From: Oscillospiraceae bacterium
GTDB taxonomy: Bacteria > Bacillota > Clostridia > Oscillospirales > Acutalibacteraceae
Assembly: GCA_015066345.1 (NCBI GenBank)
Contig: SVOQ01000025.1
Location: 1 to 36,549 of the forward strand
Reading direction: 5' to 3'
Length of the DNA: 36,549 nucleotides
The notes below the pieces were generated by a model. The model made no database searches and had not been told where the DNA came from. It worked only from the letters and a program-made list of their open reading frames with translations. The number at the start of each line of letters is the position of its first letter. Position 1 is the stretch's first letter. The position numbers and the translations under genes are program-made. This document shows positions 1-36,549 of this stretch, piece after piece.

Positions 1-1
1 A

Positions 2-3000
2 AGCCAGGGCGACTTGAACATGATAATGAATGTTCTTACTCTTGTGGGTAATGATACAAACTCAAACATCATTTCTAAAATCGCTTACGGTCTCGGTACA
101 TCCGACGGTATCAGCCTTGGCCTCGTAGGTAACTTCCTTGACCTCGGTGATATCGGCGATCTTCTCGGCGATATCCCCATGCTCCTTAAGAGCTTGCTCT
201 ACGATTTGCTCATTTACGGTTCATACGGTTATGAGAAGGATTTCGAAGAGTTGGGTAACACTCTTCCCGCAGACGTTGACACTCTCGACGAAATGGTAGC
301 TCAGACTATCGGTGGTCTCCTTGTTAATCCTCAGGATTATGATTACGAAGGCGACACAAAAGTTTGGAACGAAAATTCACTTCTCATGCCCACACTTGCA
401 GCAAAAGGTATGGCTGAAGTTAAGTCAATGACTAACATTTACAACAACAGCATTTTCAGCCTTCTTGACAAAATTGCTCCTTATGCAATTTATGACCTTG
501 GTGTTGGCGCTCTTAACAACAACCTCAAGAAAGCTCTTCTTGAAGCTGTTGAAGTTGACTTCAACGAAATCGATGTTGCAGTTCTTCCTGCAGATATCGC
601 TGCAGATTTCGAGGTTGATGCAGTTGACGGCGAAGAAAGCTATGTTACATACATCGCTTACGATAAAATCGCTCAGGACGGCGAAGACTTCTACTACACA
701 ACATTAGAAACTGAAACTGAAATGCTTAACGGCGAACCCGTTCTTGACGAAGACGGTAACGAAAAAACTTACAAAGAACGTAAGTACTTCAAAGCTAACA
801 CAGCTTCTGCTAACGACTTCTACAGCCTTATCGACTTTGGTTGGGAATTCGTAGCTCCCGTTCCCGGTGCAGAAGAAGATTCTGCAGACTTCGCACTTGA
901 TAACCTTTCAGCTCTTAACTACAAAGCTCTTATTGCTGAGTACGGTTCAATCATGGAATCTCTTAACCACCTTCTTTACGTTGTATTCGAAACAGCTGTT
1001 AAGCAGGACGTTAAGGATTACTTCGCAGATATGACCGGTGACTACTGGGTTGACGGTGCTACAACAGAAAGATATGCTGACGGCACATCCATCTTTATGG
1101 ATAACGCAGCTCGTCTTCTTAAGTATCTCCTTGCTGAGCACGCAGACAAGATCTTCGGTTCAGATTCTCCCTACGTTGCATGGGAATATGACGATGTCGC
1201 TGATTACGAGCTTCTCGACATCATCGCTATTATAGGTCCCGTATTCTTCGAGGACGTAATGCCTCAGCTCATTATGCCCAAGAATGCAGACGGTACTTAT
1301 GCATTCCACGAGGGCGTTCAGGTTCTTGAATTCGGTGCAATTGTTATCCGTGAATTCATGACTGAAATCGCTCCCAACGTAAACTATGACCAGTACATCT
1401 TTGCAGAGGGTACAGTTACATCTGCAAACGACAGACAGTTTAAGGTTCAGGATGCTGAAACTTGGTTCAACATCATCCTTAATATGGGTGTTGATATTGG
1501 TTACACATACCTTAATAACATTACAAACTTCAACACAGCTATTCCCACACAGAATATTACCGAAGCTCGTTGGAAAGACATGCTCGGTACAGCTGTTACA
1601 TGGGCAGCTAACTACGTAAGTGACGGTAGCGCAAGCGTTATCCACGGTTTTGAACCCGCAAAGCTTGCTGCTTACAACGATCCTCTCGATAAGTTCAGCT
1701 ATGTACTTAACACACTTCTTCCTCTCGGATTTATCTGTGGTTGTACAACTGACAGCTTCGCATTTGACGTAAGTGTTGTATTTGATAAGGTCAAAGCACT
1801 TCTTACAACATTTGACCTTACAGAGCTTGCTTCTCTCTTCGGTAGAAATACAGAAGCTTACAACATCCTTAACACAACAAACCTTATGGACATGGTTCTT
1901 AACCTTGTTAACGGTATTGTTAACCTCGTTCTTCCCATCAGCGAAAACGGTGACGGTGTAACAGGTCTTCTTCAGGGTGTTGGAACAGGCAGCCTTGACA
2001 ATGTAATTACAAAGGCAAACCTTAAAATAACAGTTCAGCAGCTCCTCAGAGCTCTTTATACTCAGGGTCGTGACCTTCTTAACTGCGCTCTTCCCGTAGT
2101 TGGTATGTTCATCAAGGGCTGGGGTACAGAACAGCAGTTCCAGGAACCCGAAATTTCACTTTCAAGATCTATTGACCTTGTAAACGGTGCAACAGAAGGT
2201 GCTCAGACTGTTACAGTACGTAACGCTTCAAACGGTGTTTGGAGACATTACAGAGATGCTGCAGGTAACGAATACACTGACGAACAGTATCAGATCAAGC
2301 TCATAAGCGTTAACGTTTATGACCAGCTTGGTGAAGAGGGTTCATCAGCATACGTTACAGTTAGCTCTTCACAGCAGACAATCGGTTACGGTGCAAGCGG
2401 TAGCTTCACATACACTGCTGCTAACGTTCCCACAACCGGTGCTCTTGTAAGATTCAAGGTTGGCTATAAGGTTATTGACGAAGATGGTCAGGAAATGGCT
2501 AACGGTAAGACATTCTATGCAGAATCTTACGCATACCTTAACTACAACGGTTCTGACGCAGGTAAGGAAACATACTATGATAACGGCGGTTCTCTTTCCT
2601 ACGCTAAGATGTTTGCTCCTCACTACGTTCCTCTTTCAACTGCTACAGATTACATTCCCACAATCGTTACAGGTGAAACAGGCCGTGACTACAAGTTCTT
2701 AACATCAAACCAGGAAGCCGGTCTCAGAGCTGCAACCACAACAATCGACGGTATTACCTTCGGTAACGTTAGCGTTAAGTTCTCTAACAAGTCACTTTAC
2801 TTCAGAGATCTTAAGCAGTTCAGCTCATACACAACTTATTGTGTTAACGATGATGGCGAGCAGCAGTCCGGCTCAGGTAACGCTCTTACAATCAGTGGTG
2901 GTGTTAACGAGGCAACATGGAAGGCTGCTAACAAGACATCAGGTTCAAACACAACCTTCTCAATTTACTTGAAGTCAAAGGGTAACGAAAACGGACCTCA

Positions 3001-4981
3001 TAACCTCAGCCTTATCTACTACGATGATATCGCTTACAACAAGTTGAACTCTCTTGCAATTTCTGAAATGAACGCTCTCAGACTTGCATCTAATTATAAC
3101 CTTACAGGTAAGGTTTATACAAACGGTGTTCTTGAATCTCAGAACACAACAGATGATGAGGGCGAAGTAGTTCTTCGCGAAACTGCATCTACAACAACAG
3201 CATGGATTGCTAATGCTGATGCCGGTAAGTGGGTTGGTTCTTACACAGGCGCTGACGGCACAGTTTACAACGAAACAGTTACAGAGTACGCTGCAAATGC
3301 AGTTACAGTAACTGACGAAGAAGGCGAAAACGGTTACGTAACAGTTGACGACGAAAAGATCAACGTTAAGAAAGTTACAGTTATCGATTGCGCTACAGCA
3401 GTAAACGCATACGTTCCCGCATTCCTTGAAGGTGTTCGCGGTGGTGTTCAGGCATGGAACGCTAACTCCGTATGGAACCTTGATGCTCTTTATGAAGCTC
3501 TTTACGTAGCAGCTAATGACGTTGGTTACTGTCAGAAATCTGCTATCCAGAGTGTTCGTGAAGGTAAGGGTGACAACCTTGATGCTACAGTTGATGCTCT
3601 TAAAGCAGACCTTGCAGCAAGCGAAGCTCTTTACAGCGACGCAAAAGACTATACAGATTATAAGATGTATAGATGGAACCGTTACAACGATGCTCGTGAT
3701 GATGCAGCTTACTACATCAACCTTAAGAACGACGCATCTAACGCAACAGTTGCAGAAATCGACCAGACATTCCCCTACACATGGATCAATGAGGATGACC
3801 TCAGAGCTCTTGTTGCAGGCGATGATTATGAAGATTTCATTATAGCTCTTCTTGAAGATATGGACGAAGAAGAGAGAGAAGCTACAGCTAAATGGCTTGA
3901 AGATAAGAAAGCTGAATATCAGACAACTCAGCTTCTTGACGTTGAAATGGCTATCAACTACCTCGATCGTATGGGTCCCCGTCTTCTTGCTAGAGACCAC
4001 GGTGTAATTACTAAGTATCTTGACGACGAAATTACATCAGCTAATAATATGGTTAAGGCAGAAAGCAACTATACAGCACGTAGCTGGGCTAAGTACGAAG
4101 CAGCTATGAACAATGCTCTCGCTGTTCAGGCTAACCCCACTCAGATGACTGTATTTGATGCTAAGTATGAACTTATGTGCTGCCGTAACGAACTCGTATT
4201 GGTTGAAGAAGAAGCTGACTACTCAGAGCTTGAATCTCTTATTTCTCAGGCTACTCAGGCATTGGCTAACGCAAACCTTTACGACAACACAAACAAAGAA
4301 CTTGGTCAGGTTCTTGCAGAACTTGGTTACCATGACTTTGAAAACGCAGACGGCGATATGGTTCAGCTCTTCCCCGGCTCAGCTCTTTATATAAATAGAG
4401 AACCCTATGCTACAGACGAGCAGGATGCTATCGACCAGGCTGCAAATGAACTTAAGGAAGCTCTCGCAAGACTTAAATTCAAAGGCCTCAACATTACAGG
4501 TGCAAACGTTTCTACAGAAGTTATCGTTCCCGGTGACGAAGAAGCAGGTATCGAAGATATCACAGCTTCCATCGCAAGAATTGCTCCTGAACTTGACGCT
4601 GACGCAGTTAAGACAGTTCTTGGCGCAACAGCTACAAGTGCAAACGTTTCTAAAGACCTTATCACAGTTTCTAACGACATTCACTACACAGTTGATACTG
4701 ACCTTGGTGAATATGAACTCACAGGTACAAACGCAACAGTTACATTCTACACACTCGTTGGTGGCGTAAAAGTTCCCGTTGCTACAGTTAAGATTGTTGT
4801 TGAAGCTGACGTTAACGGTGACGGTGTTCTCGACGTTCTCGACGGTGCTCTTACAGAGCTCGTTGCTAACGAACACGCTGAACTCGAAGGTTGCTACTTC
4901 ATCGCAGCTAACCTCGATGCAGCTTCAGAAGAAATCGTTGGTGCTGACTACACATTAGTTGTTAACAAGATTCTTGCTTAA
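2..4981 (+). CDS. Large secreted-type surface protein with C-terminal dockerin-like domain (5' partial)
   Basis: The reading frame is open to the left edge, so the N-terminus and any signal peptide lie outside the window; 1655 codons follow the first TTG at base 14. Counting from there, residues about 1-710 match no family I know and are rich in Asp, Ala and Asn. Residues about 715-850 look like an Ig-like beta domain. Residues about 1140-1275 and 1355-1490 are helical stretches resembling FIVAR modules. Residues about 1490-1596 are another beta domain. The last 60 residues start with a canonical type I dockerin calcium loop (DVNGDGVLDVLD); the second loop (ANLDAASEEIVGADYT) is degenerate. 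Dockerins bind cohesins on scaffold or cell-surface proteins. Codon use is strongly biased (CTT, GGT, GTT, AAC, and CCC for proline), as in a highly expressed gene. No catalytic domain was recognised, so the function is open. Confidence 0.85.
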   Translation, partial: SQGDLNMIMNVLTLVGNDTNSNIISKIAYGLGTSDGISLGLVGNFLDLGDIGDLLGDIPMLLKSLLYDLLIYGSYGYEKDFEELGNTLPADVDTLDEMVAQTIGGLLVNPQDYDYEGDTKVWNENSLLMPTLAAKGMAEVKSMTNIYNNSIFSLLDKIAPYAIYDLGVGALNNNLKKALLEAVEVDFNEIDVAVLPADIAADFEVDAVDGEESYVTYIAYDKIAQDGEDFYYTTLETETEMLNGEPVLDEDGNEKTYKERKYFKANTASANDFYSLIDFGWEFVAPVPGAEEDSADFALDNLSALNYKALIAEYGSIMESLNHLLYVVFETAVKQDVKDYFADMTGDYWVDGATTERYADGTSIFMDNAARLLKYLLAEHADKIFGSDSPYVAWEYDDVADYELLDIIAIIGPVFFEDVMPQLIMPKNADGTYAFHEGVQVLEFGAIVIREFMTEIAPNVNYDQYIFAEGTVTSANDRQFKVQDAETWFNIILNMGVDIGYTYLNNITNFNTAIPTQNITEARWKDMLGTAVTWAANYVSDGSASVIHGFEPAKLAAYNDPLDKFSYVLNTLLPLGFICGCTTDSFAFDVSVVFDKVKALLTTFDLTELASLFGRNTEAYNILNTTNLMDMVLNLVNGIVNLVLPISENGDGVTGLLQGVGTGSLDNVITKANLKITVQQLLRALYTQGRDLLNCALPVVGMFIKGWGTEQQFQEPEISLSRSIDLVNGATEGAQTVTVRNASNGVWRHYRDAAGNEYTDEQYQIKLISVNVYDQLGEEGSSAYVTVSSSQQTIGYGASGSFTYTAANVPTTGALVRFKVGYKVIDEDGQEMANGKTFYAESYAYLNYNGSDAGKETYYDNGGSLSYAKMFAPHYVPLSTATDYIPTIVTGETGRDYKFLTSNQEAGLRAATTTIDGITFGNVSVKFSNKSLYFRDLKQFSSYTTYCVNDDGEQQSGSGNALTISGGVNEATWKAANKTSGSNTTFSIYLKSKGNENGPHNLSLIYYDDIAYNKLNSLAISEMNALRLASNYNLTGKVYTNGVLESQNTTDDEGEVVLRETASTTTAWIANADAGKWVGSYTGADGTVYNETVTEYAANAVTVTDEEGENGYVTVDDEKINVKKVTVIDCATAVNAYVPAFLEGVRGGVQAWNANSVWNLDALYEALYVAANDVGYCQKSAIQSVREGKGDNLDATVDALKADLAASEALYSDAKDYTDYKMYRWNRYNDARDDAAYYINLKNDASNATVAEIDQTFPYTWINEDDLRALVAGDDYEDFIIALLEDMDEEEREATAKWLEDKKAEYQTTQLLDVEMAINYLDRMGPRLLARDHGVITKYLDDEITSANNMVKAESNYTARSWAKYEAAMNNALAVQANPTQMTVFDAKYELMCCRNELVLVEEEADYSELESLISQATQALANANLYDNTNKELGQVLAELGYHDFENADGDMVQLFPGSALYINREPYATDEQDAIDQAANELKEALARLKFKGLNITGANVSTEVIVPGDEEAGIEDITASIARIAPELDADAVKTVLGATATSANVSKDLITVSNDIHYTVDTDLGEYELTGTNATVTFYTLVGGVKVPVATVKIVVEADVNGDGVLDVLDGALTELVANEHAELEGCYFIAANLDAASEEIVGADYTLVVNKILA

Positions 4982-5045
4982 TTGAATTAAGTCTAATGGT
5001 TTTAATTCACTAACGTGATTTAATACAAAACCCTTTAAATCAAAA

Positions 5046-5073
5046 CCTCTTGTCGGGGCAACCCGACAAGAGG
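5046..5073. terminator. Perfect 12-bp hairpin with GCAA loop after the large surface gene
   Basis: Stem CCTCTTGTCGGG pairs exactly with CCCGACAAGAGG around a GCAA tetraloop. It lies about 65 bases past the stop codon. No T-run follows on the plus strand, while an A-rich stretch precedes it, so read on the minus strand it is the more classical terminator. It may act as a 3' stabilising hairpin for the surface-gene mRNA. Confidence 0.55.
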
Positions 5074-5125
5074 GGAAATGAAGAATGCATACTATTATAT
5101 ATATAGTATATAGAGTTTCGGTTGT

Positions 5126-5187
5126 GCGAAGCCTCGCCCTCCTGCTTTAGGAGGAGGGGGGACTGCCGTCAGGCGGTGGGAGGTCCC
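5126..5187 (+). repeat. Interspersed palindromic repeat, copy R1
   Basis: It begins with GCGAAGCC and contains a hairpin of CCTCCT/AGGAGG type, then a GGGGGAC segment, then a second small hairpin (ACTGCC/GGCGGT) and GGTGGGAGGTCCC. The same order recurs near 8164, 9073 and (inverted) 9319. It is non-coding and lies in a 309-base gap that otherwise holds a terminator-like hairpin, an AT-palindromic stretch near 5091-5112 and one end of a TGCATTCTGCATTTTGCATT repeat. Confidence 0.6.
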
Positions 5188-5195
5188 ATAATCCT

Positions 5196-5219
5196 AATTT
5201 GCATTCTGCATTTTGCATT
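5196..5219 (-). repeat. 24-bp repeat, left member of an inverted pair
   Basis: Read on the minus strand it is almost identical to bases 8048-8072 (shared core AAAATGCAGAATGCAAA; one mismatch and one extra A). The pair flanks the segment holding the dockerin protein, the second secreted protein and the two peptide genes. Confidence 0.6.
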
Positions 5220-5290
5220 GATTAAAGCGGTGCGACGTTAAGTCGCTATTTGGAGAGAAATTGAAAATTATTTCCTTAGGAGGCAAACAA

Positions 5291-6430
5291 ATGTCAAAGA
5301 CAAGAAAACTCATAAGTGTTCTTGTTGCTCTTATGATGGTAGTTTCAATGTTTGCTTTAACCGCAAACGCTGCAGGCTACGAAGATGATGAGACAGCAGC
5401 AATTTACACTCAGGAATGGGCACTCGGTGAGCCCGTTGACAACGGCGATGGCACTTATACCGTAGATGTTTATCTTACAACAAACTACGCAACAGGTCCC
5501 ATTCAGTTCGTTCTCACAAACTCCGACACATCTGTAGCAGCTATTGACTCTGTTACACTCGGTGATGCTATCCCCGAAACTTACAACGCTACTGTTAGCG
5601 TTTCAAAAGCAAAAGGCAAAGTAATGATCATTGCCGACACAGCAGGCGTTGCTACAATCGAAGCTGAAGCAATCGATGGCGTTATCGCTACTGTTGTTTA
5701 CACCTACTCAGGTGAAGGCTCAGCAGAAATCGCTATCGACGACAACGCAAAATCAGCTACAAACGTTGCAGGTACTCTTATCGCAGCTCGTATGAGCGAC
5801 GATAACCTTGTTACAGGCAACCCCATCACAGGTCAGACTGTTACTGTTGGTGATTCCGTAATCATCGGCGGTGGCGCAGCTCCCGAACTTGCAGTTATCG
5901 ACGGCACAATCGGTGTTATTGATACTTCAAGACAGGATATGTACTGTGATGAATCAGAAGCAGGTATGGGCGATGCTACATTCACAGGTTATATCTACGG
6001 TGTAGAACCTGAATATGCAGAAGGCATCGATGCTGTTTTCGAAGTAGTTGGTGACGGTTATATGTCAATCGTAGCTAACGAAGCTGGTTCAGAAGCCGGT
6101 ACAGGTACAGTTGTTGAAGTTTATGACAATAGCGACAACCTTGTTGCAACTTATGTTCTCGTAATCTTCGGTGATGTAAACGGCGACGGTATGGTTGACG
6201 CAGTTGACTCCGGTGATATCGAACTTCATGACGGTTGGGCTTATGAAATGAGTTCAAACGGAATGCGTTTCGAATATGCATATCAGGCATTCGCAGCTGA
6301 TGTAAACTGCGACGCTATGGCTGACGCAGTTGACTCCGGTGATATCGAACTTCATGACGGTTATGCTTACGAAATGGGTTCAGACGGAATGCGTATGTAT
6401 CAGTCTGATGTTATTGCTAACATTGCTTAA
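5291..6430 (+). CDS. Secreted dockerin-domain protein
   Basis: The ATG at 5291 is chosen over an upstream in-frame codon because TTAGGAGG sits 7 bases before it and a typical signal peptide (KTRKLISVLVALMMVVS..., ending ANA-AG) follows at once. The protein is 379 aa. Residues about 30-190 form a beta-rich region whose spacing recalls cohesin-like or carbohydrate-binding folds, but I cannot assign it. The C-terminus is a type I dockerin of two calcium loops: DVNGDGMVDAVDSGDIELHD and DVNCDAMADAVDSGDIELHD. In the second loop the Gly-Asp-Gly core has become Cys-Asp-Ala. The two halves are nearly identical in DNA as well (about 6193-6267 and 6322-6396), pointing to a recent internal duplication. 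The next gene starts 50 bases downstream, so the two probably share a transcript. Confidence 0.88.
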   Translation: MSKTRKLISVLVALMMVVSMFALTANAAGYEDDETAAIYTQEWALGEPVDNGDGTYTVDVYLTTNYATGPIQFVLTNSDTSVAAIDSVTLGDAIPETYNATVSVSKAKGKVMIIADTAGVATIEAEAIDGVIATVVYTYSGEGSAEIAIDDNAKSATNVAGTLIAARMSDDNLVTGNPITGQTVTVGDSVIIGGGAAPELAVIDGTIGVIDTSRQDMYCDESEAGMGDATFTGYIYGVEPEYAEGIDAVFEVVGDGYMSIVANEAGSEAGTGTVVEVYDNSDNLVATYVLVIFGDVNGDGMVDAVDSGDIELHDGWAYEMSSNGMRFEYAYQAFAADVNCDAMADAVDSGDIELHDGYAYEMGSDGMRMYQSDVIANIA

Positions 6431-6480
6431 TTAAAAACGGTTTTTAATAATTTAATATTTTTTACAGGAGGCTACTTAAA

Positions 6481-7590
6481 ATGTCTAAGAAAATTTTAAG
6501 TATTGCACTTGCAGTAGTAATGCTCTTCTCTGTAATGGCATGTACTGTAGGTGCAGCAAACACAACTGTAACAACAACCTTCCCCGGTGCAAATCAGGTT
6601 GGTTTCCGTGTTGTTACAGATGCGTATGTTGGTCAGCCCGCTGGTGAAGAAGTAACTGTTAAAGTTTACTGGGTTCACCCCGTAGGTACTGACTATTCAT
6701 CATTCCTTCAGAGTATCGGTAACGTAGTTCTTTGCTATACTGATGCATTTGCTTTTGCAACTGAAGGTGCAACAAACGATGCAAGCGGTCGTACATGGGG
6801 TTCAGCTTATGAAGCTTATTTAAAACCCGCTGCAGTTACCAACGCTGGTGACACTTATTCAAATAGCGTTATCAACAAGCTCAGCACTGCCGACCAGGCT
6901 TATGGTTGGGACAGAACAGTTCTCGTTCAGCTTACAGTTGACACATCTGTTACAACTGCAGCTAAGGGCTTCGCTCTTGATCCCGATTGCGAAATCTTCT
7001 CTCTTTCTTTCACAACAAACAGAGAAGTTACTGCTGATGATACCATCGGTATCCCCTCACACCTTGTTGGTTCAACTGTAAGCGCTAGCTACAGCAACGG
7101 TTCAAAGCAGACAAAGTGGACTGCTGCTAACATCGTTACCAGCGAAGCTATTGCTGCTCCCGTAGTTGTTGCTAACAGCGACACAGCTACTGCTAAAATG
7201 CGTCCCGGTACAGCAGACGGCACTGTAGATCTTGGTATCACAGGTACAGTTAACGAAGTATCTTTCAACCCCGGTAAGACTCCCGTTTACCATGGTAACG
7301 GCGACCTTGCAGGTCACAAAGCTGCTAACCTTGCTAACGTAGGTGTTCAGGCTCGTGTAAACGGTACTGTTGCTGCTGCTGAAGGTACATGCGTTTATGC
7401 TACAGATGATGGTTTCAACTATCGTGCAGCTATCGCAGGTATCGACGCTGACGGTCTCGGTGCACAGATCGAAGTAAGAACATACATCACTGATGTAAAC
7501 GGTAACACTTACTTCTCAAACTGGATGTTCATTGATGCAACAACAGTTCATGACAACGCTGTTGGCAATGGCATGACAGGTATTGCTTAA
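6481..7590 (+). CDS. Secreted protein of unknown function
   Basis: An AGGAGG lies 9 bases before the ATG. The first 26 residues are a signal peptide (KKILSIALAVVMLFSVMAC...GAA). The Cys in VMAC could also be a weak lipobox, so secretion versus lipid anchoring is unresolved. The 369-aa product is rich in Thr, Ala, Val and Asn, has the same biased codon choice as the two genes upstream, and seems to consist of beta domains: residues about 30-200, then about 225-360. No dockerin, sortase motif or catalytic motif is visible. An AT-rich inverted repeat (TTAAAAA/TTTTTAA, about 6431-6447) separates it from the dockerin gene. The peptide gene at 7597 follows after only six bases, which suggests coupled expression. 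Confidence 0.8.
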   Translation: MSKKILSIALAVVMLFSVMACTVGAANTTVTTTFPGANQVGFRVVTDAYVGQPAGEEVTVKVYWVHPVGTDYSSFLQSIGNVVLCYTDAFAFATEGATNDASGRTWGSAYEAYLKPAAVTNAGDTYSNSVINKLSTADQAYGWDRTVLVQLTVDTSVTTAAKGFALDPDCEIFSLSFTTNREVTADDTIGIPSHLVGSTVSASYSNGSKQTKWTAANIVTSEAIAAPVVVANSDTATAKMRPGTADGTVDLGITGTVNEVSFNPGKTPVYHGNGDLAGHKAANLANVGVQARVNGTVAAAEGTCVYATDDGFNYRAAIAGIDADGLGAQIEVRTYITDVNGNTYFSNWMFIDATTVHDNAVGNGMTGIA

Positions 7591-7596
7591 ACAAAA

Positions 7597-7779
7597 ATGA
7601 TTTCGAAGGCTTACGAAAAAGCTGACTTTGAGTTTATTGAATTTTCCCTCGAGGACGTTCTTACAAACTCATCTGTTATCACCACAGCCCCAACCGAGCC
7701 CGGCACAACATTACCCGGTGCAACTATAGTTGACGGTGGCGGTCAGGTAACAGTGCCCTGGTCGGACTTTTTCCAGTAA
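7597..7779 (+). CDS. Short peptide 1 with LEDVLT-type leader (candidate RiPP precursor)
   Basis: This 60-aa ORF begins six bases after the preceding stop and has no good ribosome binding site of its own, so translational coupling is likely. Its N-terminal part contains FEFIEFSLEDVLTNSS, which aligns with EIMEFELEDVLTMSY in the next small gene; both also carry a Tyr near the start and acidic residues between. The C-terminal part is unlike its neighbour: Thr/Pro/Gly-rich, ending VPWSDFFQ. A conserved N-terminal segment followed by a variable tail is the layout of precursor peptides. No Cys is present, which argues against lanthipeptide or sactipeptide chemistry. Function is inferred from layout and the kinase-like neighbour only. 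Confidence 0.6.
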   Translation: MISKAYEKADFEFIEFSLEDVLTNSSVITTAPTEPGTTLPGATIVDGGGQVTVPWSDFFQ

Positions 7780-7822
7780 CATTCAATTACTTAAATGACT
7801 ACTGAAAGGAGTATTTTTCACT

Positions 7823-7927
7823 ATGAAAAAATACACAGCACCTGAGCTCGAAATCATGGAGTTCGAGCTCGAGGATGTTCTCACAATGTCCTACAGCGAC
7901 GGTAACATTGACGACGGTTGGTATTAA
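7823..7927 (+). CDS. Short peptide 2 with LEDVLT-type leader (candidate RiPP precursor)
   Basis: A 34-aa ORF with GAAAGGAG 11 bases before its ATG. It reads MKKYTAPELEIMEFELEDVL followed by TMSYSDGNIDDGWY. The segment EF-x-LEDVLT-x-S is shared with the 60-aa peptide just upstream. The tail is acidic, has no Cys, and ends in Trp-Tyr; several Ser, Thr and Tyr residues would be available for phosphorylation. Small proteins beginning MKKY-x-x-P-E-L are common in gut Clostridia and some sit in peptide-modification loci; that is general knowledge, and this copy is unassigned. Two hairpins follow it, so it is probably the last gene of the transcript from 5291. Confidence 0.7.
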   Translation: MKKYTAPELEIMEFELEDVLTMSYSDGNIDDGWY

Positions 7928-7958
7928 TCCCAATTTAGTCGGTTAAGTTACTCAGCAT

Positions 7959-7981
7959 CCGCCCTTGTTATCCAAGGGCGG
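7959..7981 (+). terminator. Hairpin after the peptide genes
   Basis: CCGCCCTTG pairs with CAAGGGCGG around a five-base loop, 31 bases after the stop of peptide 2. There is no T-run, so termination strength is uncertain. Confidence 0.5.
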
Positions 7982-8013
7982 TAGTGAGAGACATCTTTAA
8001 TCAACTAATAAAC

Positions 8014-8041
8014 CACAAGCCGAGGGAAACCTCGGCTTGTG
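8014..8041. terminator. Perfect 12-bp hairpin with GAAA loop
   Basis: CACAAGCCGAGG pairs with CCTCGGCTTGTG around a GAAA tetraloop. Its build (12-bp stem, GNRA loop, A-rich before, no T-run after) repeats that of the hairpin at 5046-5073. Confidence 0.5.
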
Positions 8042-8047
8042 TGGTAT

Positions 8048-8072
8048 AATGTAAAATGCAGAATGCAAAATT
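8048..8072 (+). repeat. 24-25-bp repeat, right member of an inverted pair
   Basis: Near-identical, in opposite orientation, to 5196-5219. The two copies bracket 2.8 kb with four genes. The rest of 8073-8163 holds nothing I can identify. Confidence 0.6.
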
Positions 8073-8163
8073 ATCGGGGCAAAGCCGATTATAATATCCG
8101 TTTATTTGAATTAATCAATATGGTTAGTTGAAATAAGGGGATAGAAAAATAAAATTGAAATAA

Positions 8164-8269
8164 GCGAAGCCTATCATCCCATTTTTGCTTTGGCAAAAAA
8201 GGGAGGGGGACCGCGATAGCGGTGGTGGGTAGTTCTCTTGCGGCTACCTATCATTAAGAGAGAAGAACC
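8164..8269 (+). repeat. Interspersed palindromic repeat, copy R2
   Basis: Starts GCGAAGCC like copies R1 and R3. It contains an imperfect hairpin (TTTTTGC/GGCAAAAA), the common GGGAGGGGGACCGC block, a small ACCGC/GCGGT hairpin and GGTGGTGGG. It closes with an outer inverted repeat GTTCTCT...AGAGAGAAGAAC. It is non-coding. Confidence 0.6.
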
Positions 8270-8280
8270 AATTGAAAAAA

Positions 8281-8337
8281 GCGAAGCCTTATCATCCCTG
8301 TTTCGGCTTTGCCGAAATAGGGATGATAAGGCTTCGC
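8281..8337. repeat. 57-nt near-perfect palindrome, copy R3
   Basis: Two 27-base arms around a TTT loop, starting GCGAAGCC and ending GGCTTCGC, with one G-T pair as the only imperfection (8300/8318). The outer arm is shared with R2, which suggests an internally deleted or self-paired version of the same repeat. It sits 37 bases before the start of the kinase-like gene and would be part of that gene's leader RNA. Confidence 0.75.
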
Positions 8338-8374
8338 GTTGCGATTAATTTGTTGTGAAGATAGGAGAATCACC

Positions 8375-9139
8375 TTGAAAATTAAAACTGCTGATTTAAT
8401 TGTTGAATTAAATGTTCATCACGAGCTTTTGTCGTCCCGTCTTGAACCGTACAAGTACGACGGAAACGAAGTGGCGGACATTGTTTTTGATGTTACAGAA
8501 AAATATTATATTGACCGTCAGGCGGAGCATCCTAATTTGACCCTTGGTGAGGCGGAGTATCTTTGGAGTGGTTCGCACTTTTATGAGAAGTTAGCAAAAT
8601 TCCAAGGTGTTATGCTCCACGCATCCTGCGTTGAATACGAGGGTAAGGCGTATTTATTCTCTGCCCGTTCGGGAACAGGTAAATCAACCCATACTCACTT
8701 GTGGTTAAAATATCTTCCCGGTGCAAGAATTATAAACGACGATAAACCCGCAATAAGACTTGTTGACGGTGTTTTTTACGCTTACGGTACTCCCTGGAGC
8801 GGTAAAACTGACGAAAGCGAGAATGTTGGTGTTCCCATTGCGGGTATATGTTTCCTATCACGCGGTGAAAATAAAATTAAAAGAATACCCGGTATAAAAG
8901 CTCTTAAGCCATTTATGGACCAGACAGTTCGTCCCTATGATAAAGAACTTATGAAAAATATGCTTGATACTTTAAATCTTATTCTTACCGATATTCCTAT
9001 TTACGAGCTTTCCTGCGATATGTCCGAGGATGCGGTCATGACGGCATATAATGGAATGAGGAGTGAGGATATGCGACAGCCCACCTCTCTGCGTGAGGAG
9101 AGAGGGGGACCGTCATTTGGTAACTTTACTTATAAATAA
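8375..9139 (+). CDS. HPr-kinase-like P-loop protein
   Basis: The TTG at 8375 is taken as start because AGGAG lies 7 bases upstream; the frame also has an earlier TTG at 8339 without such a site. The product is 254 aa. It carries a Walker A loop SARSGTGKST near residues 97-107, followed by IINDDKPAI (paired Asp as in HprK/PEP-carboxykinase-like folds) and YGTPWSGK near residue 145. Proteins of this type are found beside lasso-peptide and other RiPP precursor genes, and some phosphorylate the peptide. Here it follows two short leader-like peptide genes, so a peptide-kinase role is a reasonable inference. The last 22 or so residues (from about RQPTSLREERGG) are encoded by a palindromic repeat, so the native C-terminus was probably replaced. 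True HPr phosphorylation is less likely because the HprK N-terminal domain is absent. Confidence 0.75.
   Translation: MKIKTADLIVELNVHHELLSSRLEPYKYDGNEVADIVFDVTEKYYIDRQAEHPNLTLGEAEYLWSGSHFYEKLAKFQGVMLHASCVEYEGKAYLFSARSGTGKSTHTHLWLKYLPGARIINDDKPAIRLVDGVFYAYGTPWSGKTDESENVGVPIAGICFLSRGENKIKRIPGIKALKPFMDQTVRPYDKELMKNMLDTLNLILTDIPIYELSCDMSEDAVMTAYNGMRSEDMRQPTSLREERGGPSFGNFTYK
9073..9113 (+). repeat. Interspersed palindromic repeat, copy R4 (inside the kinase-like gene)
   Basis: Contains GCC-x-ACCT, CTGCGT-x-AGGAG and AGGGGGACC in the same order as the inverted copy at 9319-9358. It is translated as the C-terminal tail of the kinase-like protein. Confidence 0.6.
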
Positions 9140-9395
9140 AGTTAAAAGCGTGACATAGAGTTGTTCTTTTAATGAAGCTTGTCGGACGGTGGAGAGTCCC
9201 CGACAGTTGGCGTAACAATAAACTTGGTTAGGACTTTCCACCACTCCGCTGAACTATGTTATGAACTATTATTTTAGGCTCGCTTGTAAGTGGCGTGAAT
9301 ACACATTTTGAACACAAGGTGGTCCCCCTTCCTCCTTACGCAGGAAGGTTGGCTTTGCAAAATTATAAATATTTGCACTGAAGGGAGTTTCATAA
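9140..9395. other. Non-coding repeat-derived gap
   Basis: No plausible gene. It holds further repeat pieces facing each other: ACGGTGGAGAGTCC near 9187 and GGACTTTCCACC near 9233. Copy R5 (9319-9358) follows, and finally the ribosome binding site AAGGGAG (9381-9387) of the DUF559 gene. Confidence 0.5.
9319..9358 (-). repeat. Interspersed palindromic repeat, copy R5
   Basis: The reverse complement matches R4 in order and mostly in sequence (AGCC-x-ACCT..CTGCGT-x-AGGAG..AGGGGGACC). R4 and R5 therefore face each other, and R5 ends 37 bases before the DUF559 gene. Confidence 0.6.
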
Positions 9396-9797
9396 ATGAT
9401 GAAAAAGAATGTGAAAATTCCGGTGAATACTGAACTTGATAAGTACGCAAAAGAATTGCGTAAAAATATGACAACTGAAGAAAAAATAGTATGGTATCAG
9501 ATATTAAAAGGCAGGGTACCAAAGTTTCACCGTCAGAAAATAATTGGCAATTACATAGCTGATTTTTATTGCCCACAATTAAAATTAATAATTGAAATAG
9601 ACGGTGTTCAACATTATTTTGAAGAAACCTCAAATTATGATGCCAAAAGAACCGAATACTTTGAAAGCTTGGGCTTTTATGTTTTACGGTTTGATAATAG
9701 CGATGTTAAGAAAGATACAGAGGAAGTCAGAATGATTATAGATAATGTATGTAATGCAAGAGAAAAAGGTGTCGAGCTTCTTCCTGATTATCGTTAA
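9396..9797 (+). CDS. DUF559 family endonuclease-like protein
   Basis: 133 aa with two adjacent ATG codons and AAGGGAG 8 bases before the first. The core reads GNYIADFYCPQLKLIIEIDG followed by QHY, then an arginine-rich helix and GFYVLRFDNSDV. This is the Vsr-like PD-(D/E)xK nuclease fold of DUF559: Asp of ADFYC, Glu of IEIDG and the following His/Tyr are the expected active-site positions. Substrates of this family are not established. The upstream edge is formed by palindromic repeats related to five copies within 4.3 kb, and similar genes are often present in several copies in related genomes, so a link between nuclease and repeats is conceivable. It has its own start signals but no clear promoter in between; the LCP gene behind it has a separate promoter. 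Confidence 0.85.
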   Translation: MMKKNVKIPVNTELDKYAKELRKNMTTEEKIVWYQILKGRVPKFHRQKIIGNYIADFYCPQLKLIIEIDGVQHYFEETSNYDAKRTEYFESLGFYVLRFDNSDVKKDTEEVRMIIDNVCNAREKGVELLPDYR

Positions 9798-9807
9798 TAA
9801 AAAATTA

Positions 9808-9836
9808 TTGTAAAAAAACGAAAAACATATTATAAT
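9808..9836 (+). promoter_or_regulatory. Sigma-A-type promoter of the LCP gene
   Basis: TTGTAA, 17-base A-rich spacer, then TATAAT, ending 28 bases before the LCP start codon. Confidence 0.7.
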
Positions 9837-9864
9837 TATCCCACAAACTAAAAAGGTGATGTTT

Positions 9865-10965
9865 ATGTCAGATAATAAAAAGAAAAAAGGTAAAAAAGCC
9901 CTGATAGTTTTATTGTGTTTTGTTCTTGTGTTGGGTATTGGTTGCGGTAGTCTTGTAGCCTATTGGCACAGTATAAAAAATGCAACTCCCGAAGTTGAGG
10001 ATACTTTAACTTATGACTTCGATGGGGATGAAACTGTTGCAGTTTCACTTCAGGATGCACCTGATTTTGAACAGATATTTGAGGGCGATGCCGCAGAGCT
10101 TAAAGCAGCTATCAAAGACTGGGCAACTAACGGTGGCGACGTTATGTACAGTGAGGATGTTATTAACATCTTGTGCATCGGTGTTGATACCCGTAACAAA
10201 AATACAATCTCGGGTCTTACGGACTCTATGATTATTGTATCTGTCAACAAGGCTCTCGGTACAATAACATTTACTTCCGTTATGCGTGACAGTTACGCTT
10301 ACCTCGAATCTCCCGATGGTGTCGGCAGTTTTAATAAAATTAACTCTGCTTTCCCGTTTTATGGTATTGATAACCTTATAAATACCCTTGAAACTCACTT
10401 TAAAATCCGTATTGACGGCTATGCAATGATTAACTTCGCTCTCTTTAAAGCGGTTATTGATAAGTTGGGTGGCGTTAATGTAGAACTCAGCGAATATGAG
10501 GCACAGTATTTCAATAAAAACCACGGTTGGGACTTACAGGCGGGTTCTTCGGTTAACCTTAACGGCGACCAGGCACTTGTGTTCTGCCGTAGCCGTAAGA
10601 TTTATAACGACGGTGACGTTCAACGTACACAGAACCAACGCGAAGTTCTTATTGCTCTTCTTCAAAAGGCGGCTACAATTCAAGCTTCTGAAGTTCCTGG
10701 ATATATTAAAACATTCTTACCGTACCTTGAAACAAGCTACAATGAAGCCGAGCTAATTTCCCTCGGTACTAAAGCCGTTATGGGCGGTTGGGCAAGATTC
10801 TCGGTTAATCAGATTGTTATGCCCGACGAAAATTGCCGTAAAGCTCATTCGGGTGATGTGTGGTATTGGGAGGTTGACTATCCTCTCGCTGCACAGACTC
10901 TGCAAATGGCAATTTACGGTGACACAAACATTACACTTTCCGAAAACAGAACAGCATTTTATTAA
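9865..10965 (+). CDS. LytR-CpsA-Psr (LCP) family cell-wall polymer ligase
   Basis: The ATG at 9865 follows AAGGTGAT, which overlaps the anti-Shine-Dalgarno match; two earlier in-frame starts fall inside that site. The product is 366 aa. It has a Lys-rich cytoplasmic tail, one membrane helix at about residues 14-36, a linker of about 60 residues, and then the extracellular LCP domain (about residues 95-290). Landmarks are NILCIGVDTRN, GLTDSMIIVSVN, SVMRDSY, KINSAF and ALVFCRSRKIYNDGDVQRTQ, which include the Arg and Asp residues that bind the polyprenyl pyrophosphate. LCP enzymes transfer wall teichoic acid, capsule or other glycopolymers from a lipid carrier to peptidoglycan. It stands alone between a strong promoter and a strong terminator, beside surface-protein genes. 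Confidence 0.93.
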   Translation: MSDNKKKKGKKALIVLLCFVLVLGIGCGSLVAYWHSIKNATPEVEDTLTYDFDGDETVAVSLQDAPDFEQIFEGDAAELKAAIKDWATNGGDVMYSEDVINILCIGVDTRNKNTISGLTDSMIIVSVNKALGTITFTSVMRDSYAYLESPDGVGSFNKINSAFPFYGIDNLINTLETHFKIRIDGYAMINFALFKAVIDKLGGVNVELSEYEAQYFNKNHGWDLQAGSSVNLNGDQALVFCRSRKIYNDGDVQRTQNQREVLIALLQKAATIQASEVPGYIKTFLPYLETSYNEAELISLGTKAVMGGWARFSVNQIVMPDENCRKAHSGDVWYWEVDYPLAAQTLQMAIYGDTNITLSENRTAFY

Positions 10966-10973
10966 AAAAATTA

Positions 10974-11003
10974 CCTCTCGGTTCAAATTAATGAACCGAG
11001 AGG
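10974..11003. terminator. Bidirectional terminator between converging genes
   Basis: CCTCTCGGTTCA pairs with TGAACCGAGAGG around AATTAA. Seven A's lie just before it and AATTTTATATTT just after, so it suits both the LCP gene and the oxidoreductase from the other side. Confidence 0.9.
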
Positions 11004-11021
11004 AATTTTATATTTATGTGA

Positions 11022-12176
11022 TTAGATTTCAGGGATTTCGATTACAACTTCTCTGCCTGAATCGGAAGAACGAGCAATACCGTCAATAATAGCCTGGTTG
11101 TAAATAATCTGGCTTGAGGGTACGGGTGAGGGAAGATTGAATTCGATAGCATCAATGAATGAACGGATTTTCTTGTCGAAGTTGTCGCCGTCATTGTTCA
11201 TTTCGGGGATAACGGTTTCAACGCATTCACCTGCAATGTTGTGGTAAATTGTCATAGGTCCACCGATTGAACCGTTCCAACATTCTGTTGAAGGAATTCT
11301 TAAACCGCCTTCTGTACCCATAATAATTGTATCACCGGGAGTGTCGCAATGCATTGCCCAAGCAATACGGAAGTCGAGTACGATATCGCCTTCAAGACGA
11401 ACGTATGCAGCTGCAAAGTCATCAACACCGAAAACTTCGGTGTATTCGGGTTTCTGGAGATATTCGGGCTTTTTACCGAAGAGACCTGCTTTAAAGCCTG
11501 TAACGGTAAGGGGCTTCGGATAACCGATAGCGTTAAGAACCATATCAAGTGAATAGCAACCGATATCACCTAAAGCACCGAGACCCGCTGTGTCTTCCTG
11601 AATGAAGGATGTGCCGAAGGGAGTGGGAATACCCATTCTGCGTCCGCCACCGGTCTGGATGTAGTAGATTCTGCCGAGAACACCGCTTTCGCAAATCTTC
11701 TTAACCATCTTCATATTCTCGTCGAAACGGGGTTGGAAACCGATTGAGAGAATTTTGCCGCTGCGTTTTTCTGCTTTGCAGATTTCAACTGCTTCTTCAA
11801 GAGTAACGCACATGGGTTTTTCAAGAAGAACGTGAACACCGTGGTCAAGAGCGTAAATAGCACAGGGTGCGTGTTGACGGTTGTATGTACAGATTGAAAC
11901 TGCATCAAGGTCTTTTTCGTTATCAATAAGCTCTTTATCGCTTAAGTAGAAATTAGCTTTTTCAACGTCAACACCGTTTGCCTTAGCAAAAGCCTCAGCC
12001 TTACCGGGAACAAGGTCTGCAAAAGCTACAACTTCTACGTCGTCGCATTTAAGGTAGCTTTGAAGATGTGCTTCTGCAATCCATCCGCAACCAATAATAC
12101 CGACTCTGATTTTTTTGCCGGTGTAAACTTTTTCTTCACTATGCTTCTCTTTGAAAGCATCAAGAATATTTGACAT
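11022..12176 (-). CDS. Gfo/Idh/MocA family NAD(P)-dependent oxidoreductase
   Basis: 384 aa, with a CGGAGGTA site 6 bases before the ATG. Residues about 23-145 form a Rossmann domain with the dinucleotide loop VGIIGCGWIAEAHL and the family signature LLEKPM (Lys of EKP is catalytic or cofactor-contacting). The remaining residues form the alpha/beta dimerisation domain, with GGGRRMGIPTPFG and LGDIGCYSLDM. The family oxidises or reduces sugars, inositols and related cyclic compounds; substrate cannot be read from the sequence. It is monocistronic, converging with the LCP gene, and its upstream region does not contain a sugar operon. Confidence 0.93.
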   Translation of the reverse strand: MSNILDAFKEKHSEEKVYTGKKIRVGIIGCGWIAEAHLQSYLKCDDVEVVAFADLVPGKAEAFAKANGVDVEKANFYLSDKELIDNEKDLDAVSICTYNRQHAPCAIYALDHGVHVLLEKPMCVTLEEAVEICKAEKRSGKILSIGFQPRFDENMKMVKKICESGVLGRIYYIQTGGGRRMGIPTPFGTSFIQEDTAGLGALGDIGCYSLDMVLNAIGYPKPLTVTGFKAGLFGKKPEYLQKPEYTEVFGVDDFAAAYVRLEGDIVLDFRIAWAMHCDTPGDTIIMGTEGGLRIPSTECWNGSIGGPMTIYHNIAGECVETVIPEMNNDGDNFDKKIRSFIDAIEFNLPSPVPSSQIIYNQAIIDGIARSSDSGREVVIEIPEI

Positions 12177-12453
12177 AATATACCTCCGTTCCTACGTAAA
12201 ACTACGCAGATTATAGATATAGATTATCACATTATTACTTTTGTTTCAACAATAGTATTAAAAATAAAATTGCACAAAAAATAGTGTGAAGCGTTGGTGA
12301 CGTTGACGAAAAACATCGTTTTTAAGCCTTTTGTTGAAAAAATGACAAAAAGTGTTCACAATTTATTCACATTTTTGCAACATCAACACAATATTGGCGG
12401 GTTATTATAAAGATGCCAATACGATACGCAGGAAGTAAGTAAACTTTCACGTT
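12177..12453. other. Intergenic region, possibly with a small RNA
   Basis: The left part is the 5' region of the oxidoreductase gene on the minus strand. The right part (about 12380-12453) has no ribosome binding site or credible ORF; a nine-codon ATG frame at 12413 has no upstream site. Yet it runs directly into a very strong plus-strand terminator at 12454, so a short non-coding transcript is possible. Confidence 0.3.
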
Positions 12454-12507
12454 CAAGAAAAGACCGCTACCAAATAATGTAGCGGTCTTTTCTTGTCCTT
12501 TTTTCTT
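12454..12507 (+). terminator. Strong Rho-independent terminator with no gene upstream
   Basis: A perfect 17-bp stem (CAAGAAAAGACCGCTAC with its complement) closes an eight-base loop, followed by TCCTTTTTTCTTT. The nearest coding sequence upstream runs the other way and starts 278 bases earlier. Confidence 0.88.
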
Positions 12508-12515
12508 TAGTTTTA

Positions 12516-12544
12516 TTGCAATTTTTTTCTGCGTATTGTATTAT
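12516..12544 (+). promoter_or_regulatory. Probable promoter of the beta-helix gene
   Basis: TTGCAA, exactly 17 bases, TATTAT; the predicted start lies about ten bases before the GGAGG ribosome binding site. Confidence 0.5.
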
Positions 12545-12574
12545 ATTTTTATAATATGTATGGAGGTGTTGAAA

Positions 12575-14233
12575 GTGGTTATTTATCCCGAGTCATTCAG
12601 TATAAAGCCCAACATTGAAGCTACTGTTGGTTTCAGAAACCTTTTTAATACCACTTCGCAAACCGCCGTGCATAAGACCCTTACACTTGTTAAAGGTAAC
12701 TATGTTTTTTGCAGTAAAAATGCAGAAGAAAAGGTGTTCTGCATTTCAAATACTACTGCTGCCGTTGAATACGGCGAGGGTGAGACCCCTAATAAACACA
12801 AAGCCTCAGTTGTTATTGAAAACGTAAAGGATATGGAAATTGACTGTTGTGACTCCAACTTTATTATGGATGGAGTTATGACAAATTTAGTTATAAGAAA
12901 CTGCGAAAAAATCAAAATTAAAAATCTCAATATTGAAACTGCAAACCCCAATGTTCATAAAATTACCGTTCTTAAAGCATCGCCTTTTTATATTACATTT
13001 AAAATAGATGATGTAAGTAAATATGGCGAAGAAAACGGTGAGTATTTCTGGTACGGAACAGATTATAAAATGGGTTTCACTCAACATAAAAACCGCGGTT
13101 GGTGGATGGCAACGGCTAAACCGTCGAACCTTTTCCATCTTACGAGATGCGGTAACCACCCTTTGTCAGGTTCTACCGTTATTAAGCAGGTTTCGGACCG
13201 TACTTTTACCGCAAGATTCATAATCCCTAAGGATTACGAAGTAGGTCAGGTATTTTATATGTACCCCCGTTTACGCAAAGAAGTGGGTATTTTCGTTGAA
13301 TCATCAAATAATATTGAATTTGAGAATGTAAAACAACATTATAATAATTCAATCGGTTTTGTAGCTCAGAATAGCGAAAACATCACACTTAATAATGTGG
13401 AATTTACGCCCAATCCCGATAACGAGGTAGATTTTGCATCAGTTTCTGATTCTTTGAGATTCAGTATGTGTCGCGGAAAAATCAGGGTTCTTGACTCTAT
13501 GTTTGATACTTCAGGTGATGACTGTTGCAACCTTCACGGTATCCATTTTAAAATTGTAAAAAATGACAGGGATAAGATTACACTTAAGTTCTGTCATCAC
13601 AGAAACTATGGTTTCGAATGTATACGCGAGGGCGATACGTTAGCATTTATCGACCCAAAAACTTTGTTGGAAGTAGGCAGGTCAAAGGTGCTCCACGCAA
13701 CATTACGTGACGATTACTATTATGATTTAGTTCTTTCTTCCTACGAGTCGCCCCTTGATGTGGGCGGTGTGGTTGAAAATATTTCTGCCTGTCCTGATTT
13801 TGAGTTTAACGGCAATACCCTTAACCGTATTATGGGTGTTGGCGTGTCTGTTACGACTCGTGGTAAAATCCGAATCGAAAACAACAGATTTTTAAATACG
13901 GGTGAGGACGGTATCAAAATTTCTGATGATGCTTCTACCCACTACGAAAGCGGTTTTGTTAAGGATGTAGTAATAAGTAGGAATGCTTTTATGAATTGCG
14001 AAGAAAACGCCATTCTAATTAAACCCGAAAACAAAAAATTCGCAGGACCGGTTCACAATAACATTGTTATTGAAAATAATCTTTTTATTATCAATAATAT
14101 TTACGCGGTAAATATCAGCGACTCCGCTAATATTCTTTTGCGTGATAATGTTTACAAAGGTAAACCTGCTAACTACAGGTGGGTTAATACCAAAAATGTG
14201 GTAAATATTACCACGGACTGCCCACAAAAATGA
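12575..14233 (+). CDS. Right-handed beta-helix protein resembling GH110 alpha-1,3-galactosidases
   Basis: The GTG at 12575 is preferred because GGAGG ends 8 bases upstream; the ATG at 12560 would overlap that site. The protein is 552 aa without a signal peptide, so it is probably cytoplasmic. It has repeated short strands of the parallel beta-helix type: N-x-x-I-x-N-x-x-F and similar, with NIEFENV, NITLNNV, KIRIENNRF, DVVISRNAF and NIVIENNLF spaced about 22-30 residues apart. Near residue 312 it carries TSGDDCCNLHG, similar to the GDDA-x-N-x-HG signature of GH110 enzymes, whose acidic residues hydrolyse alpha-1,3-linked galactose as in blood group B. A second acidic patch GEDGIKISDD lies near residue 444. 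GH110 is the closest family I can name; other beta-helix lyases or epimerases remain possible. Confidence 0.65.
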   Translation: MVIYPESFSIKPNIEATVGFRNLFNTTSQTAVHKTLTLVKGNYVFCSKNAEEKVFCISNTTAAVEYGEGETPNKHKASVVIENVKDMEIDCCDSNFIMDGVMTNLVIRNCEKIKIKNLNIETANPNVHKITVLKASPFYITFKIDDVSKYGEENGEYFWYGTDYKMGFTQHKNRGWWMATAKPSNLFHLTRCGNHPLSGSTVIKQVSDRTFTARFIIPKDYEVGQVFYMYPRLRKEVGIFVESSNNIEFENVKQHYNNSIGFVAQNSENITLNNVEFTPNPDNEVDFASVSDSLRFSMCRGKIRVLDSMFDTSGDDCCNLHGIHFKIVKNDRDKITLKFCHHRNYGFECIREGDTLAFIDPKTLLEVGRSKVLHATLRDDYYYDLVLSSYESPLDVGGVVENISACPDFEFNGNTLNRIMGVGVSVTTRGKIRIENNRFLNTGEDGIKISDDASTHYESGFVKDVVISRNAFMNCEENAILIKPENKKFAGPVHNNIVIENNLFIINNIYAVNISDSANILLRDNVYKGKPANYRWVNTKNVVNITTDCPQK

Positions 14234-14270
14234 CCGGTTCTAAATTTACTTTAGAACCGGCTTGGTTTTT
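14234..14270. terminator. Terminator between converging genes
   Basis: CCGGTTCTAAA and TTTAGAACCGG around a five-base loop, followed by CTTGGTTTTT. It begins on the base after the beta-helix stop codon and also faces the end of the minus-strand DUF1540 gene. Confidence 0.85.
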
Positions 14271-14439
14271 AGTAGGTTTTAGCCTTGAATGATTGACAAC
14301 AGGTTGAGTCAATTGACTTGGGGTCGCAGTTACAAGCACCAACCTCAATTGTGTTTAATGTGCAATAGTTTGCGTCTGTACAATGGAATTTACAAGTATC
14401 AACTGTACAACCGATGCAATTGTTCTTTTTATCGTTCAT
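14269..14439 (-). CDS. DUF1540 cysteine-rich small protein
   Basis: 56 aa, preceded by AAAAGGAGGTACTGAA, a near-perfect ribosome binding site. The sequence has nine Cys residues in the DUF1540 spacing: NCIGCTVDTCKFHC, then YCTLNTIEVGACNC, and TCCQSF near the end. DUF1540 proteins are common in Clostridia and are thought to bind metal through their Cys residues; the role is unknown. It sits alone on the minus strand, beside another Cys-rich metal-binding gene on the plus strand. Confidence 0.88.
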   Translation of the reverse strand: MNDKKNNCIGCTVDTCKFHCTDANYCTLNTIEVGACNCDPKSIDSTCCQSFKAKTY

Positions 14440-14525
14440 TTCAGTACCTCCTTTTTTGACGGGTTTTTACCCATCTGTATATTTATTTTAACCACTTAAT
14501 AAACATTTAAACAAAGGAATTTTTT

Positions 14526-15017
14526 ATGAAAAAAGAAAACGTAATTACTTCTTGTTACTCATTATTGCGAAATGTGACACCTCTCCAATATGACTGTGGT
14601 AAAATTTGTCACGGAAAATGTTGTAAAGGTGACGGCAAAACGGGTATGCTACTTTTTCCCGGTGAAGAAAATATAATTGACCCTGAAATTAATATAATAA
14701 AAAATGAAGAAGGGGACAGTTTCGCAGTCTGTAACGGTACTTGTGATAGAAATAAACGTCCCCTTGGATGCCGAATATATCCGTTGTTCCCTGTTATAAA
14801 AAACGGAGAACAAGGAGAGTATATTGAAGTAGAGTTCGATAGCAGAGCGGACTGTCCGTTAACGCAGGGGGAATATGAAATAACAAGAAAGTTCGCTAAA
14901 AACGTAAAAAGGGTGGGAAAGTACCTTTTATTAAATAAAGAAACTGCACAGTTTTACAGGGAATTATCCGATGAAGTGCAGGAATATACTATGTTAAAAA
15001 ATATTTTGAAAAAATAA
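14526..15017 (+). CDS. CxxCxxCC-type (YkgJ-like) metal-binding protein
   Basis: 163 aa with AAAGGAA upstream of the ATG. Conserved Cys residues lie at about 24, 28, 32 and 33 (DCGKICHGKCCKGD), with further Cys at about 69, 73 and 82 (CNGTCDRNKRPLGCRIYP). The cluster plus RPLGCRIYP is typical of zinc/iron-chelating YkgJ-family proteins, whose molecular function is not established. The spacing C-x3-C-x3-CC is slightly wider than in the classical motif. It is followed directly by the promoter of the PerR-like operon. Confidence 0.75.
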   Translation: MKKENVITSCYSLLRNVTPLQYDCGKICHGKCCKGDGKTGMLLFPGEENIIDPEINIIKNEEGDSFAVCNGTCDRNKRPLGCRIYPLFPVIKNGEQGEYIEVEFDSRADCPLTQGEYEITRKFAKNVKRVGKYLLLNKETAQFYRELSDEVQEYTMLKNILKK

Positions 15018-15027
15018 TAAAAAAGTG

Positions 15028-15056
15028 TTGACAAGTGACTTTTCATCTGTTATATT
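15028..15056 (+). promoter_or_regulatory. Sigma-A promoter of the peroxide-stress operon
   Basis: Perfect TTGACA, 17-base spacer, TATATT. Confidence 0.88.
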
Positions 15057-15067
15057 AGTTACAGTAA

Positions 15068-15082
15068 TAGTAATCATTACTA
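15068..15082 (+). promoter_or_regulatory. PerR/Fur-type operator, perfect 7-1-7 inverted repeat
   Basis: TAGTAAT-C-ATTACTA has the 7-1-7 architecture of the PerR box (consensus TTATAAT-N-ATTATAA). It lies 11 bases after the -10 element, across the expected transcription start, so a bound repressor would block initiation. The repressor gene starts 26 bases later, implying autoregulation. Confidence 0.75.
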
Positions 15083-15108
15083 CTTATTAAACGAAACGAG
15101 GTGTTCAG

Positions 15109-15489
15109 ATGAGAAGTTCAAGGCAACGTGAGGCGGTGCTCGATGTATTACGAAACTCTTGTGACCACCCTACGGCGGATATGATTTTTGAAAGGGTACG
15201 CGTTGATATTCCTAACATCAGTCTGGGCACCGTGTACAGAAACTTAGGTCAACTTAAAGATGAGGGTTATATAACCATCGTTGAAAGTAGTGACACAAAA
15301 GTACATTACGAAGGAAATTTAGATGAACACATCCACTTCCTTTGTAAAAAGTGTAATAATATTACTGATGTATGGTGTCAATCACCTGTACCGACGCAAC
15401 TTGCCGAAATGGGTTTACAGGTTGAGTCTCAAAAAACTGTTTATTACGGTATTTGCGAAAAATGCCGCGATAATATAAATTGTAATTAA
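15109..15489 (+). CDS. perR: Fur-family peroxide-sensing repressor, PerR-like
   Basis: 126 aa. Residues 1-60 are the winged-helix DNA-binding domain (HPTADMIFERVR, ISLGTVYRNLGQLKDEGYI). Residues 62-126 form the dimer and metal domain. Structural zinc Cys pairs are at 79/82 (CKKC) and 116/119 (CEKC). Regulatory-metal ligands are visible as His20, His74 and His76 (DEHIHF) and Asp87 (ITDVW). The Asp at this last position is the PerR-like residue, where Fur has Glu. PerR with Fe senses hydrogen peroxide by oxidation of a ligand His, releasing the operator. The protein is shorter than B. subtilis PerR by about 20 residues, mostly at the N-terminus. It heads an operon with reverse rubrerythrin and rubredoxin, the expected detoxification targets. 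Confidence 0.88.
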   Translation: MRSSRQREAVLDVLRNSCDHPTADMIFERVRVDIPNISLGTVYRNLGQLKDEGYITIVESSDTKVHYEGNLDEHIHFLCKKCNNITDVWCQSPVPTQLAEMGLQVESQKTVYYGICEKCRDNINCN

Positions 15490-15519
15490 TAAAATATTAT
15501 TTTAAAGGAGTTTTATGTT

Positions 15520-16065
15520 ATGAAAAAATGGAAATGTTTAGTTTGCGGTCAGATTGTTGAAGGCGAAAATCCCCCCGAGGCTTGCCCCCTTTGCAAAGCT
15601 CCCGCTGAAAAATTTGTTGAAGTTAAAGACGAGGAAATGACTTGGGCTGCAGAGCACGTTCTCGGTGTAGCTAAAGGCGTTAGCGAAGAAATCATCGAAG
15701 GTCTTCGTGCAAACTTCCAGGGCGAATGCACAGAAGTTGGTATGTACCTTGCAATGGCAAGAGTTGCTCACAGAGAAGGCTATCCTGAAATCGGTCTTTA
15801 CTGGGAAAAAGCTGCTTACGAAGAAGCAGAGCACGCAGCAAAATTTGCTGAACTTCTTGGTGAACTCGTAACAGATTCTACAAAGAAAAACCTTGAAATG
15901 AGAGTTGAAGCTGAAAACGGTGCAACACTCGGCAAATTCGAACTTGCTAAGATGGCTAAAGAGCAGAATCTTGACGCTATCCACGATACAGTTCACGAGA
16001 TGGCACGCGACGAAGCAAGACACGGCAAGGCATTCGAAGGTCTTCTTAAGAGATATTTTGGTTAA
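15520..16065 (+). CDS. Reverse rubrerythrin (NADH peroxidase)
   Basis: 181 aa with AAAGGAG 9 bases before the ATG. The rubredoxin-like iron site comes first (Cys6/Cys9 in CLVC and Cys22/Cys25 in CPLC), then the four-helix diiron domain. Its Glu/His ligands are in [32 protein letters not shown] and [14 protein letters not shown]. This order, reversed relative to classical rubrerythrin, defines reverse rubrerythrin. In clostridia these enzymes reduce hydrogen peroxide (and, with a flavodiiron protein, oxygen) using electrons from NADH via rubredoxin. The gene lies 30 bases behind the PerR-like gene and just ahead of a rubredoxin, so the electron donor is encoded in the same operon. Codon use suggests high expression. 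Confidence 0.93.
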
Positions 16066-16123
16066 TAATTATATAATTTCTGCTAACACTATATAACAAG
16101 AATAATATATAGGAGATGTTAGT

Positions 16124-16276
16124 ATGAGATATGTTTGCCCCTGTGGTTATGTTTATGACACAGCCAAAGGTGACCCGGATAGTGGTATAGCACCTAACAC
16201 AAAGTGGGAGGACGTTCCTGCGGATTGGGTATGTCCCATTTGTGGTCTGGGTAAAGAAGCTTTTGAAAAAGAATAA
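16124..16276 (+). CDS. Rubredoxin with an unusual C-x-C first knuckle
   Basis: 50 aa, preceded by TAGGAGAT. Sequence landmarks are [20 protein letters not shown] and [10 protein letters not shown]. The second iron-binding knuckle is canonical C-x2-C. The first knuckle is Cys5-Pro-Cys7 (C-x-C), one residue shorter than the usual C-x2-C-G-Y. The DNA is unambiguous here. Rubredoxins carry one electron through a single Fe(Cys)4 centre; this one probably feeds the adjacent reverse rubrerythrin. The odd spacing should change the site geometry, or the pair may be used differently. Confidence 0.9.
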
Positions 16277-16281
16277 AAACT

Positions 16282-16315
16282 AAATCCGATGAAATTTGTT
16301 TCATCGGATTTTTGG
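16282..16315 (+). terminator. Terminator after the rubredoxin gene
   Basis: Perfect 13-bp stem (AAATCCGATGAAA and complement) with a TTTG loop, running into TTTTT. It ends the peroxide-stress operon and lies just upstream of the flavin reductase start. Confidence 0.88.
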
Positions 16316-16331
16316 TATAGGAGATAATAAA

Positions 16332-16832
16332 ATGGATAACACGGCTTTATTTAATCTATCATACGGCGTTTATGTTGTAACTGCTTGGGACGAGGGTAAA
16401 CCTACGGGCTGTACGGCGAACTCTGCTATGCAGGTAACCGCTACCCCTGCAACCGTTGCGGTGTCAATTAATCACGATAATCACACCAATAAATGTATAA
16501 AAGATACGGGCGTTTTTGCGGTTAATATTCTTGGTGAAAATGTGGACCCTATGATAATCGGTTCTTTCGGTTTCAGAAGTGGCAGAGATGTTAATAAATT
16601 TGAGGGTATTGAACACCTTGTAAAAGGCTTTGTTCCCGTGTTACCTCAGGCAATATCATATATAACCTGTAAGGTGATTAACACTATGGAAACCGAAACT
16701 CACACAGTTTTCCTTGGTGAGGTTACTGATGCGGGACATCTTAATAAGGATGTACCTATGACATATTCTTTTTATCATAAAGTAATAAAGGGTAGTGCAC
16801 CTAAAAATGCACCCACATATTCAGGTGATTAA
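16332..16832 (+). CDS. Flavin reductase-like FMN-binding protein
   Basis: 166 aa. The ATG at 16332 is preferred because TAGGAGAT lies about 7 bases before it; earlier in-frame starts fall inside the preceding terminator. The fold is the FMN-binding split barrel: SYGVYVVTAWDEGKPTGCTA, QVTATPATVAVSINHDNHT and GVFAVNILGE are the flavin-contacting strands. Family members reduce flavins or serve as flavoredoxin partners of rubredoxin and flavodiiron proteins. Its position right after the rubrerythrin-rubredoxin operon fits a redox role. The stop codon is one base from the next start, so the two are co-translated. Confidence 0.85.
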   Translation: MDNTALFNLSYGVYVVTAWDEGKPTGCTANSAMQVTATPATVAVSINHDNHTNKCIKDTGVFAVNILGENVDPMIIGSFGFRSGRDVNKFEGIEHLVKGFVPVLPQAISYITCKVINTMETETHTVFLGEVTDAGHLNKDVPMTYSFYHKVIKGSAPKNAPTYSGD

Positions 16833-16833
16833 T

Positions 16834-17319
16834 GTGAAAAATATTGTGTTAATCGGTATGCCCGGTGCGGGTAAAAGCACCGTGGGGGTGCTTCTTGCCA
16901 AGTCAATGCTTATGAATTTTTGTGATACAGATTTACTCATTCAGAGTGAAACCGGTGAGAGCCTTTGTGATACTATAAAAAACCGTGGCATTGATGCGTT
17001 TATTCAACTTGAGGATGAAATTATTTATAAAAATGATTTTACCAATAGTGTTATAGCTACGGGCGGTAGTGCAGTTTATGGGGAACGGGCTATGAATAAA
17101 CTTAAAGAAAACGGCAAAATCGTTTATCTTAAGGTTACACCCGAAGAATTAAATAAAAGAATAAACAACATACATACCCGCGGTATCGCTATGAAAGAGG
17201 GTACAACCTTAAGTGAGTTGTACGAAGAAAGAGCTACTCTTTATGAAAAATATGCGGATATTACAATTGAGTGTGACGGCAAAACTCCCGAAGAATGTGT
17301 TGATTTGATTATAGAATAA
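16834..17319 (+). CDS. Shikimate kinase-like P-loop kinase
   Basis: The GTG at 16834 is taken as start; AGGTGA lies six bases before it and the preceding gene stops at 16832. The product is 161 aa. Walker A is GMPGAGKST at residues 8-16, followed by FCDTDLLIQ (shikimate-binding Asp region). The position of the usual FR-x-x-E motif reads FIQLEDE, so the substrate Arg is missing, and the usual GGG motif is ATGGSAVY. The LID Arg (TRGIAM) and ELYEERATLYEKYADI are kept. These changes recur in a branch of AroK-like proteins of Clostridia as I remember them, and its substrate may not be shikimate. There is no aromatic-pathway gene nearby. Confidence 0.7.
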   Translation: MKNIVLIGMPGAGKSTVGVLLAKSMLMNFCDTDLLIQSETGESLCDTIKNRGIDAFIQLEDEIIYKNDFTNSVIATGGSAVYGERAMNKLKENGKIVYLKVTPEELNKRINNIHTRGIAMKEGTTLSELYEERATLYEKYADITIECDGKTPEECVDLIIE

Positions 17320-17352
17320 AAAATTCCCGACTCGTTTGAGTCGGGAATTTTT
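17320..17352. terminator. Bidirectional terminator between converging genes
   Basis: ATTCCCGACTC and GAGTCGGGAAT around GTTT, with A's before and T's after. It serves the kinase-like gene and the antiporter gene from opposite sides. Confidence 0.92.
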
Positions 17353-17357
17353 ATTTG

Positions 17358-18407
17358 TTATAAAACAACGAATTGAAGTATACAGAAACCGGCATAAATT
17401 GCCAATAGAGAAAAACCTTGCCAACGGGAGAGTTTTTGTTTTATAAGTGTAGGAATGGTTAGTATTGCCATGACTAAAAGCATAACCGGAATATCAATAA
17501 TGAAAGCAGAGTTTATGCCATTAATATAACCTGATGCAGGAACATCAAACGGGTTGATTGTAATAGCAGTACCGCTTACAAGAATAAGATTGAACAGGTT
17601 TGCACCTATAACATTGCCTAACGAAAGCGAACCATGTCCCTTTATAAGTGATGTAATAGCGGTTATGAGTTCGGGTAATGATGTGCCTAATGCAACGATT
17701 GTAAGACCAATGACGGTTTCTGATACACCCATTTCACGGGCAATGATTGTAGCGTTGTCAACAAGTAAACGTGCACCGAAAGCAATAAGTACGGCACCAA
17801 CTACCAATAGTATAATATCTTTTATCAGGGAGTCTTTTTTGCCGGATTCCTTTGTTTCAACAACGTGGTCTTCGCCACTTTCTGCTTCAAGTTGTTCCTC
17901 GGTTTTGATATTTCCGTGTATTTCTTCGTGTTGAACAGTTTCTAAATCTGCACCGGTTTTCTTCATGCGTAAAACAGTGAGAACCATATATACTACAAAC
18001 GTTACGAGAAGAATTATACCTGTCCAACGACTGAATGTACCGAAAAAGTAAGAAATTAAACAATAGAAAGCGGCTGCACCGAAGAAGAATATAACGGGAA
18101 CTTTTAAACTTTTTCTTGCAGCAACACCGGGCTTTATTGCAATGGTTAAAGCGGCAATTAATGAGGTGTTGCAGATGATTGAGCCGATGGCATTACCGTA
18201 AGCGATGGAGCCCGTTCCGGCGGCAGCAGCACCGGCAGAAACCATAACCTCGGGAAGAGTTGTTCCGATAGAAACAACAGTTGCACCGATGAGGATTTCA
18301 GGCAGATGAAAACGACGGGCAATACCTGTTGCACCATCAACGAACCAGTCACCGCCCTTGATAAGAAGAACGAAACCTAAAGCTAATAAAAGAATAGGTA
18401 TGAGCAT
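17358..18407 (-). CDS. Na+/Ca2+ antiporter, YrbG (CaCA) family
   Basis: 349 aa, with AAGGAGTTTTTACT before the ATG. It has two homologous halves of about five membrane helices. The first alpha-repeat contains VSIGTTLPEVMVSAG and GNAIGSIICNTS; the second contains VALGTSLPELITA and GNVIGANLFN. The Glu of each LPE and the Asn of each GN-x-x-G are the ion-coordinating positions. A charged cytoplasmic loop of about 60 residues, rich in Glu and Lys, joins the halves. The gene has its own strong promoter and a structured 110-base leader on the same strand, suggesting control by an ion-sensing RNA. Confidence 0.93.
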   Translation of the reverse strand: MLIPILLLALGFVLLIKGGDWFVDGATGIARRFHLPEILIGATVVSIGTTLPEVMVSAGAAAAGTGSIAYGNAIGSIICNTSLIAALTIAIKPGVAARKSLKVPVIFFFGAAAFYCLISYFFGTFSRWTGIILLVTFVVYMVLTVLRMKKTGADLETVQHEEIHGNIKTEEQLEAESGEDHVVETKESGKKDSLIKDIILLVVGAVLIAFGARLLVDNATIIAREMGVSETVIGLTIVALGTSLPELITAITSLIKGHGSLSLGNVIGANLFNLILVSGTAITINPFDVPASGYINGINSAFIIDIPVMLLVMAILTIPTLIKQKLSRWQGFSLLAIYAGFCILQFVVL

Positions 18408-18419
18408 AGTAAAAACTCC

Positions 18420-18520
18420 TTAAAAAAAGAAAAATGATGAAGGCAGACCCCATCAAAGCATACGAAGAAAAACGGGTATTAACCCCGCGTAATCTGACAG
18501 ACTCCACCTAATTCAATTTT
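18420..18520 (-). promoter_or_regulatory. Structured leader of the antiporter gene, candidate ion riboswitch
   Basis: Between the promoter and the ribosome binding site the minus strand folds into several short helices. These are AGTCT/AGATT with a GTC loop, an enclosing TACG/CGTA helix around CGGG-GTTAATA-CCCG, and finally TGATG...CATCA followed by TTTTTCTTTTTTT, a terminator-like end. The bases GGTGGAGTCTGTCAGATTA look like the conserved, non-helical part of an aptamer. Given a Na+/Ca2+ antiporter downstream, a Na+-sensing (DUF1646-type) or other cation riboswitch is my leading guess, not an identification. Confidence 0.45.
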
Positions 18521-18526
18521 ACCCAA

Positions 18527-18555
18527 ATTATAAAGCAAATAAGACGAAAAGTCAA
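18527..18555 (-). promoter_or_regulatory. Sigma-A promoter of the antiporter gene
   Basis: TTGACT, exact 17-base spacer, TATAAT on the minus strand. The start would lie near 18520, giving a leader of about 113 bases. Confidence 0.85.
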
Positions 18556-18659
18556 TATAAGTTATTTTTTAAACGAAGTGGGATGGTTTTTAACAAATAA
18601 TATTGTTTTAGTTTGTAAAATATGCTAAAACATAATTAATAAATAATTTGGGTGATAAA

Positions 18660-19145
18660 ATGGGTTACGATAATATTCCTCAGTGGATTAAAGACAGTAA
18701 AACTGATATTTCAGAGCAGAATGACGAAGTAGGTCTTATTGTTGCAGGATATATAGGTGCGTTTGTTAAAAGAGGATTTACTCAACAGGAAATGGGTTCG
18801 CTTATGGCAAGTGCATTTTTGTTGCCTTCAGAGGAAGTTGAAAATAGGGTGGACGCTGTTCTTTCTTTAACTGATGATAAAGAACAGGCGAAAAAACTTT
18901 GCATTTTCTGTGTTCAAAAGGGTGAATTATTATCAATTGAGGATACGGCCCCTTGTGAAATTATCGGATTTTTGAAAGAAAAATACGGAAATGAAGCGGT
19001 AATTGAAACATTGCTCAGTTTTCCTGAAATATTATTTGTGTGGAAAAATTCTACGGTAAGATGTTTACCCGAAAACGAAAAATTCAAACAAAAAGCGGAT
19101 TTTATTTTGAATGAATGTGCCGAAGTTTTCCATGAAATTAATTAA
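18660..19145 (+). CDS. Unknown soluble protein
   Basis: 161 aa. The ATG at 18660 is preferred to the in-frame TTG at 18648, because GGGTGA lies just ahead of it. The protein is mainly helical and acidic, without a signal peptide or membrane segment. A few features stand out: QWIKDSKTDISEQNDEVGLI near the start, a single pair of Cys residues in KKLCIFCVQKGEL near residue 82, and a C-terminal helix. I do not recognise the family. It lies between the divergent antiporter promoter and the long leader of rny. Confidence 0.75.
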   Translation: MGYDNIPQWIKDSKTDISEQNDEVGLIVAGYIGAFVKRGFTQQEMGSLMASAFLLPSEEVENRVDAVLSLTDDKEQAKKLCIFCVQKGELLSIEDTAPCEIIGFLKEKYGNEAVIETLLSFPEILFVWKNSTVRCLPENEKFKQKADFILNECAEVFHEIN

Positions 19146-19199
19146 AAATTTTAAATTTTAAAAAGTATAACAAAATATTAAAATTGTCAAGTAATTTAC

Positions 19200-19228
19200 T
19201 TGACTAATAGGGCAATATTTATTATAAT
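19200..19228 (+). promoter_or_regulatory. Strong sigma-A promoter upstream of rny
   Basis: TTGACT, 17 bases, TATAAT. A small inverted repeat GTCAAGT-AATTT-ACTTGAC (about 19185-19204) overlaps the -35 region and could be an operator. Confidence 0.8.
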
Positions 19229-19234
19229 ATACGA

Positions 19235-19488
19235 GATGATGTATTATTTGTGGTAATAATGCACTATCCGTATTGTATGATAATGGTTTTGTTATTTATA
19301 TATTTTTGTTATTTATAGATTTTTTAGTTGTTTTTTTAGCAATTTTTTTAAAAAGTAGCGTTATTTTATATAGATATGTCCCGCACACGTGTGAACGTCT
19401 GCGACAAAACTTTTATTATATGCGAAAATTCCGCTTTTTCGGTGTTTTCGCCCTGTGACGGAGAGTGTTTTCGCTTCCGTCATTTTTT
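19235..19488 (+). ncRNA. Long rny leader or separate small RNA
   Basis: From the predicted start to the terminator at 19456-19488 lie about 250 bases with no supported ORF; a 61-codon frame at 19273 has no ribosome binding site and low-complexity content. Its 3' part forms a hairpin GCGAAAA-TTCCG...CGG-TG-TTTTCGC (about 19421-19450) just before the terminator stem. It is either an attenuated leader of rny or an independent RNA. I recognise no known RNA family. Confidence 0.35.
19456..19488 (+). terminator. Terminator inside the rny upstream region
   Basis: TGACGGA pairs with TCCGTCA across a 13-base loop, followed by six T's. It lies 50 bases before the rny start codon. Confidence 0.7.
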
Positions 19489-19537
19489 ATTTTTGAATTA
19501 ACTTTTAACTCACTATTAAGAAAGGAGATTTACTGCG

Positions 19538-21097
19538 ATGACTATTGGTATAGGTATTGCTATTGGTATAGCAATTGCTACACTTGTTGTCGGTGGTGTT
19601 GTTGGCTTTGTTGTCGGTGGCGCACACCGTAAAAAAGTTGCTGAAGCAGCCATAGGCTCTGCTACCCAAGAGGCAGCTCGTATTGTCAATAATGCCATGA
19701 CAGAGGCAGAGCAAAGAAAAAAAGAATTCATCCTTGAAGCTAAAGATGAAATTCACAAACTCAGAAGTGAAACCGAACGTGACCTCCGCGAAAGACGTGC
19801 CGAGGTTCAACGTCAGGAAAGAAGAATCATCCAGAAAGAAGAAAGCCTTGATAAAAAGGTTGAAGCACAAGAAAAGAAAGAGGAGCTTGTTGCTCAGAAA
19901 CTCAAAGATGTTGAGGCAAAAGAGCAGGAAGTTGAATCACTCAAGAAAAGCCAGTTAGAAATTCTCGAAAGAATTTCAGGTTACTCTAAAGAACAGGCGA
20001 AAGAGATTATTCTCAAAACTCTTGAAGAACAGCTTGTTCACGAAAAAGCCACTAAAATATTCGACTATGAGCAACAGCTCAAAGACGATATGGATAAGTT
20101 GGCAGGGGAAGTTATTTCCGGTGCTATTCAGCGTTGTGCTGCCGACCACGCGGCAGAAGCTACTGTTTCAGTAGTTACAATTCCCAGTGATGAAATGAAG
20201 GGTCGTATTATCGGCCGTGAGGGTAGAAATATCCGTACTATTGAAACAATTACAGGTGTTGACCTTATTATTGATGATACACCTGAAGCAATTACAGTTT
20301 CTTGTTTCGAGCCCGTACGTCGTGAAATTGCAAGACTTACTCTCGAAAAACTTGTTTCCGACGGCAGAATTCATCCTGCACGTATTGAGGAAATGTACGA
20401 AAAATCAAAACGTGAAGTTGAAAATACAATTCGTCAGACCGGTGAAAAGGCAATTATTGATGCGGGTGTAAACGGTCTTCACGGTGAAATTGTTAAACTT
20501 CTCGGTAAACTTAAATACCGTACAAGTTACGGTCAGAATGTTCTCAACCATTCACTTGAGGTTTCTTACCTCGCGGGTCTTATGGCTGCGGAGCTTGGTG
20601 CAGACGTAAAACTCGCAAAACGTGCAGGTCTTCTTCACGATATCGGTAAAGCCCTTGACCACGAAAAAGAGGGTACACATATCGAACTCGGTGTTGAAGT
20701 TGCCCGTAAGAACAAAGAAAATGAACAGGTTATTCACGCTATTCAGGCTCACCATGGTGATGTTGAGGCGAAAACAATTATTGCTTGTCTTGTTCAGGCG
20801 GCTGATGCGATTTCTGCGGCAAGACCCGGTGCAAGACGTGAAAACATCGAATCATACATTCAACGTTTGCAGAAACTTGAAGAAATTACAACTTCATTCC
20901 CCGGTGTTGATAATGCTTTCGCAATTCAGGCAGGTCGTGAAGTTCGTATAATGGTTAAGCCTGAGGCAGTTTCCGATGACCAGATGGTATTACTTGCAAG
21001 AGACATCGTTCAAAAAATTGAAGGTGAACTTGAATATCCCGGTCAGATTAAGGTTAACGTAATCAGAGAAAGCCGAGCAATTGATTTTGCAAAATAA
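19538..21097 (+). CDS. rny: Ribonuclease Y
   Basis: 519 aa, with AAAGGAG 10 bases before the ATG. Residues about 4-27 form the membrane anchor (glycine/isoleucine-rich), residues about 30-150 a long charged coiled coil, residues about 205-270 a KH RNA-binding domain ([17 protein letters not shown]). The HD phosphohydrolase domain follows, with [18 protein letters not shown] and [12 protein letters not shown] supplying the His-Asp metal pair. RNase Y starts mRNA decay and processing at the membrane in most Firmicutes. Length and order match the family exactly. It is followed, after a terminator-like hairpin, by ymdB, as in Bacillus. Confidence 0.97.
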
Positions 21098-21127
21098 GAC
21101 GGGGGATTAATCACTTTTCCCATACAT

Positions 21128-21164
21128 AGCGAAACCCACCCGTTGTGCTGGGTTTCGCTTTTGA
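21128..21164 (+). terminator. Terminator after rny
   Basis: AGCGAAACCCA and TGGGTTTCGCT around a ten-base loop, followed by TTTTGAATTTTC. Confidence 0.88.
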
Positions 21165-21191
21165 ATTTTCTATATAGAAATGTGGTAATTT

Positions 21192-21962
21192 ATGCGTTTA
21201 CTGTTTTTAGGCGATGTTGTTGGCGAGGGCGGTTGTAATTTTATTTTAAAAAAATTACCCGAATTCAAAAGAAAAAATAATATTGATGTTTGTATTGCCA
21301 ACGGCGAAAATTCTGCTAAAGGTAATGGCGTTACACCAAAGTCTTGTGAAATGATGTTTGACAGTGGGGTTGATATGATAACCCTTGGTAATCATACATT
21401 TAAGCGTCCCGAAATATCCGACTATCTTGACAGGGATGTGGCGGTAATAAGACCGTATAACTACCCCGAGGGTGCTCCCGGTAAGGGGGTAGGCATAATT
21501 GATAAGGGCAGAGTAAGGATTGCCGTAATCAATATGCTTGGTACTGTTTTTTCAGAGCCTTTGGGAAATCCCTTCAGAGAGATTGATAAAGCACTTGAGA
21601 AAATTGACGGCTGCAAAACTGTCATTGTTGACTTTCATGCCGAGGCTACGGCTGAAAAAAGGGCTATGGGTTTTTATCTTGATGGTAAAGTTACGGCGGT
21701 TTTAGGTACTCATACACATATTCAGACTGCGGATGAACAGATTTTACCTAAGGGTACGGCGTATATTACGGATGCAGGTATGACGGGACCGATACAATCA
21801 GTTTTGGGTATAGAGCCGTCACTTACAATACAAAAATTCAGGACCAACCTTCCCGTACGTTTTGAAAACGCAACAGGGGACTATGAGATGGATGGATGCC
21901 TAATAGATATTGATGAAAAAAACGGTAAAGCAACGGCAATAGAAAGGGTGAAAGTAAAATGA
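21192..21962 (+). CDS. ymdB: YmdB-type metallophosphoesterase (TIGR00282 family)
   Basis: 256 aa with only a weak ribosome binding site (TGTGGTAA). Dimetal-binding motifs are all present: FLGDVVG at residues 5-11, ANGENSAKGNG, LGNHTFKR, DFHAEATAEKRAMG, GTHTHIQTAD and ITDAGMTGP. In Bacillus this enzyme hydrolyses 2',3'-cyclic nucleotides and affects biofilm formation and sporulation decisions. Gene order rny-ymdB is conserved across Firmicutes. The stop overlaps the next start (ATGA), so the solute-binding lipoprotein is translationally coupled, an unusual partner. Confidence 0.95.
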   Translation: MRLLFLGDVVGEGGCNFILKKLPEFKRKNNIDVCIANGENSAKGNGVTPKSCEMMFDSGVDMITLGNHTFKRPEISDYLDRDVAVIRPYNYPEGAPGKGVGIIDKGRVRIAVINMLGTVFSEPLGNPFREIDKALEKIDGCKTVIVDFHAEATAEKRAMGFYLDGKVTAVLGTHTHIQTADEQILPKGTAYITDAGMTGPIQSVLGIEPSLTIQKFRTNLPVRFENATGDYEMDGCLIDIDEKNGKATAIERVKVK

Positions 21963-23476
21963 CTAAAAAGATAATTTCAGTTTTACTTGTACTTTCTGTG
22001 ATTTTTTTGTTTGCTTCGTGTGGGGGTAAGGATGACAATACAACAACCGAGCCCGAGAGTTATGTTTTACCAACGAAAATTGTTGAAGCGGATATTTCGC
22101 TCCCGTATACAAGTTCCGATTCCTTGGTGGCTTATACAGTGAAGGGAAGCCTTAATGGTGATTTGATACCCATTATGTACGAGAGCCTTTTCACACCAAC
22201 TGATGACGGCAAGGGTATGCCTTTAGTTGCTAAAAACGGTGAAATCGAAGGTACAAAGGTTACAGTATTTATTAAATCAAATGTTAAATTCAGTAATGGT
22301 ACAGTTTTAACGGCTAACCACGTAAAAACATCCTTTGAGAAGGCAAAAAATAATGCTTTCTATAAACATTCTTTAAAAAATATCGCATCGGTTTCCGTTA
22401 AAGACGATAATACAGTCATATTTAATTTATATAATCCTGACCCTATGGTATTGAATGTCCTTGACTTTCCGATTATTGCGGTTTCGGGCAAAAATACCTA
22501 CGGAAGCGGAAAATACTGTCTAAAATATCTTGAGGAAACAGCTTACCTTCAGGTTAATAGTTTCCATAGGGATTATAAAAAAACGTGGCATAAACAAATT
22601 GCACTTTATGATATGTCGGGGATTTCAGGACCTATATACCCCTTCAAAGCTAATCAGATAAGTGTTTATAAACAGGATTTAAGTGACGGAAGTTATGTAA
22701 ACTTATCGTCATTTACCGTTTCGCAGAATACCAATAATCTTGTATATGTTGGTATTAACTCCAATTGGGCGGGGTCAATTACCTCACTTGATTGGGTAAG
22801 ACAGGCGATTAATATCGGAATAAGCCGTTCAAGTATTACTGCTTCATCCTTTTTAGGACAGGGAAATACAGTAATAACTCCTTTTAAGAGTGATTATTAT
22901 CAGTTGAATACCGAAAATCTTGCAAGTGCAAGTGGCGAGGTTGAAAAGGCAATTGGTATACTTGAAAGAAACGGCTATACGACAGTTAATTCCGAAGGTA
23001 TAAGAACCAACGGTAATAATTCTTTGAAACTGAGTATTTTGGTCTGTTCCGAGAATCAATACAAAGTTTCCGTTACCGAAGCGGTTAAGAAATCCTTAGA
23101 AGAACTCGGTTTCGGAGTAGTGATTACTGAGAAGAAAACATCCGAGGATTTTATTAATGCTTTAAAAGAAGGACATTTCAGTTTGTATATCGGCGAAGCA
23201 CAACTTACTTCAAATTGCGATTTGTCTGAGTTTTTCACTGAAAAAGGAAATCTTAATTACGGTATTTCTCAGGAGTTTTTTAAGGATTTTGATGCATATA
23301 AAAAAGGCACAGATTCTACAATGACCTTTGTTGAGGCTTTTTCGACAGAAGTTCCCTTTATTCCTTTATATTACAGAAAAACCGTAGTATCAGTTAATCC
23401 TAATATTACAGGACCTGTGAATGGTTATTGTGTCTATTCGGATATAGGCGAATGGAAAGTCCGGAAGGAGAAATGA
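21959..23476 (+). CDS. ABC transporter substrate-binding lipoprotein, family 5 (peptide/nickel type)
   Basis: 505 aa. The start overlaps the stop of ymdB by four bases. A lipoprotein signal ends at Cys21 (LFASCGG). The body fits SBP_bac_5: NGDLIPIMYESLFTPTDDGK, VTVFIKSNVKFSNGTVLTANHVKTSFEKA, then the long two-lobe core ending VPFIPLYYRKTVVSVNPNI. Members bind oligopeptides, nickel or sugars for an ABC importer, but no permease or ATPase gene lies nearby, so it is an orphan. Linkage to ymdB may reflect sensing rather than bulk uptake, which is inference. Confidence 0.85.
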   Translation: MTKKIISVLLVLSVIFLFASCGGKDDNTTTEPESYVLPTKIVEADISLPYTSSDSLVAYTVKGSLNGDLIPIMYESLFTPTDDGKGMPLVAKNGEIEGTKVTVFIKSNVKFSNGTVLTANHVKTSFEKAKNNAFYKHSLKNIASVSVKDDNTVIFNLYNPDPMVLNVLDFPIIAVSGKNTYGSGKYCLKYLEETAYLQVNSFHRDYKKTWHKQIALYDMSGISGPIYPFKANQISVYKQDLSDGSYVNLSSFTVSQNTNNLVYVGINSNWAGSITSLDWVRQAINIGISRSSITASSFLGQGNTVITPFKSDYYQLNTENLASASGEVEKAIGILERNGYTTVNSEGIRTNGNNSLKLSILVCSENQYKVSVTEAVKKSLEELGFGVVITEKKTSEDFINALKEGHFSLYIGEAQLTSNCDLSEFFTEKGNLNYGISQEFFKDFDAYKKGTDSTMTFVEAFSTEVPFIPLYYRKTVVSVNPNITGPVNGYCVYSDIGEWKVRKEK

Positions 23477-23495
23477 TTTGTTAATAAATTTATGC

Positions 23496-23524
23496 TTGTA
23501 TTTAAATACGGTATAGGTTATAAT
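23496..23524 (+). promoter_or_regulatory. Promoter of the large membrane protein gene
   Basis: TTGTAT, 17-base spacer, perfect TATAAT, 30 bases before the start codon. Confidence 0.65.
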
Positions 23525-23554
23525 AAATCTTATATTATTTAAGGAGTTGACATA

Positions 23555-25351
23555 ATGGACCCTATTAAAGTGGATTTTTCAGGTAAGGGTAAACCTAAAG
23601 AGGTAGTTATTCCCCCTGAGAAAAAGGTTCTTAAAATCATTATCTGTATTCTTACAACAATTGTAGGCGGTTGCATTACTTATTACTTTATGCTCCCCGC
23701 AATTAACCTTAAGGAAATTGAATTTTATTATTTCATAGGTATTCTTATTGCTATCTATATAGCAATGACTTTTATCACATCAAAGGCTTTTGCTAAGCCC
23801 GAGTATGTGCCATACGTTAAAAGACAGGCAATCATACCTTTGGCAATAGGACTTGTGTTCGTGCTTATTTTAGGTATCGGTTACCTTGTATCCGCACCCC
23901 TTTTCCGTGCAAAAGCATATAGCAATATTATTGAAGTTACCGAAGAAGATTTCGGTGAGGGCGACAGCATTACAACAATTGACAGTCTTGAGGATTTCAG
24001 CACTGTTCCTATGATTGATAAGGATGTTGCATTTAACCTTGCGAATAAATCCCTTGGTGAACTTTCTGACTGGGTTTCTCAGTTCGTTATTGACGAAAAA
24101 TACTCAACTCAGGTTAACTTTGAGGGTCAACCTTACAGAATTTTCCCCTTGAAATACGGCGACGTTTTCAAATGGATTAAGAACACTCAGGAAGGTTTCC
24201 CTGCATACGTAAAAGTTAATATGTATACTCAGGAAGCTGAGGTTGTTATTCTTAAGGACCACGGACTCGATAATATTCAGGTTTCAACAGGTGAGTACCT
24301 TAATGAAAGACTTGACCGTGTTCTCAGATTTAAATTCCCCACATATATGTTCGGTACACCTTCGTTGGAAATCGATGAAAAAGGTAAACCTTACTGGGTA
24401 TGCGAATACTACGATAAGACTATCGGTCTTGTAGGCGGTAGAGATGTTAAGGGTGTTGTTCTTGTAAATGCCTGCGATAAAGATGATATTGTAGATTTCA
24501 AGGATGTTAACGACCTTAAAGCCAATAAGACTTATAGTTGGATTGACCAGATTTACTCCGACGACCTTCTTGTTGAACAGTATAATTACTACGGTAAGTA
24601 CAATGGCGGTTTCATCAACGGTTATATCGGTCAGACAGGCGTTAAGACCACAACTATGGGTTCAAGCTATATTGCAAGTGGCGATGACGTTTGGCTTTAT
24701 ACAGGTGTTACTTCTGTTACAAGTGACGATTCTATTATCGGTTTTGCTATTATTAACCAGCGTACAAAAGAGGCTGTTTTCCAGGAGATTTCAGGTACCA
24801 CCGAAAGCGGTGCACAGGCATCTGCTCAGAGTATCGTTTCCGATAAGGGTTGGCAGGCTACATTCCCGCTTCTTCTTAACATAGACGGCGAGGCAACTTA
24901 CTTTATGGCTCTTAAGGACAATAATGTTGTTAAGAGTTACGCAATGGTTAGTGTTGAACGTGTTCAGGACGCAGTAAGAAGTAAGGACGACGCAAAACCT
25001 GACCTTGAAGATTGTCTTAAATCCTATGTATCGGTTATTAAATCAAGCACAAAGCGTGAACTTGATATTGATTATGATGTTTCCGGTGGCACGACCAATA
25101 ACGGTGCAAAGCCCGACAAAAATGAAAGCAAATATTCTGAAATAACAGGTGTTATTACAGATATTCGTACCGCGGTTGTAAACGGCAATAGTATTTATTA
25201 TATTGCTCTTGACGGCAATCCCGTTTATTACTCAATTTCAACTGCCGAAGATGACTCGGTAGTAATACTCAACAAGGGTGATACCATTAAGGTTTCTTAT
25301 GTAGCATCCGAGGAGTCAATTGTAACTTCAAAAACAATTGAAAAACAATAA
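23555..25351 (+). CDS. Large membrane protein with three N-terminal helices, function unknown
   Basis: 598 aa, with AAGGAG before the ATG. A Pro/Lys-rich cytoplasmic start is followed by membrane helices at about residues 25-47, 52-73 and 91-114. A 480-residue domain beyond the third helix follows. It is rich in aromatic beta strands (YRIFPLKYGDVFKWIKN, KPYWVCEYYDKTIGLVGGRD, GYIGQTGV) and ends with a small OB-like beta segment (about residues 530-598) after a Ser/Asn/Gly linker. I recall related unnamed proteins in other Clostridia but know no function. The gene is monocistronic, with its own promoter and terminator. Confidence 0.85.
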   Translation: MDPIKVDFSGKGKPKEVVIPPEKKVLKIIICILTTIVGGCITYYFMLPAINLKEIEFYYFIGILIAIYIAMTFITSKAFAKPEYVPYVKRQAIIPLAIGLVFVLILGIGYLVSAPLFRAKAYSNIIEVTEEDFGEGDSITTIDSLEDFSTVPMIDKDVAFNLANKSLGELSDWVSQFVIDEKYSTQVNFEGQPYRIFPLKYGDVFKWIKNTQEGFPAYVKVNMYTQEAEVVILKDHGLDNIQVSTGEYLNERLDRVLRFKFPTYMFGTPSLEIDEKGKPYWVCEYYDKTIGLVGGRDVKGVVLVNACDKDDIVDFKDVNDLKANKTYSWIDQIYSDDLLVEQYNYYGKYNGGFINGYIGQTGVKTTTMGSSYIASGDDVWLYTGVTSVTSDDSIIGFAIINQRTKEAVFQEISGTTESGAQASAQSIVSDKGWQATFPLLLNIDGEATYFMALKDNNVVKSYAMVSVERVQDAVRSKDDAKPDLEDCLKSYVSVIKSSTKRELDIDYDVSGGTTNNGAKPDKNESKYSEITGVITDIRTAVVNGNSIYYIALDGNPVYYSISTAEDDSVVILNKGDTIKVSYVASEESIVTSKTIEKQ

Positions 25352-25356
25352 AAATA

Positions 25357-25390
25357 ACGGCTTGAATCAAATGATTCAAGCCGTATTTTT
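25357..25390. terminator. Bidirectional terminator between converging genes
   Basis: ACGGCTTGAATC and GATTCAAGCCGT around a four-base loop, A's before and ATTTTTAT after. Confidence 0.92.
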
Positions 25391-25883
25391 ATGTGTTTAT
25401 GGGTTTGGGTCTGTGCTTTGCGGTAAACTGAGTAACGTTAATTTTTATTACGCTTACGGCACTGACAAGTCTTTCGTTAAATTGGAAATCCATTCCGGTC
25501 TGGGATTTCATAAAAAGGCTAAGCCCCTTCATTTTTCCTTCGGGTGTTTCCAGAATTTCGGCAATTCCCTTGCCCATTACTGAGGAATATGATGTGCCGT
25601 ATTGACAAGCAACCTGACCGCTGAATGGCTCGATATCACATTCCATAGAGAAGAAAATTTTAGGGTTTTTTCTCATAAGGTCAAGTTTTTTTCCTTCTGT
25701 TGCACCGTGAAGGTAAAGGGTGAGCTTGTCATCTTCATATGTATAACCATAATTCATCGGTACAACGTAGGGCTCGTCACCGTCAACAAGACCGATGTGA
25801 ACGATTTTGGTTTTATCTAATATTTTAAGTATTTCATTAATATCCGTTACTTCTCTTTCACGGCGTGTAAGTCCGGGGGTCAT
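25389..25883 (-). CDS. Pyridoxamine 5'-phosphate oxidase-like flavin-binding protein
   Basis: 164 aa, preceded by AAAGGAGTGTTTTT. The split-barrel flavin-binding fold is shown by KTKIVHIGLVDGDEPYVVPM, LTLYLHGATEGKKLDLMRKN, KIFFSMECD and YSSVMGKG. The family includes NimA-type nitroimidazole reductases and heme- or F420-related proteins; the TRREREV N-terminus is common in the NimA-like clostridial group. Substrate is unknown. It trails the minus-strand housekeeping block with a 34-base gap. Confidence 0.85.
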   Translation of the reverse strand: MTPGLTRREREVTDINEILKILDKTKIVHIGLVDGDEPYVVPMNYGYTYEDDKLTLYLHGATEGKKLDLMRKNPKIFFSMECDIEPFSGQVACQYGTSYSSVMGKGIAEILETPEGKMKGLSLFMKSQTGMDFQFNERLVSAVSVIKINVTQFTAKHRPKPINT

Positions 25884-25917
25884 AAAAACACTCCTTTAAT
25901 ATTTTAATTTATATCGC

Positions 25918-27270
25918 TCAGTTGCTTTGCGTTAGCAGTGCAACTGACTCTACATGGCTCGTTCTCGGGAACATATCAACGGGGGTTACCTCGTTTACTG
26001 CGTATCCGAGGTCGAGAAGTCTTGCACAATCACGTGCAAGAGTCGCAGGGTCGCAGGATACGTACACTATTTTTTGAGGATTAATCCGGGCTACCGTTTT
26101 TAAAAGCTCCTCGGCGCAACCTTTACGCGGTGGGTCAAGAATGATAACCTGAGGGGTGATACCCTCGTCTTTTAATTTTTCAGCCGCAAGTGATGCGTCA
26201 CCGCAAATGAAACGAGCGTTTTTAATATTGTTAAGTTCTGCGTTTATCTTAGCATCATCAATTGCTTCGGGTATAATTTCAACACCGATAAGGGATTTGA
26301 CTTTTTGAGCCATTGAAAGACCGATAGTGCCCGTACCGCAGTATAAATCGAGTATATCTTCTTCTCCTGTAAGACCGGCGTATTCGGCGGCTTTGTTATA
26401 AAGTCTTTCGGCACCGTTTCTGTTAACCTGATAAAAAGACAAAGGTGAAATTTTTACTTTTACACCACAGAGAATATCCGTAATATAACCGTCACCGTAA
26501 AGAGAAATACACTCATCACCCAAAACAACATTGGTGTTTTTTCGGTTTACATTAAGAACTAAGGTTTTAAAACCGCTGATGCTTTTGAGTTCTTCGAGTA
26601 AAATTTCATAAAATGGCAGAGTTTTTCCGTTAATAACAACGCACACCATTATTTCGCCCGTAGCGAAGGCTTTTCGTAAATAAATATGTCGCAAAAGCCC
26701 TAAGTTGGTGTTTTCGCTATAAACGGTAATATTATTATCGTTTATCCATTTTCTGAAAATTTCAATAATCTCGGTAAATTCAACGGGTTGTAATAAACAG
26801 TCACCGCCGTCAATAACCCGATGGCTTTTCTTTGCGTAAAACCCTATATTCAATATACCGTTTTCACGTCTTACGGGGTATTGGGCTTTGTTGCGGTAAC
26901 GTGTGGTTTCGAGTGAGGGGATAATTGGTGCAAATTCAGGTGAGATACCGCCGATTCTTTTAAAAGCATCAATTACTTTTTGTTCTTTGGCTTTTAATTC
27001 TTCTTCATATTTAATATGAGCGAAAGAGCAACCGCCACAGGATTTAAAAGCCTCACATTCGGGTTCAATACGGCTTTTAGAAGGCTTTATAATCTTCATT
27101 GCCTTGCCTATGGCATAGGTGTTTTTAGCTTTTATAATATGGCACAGGATTTCGTCGCCGATTGCGGTGTTTTCAACGAAAACTGCTTGTCCGTCGAATT
27201 TTCCCACACCACCGCCTTCGGAGGTGTAACCCGTTATTTTTAAATTGAATTCGTCATTCTTTTTTAGCAT
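25918..27270 (-). CDS. rlmCD: 23S rRNA (uracil-C5) methyltransferase, RlmCD/RumA type
   Basis: 450 aa. The N-terminal TRAM/OB domain (residues about 5-58) is followed by the 4Fe-4S Cys motif CEAFKSCGGC, the methyltransferase domain with ILDLYCGTGTIGLSMA (SAM loop), VILDPPRKGC, and the catalytic YVSCDPATLARD. Firmicutes usually have one such enzyme methylating both U747 and U1939 of 23S rRNA. The start overlaps the end of rnmV by 17 bases, and its GAGGAAAT site lies inside that gene. The exact target position is not readable from sequence. Confidence 0.93.
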   Translation of the reverse strand: MLKKNDEFNLKITGYTSEGGGVGKFDGQAVFVENTAIGDEILCHIIKAKNTYAIGKAMKIIKPSKSRIEPECEAFKSCGGCSFAHIKYEEELKAKEQKVIDAFKRIGGISPEFAPIIPSLETTRYRNKAQYPVRRENGILNIGFYAKKSHRVIDGGDCLLQPVEFTEIIEIFRKWINDNNITVYSENTNLGLLRHIYLRKAFATGEIMVCVVINGKTLPFYEILLEELKSISGFKTLVLNVNRKNTNVVLGDECISLYGDGYITDILCGVKVKISPLSFYQVNRNGAERLYNKAAEYAGLTGEEDILDLYCGTGTIGLSMAQKVKSLIGVEIIPEAIDDAKINAELNNIKNARFICGDASLAAEKLKDEGITPQVIILDPPRKGCAEELLKTVARINPQKIVYVSCDPATLARDCARLLDLGYAVNEVTPVDMFPRTSHVESVALLTQSN

Positions 27271-27856
27271 TTTTTATTTCCTCAATAGCCTTTTTGTATT
27301 CGTCGAATGTGAGAAATGTATTTAAAATCTGTACAAGTGCATTGGATGTCAGCCTTTCGGGTAAGCCTAAGTGCGAAAGAAGTTTTTTCCTTAATTCATC
27401 GCTGTTTTGTTTTCCCGATAGACCGTCTTCGTATAAATCCAACTTGGTTATTTCTCGTGATTTGCTTTGGGTTGTTTCTTCGTATAAAACACCCGCTTTT
27501 TCGAGGGCTTCCATAATAATATGGGGTTTTACACCCTCAACACCCAATTTTCCCTCCTTGGAAGGCTCACTTTTGCGTTTTTCTTTGCCGAAAATATCGG
27601 GAATATAGGCGTGTTTTATTTGGTCCGCGGGTACTATGCCCTTAATGAAAGAACGTATCTTAAAACCTGCGGAGTCACTGTCGGTGAGAATCAGTATACC
27701 CTTTGTATCTGCAAGTTTTCTTATTAACTCTTGTTTTTCTTTATTATTGAAAATGCCGAAGCCTTCGGTTTCAATAATAACTGCATCCAGAATTGAGGAC
27801 AATTTAATTTTGTCGTACCGTCCTTCTACAATAACGGCTCTGTCTATTTTTATCAT
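27254..27856 (-). CDS. rnmV: Ribonuclease M5 (5S rRNA maturation)
   Basis: 200 aa. The N-terminal TOPRIM domain (residues about 5-105) has VIVEGRYDKIKLSS with the catalytic Glu and LILTDSDSAGFKIRS with the DxD pair. The C-terminal half (residues about 110-200) is the family-specific region with GVEGVKPHIIMEALEKAGV and NALVQILNTFLTFDEYKKA. RNase M5 trims 5S rRNA precursors in Gram-positives. The start shares one base with the stop of holA (TAATG), so the two are coupled. Confidence 0.9.
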   Translation of the reverse strand: MIKIDRAVIVEGRYDKIKLSSILDAVIIETEGFGIFNNKEKQELIRKLADTKGILILTDSDSAGFKIRSFIKGIVPADQIKHAYIPDIFGKEKRKSEPSKEGKLGVEGVKPHIIMEALEKAGVLYEETTQSKSREITKLDLYEDGLSGKQNSDELRKKLLSHLGLPERLTSNALVQILNTFLTFDEYKKAIEEIKNAKKE

Positions 27857-28893
27857 TATACTCTCAACAACCTTAAAATAAGTTCTTCAAGAATTGTCCG
27901 GGGGGATTCGTTTGTGGATTTTAAACGTCGGTCAGCATCGCTGAGCAGGTCAAGTGCAGTTTTTAACTGAGTTAAAGTGTATTTGGAGGCATCGTTTGCC
28001 GCGTTGTCAAGAATGAAGGTTCGTCCCTTGTAAGCGGAGGGGAAATCCTCCGAAAGTTTCGCGTAGGATACACCTTTTTCTTTTATTGCTTTAACTCTAT
28101 ACATATCAACGAAAGCCTTTGAAAGAACGCTGAGGATTATAACCGGTTCTTCGCGGAGTTTAAAAAGATTTGTAAGGTTCTCAAAGGCGTTATCCGCCTC
28201 GCCACGTACTATCATACGGGATAATTGAAAGACTTTAGCCTCAACACTTACAATAACAGTTTTGTCGATATGTTCTCTTGTGATATCACCAGAGCCCACA
28301 TAAGCACAGACCTTGTTTAATTCATTTTGCAGGGTGCTCATATCCTCACCCACAAGATTTACCATATATGTCGCATTTTCACGAGAAAGGTTACATTCTC
28401 TTTTTGCGGCAGATGCCATAATAAGTTTTTCTAACTGTGAGCGGGTACGTTTGTCGATTTTTGCACAACCGCCAATGGATTCTATAAGTTTTATAATCTT
28501 TGACCATTTGCTGTTTTTTTCGTCAACTTCGGTTGTATCCATCCAGAAAACGAGAATGGATGTTTCGGGAATATCCGAAAGCACCGTTTCTAAATCACTG
28601 TCGGGTTTACCCTTGTCATTTATGTGGTTATTTAAGGGGAAGTCCTTTACGAGTGTACAGGTGTATTCACTCATCATTGGGAATGATGAGATACAATCGT
28701 ATATTTCGTTTAACGCCGTTTCTTTGCCGTCAAGCTTCTTTAAGTTAAAATCTGCAAAGTCCTTGCCAACGGCTTTGTCGCAAATCATATTGGCATAATG
28801 TTGCTTAAGGTAGCCTTCGTTACCGTAGATAATATACACGCGTAAAAACTCGCCGTTTTTTATATGTTTTTTGAAAGTTTCTTCGGTAAACAT
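27856..28893 (-). CDS. holA: DNA polymerase III delta subunit
   Basis: 345 aa, with AAGGAG 7 bases before the ATG. The AAA+-like N-terminal fold starts VYIIYGNEGYLKQHY (the delta subunit has a degenerate P-loop) and continues with DFNLKKLDGKE, MMSEYTCTLVKDFP and TSILVFWMDTTEVDEKN. The C-terminal oligomerisation domain includes VEAKVFQLSRMIVRGEADNAFENL. Delta opens the sliding clamp during loading. Position next to comEC and upstream of small RNA-processing genes is typical of Clostridia. Confidence 0.94.
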   Translation of the reverse strand: MFTEETFKKHIKNGEFLRVYIIYGNEGYLKQHYANMICDKAVGKDFADFNLKKLDGKETALNEIYDCISSFPMMSEYTCTLVKDFPLNNHINDKGKPDSDLETVLSDIPETSILVFWMDTTEVDEKNSKWSKIIKLIESIGGCAKIDKRTRSQLEKLIMASAAKRECNLSRENATYMVNLVGEDMSTLQNELNKVCAYVGSGDITREHIDKTVIVSVEAKVFQLSRMIVRGEADNAFENLTNLFKLREEPVIILSVLSKAFVDMYRVKAIKEKGVSYAKLSEDFPSAYKGRTFILDNAANDASKYTLTQLKTALDLLSDADRRLKSTNESPRTILEELILRLLRV

Positions 28894-28903
28894 AATATGC
28901 TCC

Positions 28904-31093
28904 TTAAAGGTTTATTTTTATATCCCCATCTTTAGCGGTAAGGTGTAAATTCTCGCCTTGGTCAAGATGTTTATTGTAATCGCTGTTAATAATAAAATCC
29001 GATTCACCGCTGATTATTATTTCCTTAGCGGATGGTGGTATTTCTTCGGGGATTTCAGAATTATAAATGAAAATATCGCCATCACTTGTATCTACAACTT
29101 CCGATAAATCGGTATTGCCGTAAAGATGTATATACACCGTTTTTTCGTTACTTTTTATTATAACATATTTAGTACGATATGTGTCAATTATTTCGAAATT
29201 TATTTCATTGTTTAAAGTGTAATTTCCCCGAGTGCTTATAATAGTGTTTTCGGGAAGTTCAATGTTTTTATTAATACAGATTTTCCTTATGGCGGGTGTG
29301 ATATAAGTTTCTTTTGGGTGTATAACATTATTCATTCTTTCGAGGTCTATACAGGATTCATACGAAACATACGTTACAAACCAATAATCAAGGCTTTCAC
29401 AGGTGGCTTTTGGCAGGTAATTATAAACCGCGTAAGGGTATTTGGACTCGGAGTTTATAATGTATGCGTAATGAGTACCGCTTCGTACAATAACGTTGAG
29501 GTTATTACCGCTTGAAACAACGGTAAGCGTGTTATGGTAAGGTGTGGGTAATAACGGTATAAAAATATTAATGAATATGACCGCGATAGTTATAATTACG
29601 GTAGCAATTAAAGTTTTTTTATTTTTAATTCTGTAAATAAGATATCCAATACCTGCGATTACTGCACCCAACACCAATCCGTTTAATAACCAATTTTTAT
29701 GTACGGGTATGGTGCAGTAAGTGAAATCAGATATTTTAAAAGAAATTTCAGAAACCAGATTTAATAGGAAATCTGTTACATCAAATAAAAATATAGAGAT
29801 TTTTTTGATAAAAGACACTTCTATATAACTTGTGGCGATACCAAGTGTACCGCAAATCATAGCATAGAATGCGGGTTTTACACAGAGTATGTTTGTGACG
29901 GGTGATACCACACTTAAAACATTGAAATTTAATGCGGAAACGGGCATTGTAAAAAGTCCTGCACCGGCACTAAGCATAAATGAACATACTATATAATTCA
30001 AAAAAGAACCCAAAGGTTTGAATTTGATTTTACTGAAAAATCTATGTACTTTTATTTCATACCTCGAAACTAAAAGTACACCCAATGTAGCACAGAGCGA
30101 TAACTGAAAGCTTAAACTGAATATAATATACGGATTACTTAAAAGTAGAATTGTAGTAGCAAATCCCAAAGAATTAAGGGAATCGGGCTCAGATTTTGCA
30201 AAAGGTGAGGTAAGTAGCACCAAAGACATCAGCGACGAACGTAAAACGGAAGGTGTGAATCCCGTTACGGTGCAAAAGCCAATTAAGAATATAATACAGA
30301 AAATATTGCGTATCTTCTTCGGAATTTTAAAGAGTTTTAAAAGGAAAAGTATTAGTCCGCACCAAAGAGAAGTGTGTAAACCCGATACCGCAAGAAGGTG
30401 GGATATACCACCGTTTCGGAATGCGTCGGCAATATTATCCGGTACATCTTTGCTGCCGCCGAATATAAGTCCGTTAAGAATTCCCGAGGATGGTGATAGT
30501 AAATAATCATTAATTGTGTTACTTACAATTTCTCTGAAATACAGACAATAGTAATAGGGTGTTTTTTCGCACTCCCATAAAATTTCACAACTTGCACCTT
30601 TTGCGTTAAGTAAGATTCCGTCAGATGCCCGCGATAAGTCGAATTGGTAGTTATCGTTTTTTGTTACGTATAATTGTGCGTTATTTATGCTTATGTAATC
30701 ATAAAGTTTGGGGTTTGCTTCGTCCTGATAAGGTAAAGTAATATCAATTTTTATGTTTTCATCGGTTTTTAACGTGAAGTTTAAATAACCGTTATTATTT
30801 ACGGGTGCTGTAATTACCTTGCCCGATATGTAAGATGTGTTGCCATCATATTTTAATAATGGTTCAATTTTGAAATGAGTGTAAGTAAGAAAAGATGTAC
30901 AAATGAAAATAGTGGCAAGTGAGAGGGCGGGTATTATTACAAAACGTCTTAGTTTCAGGGGTTTTATTAAAAATAAAACAAAAGCCAATGCACCTATCAG
31001 TAACATAGCAATTGCACCGACTTTTGATAAATTCATCAAAAGGGCGGATACAGTTATCATTGTTATGCCTGATACGAGCATTGGTCGTTTCAT
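28904..31093 (-). CDS. comEC: ComEC/Rec2-type DNA internalisation channel with degenerate metallo-beta-lactamase domain
   Basis: 729 aa. The N-terminus has two to three membrane helices, then a DUF4131-like beta domain (about residues 60-180). The competence domain is clear: GLIFGGSKDVPDNIADAFRN, GISHLLAVSGLHTSLWCGLI, GFTPSVLRSSLMSLVLL. About ten helices follow in all. The C-terminal metallo-beta-lactamase-like domain (from about residue 510) keeps fold-like strands, but the usual H-x-H-x-D-H metal motif is absent; the expected place reads FVTYVSYESCID. The pore may still conduct DNA while nuclease activity is lost, or the gene may be decaying. The gene is upstream of holA with the holA ribosome binding site on its stop codon. 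Confidence 0.9.
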   Translation of the reverse strand: MKRPMLVSGITMITVSALLMNLSKVGAIAMLLIGALAFVLFLIKPLKLRRFVIIPALSLATIFICTSFLTYTHFKIEPLLKYDGNTSYISGKVITAPVNNNGYLNFTLKTDENIKIDITLPYQDEANPKLYDYISINNAQLYVTKNDNYQFDLSRASDGILLNAKGASCEILWECEKTPYYYCLYFREIVSNTINDYLLSPSSGILNGLIFGGSKDVPDNIADAFRNGGISHLLAVSGLHTSLWCGLILFLLKLFKIPKKIRNIFCIIFLIGFCTVTGFTPSVLRSSLMSLVLLTSPFAKSEPDSLNSLGFATTILLLSNPYIIFSLSFQLSLCATLGVLLVSRYEIKVHRFFSKIKFKPLGSFLNYIVCSFMLSAGAGLFTMPVSALNFNVLSVVSPVTNILCVKPAFYAMICGTLGIATSYIEVSFIKKISIFLFDVTDFLLNLVSEISFKISDFTYCTIPVHKNWLLNGLVLGAVIAGIGYLIYRIKNKKTLIATVIITIAVIFINIFIPLLPTPYHNTLTVVSSGNNLNVIVRSGTHYAYIINSESKYPYAVYNYLPKATCESLDYWFVTYVSYESCIDLERMNNVIHPKETYITPAIRKICINKNIELPENTIISTRGNYTLNNEINFEIIDTYRTKYVIIKSNEKTVYIHLYGNTDLSEVVDTSDGDIFIYNSEIPEEIPPSAKEIIISGESDFIINSDYNKHLDQGENLHLTAKDGDIKINL

Positions 31094-31133
31094 TTTTATA
31101 GTCCTCTGTGATTTTTATTACAGTATTAAAGAA

Positions 31134-31472
31134 TCAACCTGCGGGCCATGTGAAGTTACGGCCTGACATAAGATGGAAATGAATATGCTTAACGGTTTGA
31201 CCTGCACTGTCACCGCAGTTGTTTACAACTCGGAAACCATTTTCCATATTCTGTTCTTTGCTGATTTTAGCGATTACTTCAAAAATATGAGCAATAACAC
31301 CGCTGTTTTCTTCGTTAATATCCGCCGCAGAGGTAATATGCTCTTTGGGAATTACAAGAATATGAGCGGGGGCTTGAGGTTCAAGGTCGTTAAAAGCGAT
31401 AACGGTATCGTCTTCATAAACTTTTGTAGCAGGAATTTCACCATTTGCTATTTTGCAGAAAATACAATCCAT
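31134..31472 (-). CDS. HIT family nucleotide-binding protein
   Basis: 112 aa. The ATG at 31472 is chosen because AGGAAG lies eight bases upstream and the next residues are the family's typical DCIFCKIANGEIPATKVYED; 14 extra codons upstream are not conserved. The first Cys pair may bind zinc. The histidine triad is VKHIHFHLMSG, with the catalytic His in the middle. HIT enzymes hydrolyse adenosine phosphoramidates such as AMP-lysine. A good promoter precedes it at 31502-31530. Confidence 0.94.
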   Translation of the reverse strand: MDCIFCKIANGEIPATKVYEDDTVIAFNDLEPQAPAHILVIPKEHITSAADINEENSGVIAHIFEVIAKISKEQNMENGFRVVNNCGDSAGQTVKHIHFHLMSGRNFTWPAG

Positions 31473-31501
31473 AAAAACACTTCCTATTAAAAGATACCTA
31501 T

Positions 31502-31530
31502 ATGATAACCTCAAAACCCGAGTATTTCAA
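31502..31530 (-). promoter_or_regulatory. Promoter of the HIT gene and the downstream block
   Basis: TTGAAA, 17 bases, TATCAT on the minus strand. It could supply transcription to HIT-comEC-holA-rnmV-rlmCD independently of the interrupted spoVAD. Confidence 0.65.
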
Positions 31531-31538
31531 GAGTTTTT

Positions 31539-31694
31539 TCAGTTTTTGAACGCCTGAACGATTTTAATTACCGTATATATTCCTAAAAAAACTGTCAAAG
31601 CAGTTTTAAGAGTCGAAATCCTCAAATAGGTCTTGGCAATTGTTGATACATTTTCGAGAGCTTTTACATAATTTTCTTTTTTAGTGAAATCCAT
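31539..31694 (-). CDS. Small membrane protein, unknown
   Basis: 51 aa, with AAGAAAGGATAACAAA before the ATG. The first half is charged (MDFTKKENYVKALENV), the second half is one membrane helix (LKTALTVFLGIYTVIKIV) with a short basic tail. It lies 17 bases behind the spoVAD remnant, where spoVAE would be expected, but it does not resemble SpoVAE. Confidence 0.65.
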   Translation of the reverse strand: MDFTKKENYVKALENVSTIAKTYLRISTLKTALTVFLGIYTVIKIVQAFKN

Positions 31695-31711
31695 TTTGTT
31701 ATCCTTTCTTA

Positions 31712-32116
31712 TTATTCGTTAGTTAAAAGTACACCGTGGGCTATACCGGGTATGGATTCTTTTTGTAGTGATGAAGTGGGGGATAGCAGGGCACCCGTCC
31801 CAACAAATAAAACTTTGTTGAGTTTTTTTGCGGTCATACAGTCTAAAATATAGGAGCAAACTACCGTAGCACTGCAACCGCACCCTGAACCGCCCGAATG
31901 AACATCTTGTTTCTGTGGGTCAAAAATCATAATTCCGCAATCATTATGAACCTTTGAAATGTCGATATTATTCTCACTTTTCAGTAACTCAATAAGAAGT
32001 CTGCTTCCCGTTGAACCTAAATCTCCCGTAAGAATTAAATCATAATCTTCAGGTTCGGTTTGAGTATCTCTTAAAAATCGGGCAATGGTCTGAGCCGCCG
32101 CGGGGGTAAATGTCAA
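31712..32116 (-). pseudogene. spoVAD: Stage V sporulation protein AD, C-terminal fragment
   Basis: 134 codons matching only the last part of SpoVAD, which is normally about 335-340 aa. Diagnostic stretches are DYDLILTGDLGSTGSRLLIE, VHNDCGIMIFDPQKQDVHSG, GSGCGCSATVVCSYI and PTSSLQKESIPGIAHGVLL. SpoVAD has a thiolase-like fold and binds dipicolinic acid for uptake into the spore. The frame stays open upstream, but similarity stops close to PAAAQTI (about 32105-32113), and beyond lies the recombinase module. The first 200 or so residues are missing in this window. The fragment may be rejoined with its other half by excision of an element, or be a dead remnant. Confidence 0.85.
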
Positions 32117-32174
32117 GGGTACACCATAAAATAAATGAAAAATTTTATTTTTATTTACATAATAAACAGATGAA

Positions 32175-32203
32175 ATCCACCTACAAACAAAAGGTAGGTG
32201 GAT
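32175..32203. terminator. Terminator behind the recombinase gene
   Basis: ATCCACCTAC and GTAGGTGGAT around a nine-base A-rich loop. It lies between the recombinase stop and the spoVAD fragment and has T's on both sides. Confidence 0.75.
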
Positions 32204-32208
32204 TTTTG

Positions 32209-33915
32209 TTAAGCAAGTTTCTTTAAAGTTTCATTACTTTCGTCGATAATATCCTTGTTGAGTTCAATATACTCAAGTGCTTGTTGATAAGCATCTTTGA
32301 ATTTAAAGACAATCTCAACATCACCACCCTCATGAATGAAAATTTCTTCAACAAGCTCTATTAACAGGCTACGGGTTAATTGATTTATATTTCCGTATTT
32401 TTTAAAATGCGCTATAAAATCATTATCTCCATTTGCTCCTTGAGCAAATTCATCAGCGGATTTTTTTAATGCTTCAATTTTTTGGTCAAGTGTTTTTAAT
32501 TTATCATTAAGTTCAGCTTTTAAAAAAACATATTCTTCTTGTGTAATAATGTTATTTTTCCAGTCTGGATAGAGATCTGCAATAATACGTTGAGTCTTTT
32601 CTCGCTCTTCTAAATATGTTTCTATATTCTTTTTTAAATGGTCTGATTCTTTTTTACGCTTAGGACTTTTATTAATCTTTTCTAAAAGTTCATCTATACA
32701 TATTGCTGTTTCTATCATTTTTTGTATAGTAATAAGCACGGTTTGCTCTAATCTATCAATACGTATTGTGTGATTTGAACAGGCACTTTTTTTCATTTTG
32801 CGAGATGTTACGCAACGATAATATCTATAAGTTCCATAAGAATGCGTGTTTGTTTTTTTATTCATTACACGTTTACAGTCTGCACATCGTACTAGACCGG
32901 AAAATAAATCAATATCTTTCTTTTGTGGACTTTTACGAATATTTTTGTTGAAAAGTGATTGTGCGAGTTCAAAGGTGTTTTTATCAATAATAGGTTCATG
33001 AGTGTTTTCTACAATGATCCAATCATCTTTTGGGATTGCTCTACATTGTTTTATCTTATAACTCATAGTAGTGTTTCTGCCTTGAACCATATTACCAATA
33101 TACATTTGATTCTGAAGTATTCGGCGTACAGAACTATCGTGCCATAAACCATCGTTACTTCTTCCTGTTGGATGTTTATAATTTAAACCTTTTATTTTTT
33201 TGTACATTGAAGGATTAGGTAATCCCATTTCATTAAGATCTTTGGTTATTCCTATGATACTTTCTCCTGAAATAAACTTTTCATATATCAATCTTATAAT
33301 AGGAGCAGTTTCTTCGTCAATAATAAGTTTATGATGATCATTGGGATCTTTTAAAAAACCATAAGAGGGGAATGAACCAATGAATTTTCCTTGTTGTCTA
33401 TTAACATTGAGAGTTGCTCTAACATTTACTGAAGTAGTTGCTGCTAAACTCTCATTTATAACATTAGTAACACCTACTGAAATACACTGCATAGCCGCAT
33501 TCATATTTCCTGATGCAGTATCTAATCCATTGTTTAATGCTATAAAACGAACTCTATATCGCACAAAGACATTGTCAAGATAATTTCCGGCGTCGGTATA
33601 GTTTCGTCCGAATCGAGATAAATCTTTAACGATAACACAGTTTACTTTTCCGTTATAGATGTCTTCCATCATTCTTGTGAATCCTGGTCGATCAAAATTA
33701 GTTCCTGACCAACCGTCATCTATATAGTAATCATAAAGTTCAATATCTGGATGTATTTTTAAATATTCTTTTAAAATCTCGCGCTGAGATGTGATTGAGT
33801 AACTTTCCGCTTTATCTCCATCTTCACGAGAAAGTCGGATATAAAGAGCAGCCTTCCATACCATAACAGGTATTGAAGGCTGTGTTAAAATTTCTGAGTA
33901 ATTAGAATTTGCCAT
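32209..33915 (-). CDS. Large serine recombinase (TnpX/TndX-like)
   Basis: 568 aa. The ATG at 33915 is preferred because GGAGG lies eight bases upstream; five more codons precede it in frame. Residues about 15-160 form the resolvase domain, with AALYIRLSREDG supplying the catalytic Ser, ITSQREILKEYL, and VIVKDLSRFGRNYTDAGNY. The recombinase domain follows (GFLKDPNDHHKLIIDEETAP), then a zinc ribbon (SGLVRCADCKRVMNKK and later RYYRCVTSRKMKKSACSNHT), and a coiled-coil end. Such enzymes integrate and excise mobile elements and prophages without host factors, sometimes with a directionality partner. The gene sits at the edge of the truncated spoVAD. Confidence 0.95.
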   Translation of the reverse strand: MANSNYSEILTQPSIPVMVWKAALYIRLSREDGDKAESYSITSQREILKEYLKIHPDIELYDYYIDDGWSGTNFDRPGFTRMMEDIYNGKVNCVIVKDLSRFGRNYTDAGNYLDNVFVRYRVRFIALNNGLDTASGNMNAAMQCISVGVTNVINESLAATTSVNVRATLNVNRQQGKFIGSFPSYGFLKDPNDHHKLIIDEETAPIIRLIYEKFISGESIIGITKDLNEMGLPNPSMYKKIKGLNYKHPTGRSNDGLWHDSSVRRILQNQMYIGNMVQGRNTTMSYKIKQCRAIPKDDWIIVENTHEPIIDKNTFELAQSLFNKNIRKSPQKKDIDLFSGLVRCADCKRVMNKKTNTHSYGTYRYYRCVTSRKMKKSACSNHTIRIDRLEQTVLITIQKMIETAICIDELLEKINKSPKRKKESDHLKKNIETYLEEREKTQRIIADLYPDWKNNIITQEEYVFLKAELNDKLKTLDQKIEALKKSADEFAQGANGDNDFIAHFKKYGNINQLTRSLLIELVEEIFIHEGGDVEIVFKFKDAYQQALEYIELNKDIIDESNETLKKLA

Positions 33916-33943
33916 AATACATGCCTCCATAGTTTTTATGAAG

Positions 33944-33978
33944 GTATGGTTTTTCTACACAATGGCAGTTTACCATAC
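33944..33978. promoter_or_regulatory. Inverted repeat over the recombinase promoter
   Basis: GTATGGT and ACCATAC separated by 21 bases. One arm overlaps the end of the -10 element and the other lies in the leader, so it is placed as an autoregulatory operator or recombinase binding site. Confidence 0.4.
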
Positions 33979-33995
33979 ATTTGGTTTTTTATCAA
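33967..33995 (-). promoter_or_regulatory. Probable recombinase promoter
   Basis: TTGATA, 17 bases, TAAACT on the minus strand, about 52 bases before the start codon. Confidence 0.5.
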
Positions 33996-34006
33996 GCTTA
34001 TTTTGG

Positions 34007-34261
34007 TTAGAAATTAATGGAATTTATTATTGCTGTTTCCAAAGCATTAGTGAATGTGTTTTCAGAGTTGAAACGTATTTTTACTTTTGTTTCTCCTACC
34101 TTGAAAAGGTAAGGGTTTTTGACTTGTTCTAAAAAGTCAATAAGCCGTTCTTGGATAGGTTTGTTTGTACAGATATTTATGCTACAAATATCTATAAGGT
34201 TTTCTTTTGAATAGTCAGTAAACGAAGCATTTTGATATTGTTTTAAAGTATTGTTAAGCAT
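34007..34261 (-). CDS. Small recombinase-associated protein, unknown
   Basis: 84 aa. The weak site GAAAGG lies 13 bases upstream of the ATG. The middle reads RLIDFLEQVKNPYLFKVGET, followed by KVKIRFNSENTFTNALETAI. I recall short proteins with a KNPY-hydrophobic-VG-VK-I-F pattern beside TnpX-type recombinases in Clostridia, without known function. A directionality factor or regulator is possible. It precedes the recombinase in the same direction with a 91-base gap holding the promoter and inverted repeat. Confidence 0.65.
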   Translation of the reverse strand: MLNNTLKQYQNASFTDYSKENLIDICSINICTNKPIQERLIDFLEQVKNPYLFKVGETKVKIRFNSENTFTNALETAIINSINF

Positions 34262-34307
34262 ATATCACATAACCTTTCATAGCGTATTTTTGACACTTGG
34301 AAAATTT

Positions 34308-34415
34308 TTATTCATTTTTATATGTGATTTTGTTTTGACTCTTATCAAGCGGCTGATAGCTACTCAGCTCCACGGGTATTTCACCCTCAGCAGGTTCTCT
34401 GCCAACTGCCCTCAT
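34308..34415 (-). other. Possible 35-aa ORF or remnant of a larger gene
   Basis: The frame from ATG reads MRAVGREPAEGEIPVELSSY and 15 more residues. It is protein-like and more GC-rich than its surroundings, but no ribosome binding site is visible and the frame continues upstream to about 34475. It may be the tail of a gene cut by the rearrangement. Confidence 0.3.
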
Positions 34416-34453
34416 TGGTTGCGACGGTTTTATCACGCTCGACCTGTGACTAA

Positions 34454-36370
34454 ACAGGAGTATCATTATCACTATATTTCACTAAAATAATACCAATTAA
34501 AAAAAATAATAATGTAATTATCATACAATGCAATGCTAATGCACAAGTAGGAATATCACAATACATCGGAAATGATGGGGAAGAAAATTATAAGACACTT
34601 TTAGCAGACACAACATATGTTTTTTCTGCCGACGTCACTGTGCTTAACAGTATACCAAGCGATGATTACGCCTTTAACGCTATAATCGAATTGTATTTAC
34701 CCTCAAATCCTGAAATACCGTTTGATACAATTAAATTACCTTTTGATGTGTCTTTATTAAACGAAGTTCAGACAAGAATGTGCTCTTTTAAAAACGATAT
34801 TGAGTGTGAGGCAATGATATCAATATATGCTGACGGAAATGTCGGAGAATTCATTGTAGATAATATTCGCATATACAAAGCAACCCCAGAAGATGGAGCT
34901 ATAGCAATCCCCGGAGTTTCAACATCTGATCCAATTGCAACAACTATTACAGATATAGGTCAAATAAAAAGGGAATTAATCACCGACGGAACAAACTATA
35001 TGCTTCAAGAATATGATTATACTTCTGATTGTGCAAAAGCAATCGGTGTTAATGATTTCAATGGTATTTCTACATATTTCGATTATACAGGAAGAACGGA
35101 AATACTTTCTGAAAAAGGTTATGCTATTGATAGCAGAAATTTAATCGTAGATCCAATTGTTTATGATTATAATCGTGCCGGTCTTTTGCAATATGTTTCA
35201 CAGACTGTAAATAGTGTTACTGGAGAAGAAATTGAGTTATTAACGGAATATACATATGATTCTTCCGAACGCATAACTTCAGTTTCCAATAACAATTATT
35301 GCTATAATTTCACTTATGACGATATTGGTAACATAACTAACATAAATAAGGAAACTGTTGCATCAGAAACACCTGAAACAAATAATTTAATTGACTATAC
35401 CTATGCTAACAACAATATAGGTATAATTACTTACTCTAACGGATACAAGTTGGAATATTCTTACAATGAAAACGGCGAAATAACTAATATCACCGGTTAT
35501 AAACTCAATGCTAATGATAGTTATGATGTTGTTGGTTCTTACACATACACATATTCAAACGGTCGCATTGCCGAAACTGTAATAAGTTCTTGTGATTTAT
35601 CACACGATGTAAAAATAAAGACTACAGATACAAGTATTGCTATTTATTATTTACAAGGCAATACAGAGCTTGTGGTTTATTCTAAAGAAAAACGCAATTC
35701 GAACACTGTCGAAACTTTTATTTCCTCTGTAAGTGGCAGTAATGAATATGAAACACTCACAAAAACTCCAATCACCGAAATAACTGTTGGAACAACAACT
35801 GAGCTTTACTCAGAATTCCATAGTGAAAAACGCTCATTGTTAGATTCTGGTTTGCTTGTTGCAACTGACGGCAGCAATAATGTAGTTACTGATTATTTTG
35901 GAAGAATAGTTTCGAAATATTCTACTTTGGAAGCGAATGCAGTAGGGTCAACATCAGCAGATTCGTTACTGCTTGGGTTGACTAATAATTATACTTACAA
36001 AGAACTTACTCCTGTTGAGGATATCCCTGGTATTCGAACAAGCAATTTAATCGAAAGTATTACTAATGCTTCTAAAATTTTAAGTGAAACAGGAAGCTGG
36101 GATTATCTTAATGGTAGAAATCTCAAAAACATGGGTATTGAAAGAATCGCCTCAAATCTTTTTGCACGCTGTGTGGGCAACTACGCAGAGAGTGCTGTCA
36201 ACAGAGTTAATGCAACTTGGGGTGATGGTTGGATTGTAAGCAATAGAAATAGTGCTAAGATCATTATTACTGAATTGGATTCAAATGCAGACAAGTACAT
36301 GAAAATTTGGTTGGCAGCACCTTCAATCAAATCATTTGCGACAGCACATGGTATTTATATAACTTTATAA
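34454..36370 (+). pseudogene. YD-repeat (RHS-like) wall protein, 5' truncated
   Basis: The frame is open from 34454 with no ribosome binding site or convincing start; the first GTG at 34640 lies inside a domain. Recognisable protein begins near 34544 (QVGISQYIGNDGEENYKTLL) with the end of a jelly-roll carbohydrate-binding-like domain (TTYVFSADVTV to FIVDNIRIYK). Six or so YD-type repeats follow, such as YDYNRAGLLQYV, YTYDSSERITSV, FTYDDIGNITNI, YSYNENGEITNI and YTYSNGRIAETV. The last 150 residues lack the RHS core signature and I cannot assign them; a toxin-like end is possible but unsupported. Codon use is more AT-rich than in the genes before 30 kb. It is probably the 3' part of a long surface or polymorphic-toxin protein. 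Confidence 0.7.
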
Positions 36371-36440
36371 CAATTGGTTATTTGTAATTTATTAACTTTA
36401 CAGGGATTAAATAACTTATAACCGAAAGAGGGAGTAACAA

Positions 36441-36549
36441 ATGAAGAAAATAATAAGCACTATTATATGCATATCTTTACTATCATCAATAATCTGCATT
36501 CCTGTATCAGCAACGGAAGACGTTGTTACATCAGAAAGCATAGACGAAT
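36441..36549 (+). CDS. Secreted protein, N-terminal fragment (3' partial)
   Basis: AGAGGGAGTAACAA precedes the ATG. The visible 36 codons are a signal peptide (KKIISTIICISLLSSIIC...VSA) and an acidic start (TEDVVTSESIDE). The gene continues beyond the window. It could be the intact counterpart of the truncated YD-repeat gene, since long wall proteins often start this way. Confidence 0.75.
   Translation, partial: MKKIISTIICISLLSSIICIPVSATEDVVTSESIDE

Follow-up and report, generated by a model that had tools for sequence, protein, structure and literature searches.

The closest described systems are the sporulation gene-intervening elements, namely skin in sigK, SPbeta in spsM, vfbin in spoVFB, the spoVR element, yin in yabG and gin in gerE; our background on these and on the other described systems below comes from published work (PMC6907783, PMC5595907, PMC4191935, PMC10747680, PMC5629000, PMC3789822, PMC5025042, PMC5704250). 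Skin of C. difficile and SPbeta are reported to leave the chromosome of the mother cell only; that chromosome dies, and the spore therefore keeps the element. Mother-cell action of the interrupted gene is reported for sigK, spsM, gerE and spoVFB. By contrast, the spoVA genes of B. subtilis and C. difficile belong to the sigma-G set of the forespore, so that excision from spoVAD, if it is a forespore gene here too, would have to reach the future spore cell. We found no earlier report of a spoVAD-interrupting element in an open-access literature collection.

Here we describe such a locus at one end of a 36,549-nucleotide stretch of an Oscillospiraceae genome (the window). With the sporulation gene-intervening elements it shares insertion inside a sporulation gene, a site-specific recombinase, a short common core and predicted in-frame restoration on excision, and gin is likewise described as a non-prophage. 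Unlike the skin group, its host gene is a member of the spoVA operon and its element bears mobilisation or conjugation genes. In this it resembles the Clostridia IMEs and ICEs represented by Tn4451/TnpX and Tn5397/TndX, with which these elements have in common a related recombinase, a relaxase and, in two genomes (G148, G298), a TnpV gene. The 2-bp core is also like that of Tn4451, but Tn4451 and its relatives are described as having low site specificity, whereas the spoVAD elements occupy one conserved site with the core CC. Serine-recombinase IMEs in streptococcal rumA offer a parallel for site-specific disruption within a gene (rumA being described as dispensable), although the spoVAD elements target a sporulation gene. 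A mobile element is also tied to spoVA genes in spoVA2mob on Tn1546 of Bacillus; that element carries spoVA genes, while the spoVAD element interrupts those of its host.

Two parts of spoVAD and their common core

An earlier note on this DNA, made from the letters alone, had reported that only the C-terminal ~40% of SpoVAD is present and that a serine recombinase stops within about 100 bases of it. Both observations hold: the window carries the C-terminal 39% of spoVAD (~132 of 340 residues), fused to a mobile element with a large serine recombinase whose stop lies ~105 bases from the core, and the open reading frame at 31712-32116 (minus strand) matches positions 201-328 of the 329 in the Pfam SpoVAD profile (E 4.3e-55). 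The note proposed to look for the N-terminal half, with spoVAC, further right in the same orientation. We found it on a separate contig (C34:6471-5840, minus strand; profile 1-206), oriented so as to fit there and with spoVAC upstream on the same strand. The order of the halves across the two contigs of this genome is one that we infer. An intact spoVAD elsewhere in the genome, named in the note as telling against an intervening element, was absent from a whole-genome SpoVAD-family search, which above the cut-off returned the two halves only. Fused at the common CC, the two parts give a 340-residue SpoVAD that aligns with 0 gaps and at 81% identity to an intact copy of the same genus. The split structure is thus supported. 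Skin-type elements are recognised by an element-encoded large serine recombinase, as present here, by gene halves at both ends in one orientation, as read on single contigs of four relatives, and by in-frame reconstitution at a common core, as the joined sequence predicts.

Table 1. Features of the spoVAD junction and adjoining element in the window
Feature	Position	Strand	Basis
spoVAD C-terminal part, host-derived, including core CC	31712..32104	-	Pfam SpoVAD 201-328; gapless join with C34 half
Putative 2-bp crossover core CC, at the start of the Pro codon (bases 1 and 2) in MGAAMAP	32103..32104	-	Junctions of 29 genomes
Element arm of attachment site, imperfect inverted repeat of the arm beside the N half (17/26 here)	32105..32130	-	Junctions, arm comparison
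Large serine recombinase, 573 aa, TnpX/TndX-like	32209..33930	-	Pfam PF00239, PF07508, PF13408
DUF6870 protein, 84 aa, immediately upstream of recombinase	34007..34261	-	PF21757, E 3.7e-20
RNA motif of the cis-regulatory pemK family, upstream of DUF6870 gene	34370..34469	-	RF02913, 57 bits against gathering 34.8
ORF, end of a 1760-aa G018 element protein	34640..36370	+	YD-repeat-like by eye; without Pfam match
Subtilase-type element gene, first 36 residues	36441..36549	+	tblastn with 1072-aa G018 protein (PF00082)

The position of the cut is not due to chance, since all 29 genomes readable at both junctions break within the codons for MGAAMAP and the two arms of the element form imperfect inverted repeats, matching at a mean of 16.9 of 26 positions against 8.1 when shuffled (25 genomes). 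A second group of genomes has a longer common stretch at the junction, ATGGCNCC, so that the exact crossover bases are not fixed there.

Element genes and spread among family genomes

The recombinase has Resolvase, Recombinase and Zn-ribbon domains, and its best solved relatives are TnpX and SPbeta YokA, with TndX at 36% identity. Searches matched a single IMG/VR contig (42% identity), and all plasmid matches fell below 60%. Besides the enzyme in this genome, 17 more were taken from the flanks of other elements; in G033 a recombinase was found in two pieces only. The earlier note had held that relatives with the same fragment but no recombinase would tell against its reading; such relatives do exist, a related recombinase being absent from the examined flanks of G092, G185 and G250, so that for these three the objection may hold. 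A protein with the NPY[LM]F motif of the DUF6870 protein lies upstream of 13 of 15 recombinases (for one of the misses only 70 bases were examined), and the DUF6870 Pfam match recurs in G148 and G024; we regard this protein as a candidate accessory or directionality factor.

The 1072-aa subtilase-type protein of G018 matches both contigs by tblastn, with residues 1-36 in the window (78%) and 182-235 at C34:3-164 (52%), the start of C34 holding a short later piece of a subtilase-type gene that ends at a stop. A MobL relaxase is encoded on C34 and in G017, and NikA/MobC with a relaxase in G148 and G024; G026 has a NikA-like protein and no relaxase among the proteins tested. Beyond its N half the G017 contig carries a coupling protein and a TraG-like ATPase, both conjugation genes, and the other end of that element was not found. 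T4SS genes were absent from the two element pieces of this genome, which may be incomplete, and phage structural or packaging genes from 20 proteins compared with PHROGs (10 of the G026 element and 10 of the G024 element). The examined elements look like ICEs or IMEs.

spoVAD is cut at the same codons in 26 of 298 surveyed family genomes, or 26 of the 266 that bear SpoVAD. These comprise 21 two-piece genomes (G000, G018, G039, G053, G092, G136, G148, G156, G157, G181, G184, G185, G199, G221, G250, G253, G276, G280, G281, G298, G324) and 5 that show a single half together with an element arm that could be read (G090, G182, G111, G215, G317); G131, G240, G273, G187, G302, G046 and G125 were excluded as ambiguous, and G028 and G039 are apparently one genome, with identical contig numbers and positions. 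This may be an undercount, because the second look was confined to 41 genomes picked by eye on the number and score of their matches, with other single-match genomes outside it. A pattern search found 14 of 80 loci split, which is not a prevalence since one search pattern spanned the split-form junction; all 14 records are metagenome-assembled or uncultured genomes. In four genomes (G026, G024, G148, G298) both halves lie on a single contig in one orientation, 11.8-34.0 kb apart, and in G148 spoVAC and spoVAEB adjoin them, so that the spoVA operon is interrupted. The uninterrupted relatives with which the note proposed a comparison exist, spoVAD being intact in 18 of the 22 genomes of the genus.

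The elements have moved recently, and near-identical ones occupy these codons across species and genera. G136 and G299, of two genera, share the 2711 bp of element DNA that lead up to the junction at 99.8% identity, against 61% for the C halves there, and between G000 and G018 dS is 0.02 in the recombinase and 1.85 in the N half. We considered an ancestral split in genus g102 (SpoVAD match in 4 of 10 genomes, intact in none) and genus g58 (of 7 genomes, 4 are split, 2 have a full or almost full gene, and in G302 the gene is in pieces and has a stop). The element flanks in these genera resemble each other more closely than the host genes do in G185/G250 and in other pairs, though not all, which fits transfer, so that an ancestral state is not established.

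A proposed reversible interruption and its alternatives

We think it probable that an element of ICE/IME lineage, with one end inside the window, uses spoVAD as its attB, and that excision restores the gene. The large serine recombinase would use the conserved stretch encoding MGAAMAPAA as attB and, by joining the two element ends, would release the element; precise excision would restore spoVAD exactly, which would make the interruption reversible. In other bacteria spoVAD is needed to load spores with dipicolinic acid. Cells destined to form normal spores, or their descendants, would then need a chromosome already freed of the element, by an excision that may be linked to sporulation or may be the ordinary one preceding conjugative transfer.

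It is possible instead that the element simply knocks out spoVAD, leaving a host lineage without normal sporulation for as long as it is carried. The recent horizontal spread suits such plain inactivation, as do the rumA IMEs described above. The excised form was also not seen: exact degenerate patterns for the circle (attP) gave none in viral contigs, in 289 loci or in 398 family genomes, a search restricted to the window's arm type that other arm types would escape, and no excised junction was found in the assemblies searched. In favour of excision, the assembly of G187 branches exactly at the crossover, where a contig that ends overlaps by 141 bp another that runs on through an intact C half; this suggests a mixed state, but the second branch at the crossover is absent from the bin. 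A 20-bp overlap of G240 contigs at the crossover is something that we do not count as evidence.

A stop within the C-terminal piece of G302, an ambiguous genome whose pieces are at contig edges, also speaks for inactivation. Against it, none of 58 halves from the 29 genomes with both junctions readable has an internal stop or truncation, as compared with 3 of 9 spare C halves, those in genomes with another copy (Fisher P 0.002; the table was built by hand with G277 and G302 excluded, insertion age is uncontrolled and the genomes were selected for having both halves). Since movement was recent, intact halves may mean just recent insertion. Split copies show no relaxed constraint overall: on terminal branches, protein change relative to change at third positions has a median ratio of 0.214 in 28 split copies and 0.272 in 45 others (P 0.25), a weak test because third positions are near saturation; the highest ratio of the 73 copies, 0.876, belongs to a split copy (G199). 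The closest split pairs have low pairwise dN/dS in their halves (0.03-0.1), but the recombinase comparison revealed recent transfer and this measure cannot prove selection while split; we dropped it in favour of the terminal-branch test. Sporulation genes are also retained, which sits poorly with inactivation: split or half-bearing genomes have SpoVAC/AEB in 28 of 28 and SpoIVA in 26 of 28 (a set that includes the ambiguous G273), against 3 and 4 of the 13 SpoVAD-less genomes tested of the 32 in the survey. The comparison sets, 15 intact and these 13, were hand-chosen from listings.

A sharper form of the reversible interruption would be a programmed, skin-like element, in which sporulation triggers excision, followed by reintegration or by a circle in the spore. 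We consider this rather unlikely; it would require excision either in the forespore or at a stage preceding asymmetric division. The skin-like reading of the earlier note is partly supported: the structure agrees with it (the N half, its orientation and spoVAC), and the case departs from skin in two respects, the ICE/IME-type look of the elements and the forespore role of spoVA genes in B. subtilis and C. difficile. In favour of a programmed element, a sporulation gene is what is cut, and in frame, the split genomes retain their sporulation genes, and among the recombinase relatives is SPbeta YokA, the integrase behind the spsM rearrangement. Against it, the DUF6870-recombinase pair is preceded by no sigma-E, -G or -K consensus in 13 elements, and forespore excision would strip the spore chromosome of the element, unlike the mother-cell-only excision of SPbeta. 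That a conjugative-type element is purposely excised in the future spore cell, leaving an element-free spore chromosome and a circle that is carried or lost and reintegrates at outgrowth, we hold to be unlikely.

It is very improbable that the halves act as two polypeptides with no excision: both frames are open and a TTG codon stands at the junction in the C half, but the element adds a short tail to the N half, no ribosome site is seen by eye before the C half and spoVAEB is severed from the operon in G148. An assembly or binning artefact, which the halves on different contigs of a 48-contig assembly and the lone N half of G017 might suggest, is hardly credible given the identical junction in many separate assemblies and the four single-contig cases.

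If the element were purposely excised in the forespore, this would be a germ-line, not a terminal, developmental DNA rearrangement. A family of such elements raises the question of how a forespore gene is restored without germ-line loss of the element, or whether normal spores are given up during carriage. Either answer bears on the spores, and possibly on the host-to-host transmission, of uncultured gut Clostridia.

The two halves of spoVAD

When the genome (2.33 Mb in 48 contigs, estimated 98% complete) was scanned in full with the Pfam SpoVAD profile, two matches exceeded the cut-off, the half in the window and an N-terminal half (positions 1-206) at C34:5830-6456 on the minus strand of C34, another contig of this genome, with spoVAC further along on the same strand. 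This agrees with the earlier note, which had proposed looking for the missing half, with spoVAC, on the minus strand to the right of the window, and the intact copy that would have spoken against it did not appear in the search. Joined at CC, the inferred 2-bp crossover, the halves give 340 residues that align gaplessly (340/340) with the intact protein of genome G016 at 81% identity. Between spoVAC and the N-terminal half, C34:10038-10139 and 11873-11977 match only the end of the SpoVAC/SpoVAEB profile (83-117), and similar stretches occur in G007, G182, G199, G299 and others.

Features of the window
Feature	Position	Strand	Remark
Large ORF, 1659 aa	2-4981	+	open at window start; no Pfam match at E 0.001
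SpoVAD C-terminal part (ORF)	31712-32116	-	Pfam positions 201-328
Core CC	32103-32104	-	limit of host-derived sequence; mobile-element arm beyond
Large serine recombinase	32209-33930	-	573 residues
DUF6870 gene	34007-34261	-	
pemK RNA motif (RF02913)	34370-34469	-	upstream of DUF6870-recombinase pair

Rightward of the pemK motif, which also occurs in G018 (L114:11553-11652) and at gathering score is absent from the 11 other sources searched, the terminal portion of a long element gene is followed by the first part of a subtilase-type gene, at which the contig ends. A similar subtilase gene is represented at the start of C34 by a short, more downstream piece, so the two contigs may adjoin; with a gene like that of G018, about 0.44 kb would be missing between them and the element would span about 10.7 kb. 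With an identity of just 52% and a terminal stop codon in the C34 piece, we can do no more than infer this adjacency. Apart from the contig gap, the split structure is established in this genome, and it is general beyond it.

A mobile family at one site

Full or nearly full-length SpoVAD matches, one per genome, were found in 18 of the 22 genomes of the genus, supplying the uninterrupted relatives sought for comparison; both halves occur in this genome and G018, the N-terminal half in G017 and neither in G004. Among 298 family genomes, each at least 85% complete, SpoVAD is present in 266 and by our own count split at the same site in 26. In four genomes the two halves lie on a single contig in the same orientation, separated by 11.8 kb in G148, 13.6 kb in G298, 22.1 kb in G026 and 34.0 kb in G024. 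The G148 halves have spoVAC and spoVAEB as neighbours on either side, and the operon is therefore interrupted. Extra C-terminal halves lie beside element-like arms in G299 (L187 and L188, unlike each other and the intact copy), G279 (L190), G035 (L152) and G030 (L146). Each of these genomes holds another full-length or near-full-length copy; that of G030 has a frameshift and that of G279 runs into a contig end.

In the 29 genomes read at both junctions, the MGAAMAP codons close the host part on the N side. Around CC the element arms form an imperfect inverted repeat, matching on average at 16.9 of 26 positions versus 8.1 when shuffled (25 genomes with arms extractable by script), as expected for the attP of a serine integrase. 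There are two arm types, the second of which (e.g., G026, G185) shares the stretch ATGGCNCC and is less symmetric (11-15/26 positions).

The nearest solved relatives of the recombinase are TnpX and SPbeta YokA. NikA/MobC, relaxase and DUF6870 genes are present in the G148 and G024 elements, with TnpV in the former; the G026 element encodes a NikA-like protein and that of G298 TnpV. The G026 and G024 elements (L141-L144) both carry YobI-like ATPases as cargo; G026 adds a Fic/DOC protein and a HipA-like regulator, G024 an AbiEii-like AAA protein. A comparison of 20 proteins from these two elements with PHROGs detected no phage structural family. The sequence attached to spoVAD halves measures 42.6 kb in G017, where no C-terminal half was found, and 39 + 24.6 kb in G018. 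In G017 this sequence includes genes for a MobL relaxase, a conjugative coupling protein and a TraG-like ATPase, and 3.1 kb of its relaxase region is 96.8% identical to the C34 part of the element of this genome, a match that supports assigning these conjugation genes to the element. Genes on C34 include one for a MobL relaxase and one that is primase-like; no T4SS genes were found among the tested proteins of this genome's element.

Recombinases 99.5-99.7% identical adjoin spoVAD halves only 61-75% identical, and G136 and G299 have 2711 bp in common at 99.8%, ending at the junction. With such near-identical sequences beside divergent halves, the elements move between species and genera, all at one target site. 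The best reading is an ICE/IME family that interrupts spoVAD site-specifically and would do so in a precisely reversible manner, with developmental timing of its excision less probable.

Restorable or dead gene

Several observations count for a restorable spoVAD. Split genomes retain SpoVAC/AEB (28/28) and SpoIVA (26/28, both misses being 86% complete), as do the intact genomes tested (15/15 for each), compared with 3/13 and 4/13, respectively, in the 13 tested of 32 SpoVAD-less genomes. No internal stops were seen in 58 halves from 29 genomes read on both sides, versus truncation or stops in three of nine spare C-terminal halves from genomes with another spoVAD copy. Split copies likewise give no overall sign of relaxed constraint. 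Finally, the G187 assembly branches exactly at the crossover, the end of its contig C34 and start of its C16 (L253, L282) overlapping exactly by 141 bp, which suggests a mixture of occupied and empty sites in the sample.

Other observations are against restoration, or neutral. The insertions are recent, so decay may have had no time; the highest single protein-change ratio belongs to a split copy (G199), and the C-terminal piece of G302, an ambiguous genome not counted as split, has a stop. The attP form, searched for in viral contigs, 289 loci and 398 family genomes with patterns of the window's arm type, was not found. Three split genomes of one genus had no related recombinase in the flanks examined. 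No sporulation promoter was seen upstream of the recombinase pair in 13 elements; in the accounts we draw on, the C. difficile skin recombinase is constitutive and only its directionality factor (RDF) developmental, while that of Tn4451 is said to need no RDF for excision.

A possible forespore target

The skin element of C. difficile and SPbeta are described as being excised from the mother-cell chromosome only, and are therefore retained in the spore. Here, in contrast, the interrupted gene belongs to spoVA, whose transcription in B. subtilis and C. difficile is reported to take place in the forespore under sigma G. If that expression holds in these bacteria, a DPA-loaded spore could form only if the forespore's own spoVAD were free of the element. 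Hence either the element would be excised in the germ line, followed by reintegration or loss, or split lineages would make defective spores while it is present.
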